DNA of 64,000 nt, taken from contig NZ_FOTS01000015.1 of the NCBI RefSeq assembly GCF_900114615.1, positions 45,971 to 109,970 of the forward strand, written 5' to 3'. Positions within the stretch are counted from its first letter, which is position 1, and each line of letters opens with the position of its first letter. Source of the DNA: Pelosinus propionicus DSM 13327 (GTDB lineage Bacteria; Bacillota; Negativicutes; DSM-13327). Below the pieces are notes generated by a model. It was not told the DNA's origin and did not search any database. It saw nothing but the letters and a program-made list of their open reading frames with translations. A program made the position numbers and the translations under genes. Of this stretch, positions 1 through 64,000 are shown piece by piece.

Positions 1-557
1 ATTTAGATGAAGCTATTGACTATTTACGTGAAAAAGGTTTAGCAGCTGCTGCTAAAAAAGCAGATCGAATTGCTTCTGAGGGAGTAATTGAAGCTTACAT
101 ACATGGTGGCGGACGTATAGGTGTAATGGTTGAAATCAATTGTGAAACTGACTTTGTTGCCAAAACCGATAAATTTAAAGATTTAGCAAGAGATATTGCC
201 ATGCAAATTGCTGCTACGAATCCTACATGTGTTCGTCGTGAAGAAGTACCTGCAGAAGTGTTGGAACATGAAAAAGAAATCCTTAAAGCTCAAGCTATAA
301 ATGAAGGTAAACCTGCTAATATTGTGGAAAAAATGATCATTGGCCGGGTTGAAAAATACTATAAAGAAGTCTGTCTAATGGAACAAACTTTCATCAAAAA
401 CCCAGATCAGACAATTACTCAACTTATTAATGAAAATATTTCTAAAATTGGTGAAAATATCTCCATTCGCAGATTTACCAGATACCAGCTCGGTGAAGGC
501 ATCGAGAAAAAAAGCAATGATTTTGCTGCTGAAGTTATGGCTGCTGTTAAAAAATAA
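1..557 (+). CDS. tsf: Elongation factor Ts, 3' part (5' end outside window)
   Basis: Guanine-nucleotide exchange factor that recycles EF-Tu during translation. The frame is open from base 3 with no start in the window; 184 residues are visible. The signature [11 protein letters not shown] is at visible residues 42-52. The N-terminal UBA-like part that binds EF-Tu is missing because the window begins inside the gene. Its stop codon lies inside a terminator hairpin, which separates it from pyrH. rpsB would be expected just upstream. Confidence 0.95.
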
Positions 558-587
558 GAGAACACTGCAGTGTTCTCTTATTTTTAA
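556..587 (+). terminator. Terminator of tsf
   Basis: Perfect 24-base palindrome (12-bp arms AAGAGAACACTG / CAGTGTTCTCTT) followed by ATTTTTAA. It overlaps the tsf stop codon. Confidence 0.9.
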
Positions 588-624
588 GGAATCAGAGTAT
601 AGTAAATTTTGATTTCAAATTTGG

Positions 625-680
625 AAGACAAAGCTTATTTCTATATCTTATAAGATAAGGTAAAGGCTTTGTCTTTTCTT
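625..680 (+). terminator. Second hairpin between tsf and pyrH
   Basis: Arms AAGACAAAGC (625-634) and GCTTTGTCTT (666-675) are perfectly complementary and followed by TTCTT. A second small palindrome, ATCTTATAAGAT, lies in the loop. It may be a backup terminator or a leader structure in front of pyrH. Confidence 0.55.
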
Positions 681-703
681 AAATCTATTAAAGGATTTAG
701 TAG

Positions 704-1462
<759 letters not shown>

Positions 1463-1464
1463 AA

Positions 1465-2025
1465 ATGTTAATTAAGGAAATATATGATAGTAATACCGAG
1501 AAAATGAAGAAGGCAATTGATGCCTTGCGCAGAGAATTATCTACTTTGCGTGCAGGGCGAGCTACGCCTGCACTGTTAGATAAAATTACAGTTGATTATT
1601 ATGGTACGCCTACACCGATAAATCAAGTGGCAAACATTGCTGTGCCTGAACCACGGATGATTACAATTCAAGCATGGGAAAAATCGATGATCGCTCAAAT
1701 TGAAAAAGCAATTTTGAAATCAGACTTAGGGCTTACGCCTAACAGTGATGGAGTCGTCATTCGTTTGAATATACCACAATTGACGCAGCAGCGTCGTATG
1801 GAACTTGTGAAAGTTGTTCATAAGAAAGCTGAAGATAGCCGAATTGTCATTCGTAATTCTCGGCGTGATGCAAATGATGCAATTAAAAAACTTGAGAAAG
1901 ACAAAGCGATATCCGAAGATGATGTAAAGAAAGCTCAAGATGATATGCAGAAACTGACTGATAAGTACGTAAAGGAAGTAGATGCTATTATGAATGCTAA
2001 AGAAAAAGAGATCATGGAAGTATAA
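1465..2025 (+). CDS. frr: Ribosome recycling factor
   Basis: Splits post-termination ribosomes together with EF-G. Length (186) is that of the family. The conserved elements are present: RAGRATP near residue 30, the VPEPR loop near residue 60, and a highly charged C-terminal helix ending in the EKEIMEV tail. It starts two bases after pyrH, so the two are surely co-transcribed. Confidence 0.96.
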
Positions 2026-2026
2026 T

Positions 2027-2236
2027 ATGATAGATGTTGTAGCAAAATCCTTATATGTAGCAGAAAAGCAGCTAAATGAAGCGCAGATACCATATACGGT
2101 AATTGTGACTCGTCCAACGCGTCACATATCTGACTTATCGGAGAATTGTTTTTATGTTATACGGCAGCAGTTTAATAATGGTGTATATCATCTGGTAGCT
2201 GCTGCTAAAATGGGGAGAGAAAGTTTTAAATGTTAA
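2027..2236 (+). CDS. Small conserved-looking protein, 69 aa, unknown function
   Basis: I do not recognise a named family. The ATG at 2027 comes one base after the frr stop, suggesting translational coupling, so I prefer it to the longer frame that starts inside frr. The protein is soluble, begins MIDVVAKSLYVAEKQL, and has no membrane segment. The next small ORF (2230) overlaps its last 7 bases. The position between frr and uppS and the tight spacing argue for a real gene. Confidence 0.7.
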   Translation: MIDVVAKSLYVAEKQLNEAQIPYTVIVTRPTRHISDLSENCFYVIRQQFNNGVYHLVAAAKMGRESFKC

Positions 2237-2400
2237 CTTGCAATGATAAACATAATCTTGAAAATCGTTATAAAGTAACTTTTTTCTGTAAGTATATGTT
2301 TTGACATGAAGGGAATGTCATATTTACCATTTTAGCAAAATGTGTAGAATGCGGTGCCTGTGCGGCGGTTTGCCCTGTTGGTGCTATTTTGGCTCCATGA
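2230..2400 (+). pseudogene. Ferredoxin-like gene with an in-frame TGA
   Basis: ATG at 2230 overlaps the previous gene and has GGGGAGAG 11 bases upstream. The frame runs 24 codons to TGA (2302-2304), then continues open to a TGA at 2398. The second part carries CVECGACAAVCPVGAI, a complete CxxCxxCxxxCP [4Fe-4S] motif, and resembles the C-terminal half of the intact ferredoxin at 61198 (KCIDCGSCAATCPVGAI). The first half has only two scattered Cys, so this would be a single-cluster protein. A nonsense mutation is the simplest explanation; recoding of UGA is an alternative (see findings). Confidence 0.6.
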
Positions 2401-2404
2401 CTGG

Positions 2405-2430
2405 AACCCCCTCGCAAGAGGGGGTTTATT
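2405..2430 (+). terminator. Terminator before uppS
   Basis: AACCCCCTC - GCAA - GAGGGGGTT followed by TATTTG: a GC-rich stem with a GCAA tetraloop. It ends the pyrH-frr-small gene unit. Confidence 0.88.
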
Positions 2431-2460
2431 TGCTTGTTAGATTATTTTGGAGGTCATAAC

Positions 2461-3228
2461 ATGTGGGAAAAATGGTTTAACAAAAAAAATGAGAAGATTG
2501 CTACAGAAAATGTAGTAGAACAAGGAAAATTGCCCCAACATGTTGCTATTATCATGGACGGAAATGGGCGATGGGCAAAGCGAAAAGGATTACCGCGTAC
2601 TTTTGGCCATCGAGCAGGTGTAGAAAGTTTACGTCATATTGTCACAACGGCAGTTAATATGAATTTGAAAGTATTGACGACATATGCATTTTCCACTGAA
2701 AATTGGAAAAGACCGGAAGATGAAGTGAATTTATTAATGCGGTTATTTTCTGAATATCTTGAAAGCGAAATTGACGAATTACATCAAAAAAATGTGCAGA
2801 TTCGCTTTATTGGTAAAGTAGATGGGTTAGCTATTGGATTACAACAAAAAATAGAAAAAGCTCAAATGCATACTAAAAATAATACCGGGTTAGTTTTTAA
2901 TTTAGCAGTCAATTATGGTGGACGAGCAGAGATTGTACGTTCTGTTCAGATGATTGGTGAGAAGATTGTTAGAGGCGAAATTTTACCTGAGGATATTAGT
3001 GAAAAAAGTATAATGGAAAATTTATATACAGCCAGTTTACCTGATCCTGACTTGATCATTCGACCTAGTGGTGATTTTCGAATCAGTAATTTTTTATTAT
3101 GGCAATCAGCGTATGCAGAATTCTGGTTTACTGATATTTATTGGCCTGACTTTAAACCTGAACATTTTCTACAGGCTATCGTGGACTATCAGAAACGAGA
3201 ACGAAGATTTGGGGGATTAAAAAAATAA
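2461..3228 (+). CDS. uppS: Isoprenyl transferase (undecaprenyl diphosphate synthase)
   Basis: Adds isopentenyl units in cis to make undecaprenyl diphosphate, the lipid carrier for peptidoglycan and envelope glycans. The family signature IIMDGNGRWAKRKG is near residue 28, with FSTENWKRP near residue 77 and LPDPDLIIRPSGDFRISNF further on. The ATG at 2461 is preferred over an in-frame TTG at 2434 because GGAGG sits just 7 bases before it. 255 aa. First gene of the run to cdsA. Confidence 0.96.
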   Translation: MWEKWFNKKNEKIATENVVEQGKLPQHVAIIMDGNGRWAKRKGLPRTFGHRAGVESLRHIVTTAVNMNLKVLTTYAFSTENWKRPEDEVNLLMRLFSEYLESEIDELHQKNVQIRFIGKVDGLAIGLQQKIEKAQMHTKNNTGLVFNLAVNYGGRAEIVRSVQMIGEKIVRGEILPEDISEKSIMENLYTASLPDPDLIIRPSGDFRISNFLLWQSAYAEFWFTDIYWPDFKPEHFLQAIVDYQKRERRFGGLKK

Positions 3229-3248
3229 GGCTATAGGTAGGTGCTTGA

Positions 3249-4076
3249 ATGCTGGGGAGACGGGTTTTAACAGCAGTGATAGGTATACCTATTACTATCT
3301 ATGTAATTCATTATGGTGAGTGGTTATTTGCTGCTGCTATTTTGATTCTTACATTATTGGCATGGCATGAATTTTATATAATGTTGAGTAATAAGAATAT
3401 AAAAGTATTTTATAATTTGGGTATTCTAGTAAATACTTTGATACTAGGATGCGCCTGGTTGGGCAACTCTCAGGAATTGACCATGACATTCGTTTTTGCC
3501 AATTTATTGTTTCTAATAAATATGGTATTGTCAGGAAATAAGTTTACTGTTATTGATGTAGCTTTTTCTATACTTGGCATTACTTATATTGGAGTAGGTT
3601 TTTCCCATTTATTGCTTTTAAGATATACTGATAGTTCTTTATACATAACGACTTCTATGGGAACGTTGTCTATGGGAGCTAGTTATTTGTGGTTAGCTTT
3701 TATTGGAACATGGGCAAATGACACATTTGCTTATTTTATAGGGTCACGTTTTGGGAGGCATAAACTGTGTCCAACAATCAGTCCAGCGAAAACAGTCGAG
3801 GGTTCCATTGGGGGACTTCTCGGTAGTATTTTAGCTCTTACTCTATTAGGATTGTTATTTAGGCTACCGGTAATTCATAGTATGATAATGGGGTTAGCAG
3901 TTGGTATTGTTGCGCCTATTGGAGATTTAGCAGAATCTGCGATAAAACGTTTTGCAGGAGTAAAAGATTCTGGAAAATTGCTGCCGGGGCATGGCGGAAT
4001 TTTAGATCGTTTTGATAGTATATTATTTACAGTGCCTATTGTTTATTACTATATCCATATGTTTCTATTACGGTAA
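3249..4076 (+). CDS. cdsA: Phosphatidate cytidylyltransferase
   Basis: Makes CDP-diacylglycerol from phosphatidic acid and CTP, the branch point of phospholipid synthesis, in the cytoplasmic membrane. 275 aa with about eight hydrophobic segments. The family signature is near the C-terminus (GDLAESAIKR, then KDSGKLLPGHGGILDRFDS). Directly downstream of uppS with a 20-base gap, and ahead of dxr; this order is common in bacteria. Confidence 0.96.
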   Translation: MLGRRVLTAVIGIPITIYVIHYGEWLFAAAILILTLLAWHEFYIMLSNKNIKVFYNLGILVNTLILGCAWLGNSQELTMTFVFANLLFLINMVLSGNKFTVIDVAFSILGITYIGVGFSHLLLLRYTDSSLYITTSMGTLSMGASYLWLAFIGTWANDTFAYFIGSRFGRHKLCPTISPAKTVEGSIGGLLGSILALTLLGLLFRLPVIHSMIMGLAVGIVAPIGDLAESAIKRFAGVKDSGKLLPGHGGILDRFDSILFTVPIVYYYIHMFLLR

Positions 4077-4128
4077 TTAATTTTTTTCTTCTAGTGTATA
4101 ATTAAGTAGGTTAAGGGAGATTTTTAGA

Positions 4129-5280
4129 ATGAAATCTATAGCGATTTTAGGTAGCACTGGTTCTATTGGCACACAATCTTTAGAAGTTATTGCAGCTAAT
4201 CAAGATCAATTTTGTGTAAGTGCATTAGCAGCTTATCATAATGATATTTTACTAGAGAAGCAAATTGAATATTTTAAACCTAAAATAGCTGTATTGGTTG
4301 ATAAGAATGCAGCAGATAGGCTCATAAGAAGATATTCGGGTTCAACAATTATTTTAGCTGGTGAGGAAGGCTTATTAGAAGCAGCTGTTCATGAAGATGT
4401 GAGCACCGTATTAACATCTTTAGTCGGGTTTGCTGGTTTGAAACCAACGTTGAAAGCAATCAAGGCTGGCAAGAATATTGCATTGGCGAATAAAGAGACA
4501 TTGGTAGCTGCTGGTGAGTTGGTAACTCAGATTGCAAAAGACAACCATGTTAAGATTCTCCCTGTAGACAGTGAACATAGTGCAATTTTTCAATGTTTGC
4601 AAGGAGAGAATTCTAAAAAAGTGAATCGTATTCTTCTTACTGCTTCAGGTGGCCCATTCCATGGATTGAAAAGAGAAGAATTAGAGCATGTTACTATAGA
4701 GGACTGTTTACGGCATCCAAATTGGTCGATGGGGAAAAAAATTACAGTGGATTCGTCTACTCTGGCAAATAAAGGCTTAGAAGTTATTGAAGCTCGATGG
4801 TTATTTGATATTTCATATTCTCAAATTGAGGTTGTTGTACATCGTCAAAGTATTATTCATTCTATGGTTGAATTTGTAGATGGATCTGTGATGGCTCAAT
4901 TAGGAAAACCGGATATGAGGGTACCGATTCAATATGCCTTAACTTATCCTGAAAGATCTGTTACAGAGTATCCCAAGCTTGATTTTAAAACACTCTCGGC
5001 ATTAACTTTTTCAGCACCTGATATGGTTAACTTTCCTATATTGTCACTTGCTTTTATTGCAGGGAATACAGGAGGAACATTGCCATGTGTATTCAATGCA
5101 GCTAATGAGGAAGCAGTTTATGCCTTTTTGCAAGGGAAAATTCGCTATCTTGATATTTTCATAGTGATAAGAAGTGTAATGGAAAGTCATGAGGTCAATA
5201 AGCAGCCTGATCTAAATGAAATTTACAGTGCTGATTTGTGGTCGCGTGCACAGGCTCAGGAAATTATCAAAGCTATTTAA
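4129..5280 (+). CDS. dxr: 1-deoxy-D-xylulose 5-phosphate reductoisomerase
   Basis: First committed step of the MEP isoprenoid pathway: DXP to 2-C-methylerythritol 4-phosphate with NADPH and a divalent metal. N-terminal nucleotide-binding GSTGSIGTQ (residues 8-16), the metal site DSEHSAIFQ near residue 146 and the SGGPF loop are visible. 383 aa, normal. It shares the neighbourhood with uppS and ispG, which act in the same pathway. A TATAAT at 4098 is compatible with its own promoter. Confidence 0.97.
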   Translation: MKSIAILGSTGSIGTQSLEVIAANQDQFCVSALAAYHNDILLEKQIEYFKPKIAVLVDKNAADRLIRRYSGSTIILAGEEGLLEAAVHEDVSTVLTSLVGFAGLKPTLKAIKAGKNIALANKETLVAAGELVTQIAKDNHVKILPVDSEHSAIFQCLQGENSKKVNRILLTASGGPFHGLKREELEHVTIEDCLRHPNWSMGKKITVDSSTLANKGLEVIEARWLFDISYSQIEVVVHRQSIIHSMVEFVDGSVMAQLGKPDMRVPIQYALTYPERSVTEYPKLDFKTLSALTFSAPDMVNFPILSLAFIAGNTGGTLPCVFNAANEEAVYAFLQGKIRYLDIFIVIRSVMESHEVNKQPDLNEIYSADLWSRAQAQEIIKAI

Positions 5281-5312
5281 TAAGTTTATAATAAAAGATA
5301 GGAGTGATTCTA

Positions 5313-6344
5313 TTGTTGATGACAACCGTTGCTACCATTTTTGTATTTGGTCTATTGGTATTTGTTCATGAATTAGGACATTTCATTACCGCAAAAATGA
5401 CTGGTATGAGAGTAGATGAATTTGCGATTGGCTTTGGTCCTAAAGTAATTAGTTATAAGCATGGTGAGACGTTATATTCTTGGCGCATTATACCATTAGG
5501 CGGTTTTAATAAAATTGCGGGTATGGATCCTGATGAGGAGCAAGATGATCGCTCTTTTAATGCAAAATCAATTCCTGCCAGAATGTTAGTAATTGTAGCT
5601 GGATCAACAATGAATTTTGTGTTGCCAATCTTATTATTTTTGACCATTTTTTTGAGTTCGGGTATTGATACTCCTTCAAGTTCTCCCATTGTAGGTAATG
5701 TTTTTGCTGATAAGCCTGCAGCGCAGGCGGGATTATCCCTTGGAGATACAATCATTTCGGTTAATAATCAAGAAATTGCATCATGGAGAGAATTTGTAAA
5801 TATTGTACAAATAAATGCTGGTAATAAACTATCACTAAAATATCAACATAATGGTGAATTTAGAACAACGGTAGTAACTCCAGAATTTGATGAAAAAGCC
5901 AACAGAGGGATAATCGGTGTGATGCCGCAAATTGAAAAATACCATCCAGGTTTTATCGAATCGTTTGGCTTAGCTGCTAAGCAAACATATGCAGTAGCGA
6001 GCAGTATGGTCATTGGCATTGCGCAAATGATTACAGGAAAGGTTGCTGCTGAAGTAGCTGGTCCAATTGGTGTGGCACAAATGGCAGGTGAAGTAGCGCA
6101 ATTAGGGTTGATTCCTTTACTGCAGTTTGCTGCATTTTTAAGTATTAACTTAGGACTGATTAATCTGTTGCCAGTACCTATGCTTGATGGCGGGCATCTT
6201 GTAACCCTAGTTGTAGAGGGATTAAGAGGTAAGCCTTTGGAGAAAAAACATATGCAATTTATTCAAATGATTGGCTTTGCTTTATTGATGCTTTTATTCT
6301 TAGTAGCTACCTTTAAAGATATTTCTAGATTAAAGATTTTTTAA
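5313..6344 (+). CDS. rseP: RIP metalloprotease (site-2 protease)
   Basis: Membrane-embedded zinc protease that cuts transmembrane substrates such as anti-sigma factors. The HELGH zinc motif is in the first membrane helix (residues 19-23), a PDZ domain follows at roughly 110-190, and the second metal-binding motif, PMLDGGHL, lies in a C-terminal helix. I prefer the TTG at 5313 because AGGAG is 8-12 bases upstream; a GTG at 5304 overlaps that site. 343 aa. Substrate unknown. Confidence 0.94.
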   Translation: MLMTTVATIFVFGLLVFVHELGHFITAKMTGMRVDEFAIGFGPKVISYKHGETLYSWRIIPLGGFNKIAGMDPDEEQDDRSFNAKSIPARMLVIVAGSTMNFVLPILLFLTIFLSSGIDTPSSSPIVGNVFADKPAAQAGLSLGDTIISVNNQEIASWREFVNIVQINAGNKLSLKYQHNGEFRTTVVTPEFDEKANRGIIGVMPQIEKYHPGFIESFGLAAKQTYAVASSMVIGIAQMITGKVAAEVAGPIGVAQMAGEVAQLGLIPLLQFAAFLSINLGLINLLPVPMLDGGHLVTLVVEGLRGKPLEKKHMQFIQMIGFALLMLLFLVATFKDISRLKIF

Positions 6345-6442
6345 GCATGAGATAGATTTAAAAAGTGTGTGAAATCAAGGGTGAATTTAAATTTATTTAA
6401 TAAATTAATTGCAGCCTAGATCGTAGATTTTGAGGTGAAGAA

Positions 6443-7522
6443 ATGACAGAATTCATACAACGAAAAATGACCAATCCTGTATCTGTTGGCAAGGTAATGG
6501 TTGGGGGGAAGGCTCCTATCTCTGTTCAATCTATGACAAATACCAAAACTGACGATGTAGCAGGTACAGTAGCTCAAATAATGCAGCTGGGTTCAGCAGG
6601 GTGTGATATAGTACGTTTAGCGGTACCAGATATGTCAGCAGCATTAGCAATTAAAGAGATTAAATCAAAAGTGCAGATACCTCTAATTGCAGATATCCAT
6701 TTTGATTATCGTTTAGCAATTGCTGCAATGGAAAATGGTATTGATGCTCTGCGAATTAATCCCGGCAATATTGCCGAAGCAACTCACGTTTCAATCATTG
6801 TTAAAGAAGCAAAGAAACGAAGCATTCCGATTCGTATAGGGGTGAATGCTGGCTCTTTAGAAAAAAGTATTTTAGAAAAATATGGCGGGCACCCTACGCC
6901 TGCTGGAATGGTGGAAAGCGCACTGCAGCATATTGCCATCTTAGAAGAATTAGACTTTCGAGATATTAAAATATCATTGAAAGCCAATAATGTGCCTATG
7001 ACTATTAAAGCCTATCAATTGATGTCTGAAGCAGTTGACTATCCCTTGCACTTAGGGATTACGGAAGCTGGAACCATAAAATCGGGGATGATTAAATCCG
7101 CAGTAGGTATTGGTGCTTTATTAGCACAAGGTATTGGTGATACCATTCGTGTATCTCTAACAGGTGATCCAGTAGAAGAGGTAAAAGCTGCAAATGAAAT
7201 ATTAAAGTCATTAGGATTAAGAGAATATGGGCCAACCTTAATTTCATGTCCAACTTGTGGGCGATGTAATATTAATTTAGCTGAAATTGCGGAACAAGTT
7301 GAACAAAAACTTAGCAAAGTACATAAACCTTTTAAAGTTGCCGTTATGGGATGTGTTGTGAATGGACCAGGTGAAGCTAAGGAAGCTGATATTGGTATTG
7401 CAGGCGGTAAGGGGCAAGGATTAGTATTTCGTAAAGGTGAAATCGTAAAAAGAGTTTCAGAAGATCAGTTAGTAACAGCTCTATTCACAGAAATTGACAA
7501 ACTCATTGAGGAGGACAATTAA
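6443..7522 (+). CDS. ispG: 4-hydroxy-3-methylbut-2-en-1-yl diphosphate synthase
   Basis: Sixth step of the MEP pathway, a [4Fe-4S] enzyme in the cytoplasm. TIM-barrel N-terminus with [13 protein letters not shown] near residue 27; cluster ligands in SCPTCGRC (about residue 270) and the GCVVNGPGE motif. 359 aa is typical for the short bacterial form. Three bases separate it from proS, so the two are co-transcribed. Confidence 0.97.
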
Positions 7523-7525
7523 ATT

Positions 7526-9229
7526 ATGCTTGTATCACAATTATATGCTCCTACATTACGTGAAACTCCGGCAGAAGCTGAAGTAGTAAGTCATCAGCTA
7601 ATGCTGCGGTCTGGTATGATTCGCAAAGCTGCTGGTGGAGTTTATACATATATGCCATTGGCTTTGAGAGTACTTAGAAAAATTGAAAATATTGTGCGTC
7701 AAGAAATGGATGCTAAAGGAAGCCAAGAATTATTAATGCCAATCATACAGCCAGCAGAAATGTGGCAGGAAACTGGCCGCTGGGATGTATATGGTGATGA
7801 AATGTTTAGATTGAAGGACCGACATAACCGCAACTTCTGCCTTGGGCCTACTCATGAAGAAATGATTACTACATTGGTACGTTCAGATGTACGATCTTAT
7901 CGGCAATTACCTCTAAAGCTTTATCAAATTCAAAATAAATATCGTGATGAACGCCGTCCTCGCTTTGGGTTAATGCGTGGTCGCGAATTTATTATGAAAG
8001 ATTTATACTCTTTTGATAAAGATGAGGATGGTCTTGCCAAAAGCTATGATCAAATGTATGAAGCCTATACTGCTATTTTCAATCGTTGTGGTTTAACATT
8101 TAGGGCCGTGGAAGCTGATGGTGGGGCAATTGGTGGCAGTGGCACTCATGAGTTTATGGTTATTGCTGATTCAGGTGAAGCTGCTATTGTATACTGTCCG
8201 TCATGTGAATATGCAGCAAATGTTGAAAAAGCGGAATTAAAATGTATCTTAATGCCGGAAGAGGAATTAAAAGCCCTAACTATTGTTGAGACACCAGGAA
8301 CTAAATCAATAGACGCGGTAACAACTTTATTGGGGATTACCGCTGATAAGACAATTAAGACCCTTGTTTATAATACTGATAAGGGCGTTGTAGTAGCCCT
8401 AGTTCGCGGTGACCACGAAGTCAATGAAATTAAATTGCAGAACCTAGTGGATTGTTTAACCATTGAACTAGCAGATGAAAAGACGATAGTAGAAACCCTC
8501 GGGAGTACTCCTGGATTTATTGGTCCAATTGGTATAAAAATTCCTATGCTTATTGCTGATTCTACTGTTATGAATCAATATAATGCTGTTTGTGGGGCAA
8601 ATACTCTTGATAAACATTATTGTAACGTGAATGCTAAACGTGATTTTTCTCCAACAATCATTGCTGATATTCGTTTAATTCAAGAAAATGATCCTTGTCC
8701 ACATTGCGGATTACTGGTAAAAACTGCTAGAGGAATTGAAGTTGGTCAAGTATTTAAACTGCATACGAAATATAGTAAAGCGTTAAAAGCTACTTATCTA
8801 GACGTGAATGGCAGAGAGCAGCCTATGGTTATGGGATGCTATGGTATCGGCGTGAGTCGCACTATGGCTGCAACAATTGAGCAAAATAACGATGAATATG
8901 GGATTATTTGGCCAGCAGCGATAGCACCTTATCAAGTTGTTGTTGTGCCGATTAGCGCCAAAGATGAGGCGCAGATGTCTTTATCAGATTCAATTTATAA
9001 GGCATTAAATGCGTCAGGTATTGAGGCTGCCTTTGACGATCGTAATGAACGACCTGGAGTAAAATTTAAAGATGCGGATCTGATTGGATATCCTTTGAAG
9101 GTTACAGTTGGACCAAAAACAATTAATGAGAATTTAATCGAAGTGAAAGTAAGACGTACAGGAGAAGTATTGTATTTCGATGTAAATAACTACTTAGAAG
9201 ATATAAAATCATTATTAGCAAGATTATAA
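7526..9229 (+). CDS. proS: Prolyl-tRNA synthetase, bacterial type
   Basis: Charges tRNA-Pro with proline. Class II motifs are present: motif 2 [10 protein letters not shown] with RGREF near residue 145, and motif 3 [10 protein letters not shown] near residue 440. Between them lies the editing insertion domain (roughly 230-390) typical of bacterial ProRS, followed by a C-terminal anticodon-binding domain. 567 aa, normal. Last gene of the uppS run. Confidence 0.97.
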
Positions 9230-9274
9230 GCAAGAGTATTTCCTACTTTGATCATCGAAAAAAATATAAAAAAG

Positions 9275-9344
9275 AAGCCACAAAGGTGCTGTCTTTACAT
9301 GTTACTCAATATGAGCATCAGGTAAGATTGCACCTTTATGGTTT
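9275..9344 (-). terminator. Hairpin between proS and the ArsC-like gene
   Basis: Arms AAGCCACAAAGGTGC (9275-9289) and GCACCTTTATGGTTT (9330-9344) pair with one mismatch and one wobble; an inner CTTTAC/GTAAG pair extends the stem. The minus-strand side runs into CTTCTTTTTTATATTTTTTT, so it mainly terminates the minus-strand gene at 9362. It may also stop proS transcription. Confidence 0.7.
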
Positions 9345-9361
9345 ATAAGAAAATTAGAGAT

Positions 9362-9700
9362 TTAAACTTGCCACTGTTTCCAAATCTCGGGGCAGTATCC
9401 AATTGTTGCAGCTTTAGAAGTGTTTCTTACAATTGGTGTTTTAAGTAATAGAGGATTGTTCAATAAAATATCCTCTGTATTATGGATGATATATCTTAAA
9501 TTACTTGCCTCATATTCTTTACTTTCAGTATTTACTAAGTCCTTCAAATCAATAAATCTTTTTATATTATTTAACTCTCCTTTGCTTAAGGCCTTTAAGG
9601 TTAAGTCAATGAAGTGATAGGAGATTTTTCGTTCTTTAAAATATCGTTCAGCTTTGCGAGTATTTTGGCATTTTTTTGTACCAAAGATTTGAATGTTCAT
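9362..9700 (-). CDS. ArsC/Spx-family thioredoxin-fold protein
   Basis: 112 aa with the arsenate reductase-like fold: starts IQIFGTKKCQNTR, giving C11xxxR15. Spx itself has CxxC here, so this is closer to the YffB/ArsC-like branch. A Pro in the TPIVRN stretch fits the conserved loop before the last helix. True arsenate reduction is not implied; members include redox regulators and uncharacterised reductases. It is the only minus-strand gene in this area and has its own terminator. Confidence 0.8.
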   Translation of the reverse strand: MNIQIFGTKKCQNTRKAERYFKERKISYHFIDLTLKALSKGELNNIKRFIDLKDLVNTESKEYEASNLRYIIHNTEDILLNNPLLLKTPIVRNTSKAATIGYCPEIWKQWQV

Positions 9701-9809
9701 AAATAGAACCTCTCTTTATTAATATCTATATAATAAAATATCCTAATATGCAGAGAAAAGCAATTTTTAAAAATTACTTAATTTCTGGATAAATGGAGAA
9801 ATAGCTCAA

Positions 9810-10649
9810 ATGGAGAGTGAGAAAGTGATGGAAACGGAGTTTAAAGCAATTGTTTTAAATAACGAAATTAATTTAAATAAAATTTCTCAACATTTTGGTA
9901 GTAATCGTAAACTAAAATGGGAAGAATATTTAATATTAAAAGGTACTGAGTTACAAGGTATTGTTCGTGAAATAGAAATGAAAAGAGTTTATTTATTTCA
10001 TTTTGGCAGTATTGTATTTTTAAACTTTCAATATCATGAAATTATGGATATTATCAATTATTTAAAAACGATTGAAAATGGTATACATGATATAAATACG
10101 TTTAAATATGTTGATGAATATAAGATTGAAATTAACTCAGAAAGTGAATCGGCTATTAATAACGATTATATGGTTACAAAACAAATAGCTGAATATCAAT
10201 TTGATATCGTTTCTACCGTATTGGCAAAATCTGTAGCTTTAGAAAAAATTGAATCTGATATCTCTCGGGTTTTAGATGAGATTGAAGAAGTTGTGAATAA
10301 TTTATATCGCGGAGAGTTAACCGTATCAGATGAAAAACTAGCAAAGATGTCAGCGAGTATTTTAGAATTTAAGTTAAGCACCATTTCATATGTTATGTTA
10401 TTGGACAAACCAGCAATTACTTGGAATCATGAGGGTGCTAGTGAACTATTTGATGAACTTACCATATTGTTTGAATTAACAGATCGCTATGAAAAACTTC
10501 GTCATAAAATAGATACATTAATGGATATTATAGAAGTTTTTTCAGGATTAGCTCATTCCAAGAGGGGGACGCGTTTAGAATGGGCGGTTATCATATTGAT
10601 TGGTATTGAAATTTGCTTATCTTTATTCGCCTTATTTTTTGAAAAATAA
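9810..10649 (+). CDS. DUF155 (RMD1/YagE) family membrane-anchored protein
   Basis: 279 aa. The central part (RVYLFHFGSIVFLNF, residues about 57-71) and the later LLDKPAITWNHE stretch match the DUF155/RMD1 family. A single C-terminal hydrophobic helix (VIILIGIEICLSLFALFF) would anchor it in the membrane. Bacterial function is unknown; eukaryotic relatives act in mitochondria. An alternative GTG or ATG at 9825/9828 also has a GGAG upstream, so the first six residues are uncertain. Confidence 0.75.
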   Translation: MESEKVMETEFKAIVLNNEINLNKISQHFGSNRKLKWEEYLILKGTELQGIVREIEMKRVYLFHFGSIVFLNFQYHEIMDIINYLKTIENGIHDINTFKYVDEYKIEINSESESAINNDYMVTKQIAEYQFDIVSTVLAKSVALEKIESDISRVLDEIEEVVNNLYRGELTVSDEKLAKMSASILEFKLSTISYVMLLDKPAITWNHEGASELFDELTILFELTDRYEKLRHKIDTLMDIIEVFSGLAHSKRGTRLEWAVIILIGIEICLSLFALFFEK

Positions 10650-10656
10650 TCATAGG

Positions 10657-10686
10657 TTGACCAGAAATGCCCAAAGGTAATATAAT
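10657..10686 (+). promoter_or_regulatory. SigA-type promoter for the CoA-binding/thioredoxin pair
   Basis: TTGACC (10657-10662), 18-base spacer, TATAAT (10681-10686). It lies 33 bases before the TTG start of the next gene. Confidence 0.75.
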
Positions 10687-10718
10687 GTAATTAAAAGTTA
10701 ATATAAGGAGGTAAATCT

Positions 10719-11111
10719 TTGAGTAACATTGACACTATGATAAACTTAAAAACTTGGGCAGTGGTTGGCGCAACTGATAATAAAGAAAAGTTTGGATATA
10801 AAATTTTTAAGGTATTGTTAGATAGTGGAATTGATGTATATCCTATTAATACTGGTGTTACGGAAATTTTGGGACGGAAATGTTATCCATCACTTAAAGA
10901 TTTACCAATAAAGCCAGAAGCTGTAGATATAGTAGTACCTCCTAAAGTTGGAGAAAAGATTATGCATGAATGTGCACAAATTGGTATAAAAAATGTTTGG
11001 TTACAGCCGGGAGCCGATGCTCCGCAGGTTATTCACGTAGCTGAAGAATTAGGGCTTAATGTTGTTCATCATGCATGTGTCATGGTAGAAATGAAAAAAA
11101 AGGAGGCATAA
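10719..11111 (+). CDS. CoA-binding protein (YccU type)
   Basis: 130 aa, one Rossmann-type CoA-binding domain of the succinyl-CoA ligase family: TWAVVGATDN near residue 12, VDIVVPP near residue 70 and the VWLQPGA segment. TTG start with AAGGAGG 6 bases upstream. Cytoplasmic; exact role unknown. Three bases separate it from the thioredoxin gene, so a link with redox or thiol metabolism is plausible but inferred from position only. Confidence 0.85.
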   Translation: MSNIDTMINLKTWAVVGATDNKEKFGYKIFKVLLDSGIDVYPINTGVTEILGRKCYPSLKDLPIKPEAVDIVVPPKVGEKIMHECAQIGIKNVWLQPGADAPQVIHVAEELGLNVVHHACVMVEMKKKEA

Positions 11112-11114
11112 TCA

Positions 11115-11438
11115 ATGGCAAATGTAATTCATGTAAATGAAGAAAACTTCCAGAGTGAAGTAATGGAGTCAAAAGTACCTGTATTAGCAGATTTTTGGGC
11201 ACCTTGGTGTGGCCATTGTACGAAGTTATCTCCAGTACTTGACGAATTAGCTGCTGATTTAGGAGACATGGTTAAAGTGGTAAAGATTAGCGTAGATGAA
11301 AATAGATCACTAGCGCAACAATATAGTGTAATGAGTTTGCCCACTATGATTCTAATTAAAGATGGAGAAAAGGTGGAAAAATTATTAGGGTTTATGCCTA
11401 AAACTGCCATTAGTGATAAAATTTCCTCAGTATTATAA
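11115..11438 (+). CDS. Thioredoxin with CGHC active site
   Basis: 107 aa, the normal thioredoxin length, without a signal peptide, so cytoplasmic. The active site reads WAPWCGHC (Cys32 and Cys35), and the cis-proline loop is SLPTMIL. Canonical thioredoxin has CGPC; CGHC is the protein disulfide isomerase variant and normally raises the redox potential. Co-transcribed with the CoA-binding gene and closed by a strong terminator. Confidence 0.93.
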   Translation: MANVIHVNEENFQSEVMESKVPVLADFWAPWCGHCTKLSPVLDELAADLGDMVKVVKISVDENRSLAQQYSVMSLPTMILIKDGEKVEKLLGFMPKTAISDKISSVL

Positions 11439-11443
11439 AATGG

Positions 11444-11483
11444 ACAACCAATAACAGTAAATGCTGTTATTGGTTGTTTTTTT
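11444..11483 (+). terminator. Terminator after thioredoxin gene
   Basis: ACAACCAATAACAG / CTGTTATTGGTTGT, 14 perfect pairs around a TAAATG loop, then a run of T. Confidence 0.92.
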
Positions 11484-11549
11484 GTTCTAATTATATTGCT
11501 GATAGAATAGACAATAGCAACAAAATTTTTAAGATGGGGGACGGAACTA

Positions 11550-12790
11550 TTGACAAAAATGGTTTTAGTTGGTTCGCCTAACGTTGGTAAAAGCGTAATA
11601 TTTAATTACCTGACTGGTCAATATGTGGCAGTATCCAATTATCCAGGAACCACAGTTGATATATCTCGAGGGTATAGCAAAATTAATGGAAAATCATATG
11701 AAATTATTGATACTCCTGGTATGTACTCACTTATCCCCCTTACAGAGGAAGAGCGAGTGTCACGAATGTTATTGTGTCAGGAGCAGCCGGATATTGTACT
11801 AAATGTAATTGATGCTAAAAATATTCGTAGAATGCTGCATCTTACGCTGCAGCTAATTGATATGAATTTCCCGGTCGTATTAGTTGTAAATTTGATAGAT
11901 GAAGCAAAGAAAAATGGTATTTTTTTAAGGCTAGAGTGTTTATCTGACATATTGGGAATTCCAGTTATTGCTACCATTGCCACAAAAGGTCTTGGTCTCG
12001 AAAAGATTAAAGAAGAAGTTCAGGAATATTCCTTTATAAAACCTCGTTTTTCTTTACTATATTCTCCTGATATAGAACAAGCCATTCATTTTATCAGTGA
12101 AAAAATAAACGAAGATTATGGTTTATCGCCCCGCATGGCAGCTTTTTTGCTTATACAAGGTGATAAACGACTGTGTGCATTGGCAAGCCGGAAGGAACAT
12201 GCATTTTCTAAAATTTTAGCAAAAGTAAATGAACTTAAATCTAGTTATCAAAATGATATGGAATACATTATGGCTGTAGAACGGCAGCGGGCGATTGATC
12301 ATATTTGTGACTCCGTTCTGGAAGAAAGAAATCTACATTCGGGAGGAATGGGTGAAACTTTAAGTCGCTTAACTAGGGAACCAATAACTGGAATACCTAT
12401 TTTATGTTTAGTAATATTTTTTGGAATCTATCAATTTGTAGGTAAATTTGGAGCAGGGTTTTTAGTTGAGTATTTAGATATTAATTTCTTTCTTCCTTAT
12501 GCGAACCCTTTAATCGGATACTATGTGTATCAACATATACCCTGGGATTGGTTGCAATCATTGATAATGGGCAAATATGGAGTTTTCACTTTAGGGTTTC
12601 GTTATGCATTTATTATTATTTTACCAATCGTTAGCACTTTTTTCTTTATGTTTGCGATTTTAGAAGATAGTGGATATTTACCTCGATTAGCCATGTTAAT
12701 GGATTGTATATTTAAAAGAATTGGACTAAATGGTAGAGCTGTTATTCCTTTTGCTTTGGGATTAGGGTGTGGCACAATGGCAGTTATGGT
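11550..12790 (+). pseudogene. feoB: Ferrous iron transporter B, 5' part (split by element)
   Basis: FeoB takes up Fe(II) across the inner membrane with a cytosolic GTPase domain. This half holds the G1 motif GSPNVGKS (8-15), the G3 motif DTPG, the helical spacer domain, and the first membrane segments up to GLGCGTMAVMV. TTG start with GGGGGA 9-14 bases upstream. The coding sequence then meets foreign DNA and reads only five more codons (stop at 12806). Without the inserted element it would continue in frame at 15776. As it stands the membrane part is incomplete, so Fe(II) uptake by this copy is doubtful. Confidence 0.92.
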
Positions 12791-12821
12791 GAGAAGTAAA
12801 AGATAAAACGTCTATAGAAGT

Positions 12822-14267
12822 TTATATTTTAATGCTGATCTTCATTGGTATCATGCGATGATCAATGTAGAATTTCCAACCCAGCTTTTCAATAATAGTT
12901 CGCCGTTCAATAAAAGACCTTGCGGCAAAAAAAGCTTCAAGATCTATTTGTGTAGTAGGATTAGAAGAGAGTTTGGTAAGAGAATCGGATATTCTTTGAA
13001 GATCTTCTTTTAAACGATTAAGCTCTTTTTCTGCATCCTTAGAAGTTAGCATTCCTTCATTAAACCACCGAAGGATTGTTGTCCGCTTCTTTTTTAATTC
13101 ACTTTGATGATTTTGAATAACTTTTATTTTATCAGTCTTAGACGTAGCTTCATTTGGAAAGGAAATTAAACATTGTTGTTTATTATTCTTTATAATTGCA
13201 CAGAGATGTTTCCATACGATTTCATCGATCTCAAGTGATGAGATCGATGGGTTGCCACATGGGGCTAGCGATAGATCACTACCTCCTGAGTTACATTTAT
13301 ACCAAGTATATTCTTTACCTGAAGAATGTTTCTTAGAATGAGCTGACAAGCTATAACCGCAGACTGAACATTTAAGGAAGTTGCGCAGTAGATATTCATG
13401 TTTTGTGTTACGAGGGCTTTTACGTTTGTTTTCAGTTAAGATTTGTCTTACTTTTTGAAATTGATCAATTGTTACAATCGGAGAAATAGGGATTGGAATC
13501 CAATCTTCTTTTGGTCGCGCTATCCTTTTACGTTTATATTGACTGATCTTTTTTTCATATTTATTAAAAGACCATTTAGTGCCAGCATATTTTTCATCTG
13601 TTAAGATTCGATAAATCATTGATAGAGTAAAGGGTTTACCCTGCTGGTTCGTAATATTTTGTTGACGAAGAAAAATCGCGATTTCTTTAATTGTAACTTT
13701 TTTACTAAGATACAATTCATAAATCATATGTACGACTGCAGCTTCAGTTTGGTTGATACTATACGTACTATTTACATCATCCCAGTCGTAACCATAGGCG
13801 CGAGTTTTCTGGATCATCTTACCACTTCGTGCTTTGGCACGTTTACCACGTAGAGTACGTTCACGAATTTTAGCTTTTTCAAAAGCACTGATCGCACCAC
13901 GGATCGAAAAGAATAAGCGTCCTTCTGGTGAAGCATCGTAGCTGCCAGTTACAAAATATAGTTTTGTATTCAATTTTTCAATTTCATCAGCCAATAGTAA
14001 TTGATTTGTTAGGTTGCGGCTAAGGCGATCGGGATCATAAACAATGACATTCGTAATTTTTTTATTATGCAGATCATCTCTTAAACGGTCAAGGGCGGGC
14101 CTTTCTAAATACTCACCGCTATAGCCATCATCAATATATTCTGAGCAGCTTGAGGTTTCCAAGCCTAGTTTGGCAGCATGCTCATGGCAAGTGCGAATTT
14201 GGTCACTAATTGAATAACCTATTTCCGCTTGAAGCTCTGTGCTTACACGGCAGTAAATCGCATTCAT
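12822..14267 (-). CDS. SpoIVCA-like serine site-specific recombinase
   Basis: 481 aa. N-terminal resolvase domain with the catalytic Ser9 in YCRVST and the YDPDRLSRNLTNQ motif near residue 80, then a recombinase domain, a zinc ribbon (CSVCGYSL then paired Cys), and a coiled coil near the C-terminus. The catalytic domain is strikingly like Bacillus SpoIVCA, which excises the skin element from sigK. It should catalyse integration and excision of this element. GGGAGG 7 bases before the ATG. It is a clear paralogue of the recombinase at 42224. Confidence 0.93.
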   Translation of the reverse strand: MNAIYCRVSTELQAEIGYSISDQIRTCHEHAAKLGLETSSCSEYIDDGYSGEYLERPALDRLRDDLHNKKITNVIVYDPDRLSRNLTNQLLLADEIEKLNTKLYFVTGSYDASPEGRLFFSIRGAISAFEKAKIRERTLRGKRAKARSGKMIQKTRAYGYDWDDVNSTYSINQTEAAVVHMIYELYLSKKVTIKEIAIFLRQQNITNQQGKPFTLSMIYRILTDEKYAGTKWSFNKYEKKISQYKRKRIARPKEDWIPIPISPIVTIDQFQKVRQILTENKRKSPRNTKHEYLLRNFLKCSVCGYSLSAHSKKHSSGKEYTWYKCNSGGSDLSLAPCGNPSISSLEIDEIVWKHLCAIIKNNKQQCLISFPNEATSKTDKIKVIQNHQSELKKKRTTILRWFNEGMLTSKDAEKELNRLKEDLQRISDSLTKLSSNPTTQIDLEAFFAARSFIERRTIIEKLGWKFYIDHRMIPMKISIKI

Positions 14268-14487
14268 TGCAGCCTCCCGAAGAAAAAAATTTATAAAAAT
14301 ATCTTATGAGGTTAAAGGAATTTGTATTTTTTTGTAGGGCATAAAAGGAAATCATAAATTAAAATAGAAAATAATTAATAGTGATATCGTTAAGTAAAGC
14401 ATTATTCTTGCATAAAGTTGATAGTTATTACTCTATAAGTTATATTTTTGTGGGAATAAGAAAATATACATATGGGAGGAGCGTTTT

Positions 14488-15348
14488 ATGTTAAAAAAAA
14501 GAAAATTATTAATAGACAAACTTAAGAAGTATATCATGCTTTTTATCGGATCTATCTTTACCGCTGTAGGACTAGAAGAATTCTTGGTTCCCAATCAAAT
14601 CATTGATGGTGGTATTGTTGGCATATCAATTATGGCAAGTCATTTAACTTCGATGCCTTTAAGTGTATTTTTAGTACTGCTAAACTTACCTTTTATATAT
14701 TTAGGCTATACACAAATTGGAAAGACATTTGCTATATCAACTATTTTTTCCATATTTTCTTTGGCCTATTGGGTTTCCATTTTTCATCCTATATCAGAAG
14801 TTACAAGAGATCCATTTTTATCAGCTGTTTTTGGTGGAATTATTATTGGAATTGGCGTTGGCTTAATCATTCGATATGGTGGATCTTTAGATGGTACTGA
14901 AATTGTTGCTATTATTTTAGATAAGAAGACCGGGTTTTCTATAGGTGAAATCGTCATGTTTTTTAATATTTTTATTTTAGCTAGTGCAGGGTTTATTTTT
15001 AGCTGGGATAAAGCAATGTACTCTTTGGTGGCCTATTTCATTGCTTTTAAGGTTATAGACATAACCATTGAAGGATTAGATGAGTCAAAAGGTATCCTGA
15101 TTGTTTCGGATAATCCAGATGAAATAGCTGACGCGCTAATGGCTCGTTTAGGGAGGGGCGTGACCATTCTTCATGGTGAAGGCGGATATTCAGGTGATTA
15201 TAAAAAAATTCTTTACTCTGTTCTTACTCGGCTTGAAATTGCTAAGCTTAAAGCGATTGTAAAGGAAAAGGACGAAAATGCTTTCATTACAATAACAGAT
15301 GTACATGATGCGATGGGCGGTAGAGTAAAGAAAAAAGCAATACATTAG
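14488..15348 (+). CDS. YitT/DUF161 family membrane protein with DUF2179 domain
   Basis: 286 aa with about five or six membrane segments (roughly residues 15-190). The FLVPNQIIDGGIVGISI and GGSLDGTEIVA repeats match the YitT family, and a C-terminal cytosolic DUF2179 domain (about 200-280) ends TDVHDAMGG. Function in the cell is not established. It is the cargo of the feoB element. GGGAGGAG 8 bases before the start. TTGCAT near 14411 could belong to its promoter. Confidence 0.88.
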   Translation: MLKKRKLLIDKLKKYIMLFIGSIFTAVGLEEFLVPNQIIDGGIVGISIMASHLTSMPLSVFLVLLNLPFIYLGYTQIGKTFAISTIFSIFSLAYWVSIFHPISEVTRDPFLSAVFGGIIIGIGVGLIIRYGGSLDGTEIVAIILDKKTGFSIGEIVMFFNIFILASAGFIFSWDKAMYSLVAYFIAFKVIDITIEGLDESKGILIVSDNPDEIADALMARLGRGVTILHGEGGYSGDYKKILYSVLTRLEIAKLKAIVKEKDENAFITITDVHDAMGGRVKKKAIH

Positions 15349-15405
15349 TAAGAATTTTATTGTCACAACAAATATATATTAGATTGTGTGATTAAATATA
15401 CTTGT

Positions 15406-15479
15406 AAGACTTATGTTGAAAAGGAAGAGACAGCTACAAGAACTGTCTCTTCCTTTTCAACATAAGTCTTAATTTTTTA
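15406..15479 (+). terminator. Very long perfect hairpin after the yitT-like gene
   Basis: 28-bp perfect arms (15406-15433 and 15443-15470) around a 9-base loop, then AATTTTTTAG. Much longer than a typical terminator stem. Confidence 0.88.
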
Positions 15480-15555
15480 GACTACATTTATAATGTTTTC
15501 ACAAATTATTAATATTAGACAAGGAGAGAGCATATACCCTAGGGGGGGAATGAAA

Positions 15556-15681
15556 ATGGAGGTTGTTTTTGAATATGAATTCGATGGTATTGAGTATCCG
15601 GAAGATAATCCACCACCAAAGCTCATTAATGATTTACTAGATGTTTTAGAGCCTTTTCTGCAACTGAATCAAGCCGAGTAA
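15556..15681 (+). CDS. Small acidic ORF in the feoB element
   Basis: 41 aa starting MEVVFEYEFDG, rich in Asp and Glu and in the PPP segment; no recognisable family. The ATG at 15556 has a G-rich Shine-Dalgarno sequence (15542-15548) 7 bases upstream; the in-frame ATG at 15550 is too close to it. Its stop is 94 bases from the right end of the element. Its size and place would fit an accessory factor of the recombinase, but nothing in the sequence proves this. Confidence 0.5.
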   Translation: MEVVFEYEFDGIEYPEDNPPPKLINDLLDVLEPFLQLNQAE

Positions 15682-15775
15682 TATCGGCTGATATGTTATA
15701 AATGGACAAGTAGTAGGTAGTGGAGAGTAAAGGTTTCGTTATGATATTAAATATATTTTGTATGTTACGTGTGGT

Positions 15776-16469
15776 AACGCGAACATTGGAAACACGCCGC
15801 GAAAGAATATTAGCTACGTTCTTATTGTCTTTGACCATACCTTGTTCGGCACAGCTTGGTGTTATCTTGGCGTTATTGTCGGATTCATTTTTATCTCTAA
15901 CGATATGGGGCTGTTATATCCTTCTCATTTTTGGAATCATTGGAAGGTTGTCAGGAAGTTTTCTTCCTGGCAACTCTAGTTCATTTTATATGGAAATACC
16001 ACCTTTGCGCCTGCCAATTTTATCAAATGTATTACAGAAGGCTTTTATTCGGATGTGGTGGTATTTTATAGAAATCCTGCCGATTTTTATAATGACGAGT
16101 GTTATTTTGTGGCTTGGTGATCGAACTGGTATTTTAAGTGATATTATATATTCTCTACAACCGACCATGAGTCTGCTGGGTTTGCCAATAGAAACAGCCC
16201 AGCCATTTCTGTTAGGCTTCTTTCGTAGAGATTATGGTGCTGCTGGATTGTATGAAATGGCTGCAAATCAAAGTTTAAGTAAAGAGCAACTTTTAATTGC
16301 AAGTGCAACACTGACCTTATTTGTACCATGTGTTGCACAAGTAGCCGTAATGATAAAAGAACGAGGGATATTCATCTCAATGGTAATATTATGTAGTATA
16401 ATTGTCTTTGCTTTTGTGGGAGGTTTATTGCTTTCGAAATTATTGCCTATTCTTAATTTGTATCTATAG
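15776..16469 (+). pseudogene. feoB: Ferrous iron transporter B, 3' part
   Basis: Homologous segment begins at the T-R-T-L-E-T-R-R-E-R sequence that in FeoB directly follows the GC-TMA-MV core. It carries the remaining membrane helices, including the conserved PCSAQLGV stretch and FLLGFFRRDYGAAGL. No stop codons or frameshifts have accumulated, arguing for recent insertion or for excision that still occurs. A GTG at 15720 inside the element gives an open 249-codon frame, but the first 19 of those codons are not FeoB. Confidence 0.9.
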
Positions 16470-16504
16470 AAATATTCATGAATGTCATAAAGGGAGTGAA
16501 AAGT

Positions 16505-16732
16505 ATGGCTCACCTGATGCCAATTGTTAGATGCAAAAAGAATACGACTGTACATGTTGTACGTCTATTATTAACAAGTGGAGAGAATCTGCGCAAACTA
16601 ACAGCTTTTGGGTTGTTGCCTGGGGTAAAAATAGAAATTTTGCAAACATATCCTGTCTATGTATTAAAAATAGGATACACACAAATTGCTTTAGATTATG
16701 AAATAGCAAAAAATATTATTGTTGTCCTATAA
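16505..16732 (+). CDS. feoA: FeoA-domain protein
   Basis: 75 aa SH3-like FeoA domain, cytoplasmic partner of FeoB in Fe(II) uptake. LRKLTAFGLLPGVKIEI is the family core. Start at 16505 chosen because GGGAG lies 9 bases upstream; an upstream in-frame ATG (16478) has no ribosome site. It follows feoB rather than preceding it, the reverse of the usual order. With feoB split, its transcription may be affected. Confidence 0.85.
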   Translation: MAHLMPIVRCKKNTTVHVVRLLLTSGENLRKLTAFGLLPGVKIEILQTYPVYVLKIGYTQIALDYEIAKNIIVVL

Positions 16733-16763
16733 TTAAAAAAGACTTGGATTGTACTAAGCTTAA

Positions 16764-16908
16764 TCAGTCAGAATTATTATTTTCTATTGCTTTATTTAAA
16801 GCATTGATTAACGTTATTATGCTGATACCATGATCGCGAAAAAAAGCAATAGTTTGAGGCTATTGTTTCAACAACTTTTGAAATTCTCATTTTTTCGTTT
16901 ATAAGCAT
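16764..16908 (-). pseudogene. DUF1858-like small gene with frameshift
   Basis: On the minus strand TAGGAGG precedes ATG (16908), giving MLINEKMRISKVVET, then the frame breaks. One base out of frame the sequence continues PQTIAFFRDHGIS and runs open to the stop at 16764. The combined text resembles a DUF1858 domain (KVVExxPxTxxVFxxHGI). An extra base around 16861-16864 explains the break. The Cys pair usual after HGI is absent, so the family call is tentative. It fills the otherwise empty 300 bases between feoA and the next gene. Confidence 0.45.
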
Positions 16909-17030
16909 ATAGCGGCCTCCTAATTCACATAATTATTAATACATAGTTTTATCAAACGAGAAACTTTTATACGAACTAGAGACTAGTATTTTTTGCAAAA
17001 GAGAGGTAGAATATTGTAGATAAAGATAAA

Positions 17031-17885
17031 ATGAGGTTATATGATAAAGGGCGGTGGCAAAAATTGAATATAAAAAAGGGGCAAATCAATATTATAATAA
17101 GCTTAGTTATTATTTTTTTCTTGATTGTCCTTTCTAAATTTGGTACTCAGTCAGTAGTAGCGAGCTTTAATAAGAGCAACCCTATTAATCTTCAAGAAGT
17201 ACCCATATTAAATTATCATAAAGTGGATATATTAAATCATGCTCTATCTGTTTCTCCACGAGAATTTGAAGAGCAAATGGAGTATTTGTATCAAAATGGT
17301 TATCATACGATTACTCCTGATCAACTGATGGCTTATTTAAAATCAGGTAAATCGCTGCCAGATAAGCCAATTTTGATTACCTTTGATGATGGTTATCTTG
17401 ATAATTATACAAATGCATATCCTATCATGAAAAAATACGGCTTTACAGGAACTATTTTTATTGTTACCAATTTTATTAGTAAAGATGAACGGTTTATGAC
17501 TTGGGAGCAAATAAAAGAAATGCAGCAAAATGGTATGATCTTTGGTTCTCATACTGCAAATCATAAGTCCCTTACAAGTCTTACTAAAGAACAAGCTCTA
17601 GACGAACTTAATCAATCTCGTGATGAAATAGCACGACAATTAGGTAAGCCTCCTAAGTATTTTGCCTACCCAACCGGCACTTATAGCGGGGAAATTGAAG
17701 ACATGGTGAGAAAAACTGGATATAAGGCTGCATTTACCATTGAATATGGGCAGGTTGGTGCTGATAGCGATATATTTCTTTTACCGAGGATCCCTATTTT
17801 TAAAGGGCAAAAAACGTTTCGAAGTTTCTTCATTCGCTTAAATGGCGCACCTGTCTTAGAAGAATTGGGCATTATAAAAAATTGA
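17031..17885 (+). CDS. Polysaccharide deacetylase (NodB domain)
   Basis: 284 aa. One N-terminal membrane helix (about 20-45) acting as signal anchor, then a NodB domain outside the membrane. The catalytic motif TFDDGY is near residue 115 and the zinc-binding HTANH near residue 170, with FAYPTG further on. Members remove acetyl groups from N-acetylglucosamine or N-acetylmuramic acid, here probably in the cell wall or spore cortex; the substrate is not evident. It has its own terminator. Confidence 0.9.
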   Translation: MRLYDKGRWQKLNIKKGQINIIISLVIIFFLIVLSKFGTQSVVASFNKSNPINLQEVPILNYHKVDILNHALSVSPREFEEQMEYLYQNGYHTITPDQLMAYLKSGKSLPDKPILITFDDGYLDNYTNAYPIMKKYGFTGTIFIVTNFISKDERFMTWEQIKEMQQNGMIFGSHTANHKSLTSLTKEQALDELNQSRDEIARQLGKPPKYFAYPTGTYSGEIEDMVRKTGYKAAFTIEYGQVGADSDIFLLPRIPIFKGQKTFRSFFIRLNGAPVLEELGIIKN

Positions 17886-17905
17886 ATATTTTAGATATAA
17901 ACTAG

Positions 17906-17945
17906 GACAAAAGACTTTTATGATGGGTCTTTTGTCTTTTATTTT
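17906..17945 (+). terminator. Terminator after polysaccharide deacetylase
   Basis: GACAAAAGAC / GTCTTTTGTC with an 11-base loop, followed by TTTTATTTTT. Confidence 0.9.
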
Positions 17946-18009
17946 TAAATGATGAAGAATTCTTTAAGTAGCAAGAAGGATTTTATTTTATAAAGATAGA
18001 ACACTAAAA

Positions 18010-18034
18010 GTGGGTAATTGTGGTGAAAAGTGGT
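18010..18034 (+). promoter_or_regulatory. MraZ operator repeats upstream of mraZ
   Basis: Three direct repeats, GTGGG-taatt-GTGGT-gaaaa-GTGGT, spaced exactly 10 bases apart. MraZ is known to bind tandem TGGGN-type repeats with 5-base spacers in front of the division cluster, so autoregulation is likely. Confidence 0.75.
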
Positions 18035-18063
18035 AGGGGAATCAAAATGGTGGTGGTAAAATT

Positions 18064-18495
18064 ATGTTAATGGGTGAGTACCTTCATACGATTGATGATA
18101 AGGGAAGACTCATTTTACCTGCCAAGTTCCGGGAGGAGTTGGGGGAAAATTTTATTGTTACCAAAGGCCTTGATAATTGTTTGTTTATATATGAAAAAAA
18201 AGAATGGGATATTTTGGCAAGCAAGCTAAAGCAATTACCGCTAGCAAAACCTGAAGCCAGAGCTTTCGTACGATTCTTTTTTTCTGGTGGAGCGGAGATT
18301 TCTTGTGATAAACAAGGGCGAATATTACTACCTAACACTCTTAGGGAATATGCCCAGCTTGATAAAGATGTCATAGTGATTGGCGTTTCAAATCGCATTG
18401 AAATTTGGGATCGTAGCAGTTGGGATGCTTATAATGAAAAAATTGCTCCTACGGTAGCTCAGATTGCTGAAAGCTTAGTTGATTTAGGTATATAA
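18064..18495 (+). CDS. mraZ: Transcriptional regulator MraZ
   Basis: 143 aa, two AbrB-like SpoVT repeats, each with the DxKGR signature (IDDKGRLILPAKFR near residue 11; CDKQGRILLPNTLR near residue 82). First gene of the division and cell wall cluster, which it is known to regulate in other bacteria by binding just upstream of itself; the matching repeats are visible here. A GGTGG acts as the ribosome site. Confidence 0.96.
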   Translation: MLMGEYLHTIDDKGRLILPAKFREELGENFIVTKGLDNCLFIYEKKEWDILASKLKQLPLAKPEARAFVRFFFSGGAEISCDKQGRILLPNTLREYAQLDKDVIVIGVSNRIEIWDRSSWDAYNEKIAPTVAQIAESLVDLGI

Positions 18496-18553
18496 AGTTG
18501 AATATAGTGTGAAAATATAGTGCTTATGAATTTAAATGGGGTGAGTGACTGCT

Positions 18554-19492
18554 GTGGAATTTCATCATGTTAGTGTGTTATTAAAAGAAAGTGTATCTGC
18601 ATTAGTAACGAATCCTGAAGGTATTTATGTTGATTGTACATTAGGTGGAAGTGGACATGCTGAACATGTTGTCAAACAATTGGGAGCATCGGGGCGATTT
18701 ATTGGCATTGATCAGGATCCAGCTGCGATACAAACAGGTAAAGTCAAGTTATCCAGTGCTAAGTGCAAAGTTGATATCGTGCAAAATAATTTTCAAAATA
18801 TTGGACTTGTCTTAGATGAATTAAAAGTAAATAAGGTCGACGGCGTATTATTTGACTTAGGGGTATCGTCCCATCAGCTGGATATCGCTGAAAGAGGATT
18901 TTCTTATATGCAAGATGCACCTTTAGACATGCGCATGAATCCAAATAGCGATTTTTCTGCTTATGATGTTGTGAATAAGTATTCGGAAAGTCAATTGGCT
19001 GATATGATTATTACTTATGGAGAAGAACGCTGGGCCAAGAGAATTGCGAAGTTTATCGTTGAATTTCGAAGTGGTAAAGCGATCGAAACTACTGGAGAAT
19101 TAGTAGATATCATAAAAAGAGCGATTCCATCAGCAGCAAGGCGCGAGGGTCCACATCCAGCGAAAAGAACATTTCAGGCTATACGTATTGAAGTAAATAA
19201 TGAGTTAGGGATTTTAAAAGATGCTTTTACGACTTCCATAGAGAGACTTAATTTGGGTGGGAGATTGTGTATTATTACTTTTCATTCATTGGAAGACCGT
19301 ATTGCGAAGCAGACTTTACAACTGCTTGCAAAAGGATGTATTTGTCCAAAAGCGTTGCCGATATGTATGTGCAATAATAAACCACAGATTAAAATCATAG
19401 GTAAGCCGATTGCTCCTTCGGTGAATGAATTAGAAGAGAATCCACGGGCGCGGAGTGCGAAGTTGCGTATAGCGGAAAAAATAAATTTATAA
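18554..19492 (+). CDS. rsmH: 16S rRNA (cytosine1402-N4)-methyltransferase
   Basis: Methylates N4 of C1402 in 16S r[16 protein letters not shown] near residue 25 is the AdoMet-binding motif [12 protein letters not shown] and the C-terminal PRARSAKLR tail are diagnostic. I chose the GTG at 18554, since GGGGTGAG ends 8 bases before it; the GTG at 18545 overlaps that site. 312 aa. Confidence 0.95.
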
Positions 19493-19550
19493 AATTTAGT
19501 GTAATATCATGGGACTACAATTGTTCTAATTTTAAGGAAGGGGAATATAC

Positions 19551-19973
19551 ATGTTAGTAAATAAAAAACAAGATTGGGATATTTATCAACAACCAGAAGT
19601 CCCATCCATTAAAAAAAAATACTTAGTAAAACCTGATATTGCGCTACGAGTGAAATGCTTAGCAACAGTTATGATGATTATAGTAGCAGCCATGTTTTTT
19701 ACTGCATCAAGCGAAGTAATTATACGCTCTGGTTATGAGTTAGTACAAATGAAGATAGAAGTAATTAAATTAGAAAAGGAAAATGAATTATTGCAATTGG
19801 ATATTGCGAAATTAAAATCACCACAGCGTATTCAAAAGATAGCTACAGCTGAGCTAGGTATGGTAATGCCGCAAAATGTGTATTGTGCGGAAAGTTCTTC
19901 TAAAGCTCATAATTTGAATGCTGAAGGAGAAAAAAGCATAGTAAGTATGTTACTAAATCGTAAGAGTCAATAA
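19551..19973 (+). CDS. ftsL: Cell division protein FtsL-like
   Basis: 140 aa bitopic membrane protein: basic cytoplasmic N-terminus, one membrane helix (about 40-60), then a leucine-zipper-like coiled coil (about 68-95) with KIEVIKLEKENELLQLDI, and the IATAELGMVMP segment typical of FtsL/DivIC. Works with FtsQ and FtsB/DivIC in the divisome. Sequence identity in this family is low; position between rsmH and the PBP supports the call. Confidence 0.88.
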   Translation: MLVNKKQDWDIYQQPEVPSIKKKYLVKPDIALRVKCLATVMMIIVAAMFFTASSEVIIRSGYELVQMKIEVIKLEKENELLQLDIAKLKSPQRIQKIATAELGMVMPQNVYCAESSSKAHNLNAEGEKSIVSMLLNRKSQ

Positions 19974-19995
19974 TTAAAAATTGGGGGAGTGCCCA

Positions 19996-22083
19996 TTGGC
20001 GTCATCATCACATGTTACCATTAGGAAAAGGGTGGCCTGTCTTTTTCTTCTGATTGCGGTAATTATGTCAGGACTTGGTTTTCGTCTAATGTATCTCCAA
20101 TTTTACAAAAGCAATTGGTTAACCGAAAATGCTCTAGACCAGCGAGTGAGAGATATTCCTGTAGAGGCAAAACGTGGCACAATTTTTGATCGTAACGGGA
20201 GAGAGCTTGGTGTGAGTATAAGCACTGAATCTGTATACGCAATACCAGCAGAAATAGTAGATGTAGAAGGAACGGCAGCCAGATTGGCTGCTATTTTGAC
20301 GTTAGACAGGGATAAATTAGCGGCAAAATTGAAAAGACGTCAAGCGTTTACATGGGTGAAGCGTAAAGTAGATAGAGAAATCGCCAAAGAAATACATATG
20401 CTTAATTTACCGGGAATTGGATTGACCCAGGAAAATCAGCGTTATTACCCTAATGACAATTTAGCAGCTCATATACTGGGGTTTACCGGGATTGATAGTC
20501 AGGGGCTAGATGGAGTAGAGTTAACTTTTGACAGCTATTTGAAAGGACGCAGCGGAAGTATTGTGGTGGAATATGATGCTCGAGGCCAGGAGATACCTTA
20601 TGCATCTCATCAATTTATAAAGCCTGTAGAAGGGCATAATATTTATTTAACCATTGATATCGTAATTCAACAAATCATTGAACGTGAGCTTGAAAAAGTA
20701 ATGCAAGATACGAAGGCGCAAGCAGCTACGATTATTGCTATAGAGCCTAGCACTGGGGAAATATTAGCCTTAGCGAATCGACCGGACTATAATCCAAATA
20801 GTTTTGCAGAATTTTCACCTAAATTATGGAGAAATATTGCTGTTTCTAATGCTTATGAGCCAGGATCTACCTTTAAGATTCTTACTACAACAGCAGCATT
20901 AGGAGAGAAAGTCGTGAGTCTTAATGAACGTTTTTTTGATCCAGGATCTGTAGAAGTTCAAGGGCGAACTATTCATTGCTGGAAAGATGGCGGGCATGGA
21001 AGTCAAACCTTCCAAGAGGTAGTTGAAAACTCTTGTAATGTTGGTTTCGTAAATGTTGGCCTTCGATTAGGCGTTGAGTCTTTTTATAAATATTTTACTG
21101 CTTTTGGTTTAGGTAAACATACGAATGTTGATCTGCCAGGGGAAGCAAAAGGGATCATTATTGAGCAATCACAAGTTAAGCCGATTAATATTGCAACCAT
21201 GTCTATGGGGCAAAGTATAGCGGTAACCCCGTTGCAGTTAGTAACAGCAGTAGCAGCGGTAGCTAACGACGGGCAAAGGCTTAGACCCCAAATTGTTCGA
21301 GAGGTAAGAGGGAAAGATGGCGAAATCATTCGTGGTTTCACTCCCGATATTATCAATCAAGTTGTTGATGTGGAAACTGCTCAGGAAGTTAAAAAGGTAT
21401 TAGAAAGCGTTGTAGCAAATGGTACAGGGAAAAATGCTTATATCGAAGGATTTCGTATTGCAGGTAAGACTGGTACGGCTCAGAAAGTCGGGGCTGGAGG
21501 TTATATGCCAGGAAAATATGTCGCTTCTTTTGTTGGATTTGCACCAGCTGATAAGCCGCAGATTGTAATGGTTGTCATCATTGATGAACCTGTAGGCTTA
21601 TATTATGGTGGTCAAATAGCAGCTCCTGTTTTTACGGGCATAATGAATGATGTTTTACAATATTTAAAGATTGCACCCAAAATTACAGAAGCAGAAACAA
21701 GTACAACTAAAGAGACTCATGTAATTGTGCCAAGTGTGATAAACTTATTAGTTGCAGAAGCAACGCAGGAACTGAAAAAATCTGGTTTATCTGTAAGAGT
21801 TGAGGAGGCAGGTGAACGCGTGGCGGATCAGATACCAAAACCAGGCAGTCGCATACCAAAAGATTCGAGTGTATTATTATATACTATGACTCCAAGATAC
21901 GGAGCTGGCGAGATTACTGTTCCTGATTGTACTGGGCAGTCGCTGCGTGAGGCAGCAGATACATTAGCCGAAGTAGGATTGCGTATAAAACCTATAGGGG
22001 TGGGAATAAAATCAATAAGACAGGAACCTTTAGCAGGCAGCAAGGCATTGCCAGGAAGTGAAATTACAATGTATTTTGAATAG
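19996..22083 (+). CDS. Class B penicillin-binding protein with PASTA domains (SpoVD/PBP2B type)
   Basis: 695 aa. N-terminal membrane anchor, dimerisation domain, transpeptidase domain with the acyl-enzyme Ser291 in GSTFK, then SCN and KTGTA motifs, and two C-terminal PASTA domains (about 575-695). Crosslinks peptidoglycan at the septum or in the spore cortex. It sits in the ftsI position, so it could serve vegetative division, sporulation or both. TTG 19996 has GGGGGAG 7 bases upstream and is preferred over TTG 19981. Confidence 0.93.
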   Translation: MASSSHVTIRKRVACLFLLIAVIMSGLGFRLMYLQFYKSNWLTENALDQRVRDIPVEAKRGTIFDRNGRELGVSISTESVYAIPAEIVDVEGTAARLAAILTLDRDKLAAKLKRRQAFTWVKRKVDREIAKEIHMLNLPGIGLTQENQRYYPNDNLAAHILGFTGIDSQGLDGVELTFDSYLKGRSGSIVVEYDARGQEIPYASHQFIKPVEGHNIYLTIDIVIQQIIERELEKVMQDTKAQAATIIAIEPSTGEILALANRPDYNPNSFAEFSPKLWRNIAVSNAYEPGSTFKILTTTAALGEKVVSLNERFFDPGSVEVQGRTIHCWKDGGHGSQTFQEVVENSCNVGFVNVGLRLGVESFYKYFTAFGLGKHTNVDLPGEAKGIIIEQSQVKPINIATMSMGQSIAVTPLQLVTAVAAVANDGQRLRPQIVREVRGKDGEIIRGFTPDIINQVVDVETAQEVKKVLESVVANGTGKNAYIEGFRIAGKTGTAQKVGAGGYMPGKYVASFVGFAPADKPQIVMVVIIDEPVGLYYGGQIAAPVFTGIMNDVLQYLKIAPKITEAETSTTKETHVIVPSVINLLVAEATQELKKSGLSVRVEEAGERVADQIPKPGSRIPKDSSVLLYTMTPRYGAGEITVPDCTGQSLREAADTLAEVGLRIKPIGVGIKSIRQEPLAGSKALPGSEITMYFE

Positions 22084-22223
22084 TTTTTTAAAATAAAAAA
22101 ATTGTAATTAAATAAGATAAGTAAATTTAAGAATTTGAAAGTGTACTGATATGGTAATCTGCACATGGTTATGATAATATTGGTAACAATGGTAATAATA
22201 GTTGACATGTAGGAGGTATTTTC

Positions 22224-23726
22224 ATGAAAAAAAAATTACAAGACTTAATAGATTTATTACCAAAGGCGATAATAGAAGGAAATAAAGAAGTTACAGAAAC
22301 AATAATTACAGATTTAGCACAAGATTCTCGTAAAATTACACCAGGTACTTTATTTGTTTGCTTATCTGGTGCTAAAACAGATGGTCACGACTATATTGTG
22401 CAGGCCTATCACCAAGGTGCAGTAGCCGTTTTGGTTGAAAAAGATATTGATATCATCCCTCAGGGGTTAATCGTCATAAAAGTAGCGAATACACGGGAAG
22501 CGATGATGAAGATTGCTCCATTTTTCTTCGAATTTCCAAGTTGCAAATTACGTATGATTGGAGTTACGGGGACAAATGGGAAAACCACCACCACTTATTT
22601 AATAAGAAGTATATTACAACAGGCTGGTTTTCAAGTAGGAGTAATCGGAACCATTCAAAATAGTATTGGTGATAAAATAGTACCTACTCAAAATACTACA
22701 CCTGATGTTATTGATTTACAAAGACTGCTAGCCCAGATGGCAGAAGCTAATATGGATTATGTAGTTATGGAAGTTTCTTCTCATGCTCTAGCTCTTAATC
22801 GAGTGGCTGGTTGTGAATTTGATGTCGGTATCTTTACGAATATGACTCGTGATCATTTAGATTTTCATGTAACTTTTGAACGGTATTTAGAAGCAAAAAC
22901 AAGATTATTTCAATTACTTAGCAGTACGGAGAACCAGAAAAAGGGCAAGACTGCTATACTTAATACAGATGATAAGGCGGCTGCATTTATTTTAGAACGT
23001 ACTGAATGCAAAACGATTACATATGGTATTGAAAAACATGCAGATCTACAGGCTCAGAATGCAAATATACAGGCTAAAGGCACAAAAATTGATATTGCTG
23101 GTTCTTTTGGTATCATGCCATTACAACTTAAAATAACTGGATTATTCAACGTGTATAATGTGTTAGCGGCAGTAGGCGCAGCTTTAGCTGAAGGGATTGA
23201 TGCTTCTATAATTAAAGCTGCACTGGAAAAGTTTCAAAGCGTATCAGGCAGATTTGAGCTGGTAGATGAGGGGCAGCCTTTTAGTGTTATTGTTGATTAC
23301 GCGCATACGCCGGATGGATTAGAGAATATTTTAAAGACTGCTCAGCAGATTGCAAAAAAACGTATTATTGTTGTTTTTGGTTGTGGCGGCGATCGTGATA
23401 AGACGAAAAGGCCAATTATGGGGAGATTAGCTGTACAATATGGCAATGTTGTAATTGCAACCTCTGATAATCCTCGGACAGAAGATCCTGAGACGATTCT
23501 AAATGAAATCGAAGCGGGAATTCGAGAATTGTTAATACCAGGGAAAATCTATGAGAAAATTAGTGATAGACGCCAAGCTATTGAACGTGCTTTGCATGTG
23601 GCAGAAATGGATGATATTGTAATCATTGCTGGTAAAGGGCATGAGAATTATCAAATTCTAAAAGATAGAACGATTTCATTTGATGATAAAGAAGTTGTAA
23701 AAACTATCATCCAGGAGATGAAATAA
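22224..23726 (+). CDS. murE: UDP-MurNAc-L-Ala-D-Glu ligase, meso-DAP type
   Basis: Adds the third amino acid to the cytoplasmic peptidoglycan precursor. ATP-binding GTNGKTTTTY near residue 114. The substrate motif reads DNPR (near residue 413), which in this family selects meso-diaminopimelate rather than lysine. So the cell wall is probably DAP type, as expected for Negativicutes. 500 aa; GGAGG 7 bases before the ATG. The stop overlaps the murF start by one base (TAATG). Confidence 0.96.
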   Translation: MKKKLQDLIDLLPKAIIEGNKEVTETIITDLAQDSRKITPGTLFVCLSGAKTDGHDYIVQAYHQGAVAVLVEKDIDIIPQGLIVIKVANTREAMMKIAPFFFEFPSCKLRMIGVTGTNGKTTTTYLIRSILQQAGFQVGVIGTIQNSIGDKIVPTQNTTPDVIDLQRLLAQMAEANMDYVVMEVSSHALALNRVAGCEFDVGIFTNMTRDHLDFHVTFERYLEAKTRLFQLLSSTENQKKGKTAILNTDDKAAAFILERTECKTITYGIEKHADLQAQNANIQAKGTKIDIAGSFGIMPLQLKITGLFNVYNVLAAVGAALAEGIDASIIKAALEKFQSVSGRFELVDEGQPFSVIVDYAHTPDGLENILKTAQQIAKKRIIVVFGCGGDRDKTKRPIMGRLAVQYGNVVIATSDNPRTEDPETILNEIEAGIRELLIPGKIYEKISDRRQAIERALHVAEMDDIVIIAGKGHENYQILKDRTISFDDKEVVKTIIQEMK

Positions 23727-25087
23727 TGGCAGAATTTACAGTTGAAGAAGTTTGTCTTGCTACAAAAGGAACTCTAATTGTTTCTACCCAACCAAAGGGA
23801 TTTACAGGCGTTTCTACAGATACGCGTACGGTGCAAAAAGGTGACTTGTTTATTCCGCTAATTGGTGAAAATTTTGACGGGCATGAGTTTATTCAACAAG
23901 CGATAGAAAAGGGTGCACGTGGTGTTATTTTTAGCCATAAAGACATATTGCTGCCACAGCACATTACAGCTATATTTGTTGACGATACCTTGTTAGCGCT
24001 GCAAGATTTGGCATGTTTTCATCGTCAGCGTTTTACCATACCGGTCGTAGCGATTACCGGATCTAATGGTAAAACCACGACAAAAGATATGGCTGCAGCT
24101 GTATTATCCAATCATTTTCATGTATTAAAAACAGAGGCAAATTATAATAATGAAATTGGGCTGCCATTGACGCTGCTGCAGCTTACTCAGGAACATGAGG
24201 TCGCAGTGGTGGAAATGGGAATGCGGGGCAAAGGGCAAATCCGCCAATTAGCCAATATTGCATTACCCACAATTGCTATCATAACAAATGTTGGTGAGAC
24301 CCATCTTGAACTACTGGGATCCATAGAAGAGATTGCTGCTGCTAAAGCGGAATTACTGGAAGTAATACCAGAAAATGGTCTATCGATATTAAATGGTGAC
24401 AATATATATGTGCGGGAAAAGGCTAAACAAGCAAAGAGTCGTATAGTATTTTTTGGGCTGCAAAAAGGTGATATTAAAGCTGATAATATTCATATAAAAT
24501 CCCAGAGTGTAGATTTTGTGTGCCGCTCCACGAATAATGCTGCTTTTACAGTAGACATACCAACGACCGGTAAACATAATATTTATAATGCTTTAGCTGC
24601 AATTGCCGTAGGCATGGAATTAGGAATGAATACTGATAGTATCGTTTCAGGATTTAGAGGGTTTAATGCTAGTCCTATGAGGTTACACATTGAAAGAATT
24701 GGTGACTACTTGGTTGTGAATGATGCATATAATGCGAGTCCTATGTCTATGGTAGCCGCTATTGATACAATGCTTGAAGTTGCAAAAGGCCGAAAAGTGG
24801 TTGTGCTTGGCGATATGTTAGAATTAGGATCGATTGCAGTATCTGCTCATGAAGCCATCGGGGAAAAACTAGCTCAATGTGGGATTGAAATTGTTGTAAC
24901 AGTCGGAGAGTTAGCGGTCAGCATTGCTAATAAAGCAAGTTTCTGCGGTATAAGTCATGTTGTGAGCTGCTCTAATCATGAGCAAGCGCAAGCAGAATTA
25001 AAGAAGCTGCTTGTACCTGGTGACACGATCTTGATAAAAGGATCAAGAGGAATGAAGATGGAAAAAATTATTAATATGTTCTTATAA
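23726..25087 (+). CDS. murF: UDP-MurNAc-tripeptide--D-Ala-D-Ala ligase
   Basis: Attaches D-alanyl-D-alanine to the tripeptide precursor in the cytoplasm. The P-loop GSNGKTTTKD is near residue 112, with the NYNNEIG substrate motif after it, and the ligase family C-terminal Rossmann part (VLGDMLELG). 453 aa, normal. Translationally coupled to murE. Confidence 0.97.
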   Translation: MAEFTVEEVCLATKGTLIVSTQPKGFTGVSTDTRTVQKGDLFIPLIGENFDGHEFIQQAIEKGARGVIFSHKDILLPQHITAIFVDDTLLALQDLACFHRQRFTIPVVAITGSNGKTTTKDMAAAVLSNHFHVLKTEANYNNEIGLPLTLLQLTQEHEVAVVEMGMRGKGQIRQLANIALPTIAIITNVGETHLELLGSIEEIAAAKAELLEVIPENGLSILNGDNIYVREKAKQAKSRIVFFGLQKGDIKADNIHIKSQSVDFVCRSTNNAAFTVDIPTTGKHNIYNALAAIAVGMELGMNTDSIVSGFRGFNASPMRLHIERIGDYLVVNDAYNASPMSMVAAIDTMLEVAKGRKVVVLGDMLELGSIAVSAHEAIGEKLAQCGIEIVVTVGELAVSIANKASFCGISHVVSCSNHEQAQAELKKLLVPGDTILIKGSRGMKMEKIINMFL

Positions 25088-25090
25088 AAA

Positions 25091-25144
25091 CTGTTTTAAA
25101 AATGCAAAGATGCTAAGCGTCTAATAAAAATGTTTTTAAAACAG
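25091..25144. repeat. Inverted repeat between murF and mraY
   Basis: Perfect 12-bp arms CTGTTTTAAAAA (25091-25102) and TTTTTAAAACAG (25133-25144), with an inner GATGC/GCGTC pair. It lies just upstream of the mraY ribosome site. Could be a weak attenuator or message-processing hairpin; no good T-run follows. Confidence 0.6.
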
Positions 25145-25169
25145 GAACTGAAGGGTTTGGAGGTTGAAT

Positions 25170-26144
25170 ATGCAGGAGTTGTTATATGCTTCAGCGATGG
25201 CATTTATCATAGCTTTAATTATCGGACCCCTGATAATTCCTGTACTTAGCAGGTTGAAGTTTGGGCAAAGTATTAGACAAGAAGGTCCTGAAAGTCATTA
25301 TGCTAAAGCTGGTACACCAACAATGGGCGGTATTATTATCTTAATTGCTCTTATTATTCCCGTTCTTATCTATGGTGGTAAGAGTCCGGAAATTTGGTTA
25401 GCCTTATTTGTAACCATTGGGCATGGACTAATTGGTTTTTTAGATGATTTTATTAAAGTTGTCTTAAAACGTTCATTAGGGTTAAAAGCAAGGCAAAAAC
25501 TATTAGGGCAAATTTTTATGGCTGTTGCCTTGGCGTATATTGTTACTACTTATATGGGACGGGGCACTGATGTATGGGTGCCTTTAGCGGGCTTTACTGT
25601 TGATTTTGGTCCATTGTACTATGTGTTAATTTTTTTAGTGTTAATAGGTACTACCAATGCAGTGAATCTTACAGATGGGCTTGATGGTTTGGCTGCTGGA
25701 ACGACTACGGTAGCAGCAGTAGCATATGCGGTAATTGCTATGAGTTTTGCAAAACCTGATTTGGCTATTTTTTGTGTAGCATTAGCTGGTGCAAGCCTTG
25801 GTTTTTTGAAATATAATGCAAATCCTGCCAAAGTATTTATGGGGGATACTGGTTCATTGGCTTTAGGGGGAGCCCTGGCTGCTGTAGCAGTGATGACCAA
25901 AACGGAATTATTACTTGTTATTGTTGGAGGGGTTTTTGTACTTGAAGCCTGTTCTGTAATTATTCAAGTGGTGTCATTTAAGTTAACAGGCAAGCGAGTA
26001 TTTCGTATGAGTCCCATACATCATCATTTCGAATTGGCAGGTTGGTCTGAAAAAAAAGTAGTTACGGTATTTTGGTTAGCAGGTGTTATTTGTAGTCTTA
26101 TCGCTTTAATTATTCTAGTCGCTAGTCAAACTGGAGGAATATAA
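25170..26144 (+). CDS. mraY: Phospho-N-acetylmuramoyl-pentapeptide-transferase
   Basis: Transfers phospho-MurNAc-pentapeptide to undecaprenyl phosphate, making lipid I at the membrane. About ten membrane segments. GTPTMGG near residue 48, the Asp-rich GFLDDFIK loop, NLTDGLDGLA, and the C-terminal HHHFE motif are all present. The ATG at 25170 has GGAGG 6 bases upstream; TTG 25164 directly abuts that site. 324 aa. Confidence 0.97.
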   Translation: MQELLYASAMAFIIALIIGPLIIPVLSRLKFGQSIRQEGPESHYAKAGTPTMGGIIILIALIIPVLIYGGKSPEIWLALFVTIGHGLIGFLDDFIKVVLKRSLGLKARQKLLGQIFMAVALAYIVTTYMGRGTDVWVPLAGFTVDFGPLYYVLIFLVLIGTTNAVNLTDGLDGLAAGTTTVAAVAYAVIAMSFAKPDLAIFCVALAGASLGFLKYNANPAKVFMGDTGSLALGGALAAVAVMTKTELLLVIVGGVFVLEACSVIIQVVSFKLTGKRVFRMSPIHHHFELAGWSEKKVVTVFWLAGVICSLIALIILVASQTGGI

Positions 26145-26145
26145 A

Positions 26146-27501
26146 ATGCAATTTAAGGGAACAAAGATCTTAGTACTTGGTGCTGGTATTAGCGGTATCT
26201 CTGTTGCCTGTGTTTTACAAAATCGTGGAGCGCAGGTAACATTAAGCGATTCTAAATCAGCAGAATTATTAAAGAATAAGGATTTATCGGCGATACATCA
26301 ATGTGGAGTAAATCTTGCGTTGGGGCAACAGGGAGAGGGCTTACTTCGGGATATAGACTATATCGTACTGTCTCCTGGGATATCAATTGAAATTCCATTA
26401 GTACAATTTGCTAAAGCTAAAAATATTACAGTCATGAGTGAAATTGAAGTAGCATATCAATTGTGTACAGCACCTATTGTGGCTATTACAGGTACAAATG
26501 GTAAGACAACAACAACAACATTGGTTGGTGAAATGGTAAAAACAACAGATCGCAATGTTGTTGTAGGAGGAAATATTGGTTTAGCATTATCACAAGAAGT
26601 GGCTGAAGTTGGTGAAAATGGTATAGTTGTAGCTGAAATATCCAGTTTTCAATTAGAAGGTAGTCTGCAGTTTAGGCCTCGCGTGGCTGCTATTTTAAAT
26701 ATAACTCCAGATCATTTAGATCGACATCATTCATTAGAGAATTATATTGCGATGAAAGAACGTATTTTTGCAAATCAAACAAAAGATGATTATATCGTTT
26801 TAAATTATGATGATTTAACTGTACGAGAAATGGCAAAAAAAGTCCCTTCTAAGGTTTTCTTTTTTAGTAGGAAGGTAGAATTAGATTCAGGAATATTTGT
26901 TAAAGATGGAATGATAATTATCAAGTGGCAAGAAAAAACATATGTTGTATGTCCAATTAGTAAGATACAACTTAGAGGCGGACATAATATTGAAAATGTT
27001 CTCGCCGCTTGCGGCATTGCCTTTTTTGCAGGTGTTACTTTAATTTCTATGGTGCAGACCTTATTTAAATTTACAGGTGTTGAGCATCGAATTGAAAAAG
27101 TAGCAGTGGTTAACGGTGTGCCGTATTATAATGACTCGAAAGCAACGAATCCTGAGTCATCAATTAAAGCTTTAGAGGCTTTTGAAGAACCTATCATATT
27201 AATTGCAGGCGGACGGGATAAAAATACAGATTTAACTGTGTTTATGGAATTGATCAAGGAAAAGGTAGAGCATTTAATTTTATTAGGTGAGGCTCGGGAG
27301 CGTTTTGAAGCAGCAGCACTTCAGAATGATGTATCGCAAATCCATAATGTAAATAGTTTGACTGAAGCTGTGCAATTAGCAAATCACCTGGCAAAGGAAC
27401 CGCAAGTCGTGTTATTATCTCCGGCATGTGCTAGTTACGATATGTTTACGAGTTATGAAGAAAGGGGAAAAGTGTTCAAAAAATTAGTTTATGAATTATA
27501 G
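26146..27501 (+). CDS. murD: UDP-MurNAc-L-alanine--D-glutamate ligase
   Basis: Adds D-glutamate to the peptidoglycan precursor. N-terminal Rossmann fold with VLGAGISG near residue 10, ATP-binding GTNGKTTTTT near residue 112, and the NDSKATNP and AGGRDKN motifs in the C-terminal half. 451 aa. One base after the mraY stop. Confidence 0.97.
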   Translation: MQFKGTKILVLGAGISGISVACVLQNRGAQVTLSDSKSAELLKNKDLSAIHQCGVNLALGQQGEGLLRDIDYIVLSPGISIEIPLVQFAKAKNITVMSEIEVAYQLCTAPIVAITGTNGKTTTTTLVGEMVKTTDRNVVVGGNIGLALSQEVAEVGENGIVVAEISSFQLEGSLQFRPRVAAILNITPDHLDRHHSLENYIAMKERIFANQTKDDYIVLNYDDLTVREMAKKVPSKVFFFSRKVELDSGIFVKDGMIIIKWQEKTYVVCPISKIQLRGGHNIENVLAACGIAFFAGVTLISMVQTLFKFTGVEHRIEKVAVVNGVPYYNDSKATNPESSIKALEAFEEPIILIAGGRDKNTDLTVFMELIKEKVEHLILLGEARERFEAAALQNDVSQIHNVNSLTEAVQLANHLAKEPQVVLLSPACASYDMFTSYEERGKVFKKLVYEL

Positions 27502-27568
27502 AAAATAATTTTTTGATAATTTTGTTGAGTTGAATGTGAGTGGCATTCAATGATGGGAGGGAATTCCT

Positions 27569-28672
27569 TTGGCGGTTAGACCTAAGTCGCCGGATTTTAT
27601 TCTTTTTTTTGCTGTTATTGCATTGTTAAGTGTTGGTGTTGTAATGGTATATAGTTCGAGCGCAGTCTCAGCCTATGTCAACTTTGATGATAGTTATTAT
27701 TTTCTAAAGAGACAGCTTATTTGGGTAACTTTGGGGATTACGGTAATGCTGGTAACTCTAAACGTGGATTATCATGTATGGCGCAAATTTGCAAAACCTA
27801 CATTACTATTAACAATAGTACTTTTAATTTTGGTACTTGTACCTGGATTTGGTAAAGTTGTAAATGGAGCGCGCAGGTGGCTTGGATTTGGGTCTTTATA
27901 CTTACAACCATCGGAAATTGCTAAACTAAGCATGGTTTTATATTCTTCCGCTAGCTTAGCTCGTAATCAAGAAAAAATAAGCTCATTTATCAAAGGGGTC
28001 GTACCTCAACTACTTATCCTATTAGTTATTTTTGGATTAATTCTGAAAGAACCTGATCTTGGGACAGCATTAGCAATTGGTGGGACTGTTTTTATATTGT
28101 TGTTTACTGCAGGTGCAAGATTATCGCACCTAACCTCCCTAGGTCTTGTTGGGGTTACTGGAATTATTGCAGCCATTCTTTTAGAGCCTTATCGTTTAAA
28201 ACGGTTACTGGCCTTTAATGATCCTTGGGCTGATCCTCTCAATACGGGTTACCATATTATCCAATCTCTTTATGCTCTTGGTTCAGGTGGTTTGTTTGGT
28301 GTGGGACTTGGACGCAGTAGAGAAAAATTTTTATATCTACCAGAGCCTCATACCGATTTTATTTTTGCGATTCTAGGTGAGGAGCTTGGTTTCATTGGTA
28401 CGGTAACAGTAATTTTATTGTTCTTTTTATTTGCTTGGCGTGGATTTAAAATAGCTATTTCTGCACCTGATATTTATGGAAGTCTACTAGCTGCTGGTTT
28501 AACTACAATGATTATTATGCAAGCTCTGATGAATATAGCTGTGGTTACAGCTTCTATGCCGGTAACAGGAATCCCCTTACCGTTTATTAGCTTTGGTGGC
28601 TCTGCATTAATTTTTACTTTGTTCGGGGTAGGAATATTGTTAAATGTATCAAGGTATATTCATGATAAATAA
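27569..28672 (+). CDS. ftsW: SEDS-family peptidoglycan glycosyltransferase FtsW/SpoVE
   Basis: Polymerises lipid II glycan chains at the division septum with its partner class B PBP. 367 aa with about ten membrane segments. Conserved EPDLGTA near residue 170 and the C-terminal GIPLPFISFGGSA are visible. TTG start with GGGAGG 7 bases upstream. Only one SEDS gene is in this window, so it may do the work of both FtsW and SpoVE. Confidence 0.95.
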   Translation: MAVRPKSPDFILFFAVIALLSVGVVMVYSSSAVSAYVNFDDSYYFLKRQLIWVTLGITVMLVTLNVDYHVWRKFAKPTLLLTIVLLILVLVPGFGKVVNGARRWLGFGSLYLQPSEIAKLSMVLYSSASLARNQEKISSFIKGVVPQLLILLVIFGLILKEPDLGTALAIGGTVFILLFTAGARLSHLTSLGLVGVTGIIAAILLEPYRLKRLLAFNDPWADPLNTGYHIIQSLYALGSGGLFGVGLGRSREKFLYLPEPHTDFIFAILGEELGFIGTVTVILLFFLFAWRGFKIAISAPDIYGSLLAAGLTTMIIMQALMNIAVVTASMPVTGIPLPFISFGGSALIFTLFGVGILLNVSRYIHDK

Positions 28673-28739
28673 GGTGGCGGGTGGTAAGAATTTCTGATAA
28701 AATAATTAAAGTTTTTAGAGTTAAGGGGGCAAGTCCGAT

Positions 28740-29849
28740 ATGCGGATTATTATGTCTGGCGGGGGAACAGGTGGCCACATCTACCCCGCCATTACTATCG
28801 CTAAGGCGTTACGAGAGAAAGTTAAATACTGCGAAGTATTGTTTATAGGTACCCAAAGTGGTTTAGAAGCTGACATTATACCTAAAGAAGGATTTACGAT
28901 TCAGTTTATAGATGTAGCAGGATTTGAGAGGCGTTTGTCGGTAAAGAATATACAAACGATAGCTAAAACAATAGGAAGTATTTGGCAGTCGCAGAAAATT
29001 ATTCGGCAGTTTAAGCCCGATATTGTTATTGGGACAGGCGGTTATGTTTGTGGTCCTGTTTTATTAGCAGCCAGCCTGCTTAAAATTCCAACAATGATTC
29101 AGGAACAAAATGTAATTCCTGGTATTACGAATAAGATTTTATCTCGTTTTGTCGATAAAATTGCTTTAGGGTTTACAGAAGCAAGTGAAAATTTTCCAAA
29201 TCAAAATAAACTGTTTTTTACTGGTAATCCCATACGGCAAGAAGTTATATCTGCCAACCGAGAAGAAAGCGTAGCGGCTTTTGGTCTTGATCCCACCAAA
29301 CGTACGATATTAATATCGGGTGGCAGCAGAGGCGCTCGCAGCATTAATCAGGCAATGATAAAGGTTCATCAGTATTTTGCAGGCAGCAAAGAGATACAAC
29401 TATTGCATGTTACTGGCCAAAGCGAGTATAATGGCATAGTTGGAAAAATTACGCAATGTGGTATAGATATAACAACTGCTGGTAATATTATCATCAAACC
29501 ATATTTATACAATATGCCTCAGGCATTAGCCGTAGCTGATCTTGCGATCTTTAGGGCTGGCGCTCTTGGACTAGCTGAATTAGCAGCAAGAGGAACTCCG
29601 TCGATATTAGTCCCCTATCCATATGCTGCAGAAAACCATCAAGAGTATAACGCTAGGGCGATGGAGCAGCAAGGAGCGGCCATTTTTATTCATGACAAAG
29701 AACTCAATTACGATATACTAATTAAAAACATTAGTGAATTAATAAATAATCCGCAAAAATTAGATAAGATGTCTCGGGCAAGCAAAAAAATAGGTCGCCC
29801 TAAGGCTGCAGAGAGTATTGCCCAGATGGCTCTCAATCTAATTAAATAA
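28740..29849 (+). CDS. murG: UDP-GlcNAc:lipid I N-acetylglucosaminyltransferase
   Basis: Converts lipid I to lipid II on the inner membrane face. GT-B fold; GGGTGGHIYPA at residues 7-17, the GTGGYVCGP loop, and the donor-site FRAGALGLAELAARG motif near residue 275. In the usual FxSRAGAxTxxE text, Ser-Arg is Phe-Arg and Thr is Gly, a modest variation. 369 aa. Confidence 0.96.
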   Translation: MRIIMSGGGTGGHIYPAITIAKALREKVKYCEVLFIGTQSGLEADIIPKEGFTIQFIDVAGFERRLSVKNIQTIAKTIGSIWQSQKIIRQFKPDIVIGTGGYVCGPVLLAASLLKIPTMIQEQNVIPGITNKILSRFVDKIALGFTEASENFPNQNKLFFTGNPIRQEVISANREESVAAFGLDPTKRTILISGGSRGARSINQAMIKVHQYFAGSKEIQLLHVTGQSEYNGIVGKITQCGIDITTAGNIIIKPYLYNMPQALAVADLAIFRAGALGLAELAARGTPSILVPYPYAAENHQEYNARAMEQQGAAIFIHDKELNYDILIKNISELINNPQKLDKMSRASKKIGRPKAAESIAQMALNLIK

Positions 29850-29949
29850 CATTAAATATTACGCTGTAACACCCTTGTGATGATCTGCATACTATAAAAC
29901 ACGCATAAGAGCTGATAGGTAAGGGTGCCCAAGAAAGGGGAGACATTTT

Positions 29950-31329
29950 TTGCTAAAAGATATAAGAAAAATTCATTTTGTTGGCATAGGTGGTGCTGGT
30001 ATGAGTGCTATTGCCAAAGTCTTACTACAAATGGGATATATTGTTTCAGGGTCTGACCTTACTAAATCTGAGACTACTGCTAAACTAGAAAAAATAGGTG
30101 CTCATATATTTTTAGGACACAACGAAGAGAATCTTCAAGATTCTCAAGCAATTGTAATATCAACAGCTATTCCTGAAACCAATCCTGAGGTCAAATTGGC
30201 AAGGGAAAAGAAAATTCCGGTTTTTCATCGTGCAGATATTGTGGCATATTTAATGTTGCAATATAAGGGAATTGCTGTAGCTGGTGCTCATGGAAAGACG
30301 ACAACAACATCGATGATTGCTGTTATGCTTGAACATGCAGGAGTAGATCCAACTATAATCATTGGTGGTGAAGTTGATTACTTAAATGGCAATGCTAAAT
30401 TAGGATCTGGTCAATATTTAGTTGCTGAGGCGGATGAGAGCGATGGGTCTTTTCTGAAATTTTCGCCCCATATTGCCGTAGTTACGAACATTGAGAATGA
30501 CCATATGGACTTTTATAAAACAATGGAGAATGTATTAGATACTTTTAAAAAATTCTTACATAAATTGCCGCTGAATATTGGATTAGGTATTGTATGCTTT
30601 GATAATGAGAATATTAGAAAATTAGTAAATGAAGTAGAGCGTTCCTATATATCTTACGGAATTGATCATGCTGCCCAATATATGGCGCGTAATCTGTCTA
30701 CTCAAGGCGCGATGACTACTTATGATGTGTTTCATAACGAACAGCTATTAGGGTCTATCAAAATAAATGTTCCAGGAAAGCATAATGTAGCGAATTCTTT
30801 AGCAGCTGTTATTGTCGGCTTAAATATTGGTCTTACTTTTCAGGAAATTGCAGAAGGTTTGGCTCATTTTCAAGGCGCCAAACGCCGCTTTCAAACAAAG
30901 GCTAGAATTAATGGAGTTTGGATTATTGATGATTATGCTCATCATCCTACTGAAATCGCAACTACATTATTGGCCGCACGTCAGACAGAACCGAATCGCT
31001 TAATTTGTGTATTTCAACCTCATCGTTATTCACGGACCGCATTTTTACGCAATGAATTTGGCTCTGCTTTTCAGTCAAGTGATATATTAGTTCTTACCGA
31101 TGTGTATTCAGCAGGAGAGGCACCCATTCCAGGGATTACAGGTGAGGTTTTGAAAGAGGAGGTTGAAAGCCAAACGAGCAAGAAAGTGATTTATATTGCG
31201 GATAAAGATAAAATAGCTAGGTACCTCAGTCAAATTGTTGAGCCTGGTGATTTGGTTATTACCATGGGGGCTGGGAATGTTTATTGTGTAGGGGAAGAAC
31301 TTATTGAGACTTTAGTACAAAAACAGTAG
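29950..31329 (+). CDS. murC: UDP-N-acetylmuramate--L-alanine ligase
   Basis: First amino acid addition in peptidoglycan precursor synthesis. GIGGAGMSAIA near residue 12, ATP-binding GAHGKTTTTSM near residue 113, and DDYAHHPTEI in the C-terminal half. TTG start with AAGGGGAGA upstream. 459 aa. In many Firmicutes murB follows; here the next gene is murA. Confidence 0.97.
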   Translation: MLKDIRKIHFVGIGGAGMSAIAKVLLQMGYIVSGSDLTKSETTAKLEKIGAHIFLGHNEENLQDSQAIVISTAIPETNPEVKLAREKKIPVFHRADIVAYLMLQYKGIAVAGAHGKTTTTSMIAVMLEHAGVDPTIIIGGEVDYLNGNAKLGSGQYLVAEADESDGSFLKFSPHIAVVTNIENDHMDFYKTMENVLDTFKKFLHKLPLNIGLGIVCFDNENIRKLVNEVERSYISYGIDHAAQYMARNLSTQGAMTTYDVFHNEQLLGSIKINVPGKHNVANSLAAVIVGLNIGLTFQEIAEGLAHFQGAKRRFQTKARINGVWIIDDYAHHPTEIATTLLAARQTEPNRLICVFQPHRYSRTAFLRNEFGSAFQSSDILVLTDVYSAGEAPIPGITGEVLKEEVESQTSKKVIYIADKDKIARYLSQIVEPGDLVITMGAGNVYCVGEELIETLVQKQ

Positions 31330-31330
31330 C

Positions 31331-31372
31331 TATAGAAATTGTCTCCCCTTTTGGGAGGCATTTGTTTCTATA
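31331..31372. repeat. Hairpin between murC and murA
   Basis: TATAGAAA (31331-31338) pairs with TTTCTATA (31365-31372), with an inner TCCC-ctttt-GGGA stem. Little T-run follows, so termination would be partial at best. Confidence 0.5.
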
Positions 31373-31500
31373 AGAAGTGGGTTCGGATAGTAGCATTTAC
31401 TTACATAATTAAATGATTTAAATTGATGATGATACTTGGCATAAGTCAAGTTTATAATTGAGTTATAGGGTGGTTGTACTTTTCTAGGAGGGGGAAGACG

Positions 31501-32754
31501 GTGGAGAAATTTATCGTCAAGGGGGAAGTACAGTTAAATGGAACGATTAGGATAAGTGGAGCTAAGAATGCAATATTGCCGATTATGGCAGCGACACTCT
31601 TATGTTCTGGTGTGAGCATTATTCATGATGTTCCTTACTTACGAGATATTAAAGTTATGCAAGATATTCTAACCTTATTTGGTGCTAGAATTATTAGAGA
31701 AAAAAATACGTTATTAATCGATACATCTAATATACAAGACGCGGATATCCCAGAACATTTGATGAGAGAGATGAGGGCATCTATCTTTTTGATGGGGCCA
31801 TTGTTAGGGCGGTTTCATAAAGTAAAACTTTCTTATCCTGGAGGCTGTGCAATTGGTCCAAGACTCATTGATCTACATATAAAAGCACTGGAAAAAATTG
31901 GAGCATCAGTCAAAGAAAACTTTGGATTTATTGAAGCACAAGCCGCTTGTCTGACTGGTGGAGAAATTAACTTTGATTATCCCAGTGTAGGTGCCACGGA
32001 AAATGCTATGATGGCGGCAGTACTAGCTAATGGTGAAACTATTATTCGAAATGCGGCTCGTGAACCGGAGATATATGATTTGCAGGTATTTCTTAATAAG
32101 ATGGGCGCTAGAGTAATTGGAGCAGGTACTGATACGATTAGAATTGACGGAATAAAAAAACTTACACCAGCTGAACATATTGTCATGTCTGATCGCATTC
32201 AGGCTGGTACGTTTCTGATTGCAGCAGCTATTACCCATGGTGACGTAGTTGTGGAGAATATATTATCTGAACACGTTTTTTCTGTGATAGATAAGCTAAA
32301 AGATATTGGTGTGAAAATTACAACTGGAAAAAATTCAATTCGGGTAAGAGGGGGAGAGCTGCGTGGTGTTGATATTAAAACATTACCATATCCAGGATTC
32401 CCCACTGATTTACAAGCCCCGATGTTATCATTAGTAACAAATGCTAAGGGAACGAGTATTATAACAGAAACAATTTTTGAAAATCGTTTTAAACATGTAG
32501 ATGAATTAATGCGTATGGGAGCTAAAATTAAGGTAGAGGGTCGTACTGCTATTATACGCGGCATACCCAGATTAACAGGAGCTATCGTCGCTGCACATGA
32601 TCTTAGGGCTGGTGGAGCATTGGTTCTTGCAGCTTTGGCAGCCGAAGGCGTTTCTGAAATAGAAAATGTATATCATATCGATCGGGGATATGAAGCCTTA
32701 GAAGAAAAACTTAGAAGTTTAGGAGCAAATATTTTACGCTACAAAAAGGACTAG
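31501..32754 (+). CDS. murA: UDP-N-acetylglucosamine 1-carboxyvinyltransferase
   Basis: Transfers enolpyruvate from PEP to UDP-GlcNAc, the first committed step of peptidoglycan synthesis. The catalytic Cys is present at residue 116 (GGCAIGPR), so the enzyme should be fosfomycin-sensitive. GTG 31501 is preferred because AGGAGGGGG ends 6 bases upstream; TTG 31474 would lie before that ribosome site. 417 aa. Confidence 0.96.
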   Translation: MEKFIVKGEVQLNGTIRISGAKNAILPIMAATLLCSGVSIIHDVPYLRDIKVMQDILTLFGARIIREKNTLLIDTSNIQDADIPEHLMREMRASIFLMGPLLGRFHKVKLSYPGGCAIGPRLIDLHIKALEKIGASVKENFGFIEAQAACLTGGEINFDYPSVGATENAMMAAVLANGETIIRNAAREPEIYDLQVFLNKMGARVIGAGTDTIRIDGIKKLTPAEHIVMSDRIQAGTFLIAAAITHGDVVVENILSEHVFSVIDKLKDIGVKITTGKNSIRVRGGELRGVDIKTLPYPGFPTDLQAPMLSLVTNAKGTSIITETIFENRFKHVDELMRMGAKIKVEGRTAIIRGIPRLTGAIVAAHDLRAGGALVLAALAAEGVSEIENVYHIDRGYEALEEKLRSLGANILRYKKD

Positions 32755-32766
32755 GGGGATATTAGC

Positions 32767-33702
32767 ATGAAGAGCAGACGAATTGCAGTGGTAATGGGGG
32801 GACCATCAGCAGAGAGAGAGGTTTCTTTAAATACAGGCAAAGCTATATTAACAGCACTTCAGGAAAGCGGATACAAAGGTGCAGTAGGCATTGATCTTGA
32901 GCCTGCACGTTTTGTGGAGCAGTTAGCTGAAGAAAAAATTGAAGTTGTTTTTAATGCGATACATGGTCAATATGGTGAAGACGGAGTATTACAAGGAGTT
33001 CTTGAATTATTAGGGATCCCTTACACTGGGTCAGGAGTGTTAGCTAGTGCTATGGCAATGGATAAAGGCATTTCTAAAAGAATTTTTTTATCCGCTTCCA
33101 TTCCGACACCTCGTTCTCTTTTATTTACAAAATCTGACTTAAGTCGTAATTTAGTATCAGAAATTATTGCTGGTTTTAGTATACCTGTGGTAGTAAAATC
33201 TTCATCTCAAGGATCTAGTATAGGTGTTGTCATTGTTGAGAACAGTAAAGACTTATCCCAGGCAATTGAGCAGGCTTTTCAATATAGCGATACGATCTTA
33301 GTTGAAGAATTTATAAAAGGTAGAGAACTTACCGTTGCAATCTTAGGTAATAACGAACTAAAAGCATTGCCTGTAATTGAAATCGTACCTTTTTCAGGAA
33401 GGTATGATTATCATTCTAAATATACAAAAGGGACTACTGAATATATAGTGCCAGCTCGAATATCAGAGGAAATCACTGTACTTGTGCAAAAAGTTGCTTT
33501 AGAGGCTTTTCAAGCATTAAGATGTTCTGGTATTGCGAGAGTGGATATAATGCTTGATGATGATAATAATCCTTATGTGTTAGAAGTAAATACAATACCT
33601 GGAATGACAAGTACTAGTTTAGTACCAAAAGCTGCTGCTGCTGCGGGAATATCATTTAGTGCATTATGTGAGGAATTACTATGTTTAGTAGAAAATAAGT
33701 AA
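32767..33702 (+). CDS. ddl: D-alanine--D-alanine ligase
   Basis: Joins two D-alanines for the MurF reaction. ATP-grasp fold: GGPSAEREVSL near residue 11, VVKSSSQGSSIGV near residue 141, and the metal/ATP site LEVNTIPGMTSTS near residue 277. 311 aa, the short DdlB form. 12 bases after murA. Confidence 0.96.
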   Translation: MKSRRIAVVMGGPSAEREVSLNTGKAILTALQESGYKGAVGIDLEPARFVEQLAEEKIEVVFNAIHGQYGEDGVLQGVLELLGIPYTGSGVLASAMAMDKGISKRIFLSASIPTPRSLLFTKSDLSRNLVSEIIAGFSIPVVVKSSSQGSSIGVVIVENSKDLSQAIEQAFQYSDTILVEEFIKGRELTVAILGNNELKALPVIEIVPFSGRYDYHSKYTKGTTEYIVPARISEEITVLVQKVALEAFQALRCSGIARVDIMLDDDNNPYVLEVNTIPGMTSTSLVPKAAAAAGISFSALCEELLCLVENK

Positions 33703-33731
33703 CATAAAAATACTAAATCCTTGTAGTTATA

Positions 33732-33850
33732 AGACAGTATTTGTATGGAATCGATACTGTTCAATTAGTGCTGAAGAGATACCTCTTTTCGGAGCTAGCT
33801 GAATCGGTAATTATTGGAGACCATGTCAATATACTGTCTGCTTTTTTATA
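33732..33850 (+). ncRNA. Candidate structured RNA or large-headed terminator, ddl-ftsQ gap
   Basis: AGACAGTAT (33732-33740) pairs perfectly with ATACTGTCT (33831-33839) and is followed by GCTTTTTTAT. Inside, ATGG/CCAT and AAGAG/CTCTT helices can form, giving a multi-branched fold of about 108 bases. No match to a riboswitch class I know. Confidence 0.4.
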
Positions 33851-33926
33851 ATTGTATTATGCTTGAAATTGTTGTATCATTACTTCTATACTTATAGATA
33901 TTAACGTTATTTCAAGGAGCGATTAT

Positions 33927-34682
33927 ATGGGGGATCTAGAATCATTGCAATATACACCGAAAGATAAAAGCCTTAGGCCGAATCAGGGGTTTATTGGATT
34001 AATTTTAGTACTGGTTATATTGATTGCTGGGCTATTATTTATCAAATCGTCGTATTTTACTATCGGGGAAGTAGTAGTTGAAGGAAATAATTATATAACT
34101 GCGGAAGATGTGTACCATATTGCTGAGATTCCTGAGAAATTGAATATATTTAATTTAAATACAGTGGATATAAAAAATCGATTACTTAATGACTTAAGAA
34201 TAGCAGATGTTGAGGTTTCGCGACGCTTTCCAGGAACCATAGTTATTCATATAAAGGAACGGAAGCCAATCGTATATATCACTAGCAGTTATGGGTTCTT
34301 AGAATTGGATGCGAAAGGGATTGTATTAGCTGCTTTTAAAAATTTAAAAAATATGAATGTGCCCATGATAACAGGAATTCGATTAGATAACGAATATGTC
34401 AGCGATAAAATTGAAAATCCAACGATTCAAAGTGTTGTTTGTTATTTATCGCTGCTGGATGAACCAGTATTGAATCAAATCTCTGAGGTAAATGTAAGAT
34501 CGCCAGAGCAAATTAGTGCTTATACAGTTGCATCCGTACAAATACGTTTAGGAAGTAGTGAGAGATTAGCTGATAAAGTTAAATTAACAAATACTATTTT
34601 GCATGAAATTAGTGATAAAAAAATGAGTGTAGAATATATTGATCTTACCTATGCCTCACCTTTTATTAAATTAAAACCTTAA
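33927..34682 (+). CDS. ftsQ: Cell division protein FtsQ/DivIB
   Basis: 251 aa bitopic protein: short cytoplasmic N-terminus, one membrane helix (about 24-42), a POTRA domain beginning FTIGEVVVEGNNYI, and the FtsQ domain with RRFPGTIVIHIKERKP. Acts outside the membrane as a divisome scaffold with FtsL and FtsB/DivIC. AAGGAGCG 8 bases before the ATG. Confidence 0.93.
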   Translation: MGDLESLQYTPKDKSLRPNQGFIGLILVLVILIAGLLFIKSSYFTIGEVVVEGNNYITAEDVYHIAEIPEKLNIFNLNTVDIKNRLLNDLRIADVEVSRRFPGTIVIHIKERKPIVYITSSYGFLELDAKGIVLAAFKNLKNMNVPMITGIRLDNEYVSDKIENPTIQSVVCYLSLLDEPVLNQISEVNVRSPEQISAYTVASVQIRLGSSERLADKVKLTNTILHEISDKKMSVEYIDLTYASPFIKLKP

Positions 34683-34739
34683 GAGGGGGAGGGATTTCAA
34701 GAACATAAAATATAGTTAAAACAAAAGGAGAGCGAGAAA

Positions 34740-35432
34740 TTGCTGAAGCTTAGACAAGGACAAGCTGCTATTGCCTTGGTATGTGTGGTGCTAGGGTTTA
34801 TGTTAGCGGTACAATTTCGTACGGCCCAGGATATCCGATCAAGTATTCCTTTTCAGCGTATCGAAGATTTATCACAACGTTTAAGTCAAACTGAAAAAGA
34901 ACGGGATGTACTACTAAAACAAGTATATGAATTAAGGCAGACGACAGGAGCTGAATCGGCGACGAAAGAAAGTGAAAATATTAAAATGGGCGCTGGTGTA
35001 GTGGCTGTAAGAGGAACAGGTCTTAGTATAACAATTGACGATAGTAAAAGATTATCGAAACCAGGAGAAAATCCGAACTTATATTTAATTCATGATGAAG
35101 ACATGTTAAAGGTAATTAATGAACTGTGGGCAGCTGGTGCGGAGGCGATCTCTATTAATGGGCAGAGGCTAATTGCTACATCAGAAGTGCGTTGTGCAGG
35201 ACCAACACTGTCAGTAAATAACACACGTTATTCGCCGCCATATGAAATATTGGTCATTGGTGAACCGCAAACCTTGGAAAATTCTCTTAAAATGAGAGGC
35301 GGAGTAATAGAGACATTACAGTTTTGGGGAATTCAAGTTAGTCTAAAAAAACAAGATATCGTAGATATTCCTGCATATAAAGGTGCATTTCGCTTTGAAT
35401 ATGCCAAGCCAATAAAGGATGGTGGTAAATAA
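34740..35432 (+). CDS. DUF881 family protein
   Basis: 230 aa. N-terminal membrane helix, then a coiled-coil stretch (about 40-68) and the DUF881 domain with the GTGLSITIDD and EAISINGQRL sequences. Members are found next to sbp and division genes across Firmicutes and Actinobacteria; function unknown. TTG start with AAAGGAGAG upstream. Overlaps the next gene by one base. Confidence 0.9.
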   Translation: MLKLRQGQAAIALVCVVLGFMLAVQFRTAQDIRSSIPFQRIEDLSQRLSQTEKERDVLLKQVYELRQTTGAESATKESENIKMGAGVVAVRGTGLSITIDDSKRLSKPGENPNLYLIHDEDMLKVINELWAAGAEAISINGQRLIATSEVRCAGPTLSVNNTRYSPPYEILVIGEPQTLENSLKMRGGVIETLQFWGIQVSLKKQDIVDIPAYKGAFRFEYAKPIKDGGK

Positions 35433-35761
35433 TGGCTTTACCATTGGCTGGACTTATTATTGGTATTAGTTTAGGTATTTTTTTCCCTCTTACTATACCT
35501 GTTGAATATGCAAAATTCATGTCAGTTGCTTTGTTAGCTTCTTTGGACTCTGTATTTGGTGGATTACGTGCGGGAGCGGAAGAAAAATTTGATAATACTG
35601 TATTTATTACAGGATTTTTTACGAATGCTTTAATGGCTGCGGGATTAGTATACATCGGCGAAGGATTGGGTATTGATTTATATTATGTTGCGCTGTTAGC
35701 GTTTGGTTTACGGATATTTCAAAACTTGGCAATTATTCGACGATATTTTTTAAGGAAATAA
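35432..35761 (+). CDS. sbp: Small basic protein (DUF1290)
   Basis: 109 aa with three or four membrane helices, matching the family of Bacillus Sbp, found between ftsQ/DUF881 and ftsA. SLDSVFGGLRAGAEEKFD near residue 39 is the family core. Membrane protein, function not established. Start overlaps the DUF881 stop (TAATG). Confidence 0.9.
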   Translation: MALPLAGLIIGISLGIFFPLTIPVEYAKFMSVALLASLDSVFGGLRAGAEEKFDNTVFITGFFTNALMAAGLVYIGEGLGIDLYYVALLAFGLRIFQNLAIIRRYFLRK

Positions 35762-35762
35762 T

Positions 35763-35796
35763 AAAAAAGACTTGGTTTAGACCAAGTCTTTTTTAT
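35763..35796 (+). terminator. Terminator ending the mraZ-sbp run
   Basis: AAAAAAGACTTGGT - TTAG - ACCAAGTCTTTTTT, 14 perfect pairs. It implies a separate promoter for ftsA-ftsZ. Confidence 0.93.
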
Positions 35797-35977
35797 ATCA
35801 CTAATATGAATATACTTTTAGGGAGAGGACGATATCTACAGAGAATGAAGCATATTAGTGTTCATTGATTAAGACCATAAATAGTGTGTTTTTTAAAGTC
35901 ACAATTTAAATTATGAATTTGCGATAGAACTTTTCAAAAAATATTAGTAGGATAATTGTCTCTTTATTACAATAAAA

Positions 35978-36006
35978 AAAGGAAATTTGGTATTTGTGTT
36001 GAAATA
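35978..36006 (+). promoter_or_regulatory. Candidate SigH-type promoter for ftsA-ftsZ
   Basis: AAAGGAAAT (35978-35986), 11-base spacer, GTTGAAATA (35998-36006), near the SigH consensus (RnAGGAwWW, 11-12, RnnGAAT). Bacillus subtilis is known to have a SigH promoter before ftsAZ. The rest of 35797-35977 shows no gene. Confidence 0.4.
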
Positions 36007-36043
36007 GGATTATGGTGTAGAAATACTTCGAATGAGGTTAGCC

Positions 36044-37240
36044 ATGGATGGTAAATATATCTTAGGAATTGATATCGGTACAAGCAATATTAAAATATTT
36101 GTTGGAGAAATTGCTCTAGATGGGCATGTAACAATAGTCGGTAGTGGACAGATGACAACAAATGGTTTGGAAAAAGGGGTAATTTCCAATTCTAATCAGC
36201 TGGTCAAATCGATAGAGCAAGCTGTAGACTGTGCAGTGATGGCGACGAATATTTCTGTTAAGAATGCTTACATCGCTATCGGTGGTATGGAACTTAAAGC
36301 AGTGAATAGCATTGGTAGCATTGCTCCTTCAATTCCTAGTAACATTACAATTGATGACGTGAATCGTGTGTATCGTGCTGCTGCATTGGTTGCAATTCCT
36401 GATGATCATGAAATGTTACATATCTTTCCACAAAAGATATTTGTTGATAAACAAAGAAGCATTGGATTACCTCTACAGGAAAAGGGGGCTCACTTAGAAG
36501 TCGAAGCTCATGTCATAAGTATATCTAAGTTGACACTCAAAAATCTGATCGAGGAAATTGAAACATTAGGTATACATGTTGTTGGTGTAATTGCTAATGC
36601 TGTTGCTATTACAGAGGCTACAATTCCAGTACCAGATGAAACCTTTTTGGTAATAGATATAGGGGCGGGAAGTACCGAGTTAATCTTGTGTCAGGAGGGA
36701 CAACTCTATTTCACTACAGCATTGTCTTTAGGTGGAAATTATATTACAAGTGACATTATGCAAGGGTTAGATATTTCCTGGGAACATGCTGAGGAGATAA
36801 AAAAATATTATGCAAAACTAAATAAGCAACTAAAAGGGCAGGAGGTCATTTTAGATTGTAATGCCTATGGTACTACTGACAAGCATGTTTCTTATGACTT
36901 TTTATATAAAATTATTGAGAGTCGTATCTGTGAACTTGTTTATTTAATGCATGAGCATAGTAAAATATTTTTAGCAGAAAATAAAATTGAGAAGGTTTTT
37001 CTTACTGGTGGTTGTGGGACTATGCCTGGTTTTGTTCAAAGCGTAGAAGCAACTTTTGGTATACCGGTTGAAGTTGTTGCTCTTCAGGAATTGTCTTTAG
37101 AGTATCGTGCTCCTGAGAATGCAGCTTGTTATGGGATATTAAAATATGCAGGAAAGAATTTGCCAGAACCCCAAGTTGCTCAGGAGAGTAATCTTTGGCG
37201 GTCATTGTTGAGTAAGTGTAGAAGCTTTTTTAAAAACTAA
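36044..37240 (+). CDS. ftsA: Cell division protein FtsA
   Basis: Actin-like ATPase that ties FtsZ filaments to the membrane. LGIDIGTSNIK (phosphate 1), the SHS2/1C insert, VIDIGAGSTE (phosphate 2) and TGGCGTMPG (adenosine motif). The C-terminus LWRSLLSKCRSFFKN is the amphipathic membrane-targeting helix. ATG 36044 has GAGG 6 bases upstream and is preferred over ATG 36032. 398 aa. Confidence 0.94.
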   Translation: MDGKYILGIDIGTSNIKIFVGEIALDGHVTIVGSGQMTTNGLEKGVISNSNQLVKSIEQAVDCAVMATNISVKNAYIAIGGMELKAVNSIGSIAPSIPSNITIDDVNRVYRAAALVAIPDDHEMLHIFPQKIFVDKQRSIGLPLQEKGAHLEVEAHVISISKLTLKNLIEEIETLGIHVVGVIANAVAITEATIPVPDETFLVIDIGAGSTELILCQEGQLYFTTALSLGGNYITSDIMQGLDISWEHAEEIKKYYAKLNKQLKGQEVILDCNAYGTTDKHVSYDFLYKIIESRICELVYLMHEHSKIFLAENKIEKVFLTGGCGTMPGFVQSVEATFGIPVEVVALQELSLEYRAPENAACYGILKYAGKNLPEPQVAQESNLWRSLLSKCRSFFKN

Positions 37241-37267
37241 ATCTTGTGACTATAAGGGGGAAATTCC

Positions 37268-38314
37268 ATGCTTGAATTAGATATGGATTTAGATCAATTT
37301 GCTGCAATTAAAGTAATTGGTGTTGGTGGTGGTGGAAATAATGCTGTAAATCGAATGATTGCTGCTGGTCTACATGGCGTAGAATTTATTACAGTAAATA
37401 CAGATGCACAAGCGTTAATGCATTCTCAGGCAGCTTATCGAATACAAATTGGAGAGAAACTTACCAAAGGACTTGGAGCGGGTGCTAATCCGGATATTGG
37501 TGAAAAAGCTGCTCAAGAGAGCCGTGAAGAAATTATAAAGGCATTACGTGGTGCTGATATGGTTTTTGTAACTGCAGGAATGGGAGGCGGTACGGGTACT
37601 GGTGCAGCTCCTGTTGTTGCTGAGTGTGCTAAAGAGGTAGGAGCATTAACGGTTGGTGTTGTCACAAAACCCTTTTCTTTTGAAGGCCGAAGACGTCAGG
37701 CGCAAGCTGAAAGTGGAACGGCAAAGCTAAAAGAAAAAGTAGATACTCTGATTACCATACCGAATGATCGCTTACTGCAAGTGGCTGATAAACGTACTTC
37801 TATGATCGACGCTTTTCGTATTGCTGATGATGTATTACGCCAAGGGGTGCAAGGTATTTCAGATTTAATTGCTGTACCAGGGCTTATTAATTTGGATTTT
37901 GCAGATGTGAAGACCATTATGACTGATACAGGTTCAGCCTTAATGGGTATTGGATATGGTTCTGGTGACAATCGAGCAGTAGCTGCAGCGGAAGCTGCTA
38001 TAAAGAGTCCGCTGCTAGAAACTTCAATTGAAGGGGCTAGAGGAGTTCTTTTGAACATTACGGGCGGACCAAGTCTAGGTTTATTGGAAGTAAATGAGGC
38101 TGCAGCCATTATTTCTGATGCAGTTGATCCTGAGGCAAATATTATCTTTGGCGCAGTTATCGATGAAAATTTTCAGGATGAAGTTCGTGTGACTGTAATT
38201 GCTACAGGGTTTGATGGCAAGCCTCTTAGTGTGGTAAAGGGAAAATTGGAGAGCACAACGATAGAACCATTTAAAGTCCGTGATTTAGATATACCAACAT
38301 GGATGAGACGTTAG
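37268..38314 (+). CDS. ftsZ: Cell division GTPase FtsZ
   Basis: Tubulin-like GTPase that forms the Z ring. Tubulin signature GGGTGTG at residues 106-112, T7 loop [11 protein letters not shown]. The C-terminal peptide [10 protein letters not shown] is the docking site for FtsA and SepF (both encoded in this window). The linker before it is very short, giving 348 aa, slightly shorter than usual. Confidence 0.97.
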
Positions 38315-38361
38315 ATTTTTTCTCGTATGGTCAGGCGAGAATATAAATGAATATTGTACAG

Positions 38362-38398
38362 AAAAAGCATGCGAAATTTAATTTTGTATGCTTTTTTG
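38362..38398 (+). terminator. Terminator after ftsZ
   Basis: AAAAAGCAT / ATGCTTTTTT with further pairing inside (CGAAATT / AATTTTG). Confidence 0.8.
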
Positions 38399-38436
38399 TT
38401 TGATATAAAAGTAGCGAAATTCACTTTACCATTCAG

Positions 38437-38505
38437 TTGTAGAAAAAAATAGTTGGAAAAAAAAACCATATTTCTACAAAAAAATAAAGACCTTCTTGTT
38501 ATAAT
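38437..38505 (+). promoter_or_regulatory. Candidate Spo0A-controlled promoter of spoIIGA-sigE
   Basis: TTGTAGAAA (38437-38445) and its inverse TTTCTACAA (38471-38479) each differ from the 0A box core TTGTCGAA by one base. TATAAT follows at 38500-38505 without a well-placed -35, as in Spo0A-activated promoters. Bacillus spoIIG is a known Spo0A target; the site call is inference. Confidence 0.4.
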
Positions 38506-38586
38506 AAGAATAACTTATGCAATGAAACAATAGATTATTATTAAAATGTATATTCTATAACGTTTATGATGATAGGACGGTTATCG

Positions 38587-39516
38587 ATGTATATCTATGC
38601 TGATGTGCTTTTTATTATTAATATAATGATGAATAGTATGGTTTTAATGTTAACGGCTTGGACAGTGGGGGTTGCATATAAATTTTGGCGAATTCTATTG
38701 GCTGCAGTAGTGGGGGGTTGCTATGTTTTACTTGGCATGTTGCCTAACATGGAATTGTGTCACACTGTTCTCGCTAAATTCGTGATATCATGGCTGCTCA
38801 TTTATATAGCTTTTGGTTATACGTCTAAACGTAAGTCCTTTTTATTGTTGGCGTCCTTTTATGTTATATCTTTTATTTTAGGTGGTTCTATTGTTGGATG
38901 GGTTTATTTTTGGCAAGAGAATTATTACTCTCATGCTTTGAACAAAATTTTTACAAATTTATCTTGGAAAAGTATATTATGGGGAAGTTGTTTAGGGGCT
39001 ATATTGATTGTAAGTATAATTCGACGCATGGTATCAAGTACAACTCGAAATCAGAGCCTATATCGTGTGAAAATTGAATATAATGGGCAGGTGGCTGAAT
39101 TAACTGCCATGCTTGATACCGGTAACAGCCTATATACTACGATAGGTCATAAACCAGTAGTTCTAGTTAGTCAATATAGTGTAGAGCCAATTTTAAGTGA
39201 GGATGTGGTAACTTTTTTACGAGAAAATGTACCAGAAATGTGGTTGGTAAATTTATCCCGTTGTATTGATGATAAATGGTTATCGCGTACGCAGATCATT
39301 CCTTATCATGGCATAGGGAGCCGTAGTATGTTGTTAGCATTTAGAGCTGATGCCTTACTTGTATCCCTAACGGGTACAGCTGAAATAAGGATTCAGGATG
39401 TGGTAATTGGAATTTATAGCGGGGCTTTATCAGAGGATGGAACATATGCTGGCTTATTACATCCTCAGATCATCAATGAGTTATACAAAAAAGAGGGGGC
39501 AAGTATATGCGCATAA
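38587..39516 (+). CDS. spoIIGA: Sigma-E processing peptidase SpoIIGA
   Basis: Membrane aspartic protease that removes the pro-sequence of SigE after SpoIIR signalling from the forespore. Five N-terminal membrane helices (about 1-150), then a protease domain with the catalytic DTGNS motif ([10 protein letters not shown]). ATG 38587 is preferred over 38566 since AGGACGG ends 6 bases upstream. 309 aa. Its end overlaps sigE by ten bases, the usual two-gene arrangement. Confidence 0.95.
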
Positions 39517-40244
39517 CATGGTCTATCATTAAAATAGTGACGAAACTAAAAGTGATCTGTTTGTTGCAAAAACTAGGATTATTGGCAGCTGATGAGGTTT
39601 TTTATGTTGGTAGTACTGAAGTATTGCCTCCCCCTTTAAGTAATGACGAAGAAGTATTTTTATTAACGCGCTTGCAAAAAGGCGACTTAGGGGTTAAAAG
39701 TATTTTTATTGAAAGAAATTTACGTCTAGTCGTGTACATTGCCCGCAAGTTTGAAAATACAGGGGTGGGAATAGAAGATCTTGTTAGTATAGGGACAATT
39801 GGTTTGATTAAGGCTGTAAATACTTTTGATCCTGTAAAACGCATAAAGTTAGCGACATATGCATCGAGATGCATTGAAAATGAGATTTTGATGTATCTGA
39901 GACGTAATAGCAAAACCAGAGCGGAAGTATCTTTTGATGAACCTTTGAACATCGACTGGGATGGTAATGAGTTGCTTTTATCAGATGTGCTAGGTACAGA
40001 AAACGATATTATTTATAAATCCGTTGAAGAAGAAGTGGATAAGACGCTGCTGCATACTGCTATGAATAAACTATGTGGGCGAGAAAGGCGTATCATGGAA
40101 TTGCGATTTGGCTTGCATGATGACGGGGCGGAACGTACTCAAAAAGAAGTTGCTGATATGTTGGGAATATCCCAATCCTATATTTCTAGATTGGAAAAAA
40201 GAATTATTAAACGATTGCGTAAAGAAATTATGCGTATGGAATAA
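39507..40244 (+). CDS. sigE: RNA polymerase sigma-E factor (pro-SigE)
   Basis: Mother-cell sigma factor of early sporulation. 245 aa with an N-terminal pro-sequence; the [14 protein letters not shown] text around the known cleavage zone is conserved. Region 2 ([23 protein letters not shown]) and region 4 ([16 protein letters not shown]) are clear. Start lies within spoIIGA, so the two are coupled. Confidence 0.97.
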
Positions 40245-40308
40245 CGATAAAGCAAAGATTTAGTCTATATACACTGCATTGAGAAACTTGAATATAGATT
40301 GTTAGTCT

Positions 40309-40378
40309 GTCAGGGATGGAATATAGGGATTCGCTTGCTTCTACGTAACGCCGCTCACCCCTATATTCCATCCCTGAC
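40309..40378. repeat. 20-bp perfect inverted repeat downstream of sigE
   Basis: Arms at 40309-40328 and 40359-40378 (GTCAGGGATGG... / ...CCATCCCTGAC) pair over 20 bp around a 30-base GC-rich loop. No T-run follows, so not a simple terminator. It may be a dispersed palindromic repeat or a stable RNA hairpin. Confidence 0.75.
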
Positions 40379-40400
40379 GATTGTCATGTAGAAGATTTAT

Positions 40401-40463
40401 TTCAACATATATAAGTTGAATCTTATCTAATGCACCTCAGATGAGGTGTATTTTTATTTTTTA
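40401..40463 (+). terminator. Terminator of spoIIGA-sigE
   Basis: TGCACCTCA - GA - TGAGGTGTA (40431-40450) then TTTTTATTTTTT. Just upstream is a second palindrome TTCAAC / GTTGAA (40401-40420). Confidence 0.8.
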
Positions 40464-40627
40464 TGAGAAATATAGCTGCAAGGATTATTTCGGTAAGAGC
40501 TTGTTGGTTTCTAGGACATTCGTTTTATCCATTGTAGCAAGGATGAATAAAACTAACTATCCATGGCAATAATGCTCATGTATGGTAATAATTCAAATGG
40601 ACTATGGAAACCAATGGGGGGAATAAA

Positions 40628-41401
40628 ATGATTATTAATAAAGTAGAAATTTGTGGCGTAAACACAGCGAAACTCCCGGTGCTTTCCGCCACTAAGATGC
40701 GCGAGTTATTTGTAGTGCTTCAAAATGGAGAGTTGTCTGTAAGAGAACAATTAATATATGGTAATTTACGGTTGGTATTGAGTGTTATTCAACGATTTAA
40801 TAATCGCGGCGAGTATGTAGATGACTTATTTCAGGTAGGTTGTATCGGTTTGATGAAAGCAATTGATAATTTTGATCTTTCCCAAAATGTAAAATTTTCT
40901 ACTTATGCCGTACCTATGATTATTGGTGAGATACGCCGGTATTTACGAGATAATAATCCAATTCGCGTTAGTCGCTCGATGCGAGATATTGCTTATAAGG
41001 CTTTGCAGGTAAGAGATTCTCTTGTCAACAGGCATTCACGTGAGCCGTCTATCAAAGAAATTGCTGATGAATTGAAGATTCAACGAGAAGAAATTATTTT
41101 TGCCCTTGATGCAATTCAAGAACCAATATCTTTATTTGAGCCAATTTATCATGATGGTGGAGATCCTATTTTTGTCATGGATCAGATTAGTGATGATAAG
41201 CAATTAGATTTCAATTGGCTTGAAGGGGTGGCAATCAAAGAAGCAATGCATAGATTAAGCGATAGGGAAAAACATATACTTAACTTGCGCTTCTTTGAAG
41301 GAAAAACACAAATGGAAGTAGCTGACGAGATTGGCATTTCTCAGGCACAAGTTTCACGATTAGAAAAAGCGGCTCTTAGCCATATGCGCAAATATATATA
41401 A
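40628..41401 (+). CDS. sigG: RNA polymerase sigma-G factor
   Basis: Late forespore sigma factor. 257 aa. The N-terminus KVEICGVNTAKLPVL is the SigG hallmark; regions 2 (LRLVLSVIQRFNNRGEYVDDLFQ), 3 and 4 (EIGISQAQVSRLEK) follow. ATG 40628 has GGGGGGA upstream and is preferred over 40604. A GGTAATAAT at 40584-40592 fits the -10 of a SigF/SigG-type promoter, but I see no properly spaced -35. Confidence 0.96.
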   Translation: MIINKVEICGVNTAKLPVLSATKMRELFVVLQNGELSVREQLIYGNLRLVLSVIQRFNNRGEYVDDLFQVGCIGLMKAIDNFDLSQNVKFSTYAVPMIIGEIRRYLRDNNPIRVSRSMRDIAYKALQVRDSLVNRHSREPSIKEIADELKIQREEIIFALDAIQEPISLFEPIYHDGGDPIFVMDQISDDKQLDFNWLEGVAIKEAMHRLSDREKHILNLRFFEGKTQMEVADEIGISQAQVSRLEKAALSHMRKYI

Positions 41402-41423
41402 AGGAATAGAGGGGAATTTGATT

Positions 41424-42026
41424 GTGAAATACAATAAGTTATGGGGAAGAAGTTTACTGATTGTACTTTTGGTTGCTGTTGGTTGGGGATTCTTGCTTTA
41501 TTATGGTCAAGAGAATTTACCCGTTTCCCTCGGCAAAGAAAATCTAATACGTCTACATGTGTTAGCAAATAGTGATAGTGAATCTGATCAGCAGTTAAAG
41601 TTAAAAGTGCGTGATGCTGTTATTGCCTATCTAGCACCGTACTTGGAAACTGCGATTGATAAAGAAATGGCAAAGCAGGTTGTATTGGAGCACCAGAACG
41701 AACTTACTGCTGTGGCGGAAAAGGTCGTAGCAATGAATGGATCTCATGAGTCGGTAGAGATAGAGTTAGGTATGTTTGACTTTCCTATAAAGTCATATGG
41801 TAATTTGGTATTGCCGGCTGGAAAATATGAAGCGGTGCGAGTACTTATCGGGAAGGCAGAAGGTAAAAATTGGTGGTGCGTATTATTTCCTCCTCTTTGT
41901 TTTATTGACATTACTAACGCGACTGCACTGACGCCTAAAGAAGTTAATAGCGATGCAGCGCAGAAGGACGAAAAAGTTGAATTTCGCTGGAAATTAGCTG
42001 AACTTTGGAAAGATGGGCTAAAGTGA
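41424..42026 (+). CDS. spoIIR: Stage II sporulation protein R
   Basis: Secreted from the forespore; triggers SpoIIGA to process pro-SigE, so its partner genes are 2 kb upstream. Signal-like membrane helix (about 10-28), then the conserved IRLHVLANSDSESDQQLKLKVRD and the WWCVLFPPLCF motif near residue 150. GTG 41424 has AGGGGA 9 bases upstream; TTG 41418 is too close. 200 aa, complete. Confidence 0.93.
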   Translation: MKYNKLWGRSLLIVLLVAVGWGFLLYYGQENLPVSLGKENLIRLHVLANSDSESDQQLKLKVRDAVIAYLAPYLETAIDKEMAKQVVLEHQNELTAVAEKVVAMNGSHESVEIELGMFDFPIKSYGNLVLPAGKYEAVRVLIGKAEGKNWWCVLFPPLCFIDITNATALTPKEVNSDAAQKDEKVEFRWKLAELWKDGLK

Positions 42027-42049
42027 ATTTTATTTGTCTGTTGCATCTC

Positions 42050-42080
42050 TTGACACCTTTATTCTTTACTGTCATATACT
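42050..42080 (+). promoter_or_regulatory. SigA-like promoter downstream of spoIIR
   Basis: TTGACA (42050-42055), 19-base spacer, TATACT (42075-42080). It would drive only the short ORF at 42115. Confidence 0.5.
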
Positions 42081-42114
42081 ATATGGAACAAGCAGAGGTG
42101 TAGGGGGGAAAAAT

Positions 42115-42186
42115 ATGATAAAGACTTCAGATCTTAACAAGTCAGATATTCAAATGGTAAAAGCAAACATAGCCTTTAATCACTGA
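42115..42186 (+). pseudogene. 23-codon gene start, probably truncated
   Basis: ATG with the strong ribosome site AGGGGGG 7 bases upstream and a promoter before it, but the frame stops after 23 codons (begins MIKTSDLNKSDIQMV). 37 bases later comes the end of the serine recombinase gene. The likely reading is a gene whose 5' end was cut off when the recombinase DNA inserted. I found no matching 3' part downstream and cannot name the gene. A genuine micropeptide is the alternative. Confidence 0.4.
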
Positions 42187-42223
42187 TAAAAAAGATTTCG
42201 GCAAGTTATTTCATAAATATAAT

Positions 42224-43696
42224 TTATTTTTCAAGGTAAAATTCGAAAGAATCATTAAGTCTTACTGCAAAAATGCGATAAGATAGTTTAAGTAATACAT
42301 TGCGTTTTTCTGCAAAGGTTTTAACTGTGATTAAATCAGTTGGTGATGTTGCCAGCTGATTTGTTTTTTCTTGGATAGTTGTCAGCTCAGATATATCAAG
42401 TCGAATAGTAGCTAGTTCTTTATTTAGATTCCGCAATTCTCTTTCTACTGTTTCGCTATCAATCAAATTCTCCTGGTACCAACGCAGGGTATTATTTTTC
42501 TTCTTTTGTAGCTTAATTTGGCGAGTATGTAAATTTGTTATTTGTTCTGAATAGCTAATGTTGGCGTTGGTTCGTATGTATTCTTGTAAATGATCTTTAG
42601 AAGTTGCCAGCGTTACGAGGCATTGCCAGACAGCCTGTTCTAAATCTTCTACGGGTATTCGACGGCACTGGCAAGAGGTGCCATTGGCAGTATAAGTATT
42701 TGATTCTTTGGAAATACAGGAATAATAATAGTAAATTTTATCACTACCATTTTTTCGTTTAGCAGGACGAGAATAGGCTGTCATGGAACGTCCGCAGAGA
42801 GCACAGTGTAACAGTCCTCGTAAAAGATAATTATGTTTATTATTGCGTGTTGCCAATTTCTTATTTTGTTGGATCTGCAATTGGGCAGATTCCCACATTT
42901 CACGAGTGACTATAGCAGGAATTATAACGGGAATCCAAGATTCAGGAGGATTATCTTTAACTTCGCGGCTATTTTGACCAGTTTTACAAGTTCGTTGCTT
43001 AAAAAGGTAGTGCTGTCCATAATACATTTCTTTAGTAAGAATGCGTGAGACAGTGCAGATCGAGAGAGGACGATTATTTTTGCCTACAATACCAAGGCGT
43101 GCTAACTCTAAGGAAATCCTCCTTGAACCATAGCCCTGATGAATGCATAAATGATAAATGAATTGAATGGTTTTACTTTCCTCTTCGTTGATAACATACA
43201 TACTATTCTTTTTGTCCCAGTCATAACCAAAGGGGTGGGCATTGGAAATGATTTTTCCTTGATGTGCTTTTGCTCGGCGACCGCGGGAAGTTCTTTCACG
43301 AATTTTGGATTTTTCATAAGCCGAAATAGCGCCTTTCATACTGAAGAATAAGCGGCCTTCTGGTGAGGAATCATAATCGCCAGTAACAAAAGTAATTTTG
43401 GCACCTGTCTTTTCTATTTCTTCAGCTATAATCAATTGATTGGTAAGATTACGGGAAAGACGATCGGGATCATAAATAGCTACGATTTTTATGATCCCAT
43501 TTTGTAAATCATTTCGTAGTTTATCTAGGGCAGGGCGCTCTAAATATTCTCCGCTATAACCATCGTCAACATATTCTTTTATCCCAGTGTGATCGATCGC
43601 TAATAAATGATTGCGACAGGCAGCAATTTGGTCTTTTAAAGAATACCCCTTGCGGGCTTGGTCATCTGTTGACACCCTCACATATAGCGCATTCAT
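42224..43696 (-). CDS. Second SpoIVCA-like serine recombinase
   Basis: 490 aa, same architecture as the recombinase at 12822: Ser9 in YVRVST, YDPDRLSRNLTNQL, RGAISAYEKSKIRERT-type text, a zinc ribbon (CALCGRSM with a later CQCRR) and a C-terminal coiled coil. I set the start at 43696, because GGAGG ends 5 bases before it; the ATG at 43708 contains that site. No cargo gene is recognisable beside it. May be a remnant of a second element or a solitary recombinase with a distant target. Confidence 0.92.
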   Translation of the reverse strand: MNALYVRVSTDDQARKGYSLKDQIAACRNHLLAIDHTGIKEYVDDGYSGEYLERPALDKLRNDLQNGIIKIVAIYDPDRLSRNLTNQLIIAEEIEKTGAKITFVTGDYDSSPEGRLFFSMKGAISAYEKSKIRERTSRGRRAKAHQGKIISNAHPFGYDWDKKNSMYVINEEESKTIQFIYHLCIHQGYGSRRISLELARLGIVGKNNRPLSICTVSRILTKEMYYGQHYLFKQRTCKTGQNSREVKDNPPESWIPVIIPAIVTREMWESAQLQIQQNKKLATRNNKHNYLLRGLLHCALCGRSMTAYSRPAKRKNGSDKIYYYYSCISKESNTYTANGTSCQCRRIPVEDLEQAVWQCLVTLATSKDHLQEYIRTNANISYSEQITNLHTRQIKLQKKKNNTLRWYQENLIDSETVERELRNLNKELATIRLDISELTTIQEKTNQLATSPTDLITVKTFAEKRNVLLKLSYRIFAVRLNDSFEFYLEK

Positions 43697-43750
43697 AAAA
43701 TCCTCCATTATTATTGAGTGTTATCTATTTTATGTGAGGATAAAAGAAAA

Positions 43751-43774
43751 ATACCAGAACGTATGTTCTGGTAT
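43751..43774. promoter_or_regulatory. 24-bp palindrome upstream of second recombinase
   Basis: ATACCAGAAC - GTAT - GTTCTGGTAT, perfect arms. The core GAAC-GTAT-GTTC matches the Firmicute LexA/DinR box (GAACRNRYGTTY). On the minus strand it is followed by TTTTTCTTTT, so a terminator for the small gene at 43916 is equally possible. Confidence 0.55.
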
Positions 43775-43854
43775 TTTAAAAGAGATTTTCTAATGACTAA
43801 AACGACCCAAGATTCCAGTAGGGTTAAGAATGGCTAAGTCCTGCATAAAAGGGT

Positions 43855-43910
43855 GACTCAGATTCAAGATGGGTGTTAGTGTTCCATCTAAATCTGAGTC
43901 TTCTTTATTT
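43855..43910. terminator. Hairpin between second recombinase and small basic gene
   Basis: GACTCAGATT (43855-43864) / AATCTGAGTC (43891-43900), with an inner AGATGG/CCATCT pair. TTCTTTATTT follows on the plus strand; the minus side is weaker. Confidence 0.6.
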
Positions 43911-43915
43911 GAAAC

Positions 43916-44053
43916 TTATTTTCCTCTGCCAGCTTTCCTCATTGGCATTTGATGGCTGGTATTGTTAGCTTTCCCTTTAGCCGCCTTTAAGAATGATTTA
44001 TTATTTTCGGTTGCTTTTTTCTTTTTATCAAGTAATAGAGCCTGTAAATCCAC
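43916..44053 (-). CDS. Small basic protein, 45 aa, unknown
   Basis: GTG start with AAAGGAGG 8 bases upstream. Sequence starts MDLQALLLDKKKK and is full of Lys, Asn and Ala, with a GRGK end. No membrane segment or known motif. Small basic proteins of this sort in spore formers can bind DNA or sit in the spore, but that is only a guess. The well-placed ribosome site is the best support. Confidence 0.5.
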   Translation of the reverse strand: MDLQALLLDKKKKATENNKSFLKAAKGKANNTSHQMPMRKAGRGK

Positions 44054-44185
44054 AGTGCATTCCTCCTTTGCTCGATTGTTGCATCTGGTAAGAGATAAGT
44101 CTATTATACCATGCCTTTTTAACTAGTCCAAATGTAAAAAAATATATAAATGCATTACCGGAAGAGACATAAGTGCGCTATGAAA

Positions 44186-44246
44186 ATTCATTGATAAATA
44201 ATATCAATGAATGTGCTGAAAATAAAAAACATTTGTTTTTATTTCC
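44186..44246. repeat. Two inverted repeats upstream of the porin gene
   Basis: ATTCATTGATA (44186-44196) / TATCAATGAAT (44202-44212), 11 perfect pairs with a 5-base loop, and GAAAATAAAAA / TTTTTATTTCC at about 44218-44246. They lie between the divergent small gene and the porin. Operator or insulating terminator; undecided. Confidence 0.55.
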
Positions 44247-44328
44247 AGCAGGATTTTATGATTTGTTCGACGAATTAACGATAATCCTAAAATTTTGTAA
44301 GTATAGTCTTAGATGTACTTGGAGGTGG

Positions 44329-44440
44329 ATAGATATAACATCTAGATAGAGCTGCAAGCTGGCTAGTCGGTGGGGAGCCAAATACACGCTGGATATCTAT
44401 CAGTACCGAAGAAGCCATAGGGGAACAATAATATTGGGGG
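44329..44440 (+). promoter_or_regulatory. Structured leader of the porin gene
   Basis: ATAGATAT (44329-44336) pairs with ATATCTAT (44393-44400); inside, TGGCT (44360-44364) pairs with AGCCA (44376-44380). A further CAATAATATTG palindrome sits just before the ribosome site. The GC-rich loops in an AT-rich gap suggest a conserved fold. It does not show the sequence motifs of the c-di-GMP, SAM, cobalamin or manganese riboswitches. Confidence 0.4.
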
Positions 44441-44444
44441 AAAT

Positions 44445-45380
44445 ATGATGAAGAAAATAATTACTACTGCTCTTGCTGCCGCTATGGTTTTAACTACAGG
44501 AGCTACTTTTGCTGCTCCCGTAGAATTTGATGGTCAAGTTAAAGTACAATACCGTTCTAATACTGCTGATGGTAGTCCTGATACTCAAGGCGGCATATAT
44601 AGTTTTCGCTTAAATGCCAAAACGGCCTTAAGCAATAATGTTGACTTATTTGCCCGCTTTGCAGCACAATCTCTTAGCGGAGATAAAATTGGTCCGGATT
44701 TTTCCAAAGCTAAATATGGTAATAGCGTAGCTGTTATTGATCAATATGGAATTATCGTAAAGGACAAAGACTTTCAATATAAAGTAGGACGCCAGGGGCT
44801 ATCTATTAGTCCGACAGCCTTGCTCTATAGCAGTGAGGGATATATCGGAGAGAAACATGGACTTTTTGATGGCGTAGTTGCTACTGGGAAATCTGGAGTG
44901 ACTTCCTTACAGTTTGTTGCTGGTAAAGGTGATACTGATACTAAGGACAAAGTTTACTCCGTTCATGCTTCTTATAACCCTGCAAAAGATTGGACTGTTG
45001 GAGGCACTATTGCAAAAGCTAATCCTAATGCAGGTAGTGATAGAACTTTCTGGGGAACTGATGTTCAATATACTACGGGTAAAGCCAGCTTTGTAGCGGA
45101 TTATCTTAAATCTGATGCTGATACTAAAAATGATGCTCTCGTCCTTGGGGTAACGTATGCCTTTGATGATAAAAACAACTTATCCGCTTATTCCCACAGA
45201 ACTGATACTAATGCAGATATTTATACTGATTGGGATCGTGGAGAAAAAGGTGCATACTATATTTATAACCACAAATTTGATAAAACTACTTCACTGAACT
45301 TATTATATAAAAGCAATTCTGCAATTGACACCGATGCTGATAATACTTCTTTCCGTGCCGCAGTTGCATACAAATTTTAA
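44445..45380 (+). CDS. Outer-membrane beta-barrel porin-like protein
   Basis: 311 aa. Cleavable signal peptide ending in FAA (about residue 24), then alternating polar/hydrophobic strands throughout and a C-terminal VAYKF, the Phe-ended signal for outer-membrane barrel insertion. Low Cys, many Asp, Asn and Gly in loops. Putative substrate unknown. This gene is the clearest evidence in the window for a diderm envelope. GGGGG lies 6 bases before the first ATG. Own terminator follows. Confidence 0.88.
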   Translation: MMKKIITTALAAAMVLTTGATFAAPVEFDGQVKVQYRSNTADGSPDTQGGIYSFRLNAKTALSNNVDLFARFAAQSLSGDKIGPDFSKAKYGNSVAVIDQYGIIVKDKDFQYKVGRQGLSISPTALLYSSEGYIGEKHGLFDGVVATGKSGVTSLQFVAGKGDTDTKDKVYSVHASYNPAKDWTVGGTIAKANPNAGSDRTFWGTDVQYTTGKASFVADYLKSDADTKNDALVLGVTYAFDDKNNLSAYSHRTDTNADIYTDWDRGEKGAYYIYNHKFDKTTSLNLLYKSNSAIDTDADNTSFRAAVAYKF

Positions 45381-45394
45381 ATTGCTGTCTTACA

Positions 45395-45434
45395 GAAGAG
45401 AATGCGAACCGTTAGGTTCGTGTTCTCTTCTTTA
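45395..45434 (+). terminator. Terminator after the porin gene
   Basis: GAAGAGAA-TG-CGAAC / GTTCG-TG-TTCTCTTC hairpin followed by TTTAT. Confidence 0.85.
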
Positions 45435-45492
45435 TCATTGACAAAGGTATCATTGGTAGTAGTCTCACATAGATTTAGATGAGGTGATCAAT

Positions 45493-45750
45493 ATGCCACG
45501 TGAGAGAAAGCCATGTAAAGGCATATTTCGTGGTTTAATTATTGGCAGGACGAATCAGAATAGTGGACCATATCCTGCTATTAAAAATGGTGAATGCAAA
45601 GTTATTGAGTATATAGAACAAAGTGATAGACCTGAACTAGTAGTTCTTGAAAGAGATGTTGCAAATGCTTTTATTCAGGCAGATATCTGTCAGTTCGATA
45701 GTAGAGAGAAAATGGAAAAATATATGGAAATTCCGATAAATAATGAATAA
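45493..45750 (+). CDS. Hypothetical protein, 85 aa
   Basis: No family recognised. The ATG at 45493 has GAGGTG 6 bases before it and is preferred over GTG 45484. Basic N-terminus (PRERKPCKGIFRG), soluble, with a hydrophobic stretch VVLERDVANAFIQA in the second half. It begins a run of three small genes between the porin and ylmC. Confidence 0.6.
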   Translation: MPRERKPCKGIFRGLIIGRTNQNSGPYPAIKNGECKVIEYIEQSDRPELVVLERDVANAFIQADICQFDSREKMEKYMEIPINNE

Positions 45751-45785
45751 TATTAAAGAATACTCTAGGGCTTAAAGAGGAATCA

Positions 45786-46079
45786 TTGACAGGTATAGCG
45801 GAGCATGTTTTAATTAAGATTATAGAAGTATATTGGGCGGTGATTGGTATGAAAAGAGATGAACGAATTCCACCAATTGAAGCAGTTGAAAAAGCATTGC
45901 GAGTGAAGCCTATTGGACGTATACAACTATTTAAAAGACCTGAATATATGCCCAAAGAAAAGGCGAACAATCAATCTTTAAAGAAAAAAGAAGATAAAGA
46001 AGAAAAAAAAGATGGGGTTGTTAATCGAGCGAGCCATGCAGCTGGGCGAGTCGGCGTAACAGTAGACTATAAAGTTTAA
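45786..46079 (+). CDS. Hypothetical protein with Lys-rich tail
   Basis: 97 aa from TTG 45786 (AGAGGA 5 bases upstream) or 76 aa from ATG 45849. The TTG also forms part of a TTGACA, so it could instead be a -35 element and the shorter form the real product. The C-terminal third is very rich in Lys and Glu (KKKEDKEEKKDG). No family recognised. Confidence 0.5.
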   Translation: MTGIAEHVLIKIIEVYWAVIGMKRDERIPPIEAVEKALRVKPIGRIQLFKRPEYMPKEKANNQSLKKKEDKEEKKDGVVNRASHAAGRVGVTVDYKV

Positions 46080-46136
46080 ATGAATATATTGCTTTTGCGT
46101 GTATGAAGCGTCTGCCTTAGAGGTGATAAAAAGACT

Positions 46137-46313
46137 ATGCAAAAACCCATATGTAGTAAGTGTGTGCATCTTTATACAACTTGGGATCGAAACTTTCCCT
46201 ATGGATGTAGGGCAATGAGGATTAAAAGTGCTTCATCGCCTTCAGAGGTGGTTCGGGAGGCTTCTGGGCAGGAATGTTTAGCATATGCTGCAAAGCAGAG
46301 CAAGGAAAAATAG
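46137..46313 (+). CDS. Four-cysteine small protein, probable zinc binder
   Basis: 58 aa. Cys at 6, 9, 24 and 47: CSKC near the start, then TWDRNFPYGCRAM and an EASGQECL end. This layout matches a widespread but uncharacterised small Firmicute family with a predicted zinc site. AGAGGTG lies 11 bases before the ATG. Likely cytoplasmic; function unknown. Confidence 0.7.
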   Translation: MQKPICSKCVHLYTTWDRNFPYGCRAMRIKSASSPSEVVREASGQECLAYAAKQSKEK

Positions 46314-46407
46314 AATAAAGGAAATAGTAAGCTTAGATTAATTTTATTGAAATGGGTTATCATAAATCTTCTTGTCCCTCATAGAATGTATTGGGGGTGT
46401 GGATAAC

Positions 46408-46683
46408 ATGAAAGGCATTACCAATTGCGTATCAGATCTTAAACTTAAAGAAGTAATCAATATTGTTGATGGTAAAAGGTTAGGTGCGATTACAGATATT
46501 GAAATTGATGTGGAAAGTGGAAGATTAACAGCCATCGTAGTTCCGGGAAATGGCAGATTTCTAGGTCTGTTTGGCCGTAGCGAGGATGTTGTAATTCCTT
46601 GGGATAAAATTAATAAAATAGGGTTTGATGTTATTTTAGTAGAGGCTTCTGCTTTTGCCGAAATCAAACACCTGGATAAATAA
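46408..46683 (+). CDS. YlmC/YmxH family PRC-barrel protein
   Basis: 91 aa. PRC-barrel protein related to Bacillus YlmC and YmxH, which are linked with sporulation. Shows GKRLGAITDIEIDVESGRLTAIVV-type text and LFGRSEDVVIPWDKI. ATG 46408 has GGGGGTG 8 bases upstream and is preferred over the longer frame. It lies between the spore genes and nrdR, as ylmC-type genes often do. Confidence 0.85.
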   Translation: MKGITNCVSDLKLKEVINIVDGKRLGAITDIEIDVESGRLTAIVVPGNGRFLGLFGRSEDVVIPWDKINKIGFDVILVEASAFAEIKHLDK

Positions 46684-46813
46684 GGATTATAGTAAATATG
46701 TCACGTACATATGTTATAATGATAACGATTGCAGCTTTTTTATGAAGTTGGCAGTCGTTTTCTTTTATTGTTTTTATTTAAATTAATTTTTATTTAAAAG
46801 CCAAGCAGGAGAA

Positions 46814-46860
46814 GCACAATATATGGCGTAAAGTAAATAATAGGGCACAATATCTAGTGA
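46814..46860 (+). promoter_or_regulatory. Two NrdR boxes upstream of nrdR-nrdD
   Basis: GCACAATATATGGCGT (46814-46829) and GCACAATATCTAGTGA (46845-46860) match the NrdR consensus ACACWATATATWGTGT and are 31 bases apart, three helical turns. NrdR is known to repress ribonucleotide reductase genes through such paired boxes. Confidence 0.75.
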
Positions 46861-46988
46861 GATAATGAGCAGTAAAATTTTGTAGTGAGCTGATAGGTGT
46901 AGCTCATTTAAAATATCGTGAGAATACATCAAGAGAAGGCTATTGCTTTATAAGGCCTATTGAATGATTATCAAAAGGGGGAATTCCT

Positions 46989-47447
46989 ATGCGTTGTCCA
47001 TTTTGTGGTTGTGTTGAAAGTCGAGTGATTGATTCGCGAGCAGCAGAAGAGGGGAGTACCATTCGGCGTAGGCGTGAGTGTTTGGAATGTATGCGCCGCT
47101 TTACTACATATGAAATGATTGAACAGTCCCCCTTAATAGTAATAAAAAAAGATGGTCGTCGTGTGATCTTTGAACAAAGTAAATTATTAAATGGGATTGT
47201 AAGGGCTTGTGAGAAACGTTATATACCGATTAATGAAATTGAAGCGTTAGGTGAACGAGTAGAGCGAGATATTCGCAATACGATGGAAAGAGAAATCTCT
47301 ACACAGCAAATTGGCGAAATTGTAATGAAACATTTAAAAGATCTTGATCAAGTCGCATATGTTCGTTTTGCTTCAGTGTACCGGCAATTTGCAGATATTG
47401 ATAATTTTATGGAAGAATTGCAAGCATTAATGAAAAATAAACAATAA
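46989..47447 (+). CDS. nrdR: Transcriptional repressor NrdR
   Basis: 152 aa. N-terminal zinc ribbon (CPFCG...CLECMRRFTTYE) and an ATP-cone domain (about 48-138) that senses ATP/dATP. Represses ribonucleotide reductase genes; here its target nrdD follows 41 bases downstream and boxes lie upstream, so autorepression is likely. AAGGGGGAA before the ATG. Confidence 0.96.
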   Translation: MRCPFCGCVESRVIDSRAAEEGSTIRRRRECLECMRRFTTYEMIEQSPLIVIKKDGRRVIFEQSKLLNGIVRACEKRYIPINEIEALGERVERDIRNTMEREISTQQIGEIVMKHLKDLDQVAYVRFASVYRQFADIDNFMEELQALMKNKQ

Positions 47448-47488
47448 TTTACAGTATAAGCTATATAAAGTGAGGAATAGGTATCATT

Positions 47489-49495
47489 ATGAAAATTAAA
47501 AAGCGAGATGGCCGTGAAGTCTCCTTTGATGAAAATAAAATTACAGAAGCTATTTTTAAAGCTGCTAAGGCTGTAGGTGGAGCGGATAAGCAATTAGCAA
47601 TGGAATTAACATTAGATGTTTTGCGCTTTTTAAAACAAGAATATAATGGGGGGGCTTTTGGTGTTGAAGAGGTCCAGGACGCTGTAGAAAAAATATTAAT
47701 TGAAAAAGGACATGCCAAGACGGCAAAAGCTTATATTTTGTATCGGGATAAACGAACTCGCATGCGGGATGGGCAATCCTATTTGATGGATGCTGTTGCA
47801 GACATTCTAGTAGAAACGAATCGGGAAAATGCTAATATTTCCAATTCTCCTTCAGCGAAAATGCTGCAGATTGCCAGCGCTGCCAGCAAATCTTATTATT
47901 TGAATCGCTTACTTCCTGAACACATGGCGAATGCTCATATCAAAGGCGACATCCATATTCATGATTTAGACTTTTATGGCAAAACATTAACTTGCGTACA
48001 GATTCCTCTTGGTAAATTATTAAAGAATGGTTTTAATAACGGGCATGGCTATATTCGGCCACCGAAGCGCCCAGCATCTGCAGCGGCTTTAGCTGCTATT
48101 ATTTTGCAAAGTTCGCAAAATGATATGCATGGTGGTCAGTCTTTTGCTTTTTTTGATTCAGATATGGCTCCTTTTATGGAAGGCGTAAAAGAAGAAGAAG
48201 TTTATCAGGCTATGGAAGCATTTATTTATAATCTCAATTCTATGCATAGCAGGGCAGGAGCACAAGTTCCTTTTTCTAGTCTGAATATCGGTACAGATAT
48301 TACACCGGCAGGACGAAGAGTAACTAAAAATCTTTTATTGGCATATGAGAAAGGATTAGGTCATGGAGAAAATCCTATTTTCCCCAATATTATTTTTCGT
48401 GTAAAGGATGGAATTAACTTTAATAAGAAAGACCCTAATTATGATTTATTTAAGCTGGCAATCCGTGTAGCATCTCAGCGATTGAATCCTACCTTTAGCT
48501 TCATGGATGCTTCATTTAATAAACCTTATGGTGATCAGGTTGGTTATATGGGATGCCGTACTAGAGTTATGTCTAATAAATGTGGATCGGAAGTAACGGA
48601 CGGGCGGGGAAATCTTAGTTTTACTACAGTCAATTTACCAAGGCTTGCGATTAAGGCAGAACGAAATTTAATGAAGTTCTATCAGAGTTTATCTGATCTC
48701 ATTGATCTAACTTGTGAACAGTTATTACATCGTTATCAGGTGCAAGGAAAATTAAGAGTAAAGGATATGCCATTTTTAATGGGGCAAGGCTTATATTTGG
48801 ATTCAGATAAATTAGCTGCAAATGACACAATTGCAAATGTGATCAAGCACGGCACGTTATCGGTAGGTTTTATTGGTTTAGCTGAAGCCTTGATTGCTTT
48901 AACGGGTTATCACCATGGCGAAGGGGAGGAATCCCAAATATTAGGTGAAGAGATAGTGGCATTCATGCGCAACAAAGTTGATAAGGCTACGGATAAATAC
49001 ATGTTGAATTATACATTACTGGCAACACCAGCAGAAGGGTTAGCAGGACGTTTCGTCAAAATGGATTGCCGTGAGTATGGCTTAATTCCTGGCGTAACAG
49101 ATAAAGAATATTACACTAATTCTTTTCATATTCCTGTCAATTATTCTATTAGTGTATATGATAAAATAAAAATAGAAGCGATTTATCATAAATATACAAA
49201 TGCAGGTCATATTAGTTATGTGGAGTTTACAGCACCTCCTGTAAATAACCTTAAGGCAGTCGAAGATGTGATTCGTTATATGCAGCAATGTGATATTGGA
49301 TATGCAGGCATTAATTTTCCCGTAGATTTTTGTGAGAGTTGTGGTTATCTCGGTGTAATTGGTGGAGATGTATGTCCTGTATGTTCTATGTCAGACATCA
49401 AAAGAGTACGACGCATCACTGGTTACCTGAGTACCATTGATCGCTTTAATGATGCAAAGCATGAAGAATTAGAGCAGCGTGTAGCACATCTGTAA
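47489..49495 (+). CDS. nrdD: Anaerobic ribonucleoside-triphosphate reductase (class III)
   Basis: Reduces NTPs to dNTPs using a glycyl radical, so it needs anoxic conditions. 668 aa: N-terminal ATP cone (1-95), the glycyl radical enzyme core, Cys pairs in FCESCG and CPVCSM for zinc, and the radical Gly near residue 645 in RRITGYLS. The activating enzyme NrdG is not adjacent. Confidence 0.95.
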   Translation: MKIKKRDGREVSFDENKITEAIFKAAKAVGGADKQLAMELTLDVLRFLKQEYNGGAFGVEEVQDAVEKILIEKGHAKTAKAYILYRDKRTRMRDGQSYLMDAVADILVETNRENANISNSPSAKMLQIASAASKSYYLNRLLPEHMANAHIKGDIHIHDLDFYGKTLTCVQIPLGKLLKNGFNNGHGYIRPPKRPASAAALAAIILQSSQNDMHGGQSFAFFDSDMAPFMEGVKEEEVYQAMEAFIYNLNSMHSRAGAQVPFSSLNIGTDITPAGRRVTKNLLLAYEKGLGHGENPIFPNIIFRVKDGINFNKKDPNYDLFKLAIRVASQRLNPTFSFMDASFNKPYGDQVGYMGCRTRVMSNKCGSEVTDGRGNLSFTTVNLPRLAIKAERNLMKFYQSLSDLIDLTCEQLLHRYQVQGKLRVKDMPFLMGQGLYLDSDKLAANDTIANVIKHGTLSVGFIGLAEALIALTGYHHGEGEESQILGEEIVAFMRNKVDKATDKYMLNYTLLATPAEGLAGRFVKMDCREYGLIPGVTDKEYYTNSFHIPVNYSISVYDKIKIEAIYHKYTNAGHISYVEFTAPPVNNLKAVEDVIRYMQQCDIGYAGINFPVDFCESCGYLGVIGGDVCPVCSMSDIKRVRRITGYLSTIDRFNDAKHEELEQRVAHL

Positions 49496-49543
49496 TAAGA
49501 TGGTTACAAGGAATGTATCGTATTTAAGATGGAGTGATAAGTT

Positions 49544-51283
49544 TTGACTTGGCAATTAAAAGAAAAGTTACAGAAAACTTTGGCTGAAGAGCAGGGGGCA
49601 ATGGTTTTTCCTCCTGGTTCACGTCAAGGCTTTGCATTAGTGTATCCAAATACCTATCATGTAGGAATGTCCAATTTAGGATTTCAAATTATTTATCAAC
49701 AAGTCAATTCTAGGGGAGATACAGCCTGTGAAAGGTTATTTTTACCTGACAGAAAAACAGAGCCTGAATATATTCGTACGAATACACCGTTAATGACAAT
49801 TGAAACGCAGCGTCCATTATATGGATTTTCTTTAATTGGCTTTGCTCTAACATTTGAAATGGATTATTTTAATGTAGTAAGTATTTTACAGCTTGGAAAG
49901 GTCCCTGTATTAGCTGCTGATCGGGGAGAAGGAGATCCTTTGGTTATTGCAGGCGGTCCGTGTGCGACCTTTAATCCAGAACCTTTAGCTGATTTATTTG
50001 ATGTATTTATCATTGGTGAAGGCGAAGAAATCATACACGAAATATTAGATGTCTATTACCAGGCACGTGACAATAATATCTCTAGGCAGGAAATTTTATT
50101 CCAAATAGCACAAATTTCTGGTGCATATGTGCCTTGTTTTTATCAAGTGGAATATAAAGCAGATGGTACGATTAAAAAAGTATCTTGTTCTGGGGGAGTG
50201 CCCCAGCATGTACAGCGGCGCTGGATTCAAGAGTTGGATCAATATGAGGCACAGACGGTGGTTGTAACTCCAAATACTGAGTTTAAAGATATGTTTTTGA
50301 TTGAGGTAGCACGTGGCTGTGGCCGCCATTGCCGCTTTTGTATGGCAGGGTATTGCTATCGAAACCCTCGAGTAAGATCGCTAAAGACATTAGAAGCGGC
50401 TGTTGTAAAGGCAAAAGAATATCGCAGTAAGGTTGGATTAATGGGGGCTGCAATTTCTGATTATCCTGAAATTGATTCGTTATGTAATATTATTTTAGAA
50501 CAAGGAATGCATATGTCTGTGGCCTCTTTAAGAGCCGATACTCTTACTTTGGATTTAGTCAATGCGTTGGCTGTTAGCAAGCATCGTACCATTACTTTAG
50601 CTCCGGAAGCAGCAAGTATCCGATTGCGCAAAGTGATTAATAAAACCATTACAGATGAGCATCTATTTAATTCCATAAAAATGGCGGTTAACGCAGGTAT
50701 ACCCCATATTCGACTCTATATTATGATTGGCTTACCTTATGAGGAAGATGAAGACATTGAAGAAATCGTTACTATGGCAAAAAATATCAAAGCATATATG
50801 GAATCTTTGGGGAGTAAAGGAAGGTTAACCTTAAGCGTTAACCCTTTTATTCCGAAGCCTTTTACACCTTTTCAGTGGATGCCTATGACTCAGATTTCAG
50901 TAGTAGAAAAAAGATTAAAGTATATCAATTCTAGTTTGCGACAACAAAGAGGAATAGAAGTATTGGTTGAATCGCCAAAAGAAGCCTATATTCAAGGTGT
51001 TTTAGCTAGAGGAGATCGGCGGTTGTCTGCTGTATTGCTAGATGCTCACAAGAAGGGCGGCAGTAAAGGTTTCAAGCAGGCGATGAAAAAGAACATGCTT
51101 CGTGAGGAAGATTACTTATATCGTCAGCGGGAGCCAGGAAGTGAGATTTTGCCTTGGAAAGTGCTGGATATGGGGCTGGATTCATTGTACTTAGAACGAG
51201 AATTAGAAGAAGCTAAAAAAGAAGAATTTACGGCTCCATGTGCGCAAGGCTGTACTCGGTGTGGAATATGTAAAAAAGGCTGA
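49544..51283 (+). CDS. Radical SAM protein, TIGR03960 type
   Basis: 579 aa. N-terminal cobalamin-binding-like region, then a radical SAM domain with CGRHCRFC (about residue 262), and a C-terminal Cys-rich tail CAQGCTRCGIC. The TIGR03960 group is uncharacterised and often has a TIGR03936 partner next to it; here none follows. TTG start with GGAGTGAT upstream. Confidence 0.9.
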   Translation: MTWQLKEKLQKTLAEEQGAMVFPPGSRQGFALVYPNTYHVGMSNLGFQIIYQQVNSRGDTACERLFLPDRKTEPEYIRTNTPLMTIETQRPLYGFSLIGFALTFEMDYFNVVSILQLGKVPVLAADRGEGDPLVIAGGPCATFNPEPLADLFDVFIIGEGEEIIHEILDVYYQARDNNISRQEILFQIAQISGAYVPCFYQVEYKADGTIKKVSCSGGVPQHVQRRWIQELDQYEAQTVVVTPNTEFKDMFLIEVARGCGRHCRFCMAGYCYRNPRVRSLKTLEAAVVKAKEYRSKVGLMGAAISDYPEIDSLCNIILEQGMHMSVASLRADTLTLDLVNALAVSKHRTITLAPEAASIRLRKVINKTITDEHLFNSIKMAVNAGIPHIRLYIMIGLPYEEDEDIEEIVTMAKNIKAYMESLGSKGRLTLSVNPFIPKPFTPFQWMPMTQISVVEKRLKYINSSLRQQRGIEVLVESPKEAYIQGVLARGDRRLSAVLLDAHKKGGSKGFKQAMKKNMLREEDYLYRQREPGSEILPWKVLDMGLDSLYLERELEEAKKEEFTAPCAQGCTRCGICKKG

Positions 51284-51295
51284 TGGGAGTGTATA

Positions 51296-52117
51296 GTGTT
51301 GGAGCGATTTATTTTAAACTATGGAACTAGCGGGCAGTGGTATGGAACGTTTACCCATTTCAGTGCATTAGCTATTAAACATGGTATATCGAGTCGATTT
51401 GGTGGGGTAAGTAAGCCACCATTTCGTTCCTTGAATGTAGCGCTGCATACAGGTGATTGTGATGAGAGTGTTATTATAAATCGGCAGCTTTTTTGCCAAG
51501 GGATCGGGATTCATTCAAAACATATTGTGACTGCTCAACAGCTTCATACGGATCATATTGCAGTGGTAACCCAGGAAGAAGAAGGAAGAGGAGCAGGCAG
51601 CTATGAGGATGCAATCCCCAATACAGATGCTTTAATAACCAATGTTCCGGGAATTCCTTTAATGTTATTTTTTGCTGATTGTGTCCCTGTTCTAATTGTA
51701 GATCCAGTACAGCGAGCCATTGGCGCAGTTCATGCAGGTTGGAGAGGAACGGTGGAAAGGATTGCGCAAAAGACAATTCTATCTATGCAATCTAATTTTG
51801 GCACGAAGCCTGAAGATTGCTTAGTTGGGATAGCTCCTTCTATTGGTCCTTGCTGTTATGTTGTTGATGAAATCGTAATCAATAAACTGAAAAAACAATT
51901 CAATAATTGGGAAGAATTAATAGAAAAAACCGAAGAAAAAGACAAATGGTATTTTGATTTGTGGAAAGCCAACGTTCATCAATTGAAAGAAATAGGTGTG
52001 AAAGGAAGCAATGTGGTAACCAGTGGTGTATGTACTGCTTGTAATCATGAATTATTTTTTTCTTATCGAAAAGAAAATGGGGCTACTGGAAGAATCGGAG
52101 CTGTTATTGTCTTGTAA
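51296..52117 (+). CDS. pgeF: Peptidoglycan editing factor PgeF (YfiH/DUF152)
   Basis: 273 aa. Family known as polyphenol-oxidase-like or purine nucleoside phosphorylase-like; in E. coli the protein removes wrong amino acids from peptidoglycan precursors. Metal/active-site motifs LHTDH, FADCVPVLI and HAGWRGT are present. GTG start 12 bases after the radical SAM gene. Closed by a strong terminator. Confidence 0.93.
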   Translation: MLERFILNYGTSGQWYGTFTHFSALAIKHGISSRFGGVSKPPFRSLNVALHTGDCDESVIINRQLFCQGIGIHSKHIVTAQQLHTDHIAVVTQEEEGRGAGSYEDAIPNTDALITNVPGIPLMLFFADCVPVLIVDPVQRAIGAVHAGWRGTVERIAQKTILSMQSNFGTKPEDCLVGIAPSIGPCCYVVDEIVINKLKKQFNNWEELIEKTEEKDKWYFDLWKANVHQLKEIGVKGSNVVTSGVCTACNHELFFSYRKENGATGRIGAVIVL

Positions 52118-52142
52118 GCGAATGCTTACAAGATTTTTTTTA
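52111..52142 (+). terminator. Terminator after pgeF
   Basis: CTTGTAAGC - GAAT - GCTTACAAG then ATTTTTTTT; the hairpin begins inside the pgeF stop region. Confidence 0.92.
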
Positions 52143-52275
52143 GAATTTATATGTTTTAAAGGAGCCGGAGCATTTTTCTTATTATTGTAATGTCAATATA
52201 TTTTTAATGTTTAGGAGATACTTAAGAGGAAATTAATGTTTATTCGCGAATAATGCATATAATGGAGGGTTTACC

Positions 52276-52977
52276 ATGTCTATTCAAACAAACCTAACCC
52301 AAGTTATAGAAAATATTCATAATGCTGTACATAAGAGAAGTAAGACATTAATCAATGAATCTAAATATGTTAAATTGGTAGCTGTAACAAAGAATCATGA
52401 TGTAGCAGCCATTCAAGAAGCGGTTGCTGCTGGCGTGCTGGCAATTGGTGAAAATAGAATACAAGAAGCCGCTAAAAAAGCGCAAATAATTCAGAAGCAA
52501 GTGGAATGGCATCTTATCGGTCATTTGCAGACCAATAAGGTTCGTCAAGCAGTCCAGCTGTTTGACCTGATTCATTCTGTAGATAGTAAAAAAGTAGCTC
52601 TGGAAATTGATCGTATCGCCGGTACCTTAGGGAAAAGGCAAGATATTCTGATCCAGGTTAATATGGCTGATGAAGATACCAAATTTGGGATTGCTTCCAA
52701 AGATACTTTAACATTAGCAAAGTGTATTAGTAATCTAGAACATGTCCGATTATGCGGAGCGATGACGATCGCACCTTTTTATGACAATGCAGAGCAGGCC
52801 AGACCTCTATTTCGCAATATGTATCAATTGTTTATGGAACTAAAAGATATGAATTTGGCGAATACAAAAATAGAGTGGCTATCTATGGGAATGACAAATG
52901 ATTATATTGTAGGTGTTGAAGAGGGAGCAAATTTAGTACGTATTGGTACTGGGATATTTGGACAGCGTCAATATTAA
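52276..52977 (+). CDS. PLP homeostasis protein YggS/YlmE
   Basis: 233 aa alanine racemase-like barrel that binds pyridoxal phosphate. The PLP Lys is in LVAVTKNHDV (about residue 38), followed by GENRIQEA, WHLIGHLQTNK and the C-terminal SMGMTNDY. Controls vitamin B6 balance. ATG with GGAGGG 7 bases upstream. First gene of yggS-sepF-proC-ylmH-divIVA. Confidence 0.95.
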   Translation: MSIQTNLTQVIENIHNAVHKRSKTLINESKYVKLVAVTKNHDVAAIQEAVAAGVLAIGENRIQEAAKKAQIIQKQVEWHLIGHLQTNKVRQAVQLFDLIHSVDSKKVALEIDRIAGTLGKRQDILIQVNMADEDTKFGIASKDTLTLAKCISNLEHVRLCGAMTIAPFYDNAEQARPLFRNMYQLFMELKDMNLANTKIEWLSMGMTNDYIVGVEEGANLVRIGTGIFGQRQY

Positions 52978-52995
52978 AGGGAGGTATAAAGGAAC

Positions 52996-53424
52996 ATGAA
53001 GTTTATGGAAAAAGTCTGGGGAAGCTTAGGCTTATTTGAACCTGTAGAGGCTGAGGAAGATCCAAAGCAAAAAGTAGAAGAATTAGAAGTAGGGAAAGGG
53101 AAAAAAAATAATAACCTAGTAAATTTACCCACTGCTCAGAAACAAATGAAAGTTATGGTGGTGGAGCCATTCTCTTTTGATGATGCTCAACATGTAGCTG
53201 ATCATTTAAAAAATCGAAAACCTGTTGTTGTGAATTTTGAGAATTGTGATAAAGAAGTTGCTAAGCGCATGATTGACTTTATTAGTGGGACAACCTATGC
53301 TTTAGCTGGGAGCATTCAAAAAATTGGTAACAATATATTTCTCTGTGCTCCAAATAATGTAGATGTTACTTATAGTCCTCATGAAGAAGGCAGTGATAAA
53401 GAATTCTTACCATGGAATAAATAA
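52996..53424 (+). CDS. sepF: Cell division protein SepF
   Basis: 142 aa. Short N-terminal membrane-targeting helix (MKFMEKVWGSLGLF), a disordered linker, and a C-terminal domain starting KVMVVEPFSFDDAQ, with FISGTTYALAGSIQKIG. Anchors FtsZ to the membrane beside FtsA. The short FtsZ C-terminal peptide above would be its binding site. Confidence 0.93.
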   Translation: MKFMEKVWGSLGLFEPVEAEEDPKQKVEELEVGKGKKNNNLVNLPTAQKQMKVMVVEPFSFDDAQHVADHLKNRKPVVVNFENCDKEVAKRMIDFISGTTYALAGSIQKIGNNIFLCAPNNVDVTYSPHEEGSDKEFLPWNK

Positions 53425-53450
53425 AGAGTTGAAATACGGGGGATTACCAG

Positions 53451-54272
53451 ATGTTGAAGAATAAAAAAATTGGTTTTATCGGTAGCGGAGCTATGGCTGA
53501 AGCCTTAATTGATGGAATATTAAAAGCTAATTTAGTTACGCCGAGTCAGATTATAGTGAATGATATCTCTCAAAATCGTCTAGACCATATGACTGGGAAA
53601 TTTGGTGTACTTACGACGTTGAGTATAAAGGATACTGTAAAAGCAGCAGATATCTTATTTTTAACTGTAAAGCCTCAAATTATTAATGGTGTATTGGATG
53701 CTATTGCACCGCTGCTTTCACCTACAACCTTAGTCGTATCAATTGCAGCAGGAATTACAATTGGAATACTTGAGAGTAAATTGGTACGGATTCCAATTGT
53801 AAGAGTTATGCCAAACACTCCGGTGGCAGTAGGGGAAGGGATGTCTGTTCTTGCTTTGGGGCATTATGCAGGTGAAGAAAATGGCGAATTAGTATTAACT
53901 ATTTTTTCTTCTGTAGGTAGAGCTATTATTATGGATGAAAATGCTATGGATGCAGTTACGGGATTGTCGGGTAGTGGTCCTGGATATGTCTTTGTACTTA
54001 TTGATGCATTAACGGATGCAGGTGTCCGAGTTGGTTTGTCCAGGCAAAATTCATTAGTTATGGCAGCGCAGACCTTATTAGGAGCAGCTAAGATGGTTCT
54101 GGAAACAGGGGAACATCCCGCAAAATTAAGGGATATGGTAACTTCCCCAGGTGGAACTGCTATTGCGGGTATACATGTATTAGAACAAAAAGGTGTAAGA
54201 GCAGCTTTAATTGATGCAGTACAAGCAGCTACGAAACGTTCACAGGAGATGGGGAAAAAATCACATGGGTGA
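53451..54272 (+). CDS. proC: Pyrroline-5-carboxylate reductase
   Basis: Last step of proline synthesis, NAD(P)H dependent. GFIGSGAMAEALI at 8-20 is the nucleotide fold; VRVMPNTPVAVGEG, and the DAVTGLSGSGPGYV and MVTSPGGTAIAG motifs follow. 273 aa. It takes the slot that yggT often occupies between sepF and ylmH. Overlaps ylmH by 8 bases. Confidence 0.95.
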   Translation: MLKNKKIGFIGSGAMAEALIDGILKANLVTPSQIIVNDISQNRLDHMTGKFGVLTTLSIKDTVKAADILFLTVKPQIINGVLDAIAPLLSPTTLVVSIAAGITIGILESKLVRIPIVRVMPNTPVAVGEGMSVLALGHYAGEENGELVLTIFSSVGRAIIMDENAMDAVTGLSGSGPGYVFVLIDALTDAGVRVGLSRQNSLVMAAQTLLGAAKMVLETGEHPAKLRDMVTSPGGTAIAGIHVLEQKGVRAALIDAVQAATKRSQEMGKKSHG

Positions 54273-55050
54273 CCGAGAAAAAATTATACGATATTATCAG
54301 GCTAGCGGTGAAGGTGAATTAGCAGCTAAATTATTGGATTTAGCTGAAGCAGCATTGCGTAACCGAAAGTATAAAGTAACAGAGTTTCTGGATCCTTACG
54401 GTTATAGTATTGCAGAAACGATCAGTGCACATTATGATCGTTTAAAGCTAGTATCCAGCGGCGGCTATGAGGGGGCAGAGCGAGTCAAGGCTGTTTTTAT
54501 AAATGAAGAGTTTCGAGGTACCTCTGATGCTGCAGTAGAGGCTGTCTCTGTAACATGGGATGAAAGATATTATCAAATTACTCATCGAGATGTGTTGGGA
54601 GCATTGATGGCACTTGGGATTAAGCGAGAAATTATTGGTGATCTCATTATGTGCGGGCATGGATGCCAAATTATTATCGATTCATCTTTTTTAAATTTTC
54701 TTATGCAAAATTTAAGCAAGATTGGTGCGGCGCCTATTAGTATTACGCAATTGGAGATCGCAGATATTGCTCCTCGGGAAGAAAAAGTAAAGGAAATCAA
54801 AACGACTGTGGCCTCTCTTCGATTGGACGTTATAGCAGCAGCTGGTTTTGGTACTTCGCGTAGCCGAATGTCGGAAGAAATCGTGGCTGGAAAACTAAAA
54901 GTAAACTGGCAGGAGGCTAAAAATAGTGCTCAATCCATTAAAGAAAATGATGTTATTTCAATGCGGGGACGGGGGAGAGTCGAAGTTTGTGAAGTACTGG
55001 GGCAAACCAGAAAAGGACGAATGAGTATTGTATTAAAACGTTTTATGTAG
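54265..55050 (+). CDS. S4-domain RNA-binding protein YlmH
   Basis: 261 aa. N-terminal half is the YlmH-specific domain (YGGYEGAERV-like SGGYEGAERVKAVF near residue 67), and the C-terminal part is an S4 domain (about 185-255) with SRSRMSEEIVAGKLKVNW. Known relatives act in ribosome quality control. Start at 54265 inside proC with GGGG just upstream. Confidence 0.92.
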   Translation: MGDREKIIRYYQASGEGELAAKLLDLAEAALRNRKYKVTEFLDPYGYSIAETISAHYDRLKLVSSGGYEGAERVKAVFINEEFRGTSDAAVEAVSVTWDERYYQITHRDVLGALMALGIKREIIGDLIMCGHGCQIIIDSSFLNFLMQNLSKIGAAPISITQLEIADIAPREEKVKEIKTTVASLRLDVIAAAGFGTSRSRMSEEIVAGKLKVNWQEAKNSAQSIKENDVISMRGRGRVEVCEVLGQTRKGRMSIVLKRFM

Positions 55051-55068
55051 ATAAAAGGAGGTGTATTC

Positions 55069-55518
55069 ATGCTAACCCCATTGGATATTCATAATAAAGA
55101 ATTTAAAAGAAGTTTTAGAGGATATAACGAAGAAGATGTTGATGAATTCCTTGATCGAGTCATAAAAGATTATGAGTTATTATATCGGGAAAATATTGAG
55201 TTGAAAGAGAATATGGACCGACTTAATGGTAAATTAGAACATTTTCAACATATGGAAAATACTTTGCATAATACATTAATTGTTGCTCAGGAGACAGCAG
55301 AAGAGGTAAAGCTAAATGCTAAAAAGACAACAGAGCTAATGATAAAAGAAGCAGAGATCAACGCTCAGAAACTCGCAGAGGAAGCTGCCAACAAAGTGCG
55401 CCGCATGGCTAGTGAATATCAGGATTTGAAAAAACAGGTGGACGTATATCGTGTTCGTATGCGTACCCTTGTACAAGCACAGTTGGAGATATTAGGTGAA
55501 TCTGGTGAGGATGAATAG
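55069..55518 (+). CDS. divIVA: Cell division protein DivIVA
   Basis: 149 aa, coiled-coil protein that recognises curved membrane at poles and septum. The conserved N-terminus LTPLDIHNKEFKRSFRGYNEEDVDEF (first 27 residues) is clear, followed by long coiled coil to about 140. AAAGGAGG before the ATG. Confidence 0.94.
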   Translation: MLTPLDIHNKEFKRSFRGYNEEDVDEFLDRVIKDYELLYRENIELKENMDRLNGKLEHFQHMENTLHNTLIVAQETAEEVKLNAKKTTELMIKEAEINAQKLAEEAANKVRRMASEYQDLKKQVDVYRVRMRTLVQAQLEILGESGEDE

Positions 55519-55524
55519 CGTAAT

Positions 55525-55553
55525 TTGACAATGTACCTTTTATTGGTTATAAT
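55525..55553 (+). promoter_or_regulatory. Consensus SigA promoter of ileS
   Basis: TTGACA (55525-55530), 17-base spacer, TATAAT (55548-55553): a perfect match to consensus. Transcription should begin about 55560, at the T-box leader. Confidence 0.9.
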
Positions 55554-55559
55554 CAGTTT

Positions 55560-55815
55560 TATTGTGGAATGTTAATATGAATACAAGTGATGATGGAGAC
55601 AGTAGCTAAAAAACTGATTTTACAGCGAGTTGGGAATAGTGGGAGCCTAATAATCAAGTTTAGTGAAGATCACTCCTGAACTGCAAACTGAAATACAGTA
55701 AGATTTGCCGTTTAACGAGCGTTATATCGTTACTAAAGTGGCTGGAAAGTCATTAGGGTGGTACCACGGGAAACAACCTCTCGTCCCTTTAGGGATGAAG
55801 AGGTTTTATTTTTTT
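55560..55815 (+). promoter_or_regulatory. T-box leader of ileS
   Basis: The T-box sequence AGGGTGGTACCACGGG is at 55755-55770, followed by a terminator hairpin (AACCTC-TCGTCCC / GGGATGA-AGAGGTT, then a T-run). Upstream lies a long stem I region; the specifier is probably ATC at 55669-55671, an isoleucine codon, which agrees with ileS downstream. Uncharged tRNA-Ile should bind and prevent termination. Confidence 0.9.
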
Positions 55816-55828
55816 GGAGGTGTTATTG

Positions 55829-58615
55829 TTGGATTATAGTAAAACCCTTAATTTACCGCAAACTGAATTTCCAATGCGAGGAAATTTACCAGAAAGAGAG
55901 CCTGAAATGCTCAATTACTGGAAACAGCAAAAGATTTATGAGAAACGTACAACGCAGGTGGAAAAGCCGAAATTTATCTTACATGATGGGCCTCCTTATG
56001 CGAATGGTGATATTCATATTGGTCATGCTTTAAATAAAATTTTAAAAGATATGATTTTGAAATATAAATCATTACGCGGATTTAATACTCCTTATGTACC
56101 TGGTTGGGATACGCATGGTCTACCGATTGAACATGCTGCCATAAAAATACTCGGTCTAAATAGGCATGAACTAAAACCATTGGATTTACGTCGTGAATGT
56201 AAAGATTATGCTTTGAAATTTGTTGATACCCAGCGTCAAGACTTCAAACGTTTAGGTATTGGTGCTGATTGGGACAATCCATATGTAACATTGCGGCCTG
56301 CCTATGAAGCGAAGCAGATTGAGGTCTTTGGGGAAATGGCTAAGAAAGGTCATATTTATAAAGGTTTAAAATCGGTGTATTGGTGTACTTCATGTGAGAC
56401 TGCTTTGGCAGAAGCTGAAATTGAATATGCAGAAAAAAAATCTCATACCATTTATGTTAAATTTCCTTTAGTGGATGATAAAAAGACTTTGCCTGTAGGA
56501 ATAAATGCTGAAAATGTATTTGGTGTCATTTGGACAACCACGCCTTGGACAATGCCGGCCAATGTTGCCATTGCTGTTCATCCGGAATTAGAATACGCAT
56601 GGGTGGAATCCCAAGGTGAAATATATCTTTTAGCAGTAGAATTAATTGAAGCGGTAGCAAAAGATAATAAACTAGAAAATTATACGATATTGTCCACTTT
56701 AAAGGGGGCTGATCTTGAAGGTGTGGTTTTCTCCCATCCCTTTATCGATCGGGAGTCTATCATTGTTTTGGCCGACTATGTTACCCTAGAACAAGGTACT
56801 GGCTGCGTACATACGGCTCCAGGACACGGCCCAGACGATTTTGAAACGGGTATAAGGCACGGATTGCCAATCATTAATCCTGTGGACCATGCAGGGCGCT
56901 TTACGGCTGAAGGTGGTATATTTGAAGGCATGTTAATACATGATGCTGATGTCCCTGTGATCAAAGAATTAGCAGCACGCGGTATGCTATTGGGCAAGGG
57001 CAAAATCAAACACCAATATGCTCATTGCTGGCGTTGTAAGAATCCTGTTATTTACCGAGCAACGGAACAGTGGTTTGCATCCGTGGATGGGTTTAGGGAA
57101 CAAGCGCTGCAAGCGATTAAAGATGTACAATGGATTCCTGCCTGGGGTGAAGATCGAATACATAATATGGTGGCGGATCGTCATGACTGGTGTATTTCCC
57201 GTCAAAGAGTTTGGGGAGTTCCAATTCCCATTTTTTATTGTACACAATGTAATGAACATGTCATCAATGATATAACGATTACAGCTGTTAAGAATTTATT
57301 TCGTCAAGAAGGTTCTGATGCATGGTGGGCCAAAGATTCAAGTGAAATATTACCAGAGGGCTTTACTTGTTCTCATTGTGGTCACGATAATTTTCGCAAA
57401 GAAACGGATATTATGGATGTTTGGTTTGATAGCGGATCAAGTCACGCAGCTGTACTAGAGCAGCATGTTGAACTTGCATGGCCAGCTGACTTATACTTAG
57501 AGGGAAGTGATCAGCATCGCGGTTGGTTTCAGTCATCTTTATTAACATCGGTGGCAACAAAGGGAATTGCTCCTTATAAAGCGGTTCTTACTCATGGTTT
57601 TGTGGTAGATGGTGATGGTCGTAAAATGTCTAAATCCGTTGGTAATGTTATTTTTCCCCAAGATGTTATTAAAAAATATGGGGCTGACATCTTGCGTTTA
57701 TGGGTAGCCTCTGCTGACTATCAGGCGGATGTTCGTGTTTCGAACGATATCTTGAAACAGTTGTCTGAAGTATATCGAAAAATACGCAACACCTTCCGTT
57801 ACATTCTAGGCAGTATTCATGATTTTAACCCAGATACAGATAAAGTGGGTTATAATGAGTTATTAGAGATCGATCGGTGGGCACTTTTACGATTAGAACA
57901 AGTTCGTGAAAAAGTTACAAAAGCGTATGAAGAGTATGAGTTTCATTTAATCTATCATACGGTACATAATTTTTGTACTGTTGATTTAAGCTCAATTTAC
58001 TTAGACATATTAAAGGATCGCGTATACACGGCATTGCCTGCTTCCAGAGAGCGGCGTGCAGCACAAACTGTTATGTATGAAATCGTAAATACTTTGGTAC
58101 GTCTTATTTCACCTGTTCTTACCTTTACTGCTGAAGAAGTGTGGCAGCATATGAAACAAGAACAGAATATGCCAGAAAGTGTGCAGTTGGCTGATTGGCC
58201 AATAGCCCATGATGAATATCTCAATGCTGACTTAGAAGCAAAATGGGCTTCTATATTGGCAATGCGCAGTGAAATTACAAAAGCTTTAGAAACTGCTAGG
58301 CGTAATAAAGTGATCGGACATTCTTTGGATGCAGACGTTACGCTGTATGCAAATGAGAAGGTTTTTACTCAATTATCAACTATGGAAAAAGAGTGGGCAA
58401 ATATTTTGATTGTATCAAAGATTCATGTTGTAGAAGATACTGAAAAAGCACCAGATAATGCATATCAAGTAGAGGACATGGCATTGTCAATTGTCGTATC
58501 TCAAGCAGAAGGTCAAAAATGTGAACGCTGCTGGATTTATAGTGATACTGTAGGAAAGATGGAGAAGCACGAAACACTTTGCAGTCGTTGCAATGATGTA
58601 GTCGTGAAATTATAA
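55829..58615 (+). CDS. ileS: Isoleucyl-tRNA synthetase
   Basis: Charges tRNA-Ile. 928 aa class I synthetase: HIGH at 63-66, CP1 editing domain (about 190-400), KMSKS at 599-603, and a C-terminal zinc ribbon CERCW...CSRC. TTG 55829 has GGAGGTG 6 bases upstream and gives the standard [10 protein letters not shown] start; TTG 55826 and 55814 are less likely. Regulated by the T-box in front. Confidence 0.96.
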
Positions 58616-58622
58616 TGAACGT

Positions 58623-58655
58623 AAAAAACCGGAACTTATTTCCGGTTTTTTTTTT
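58623..58655 (+). terminator. Terminator after ileS
   Basis: AAAAAACCGGAA - CTTA - TTTCCGGTTTTTTTTTT: strong stem with a long T-run. Confidence 0.92.
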
Positions 58656-58690
58656 ATAAGATGGAGATAATAGAATTGGAGGTATGTTAA

Positions 58691-58987
58691 GTGGAGCAGC
58701 AAGGAAAGCAAGATGTAATTACAGTACAATTAAAAAGATTGATATGTCATTTAGAGTCAATGCGTATTGCTGAATATATGGAACTTCTCGAACGACCAGG
58801 AAAGCTGATACTTATCAATTTTATTGCCGGAATCGCGCGAGGATTAGGCATTGCTATTGGTGCATCTGTATTTTTTGCCATGGTTTTAAACTTATTACAT
58901 CAACTTATTTTACTCAACATACCGGGTATTGGAAATTTCGTAGCAGATATTATACACATTGTAGAGATGAAAAATGGAAAATATTAA
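58691..58987 (+). CDS. DUF5665 family small membrane protein
   Basis: 98 aa. The N-terminal half is amphipathic with LERPGKLILINFIAG near residue 34; a membrane helix (about 50-77) follows with GIARGLGIAIGASVFFAM. Domain of unknown function found in Firmicutes. GTG start with GGAGG 7 bases upstream. Confidence 0.75.
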   Translation: MEQQGKQDVITVQLKRLICHLESMRIAEYMELLERPGKLILINFIAGIARGLGIAIGASVFFAMVLNLLHQLILLNIPGIGNFVADIIHIVEMKNGKY

Positions 58988-59014
58988 ATATTAAAGAAAT
59001 AGGGGTGTTTATGC

Positions 59015-59542
59015 ATGACGAAAGATGTTTTTGATTGTATGAGGGAAAGTCATAGCGTTAGAAATTTTGTGCAGCAAGATATACCTGAACCTACCCTAAC
59101 GAGAATCTTAGAGGCGGGTTGTTGGGCCCCTAGCGCAGGAAATTTGCAGCCATGGTATTTTTATGTAATAAAGAATCAAGAAATTAAAAGAAAAATGGCT
59201 GAAGCTTGCTTTGAGCAAAATCAAATTGAAAGTTCTCCAGTCAGTATTGTTATATTAGCTGATCCAGCTCGCTCTAATGAGAAATATGGTGAGCGTGGTG
59301 CTCAATTATATTGTTTGCAAGATACTGCGGTTGCCGCGGAAAATATGATATTAGCGGCTTATGGACTGGGGATTTCTACCTGCTGGATTGGTGCTTTTGA
59401 TGAAATCAAAATCCAGCAAGCAGTGGAGGCCCCTCCTAGACTTCGAGCAGTAGCTATTCTATGTTTAGGGTATAGCAACGAAACCGATAAGTCTATCAAA
59501 GAAAGACTTAGAATCGGTGAAGTAACAAAGATTATTCATTAG
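59015..59542 (+). CDS. Nitroreductase-family protein
   Basis: 175 aa, FMN-binding nitroreductase fold. RESHSVRNFV near residue 9 and CWAPSAGNLQPWYFYVI (Ser/Asn FMN contact) near 31 are diagnostic, with GLGISTCWIGAF later. Substrate cannot be told. Short form of the family. 11 bases before the DksA-like gene. Confidence 0.88.
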   Translation: MTKDVFDCMRESHSVRNFVQQDIPEPTLTRILEAGCWAPSAGNLQPWYFYVIKNQEIKRKMAEACFEQNQIESSPVSIVILADPARSNEKYGERGAQLYCLQDTAVAAENMILAAYGLGISTCWIGAFDEIKIQQAVEAPPRLRAVAILCLGYSNETDKSIKERLRIGEVTKIIH

Positions 59543-59553
59543 GAGAGGGTAAT

Positions 59554-60186
59554 TTGGATGCTGTAATATATAAAGAATTAGCAAAGCGATTAGACAAAGA
59601 GAAGCAGGAGTTACTAAAGCAAATTACTTCTTTGGAAGAATCAGGATCAGAAACAAGTTTATCCTATTCAACGGGAGAGTTATCGGTCTGTGATAATCAT
59701 CCTGCTGATATTGGTGATGAATTATTTGAACGCAGCAAAGATATTGCTTTAAAAGATAACGCCCGGGTTCTACTGTCGCGTGTGGAGAAAGCTCTTAAAA
59801 AAATGGATAATGGAAACTATGAATATTGTAGTACCTGTGGCAAAGAAATACCTGTGGCCAGGTTAGAGGCTATCCCTTGGGCAAATGAATGCATACGGTG
59901 TCAGGAGCAATACGATGTTGTAGATTCTTCTCCGAGGCCTTTAGAAGAGGAGGTGCTAACGCGGCCTTTTCAACAAAACTTTTTAGATCATGATAAAAAT
60001 GAATTTATTGGTTTTGATGGTGAGGATGCCTTACAAGCGGTCATGCGTTATGGTAGCTCTGATACACCTCAGGACATTCCTGGAAGCCATAATTACAAGA
60101 AACTATTCAATAATAGTGATGAAAAGCAGGGAATTGTTGATCCGATAGATGCCATTCCAGAGAAAGAAAAAGATGGAAGTCGGTAA
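59554..60186 (+). CDS. TraR/DksA-type zinc-finger protein (YteA-like)
   Basis: 210 aa. N-terminal coiled coil (1-80) with the HPADIGDELFERSKD segment, then a zinc finger CSTCGKEI...CIRC at about 95-120, as in YteA/DksA-like proteins of spore formers. The C-terminal half (SPRPLEEEVLTRPF and on) is of the YteA type. Possible general transcription regulator. TTG start with AGGAGAGG upstream. Confidence 0.88.
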   Translation: MDAVIYKELAKRLDKEKQELLKQITSLEESGSETSLSYSTGELSVCDNHPADIGDELFERSKDIALKDNARVLLSRVEKALKKMDNGNYEYCSTCGKEIPVARLEAIPWANECIRCQEQYDVVDSSPRPLEEEVLTRPFQQNFLDHDKNEFIGFDGEDALQAVMRYGSSDTPQDIPGSHNYKKLFNNSDEKQGIVDPIDAIPEKEKDGSR

Positions 60187-60205
60187 AGGCATAGATTATA
60201 ACTTT

Positions 60206-60243
60206 AAAAAACTGGGCGATAATTTTAGAGCCCAGTTTTTTAA
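60206..60243 (+). terminator. Terminator after the DksA-like gene
   Basis: AAAAAACTGGGC / GCCCAGTTTTTT, 12 pairs, 12-base loop. Confidence 0.92.
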
Positions 60244-60339
60244 TTCGCAGCAGGAGTTACGTGTGTTAAAGTATAAAGATAGTAGCGTAATATGTTATAA
60301 ATCCATCGTGAAGGGATAGTTTTGCTAGGAGGTGCTTTT

Positions 60340-61044
60340 ATGGCAACACCAATGATGATAGCGAAAAGCATGATGTATCGACTTGGGGTATTGGTTATTG
60401 CTGTAATTGGATATTTTTATTTGCCTGGCATACAAGGATTTTTTGAAAGTGGGCTTTCCTTATTATGGGACAGGGACTTTGACGGATTACGCCAATTTAT
60501 TTTGTCCTATGGCTTTTGGGCACCTTTGTGCAGTATCCTGCTAATGACGCTGCAGTCACTAATCCCTTTTGTTCCAGGATTAGCAATTACCATAACTAAT
60601 GCTTGGGTTTTTGGCTGGCAGTATGGAGCTGTCTATTCATGGCTAGGCGCATTATTGGGAGCATGTTTAGATTTTGCTATTGCAAGATGGTATGGACGAC
60701 CTATTGTTGAAAACTTTATAAATAACAAGTATTTAAAGGTAACAGATGAATTTCTTCGTAGGCATGGTATAGCTGCTGTTTTCATTACTCGTTTGACACC
60801 TATTATCCCCTTTAAAGTGATAAGCTATGGCGTTGGCTTAACGACTCTTTCTTTTGGTCAATTTACAATAGCAACAGCGATTGGGCAGGCACCTGCAATT
60901 CTCATATATTCTGTTATTGGTCAAAATCTTACCTATAATCTTCGTGCTGCGGTTATTATTACTTTCCTGTTAATTGCGATTGGTGCTTTGGGGCATTATT
61001 TCCGAGACGATATAGAACGAAGGTTTTTCCCTGATAAAGAGTAA
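60340..61044 (+). CDS. TVP38/TMEM64 (SNARE-associated) family membrane protein
   Basis: 234 aa with about six membrane segments. VPGLAITITNAWVFG near residue 83 and GAVYSWLGALLGACLDFAIAR are the VTT-domain core, followed by TRLTPIIPFKVISY. Members of this DedA-related family may move lipids across the membrane; role here unknown. ATG 60340 has AGGAGGTG 5-7 bases upstream and is preferred over TTG 60322. Confidence 0.88.
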   Translation: MATPMMIAKSMMYRLGVLVIAVIGYFYLPGIQGFFESGLSLLWDRDFDGLRQFILSYGFWAPLCSILLMTLQSLIPFVPGLAITITNAWVFGWQYGAVYSWLGALLGACLDFAIARWYGRPIVENFINNKYLKVTDEFLRRHGIAAVFITRLTPIIPFKVISYGVGLTTLSFGQFTIATAIGQAPAILIYSVIGQNLTYNLRAAVIITFLLIAIGALGHYFRDDIERRFFPDKE

Positions 61045-61108
61045 CTATGAGGACCTATAAAATAAAATTTATAAGTTATTAGAAGGAGAGTATAAGTATA
61101 ATGTAAAA

Positions 61109-61129
61109 ATATCATATTAAATATGATAT
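61109..61129. promoter_or_regulatory. 21-base palindrome upstream of ferredoxin gene
   Basis: ATATCATAT - TAA - ATATGATAT, perfect 9-bp arms, 30 bases before a TATAAT (61159-61164) that could be the -10 of the ferredoxin promoter. Looks like an operator; the regulator is unknown. Confidence 0.55.
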
Positions 61130-61197
61130 TAGTTATGTGATTTCTTGCTAGTATATAGTATAATGGTATACAGTGATCTACATAGGAGGTGAAATTC

Positions 61198-61362
61198 ATG
61201 TATAAAATTGATAGTAGCTGTATTTCATGTGGTGCTTGTGCTTCTGTTTGCCCAGTTGAAGCTATTTCTGAAGGTGATGCTCAATATGTTATTGATGAAA
61301 AATGTATTGACTGTGGTTCTTGTGCTGCAACCTGTCCAGTGGGCGCAATTAGCCCAGAATAA
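61198..61362 (+). CDS. 2[4Fe-4S] ferredoxin
   Basis: 54 aa, the classic clostridial-type ferredoxin. Two CxxCxxCxxxCP motifs (CISCGACASVCP and CIDCGSCAATCP) bind two low-potential clusters. Electron carrier for anaerobic metabolism in the cytoplasm. GGAGGTG 7 bases before the ATG. Monocistronic, with terminators behind. Confidence 0.96.
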   Translation: MYKIDSSCISCGACASVCPVEAISEGDAQYVIDEKCIDCGSCAATCPVGAISPE

Positions 61363-61378
61363 GTAACATAATAAAAGT

Positions 61379-61433
61379 AAATGACTTGAGTATATGAGTC
61401 ATAGACATAGGCACCAAGCCTTAGTCATTTTTT
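61379..61433 (+). terminator. Terminator after the ferredoxin gene
   Basis: AAATGACT (61379-61386) / AGTCATTT (61423-61430) with T-run, with an inner AGGC/GCCT hairpin. Confidence 0.6.
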
Positions 61434-61460
61434 GAGTGAAATTTAAAAATGATTTCACTA

Positions 61461-61493
61461 GAAAAGCTCAGATTTTCTGAGCTTTTCTTTTTG
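61461..61493 (+). terminator. Second terminator before lspA
   Basis: GAAAAGCTCAG - ATTTT - CTGAGCTTTTC then TTTTTG. The remaining 61494-61665 holds no gene. Confidence 0.88.
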
Positions 61494-61665
61494 ACAAAAG
61501 TTCAACCACTAATTGGCCGGAGGTAAAGATACGTAAGTAAAAACTTTACCTTTGACCAATTTTTGTTTATTATATATAGTAAGTTTATAATGTGCGATAA
61601 TAATTGGTGATGAAATCTATTTATATGCAAGAAATATGTTATTTATAGGATAGGAGAGAAGATTA

Positions 61666-62107
61666 GTGCCTATATTAATAGTAGTATTCGTGGTAATAAT
61701 GGATCAGTTATCCAAATTTTATATTCAATCACATATGACTCTGGGGATGTCTATACCTGTGATTGATGATATTTTTCATATTACCTATGTTTTAAATCCG
61801 GGAGCTGCTTTTGGGTTGTTTGAACATCAAACTTTGTTTTTTTTAATAGTGGCAGTTAGCTTAGTATCAGCTGCGATTTATTTTTATCCGCGGATACCAA
61901 AGACGTATAGTTTACTGCGCTTTGGTACTGGTTTATTGGTAGGAGGAGCAATTGGTAATGTGATTGATCGTATAAAAACAGGCTATGTAATTGATTTTTT
62001 TGATTTTCGTATTTGGCCTGTTTTTAATATTGCTGATGCGGCCATTGTATGTGGCGTAGGTTGTATTATTTTTACTATGGTTTATTTACATAAAGAGGAT
62101 GAAGCGA

Positions 62108-62118
<11 letters not shown>
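61666..62118 (+). CDS. lspA: Lipoprotein signal peptidase
   Basis: Inner-membrane aspartic protease that cuts lipoprotein signal peptides. 150 aa with four membrane helices. NPGAAFG near residue 45, and the catalytic Asp pair in GNVIDRI and FNIADAAI. GTG start with AGGAGAG upstream. Overlaps the next gene by 11 bases. Confidence 0.95.
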
Positions 62119-63606
<1,488 letters not shown>

Positions 63607-63649
63607 AAATATAGATTTTATAATATTAAAGACCTTTGCTGATATAATG

Positions 63650-64000
63650 AACTGGTACCTAGAAATAGGACATTATAGAAAAAAGCCTAAATTAAGCCAC
63701 AATGAGATGATCCCGATATTGAATCGGGGTCATTTTTTTTAAATCCCCATTGATAGCGATGACAGTTATAGTATTCAATATAATTATAAATGGTTTCTTT
63801 AAGGTCGTTAAAAGTTTGACAGCTTTTAATATCGACTTCATCCTTCATATGACCAAAGAAAGATTCCATGGATGCATTGTCTAAACAGTTTCCCTTTCGG
63901 GACATAGACTGCTTGATATGTAAGTCTTTTAAGGAAAGTTGAAAGTCTGGATGTGTATAGTGAAAGCCCTGATCTGAATGAAGGATTACCTCAGGATGAA
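63650..64000 (-). mobile_element. IS3-family insertion sequence, one end (cut by window)
   Basis: Contains the transposase 3' end. The probable IS end is near 63650, where GGTACCTAGAAATAGGACA resembles IS3-type terminal repeats, but the other end is outside the window, so the limit is provisional. Confidence 0.65.
63687..64000 (-). CDS. IS3-family transposase (OrfB), C-terminal part
   Basis: Open from the window edge; visible text includes LHSDQGFHYTHPDF, SMSRKGNCLDNASMESFFGHMK and the YYNCHRYQWG end, the rve-type DDE integrase core. The catalytic Glu is in the MESFF segment. The final residues after the poly-A run (FKKNDPDS...) do not look like the usual KKMTPxxYR ending, so a frameshift close to the 3' end is possible. 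N-terminal part lies outside the window. Confidence 0.9.
   Translation of the reverse strand, partial: HPEVILHSDQGFHYTHPDFQLSLKDLHIKQSMSRKGNCLDNASMESFFGHMKDEVDIKSCQTFNDLKETIYNYIEYYNCHRYQWGFKKNDPDSISGSSHCGLI

Follow-up and report, generated by a model that had tools for sequence, protein, structure and literature searches.

In Bacillus subtilis, SPbeta in spsM and SPmini, a minimal derivative of it, combine a serine recombinase with a small accessory protein made from a mother-cell promoter, and the split host gene is rebuilt; excision of SPbeta needs only the recombinase SprA and the 58-aa SprB, the latter being expressed from a mother-cell promoter (PMC4191935). The skin elements in sigK of B. 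subtilis and C. difficile carry large serine recombinases, the split gene being precisely rejoined, and in C. difficile a 72-aa recombination directionality factor (RDF) is controlled by sigma-E and SpoIIID (PMC5025042). The gin element in gerE of B. cereus ATCC10987 is described as a non-phage element whose serine recombinase GirC and factor GirX reconstitute the gene in frame (PMC5595907). Elements interrupting fdxN, nifD, hupL and other genes of heterocyst-forming cyanobacteria range from about 1 kb upward and mostly encode serine recombinases; they split metabolic genes and are excised in the differentiated cell (PMC4874684). It is in these traits, some of them predicted for the new locus, that the described systems resemble the interrupted feoB gene of Pelosinus presented here.

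The interrupted feoB gene and its joined reading frame

In the 64,000-nucleotide stretch of Pelosinus propionicus DSM 13327 analysed as a whole (the window), feoB is interrupted after codon 413 by a 2,985-bp element at positions 12789-15773. The preliminary description had reported a recombinase element of this size splitting feoB, and seven of the eight Pelosinus genomes compared share this arrangement, at the identical base of the gene, which goes beyond chance. The eighth genome, G003, has an open feoB of 644 codons and lacks both the recombinase and the element yitT gene; thus, the feoB of an element-free relative has not been disabled in other ways, a point raised in the same description. 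We consider it likely that the element's own serine recombinase excises it and thereby rejoins feoB in frame; the probable place of this event is the spore mother cell.

The 5' half of feoB (11550..12788, plus strand, 413 codons) encodes the G domain, the cytosolic domain and the first part of the Gate domain, as identified with Pfam and NCBIfam models, and the 3' half (15774..16469, plus strand) comprises 231 codons, so that the cut falls within the first Gate domain of FeoB. The feoA gene (PF04023; 16478..16732, plus strand) lies downstream in the split operon. Without excision, the open reading frame of the first half runs past the joint as VRSKR-stop, to position 12806. When the two halves were joined by a script, an uninterrupted protein of 644 aa was obtained, in which MAVM is followed at the joint by VTRTLETRRER in the same register as in intact orthologs, and the profile match to the feoB model TIGR00437 crosses the joint from position 373 to 374 without a gap. 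This bears out the earlier proposal that two intact, open halves joined at TGGT yield a 644-aa FeoB. TGGT is indeed present at both junctions in the window; GT, not TGGT, is the sole core common to both ends in all seven elements.

The dN/dS ratios of feoB in nine pairs of element-bearing genomes are 0.11-0.18 for the first half and 0.05-0.16 for the second one, with no stops. As both halves are intact and under selection, the cell likely removes the element, with precision, whenever it requires FeoB. Alternatively, the halves might be translated separately, FeoB being functional as a split protein and the element a fixed harmless insertion. This would suit the genomes with an in-frame ATG a few codons upstream of the second half (G000, G001, G004 and G007) or with in-frame TTG and GTG codons shortly before it (G002), but in G005 and G006 the interval from the preceding stop to the joint is free of ATG, GTG and TTG codons, the first such codon being a TTG five codons into the second half. 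Since a start codon of the second half is thus not conserved across the element-bearing genomes, a functional split FeoB is disfavoured, and given also that the Gate domain itself is cut and that G003 is back to one gene, we regard it as the least probable of the explanations considered.

Attachment sites, gene content and age of the element

A comparison of the junctions of seven elements with six intact orthologs placed attL at 12771..12808 and attR at 15756..15793 (no strand assigned), with crossover cores GT at 12789-12790 and 15774-15775, respectively. Rejoining of the element ends produces an attP-like inverted repeat around GT, which is symmetric at 12-13 of 18 arm positions and ranks in the top 0.03-0.17% of positions. 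According to domain matches and gene order, a putative gene for a large site-specific serine recombinase adjoins the att sites. Its 481-aa product (12822..14267, minus strand) has Resolvase, Recombinase and Zn ribbon domains and matches a PHROG integrase (3.5e-99); of the solved structures, the N-terminal domain of TP901-1 integrase is closest in sequence (E 1e-20), and the SPbeta YokA/SprA structure is matched with E 1.9e-8. As cargo, the element carries a gene for a yitT-family membrane protein of 286 aa (14488..15348, plus strand; PF02588 and PF10035), with dN/dS of 0.00-0.04 (nine pairs), followed by a long hairpin (15405..15471, plus strand; fold z-score -13.1) that is a likely terminator. 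Together with a small ORF of 41-45 aa these genes form the entire content of the element, in which no phage structural or lysis genes were found, and all seven elements share this content and order.

The proposal that excision restores feoB is supported by the attP symmetry, the empty site of G003 and the finding that both halves evolve under purifying selection; as far as sequence comparison goes, excision would very likely restore a FeoB that is used. Among the eight genomes, an 81-base query spanning the excised joint is matched end to end in G003 alone; beyond this match, neither an excised joint nor a circle was seen, which counts against our main reading. G003 is nested in the element-bearing clade (bootstrap 100), and its empty site is likely a natural precise excision.

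The preliminary description had also offered a simple recent insertion. This option was rejected because the element occupies the same base in seven of eight genomes and because element and flanks have broadly matching divergences. The dS of the recombinase is 0.57 in the pair G000/G001 (0.41-0.51 for feoB) and 1.50 in G000/G002 (1.30-1.41 for feoB); in G005/G006, however, it is 0.20 and exceeds that of feoB (0.05-0.10), which counts against our main reading. The two deep splits in the element tree recur in the flank tree at 100%. One internal order favoured by the element tree is rejected by the flank data (AU p 0.004), which also counts against our main reading, whereas the flank order is not rejected by the element data (AU p 0.168). 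Judged from these sequences, the divergence of the element appears broadly in step with that of its flanks. The rsmH gene was excluded from the trees, and from the dN/dS calculation where its G005 copy had a stop. Contig C215 (L162) of the G002 assembly matches G001 at 100% identity over 291 bp, so partial contamination of G002 is possible; the feoB contig of G002 is clearly distinct from G001 (75% identity).

The same comparisons bear on a selfish, often re-inserting element that each lineage would have acquired separately, and not long ago, at the same attB; in that case, the selection on feoB would date from intact periods. The empty site of G003 and the incomplete agreement of element and flank trees could be understood in this way, as could G046, a genome of another family in which feoB is split at the same codon and the recombinase is 60-61% identical. 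Nevertheless, the broadly matched dS values in G000/G001 and G000/G002, the deep splits shared with the flanks and the common gene order in all seven elements argue against it. So does the distance from phages: 643 of 50,697 phage records match the recombinase, the nearest being 38% identical over 74% of the query, and no relative was found in viral_contigs, for which reason a phage origin of the element was rejected. Repeated recent gain therefore seems quite improbable.

The small ORF and the proposed timing of excision

The third gene of the element is an acidic ORF of 41 aa (15556..15681, plus strand), the start of which is common to all seven elements and which has dN/dS of 0.08-0.22 (six pairs). 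A 62-aa reading from 15493 is interrupted by a stop in G004, while the ATG at 15556 is common to all seven elements, and the longer frame was therefore dropped for the later start; the annotated 62-aa frame was excluded from dN/dS for G001/G004. Family and profile searches yielded no family match and no resemblance to a known RDF, the latter being a point against our main reading. A small hairpin lies at the stop codon (15672..15689, plus strand), and a similar one is present in G046. We predict that this ORF encodes the directionality factor. Small ORFs also occur beside sister recombinases, the likeness being mainly positional (weak tblastn matches with E 0.41 for L046 and 0.087 for L043).

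In all seven elements the ORF is flanked by AGCATATA upstream and TGGACAAG downstream, the latter being a SpoIIID-like box at 15703..15710 (plus strand) in the window. A sigma-E-like promoter, AATATT-N14-CATATA with AGACAAG in the spacer (15511..15536, plus strand), is the sole match shared in position by all seven elements. Within the window, neither the sigma-E-like nor the SpoIIID-like motif is in excess over chance, so the argument is one from cross-species conservation. Six 8-mers are common to all seven elements, and four of them are T-rich runs; this and the lack of an excess in the window count against our main reading.

Sister recombinases abut or interrupt the 3' end of sigK in four of the same Pelosinus genomes; those inside or against this end are 46-49% identical in G000, G003 and G002 and 42% identical in G005. 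In G000, sigK consists of three pieces separated by two different elements. Excision in the mother cell, as for skin, SPbeta and gin, is favoured because of the sigma-E-like promoter and SpoIIID-like boxes of the small ORF and the sister recombinases at sigK. For mother-cell timing with the 41-aa ORF as the directionality factor, the balance tips slightly in favour.

The feoB gene itself is preceded by a conserved promoter/operator block with a TTGCT...AGCAA inverted repeat (11482..11531, plus strand), aligned in all eight Pelosinus genomes including G003. No regulator was matched to this block, nor was a promoter of the sporulation type found ahead of feoB; the latter counts against our main reading. 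We know of no sporulation role of feoB here. Genome G000 has other FeoB-like genes, also counted against that reading. FeoB being a nutrient transporter whose conserved promoter block has no recognised sporulation-type site, the same recombinase might restore feoB in vegetative cells, either stochastically or when iron is limiting, and thereby act as a reversible on/off switch without a role in sporulation, and the joint and attP evidence would fit equally well. However, the conserved sigma-E-like promoter and SpoIIID-like boxes of the candidate RDF and the location of sister recombinases at sigK speak against such a switch, as do the near-complete assemblies of G001 and G006, which contain the unexcised state only. 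We regard it as unlikely.

Under mother-cell excision, the germline would keep the chromosome in its unexcised form. A crossover joining the two GT cores (12789-12790 and 15774-15775) would set free a circle with the recombinase, yitT and the 41-aa ORF, leaving an uninterrupted feoB-feoA operon; the 41-aa product may act as the directionality factor, its sigma-E-like promoter and SpoIIID-like boxes would limit excision to the mother cell, and the spore would keep the element intact by inheritance. Tentatively, and with slightly less than an even chance of being right, FeoB may be a mother-cell-only iron importer that is off in the germline through a vertically inherited 3-kb cassette, excised under sigma-E/SpoIIID with the 41-aa RDF, with several programmed excisions, that of sigK included, in a single Pelosinus sporangium.

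Comparison with described systems

Our literature search, which covered open-access but not subscription sources, yielded no report combining feoB, an intervening element and a recombinase, and none linking Pelosinus with a site-specific recombinase; among the matches listed, feoB was mentioned only as prophage cargo in Streptococcus suis. If our reading is true, developmental DNA rearrangement controls a nutrient transporter in an endospore former, which would suggest that ferrous iron import is a task of the mother cell. The locus would also offer a natural minimal excision cassette, a recombinase with a 41-aa candidate RDF, together with what looks like a natural loss and several species for measuring the long-term maintenance of a split gene.

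In the literature examined, the elements of spore formers sit in sporulation-related genes (PMC5595907). SPbeta is an active prophage within a spore-polysaccharide gene (PMC4191935), whereas the feoB element is naturally about 3 kb long and free of phage genes; besides yitT, it contains a small ORF without detected family similarity. The B. subtilis skin element spans 48 kb in a sporulation sigma gene (PMC517825), in contrast to 3 kb in an iron-transporter gene; that of C. difficile, also in a sporulation sigma gene, has 19 genes (PMC5025042), and gin has 28.6 kb, three recombinases and a sporulation regulator as its target (PMC5595907). The cyanobacterial elements differ in phylum, targets and cell type; their interrupted genes include an efflux permease, and feoB does not appear in the main text of the source (PMC4874684). 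The recombinase of the feoB element scores 102 bits against the NCBIfam model of XisF from the fdxN element, under the 375-bit cut-off. Gene-intervening elements are a known class, within which this one would stand out by its very small size, the metal-transporter gene and the occurrence in Negativicutes.

Structure of the split gene and selection on its halves

In the window, feoB starts with a TTG codon at 11550 (+), is broken after codon 413, within the first Gate domain, by an element of 2,985 bp (12789-15773), and continues from 15774 with its last 231 codons, feoA being the next gene. The interrupted gene and its in-frame rejoining, reported in the preliminary description, were confirmed: the joined halves form 644 codons without a stop and read MAVM/VTRTLETRRER at the joint (slash). 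The element encodes a large serine recombinase of 481 aa (-) with Resolvase, Recombinase and Zn ribbon domains, its stop codon lying 33 bp from the N-half junction, and contains yitT (286 aa), a long hairpin and a small ORF of 41 aa (15556-15681), the candidate recombination directionality factor (RDF). No recognised phage function was found among its other ORFs.

For the nine element-bearing pairs examined, dN/dS ranges from 0.11 to 0.18 in the N-half and from 0.05 to 0.16 in the C-half, values similar to those for two pairs with the intact gene of Pelosinus genome G003 (0.12-0.18 and 0.13-0.18, respectively), and no stops occur in either half in the pairs examined. A conserved start codon of the C-half is absent; in G005 and G006 there is no ATG, GTG or TTG from the preceding stop to the joint. 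The assemblies of seven species thus show an interrupted feoB that is nevertheless under such selection, and the best explanation is the existence of cells with a whole feoB.

GT is the sole sequence common to both element ends in all seven elements. The rejoined ends, the putative attP, form an inverted repeat about this GT with agreement at 12-13 of 18 positions, a level reached by 0.03-0.17% of other positions per element, while the symmetry of attB is lower, at 5 of 18 positions for six genomes and 9 for G002. Serine recombinases usually have a symmetric attP centred on a dinucleotide (PMC5595907). Excision that would restore feoB is well supported by sequence comparison.

Distribution and age of the element

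A recombinase search of 60 genomes including the source genome (G000) identified close orthologs (68-87%) in G001, G002, G004, G005, G006 and G007, all Pelosinus, and a 61% match in G046, a genome from another family; it found no recombinase above 49% in G003. Inspection of the loci in G000 and the six Pelosinus genomes with orthologs placed the recombinase, yitT and the small ORF together, in elements of 2,940-3,141 bp (the G004 figure includes a run of N). The comparison with sister genomes proposed in the preliminary description thus locates the element at feoB residue 413 in seven of eight Pelosinus; in the eighth, G003, feoB is uninterrupted across the same codons, so that this element-free relative does not carry an already disabled gene. 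In a class-wide search of 380 genomes with the feoB N-half, 45 had a match at E <= 1e-80: feoB was split in eight (seven of the eight Pelosinus and G046), ended by contig ends in two (G031, G304) and contained in long open frames of 646-712 codons in 35.

The G046 gene is split at the same codon, its C-half being on a different contig. Its recombinase is adjoined by a small ORF (MKDKKIVFKG...), which is preceded by GTGGACAA and GCATAT and followed by TTGGACAA; no yitT was found near this recombinase, the best one sitting on another contig. A short repeated stretch lies near both contig parts (L043, L113).

Pairwise dS values of the recombinase and yitT are broadly those of neighbouring genes, except for G005/G006 (recombinase 0.20 vs feoB 0.05-0.10); the G000/G005 values are near saturation. 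The tree built from eight flanking genes, with G008 as the root and G007 represented by trx, feoA and pda only, is ((G005,G006),(G002,(G000,(G003,(G007,(G001,G004)))))), with G003 nested at bootstrap 100; the feoB tree agrees with it (G003 node, 89). The element tree has the deep splits of the flanks at 100 and prefers a different order for G000, G007 and G001/G004; the flank order is not rejected under the element data (AU p 0.168), whereas the element order is rejected under the flank data (AU p 0.004). Of eight genomes searched with the joined 81-base sequence, G003 was the only one with a full-length match; six others gave a pair of half matches each, and G002 gave no match at the threshold. 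The best yitT of G003 is a paralog (73%). A simple recent insertion, the alternative initially offered, does not agree with the greater age of the element, and the simplest reading is its presence in the Pelosinus ancestor, followed by precise loss in G003.

Sister recombinases at sigK and elsewhere

sigK gives two separated matches in seven of eight Pelosinus (on different contigs in G002) and, in G007, an incomplete N-part. A recombinase-like ORF of 517-528 aa follows the N-part in all five genomes read (G000, G001, G003, G004, G005), with 23-26% identity to the feoB recombinase by TBLASTN in four of them. Since a second element of 2.3-2.4 kb splits the 3' end in addition to this ORF, sigK is in three pieces in G000 and G003 (L048:2424-10850 on contig C78 of G000; see also L046, L155-L157 and L160). 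The second element is flanked by 17-bp direct repeats, identical in G000 and with two differences in G003 (spacing 2,392 and 2,299 bp, respectively), and encodes a recombinase 46-49% identical to that of feoB; a small ORF is also present. The sigK match ends at the same point in G005 and G002, beside recombinases of 42% and 49%, respectively; the 3' end is whole in G001 and G004, the aligned G006 sequence also passes that point, and G001 has relics of the second element downstream.

Another recombinase of this kind (43% identity) is located in the window at 42224-43708, directly after spoIIR (41418-42026, complete by Pfam), and several Pelosinus have comparable recombinases about equally far from feoB. 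A further sister is found in G000 and G003 (L049:5539-7390 and L047:8800-10296); the G000 copy adjoins a 64-aa ORF with GTTGGAAAAG and CATA upstream, and the G003 copy has repetitive collagen-like sequence nearby. The only Rfam family at its threshold in the window is a T-box leader (55581-55791).

The small ORF and possible control of excision

The start of the small ORF is identical in all seven elements, its dN/dS is 0.08-0.22 (six pairs, first 35 codons), and a database search returned six clusters, all 78-100% identical. Upstream, the sigma-E-like hexamers AATAT(T/G) and CATATA, separated by 13-15 nt, form the only such match shared in position by all seven, and the -10 regions of Pelosinus spoIIIAA and spoIVA are of a comparable CATA type. 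Two 8-mers from the non-coding parts of the element, AGCATATA and TGGACAAG, are shared by all seven, along with four T-rich runs; 8-mers common to G000, G002 and G005 number 10, versus a mean of 1.31 and a maximum of 6 in 300 shuffles. The B. subtilis SpoIIID consensus is WWRRACARNY. SpoIIID is encoded in all six genomes searched. Excision timed to the mother cell is favoured, though less certain than excision itself.

In C. difficile (PMC5025042), the SpoIIID box is KRTAACARK, and the RDF of the skin element, 72 aa long, is controlled by sigma-E and SpoIIID, the recombinase being constitutive. In SPbeta, sprB has a mother-cell promoter whose -10 is perfect and whose -35 is imperfect, and sprA and the 58-aa sprB alone suffice (PMC4191935). 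The element in feoB resembles a natural form of this minimal set.
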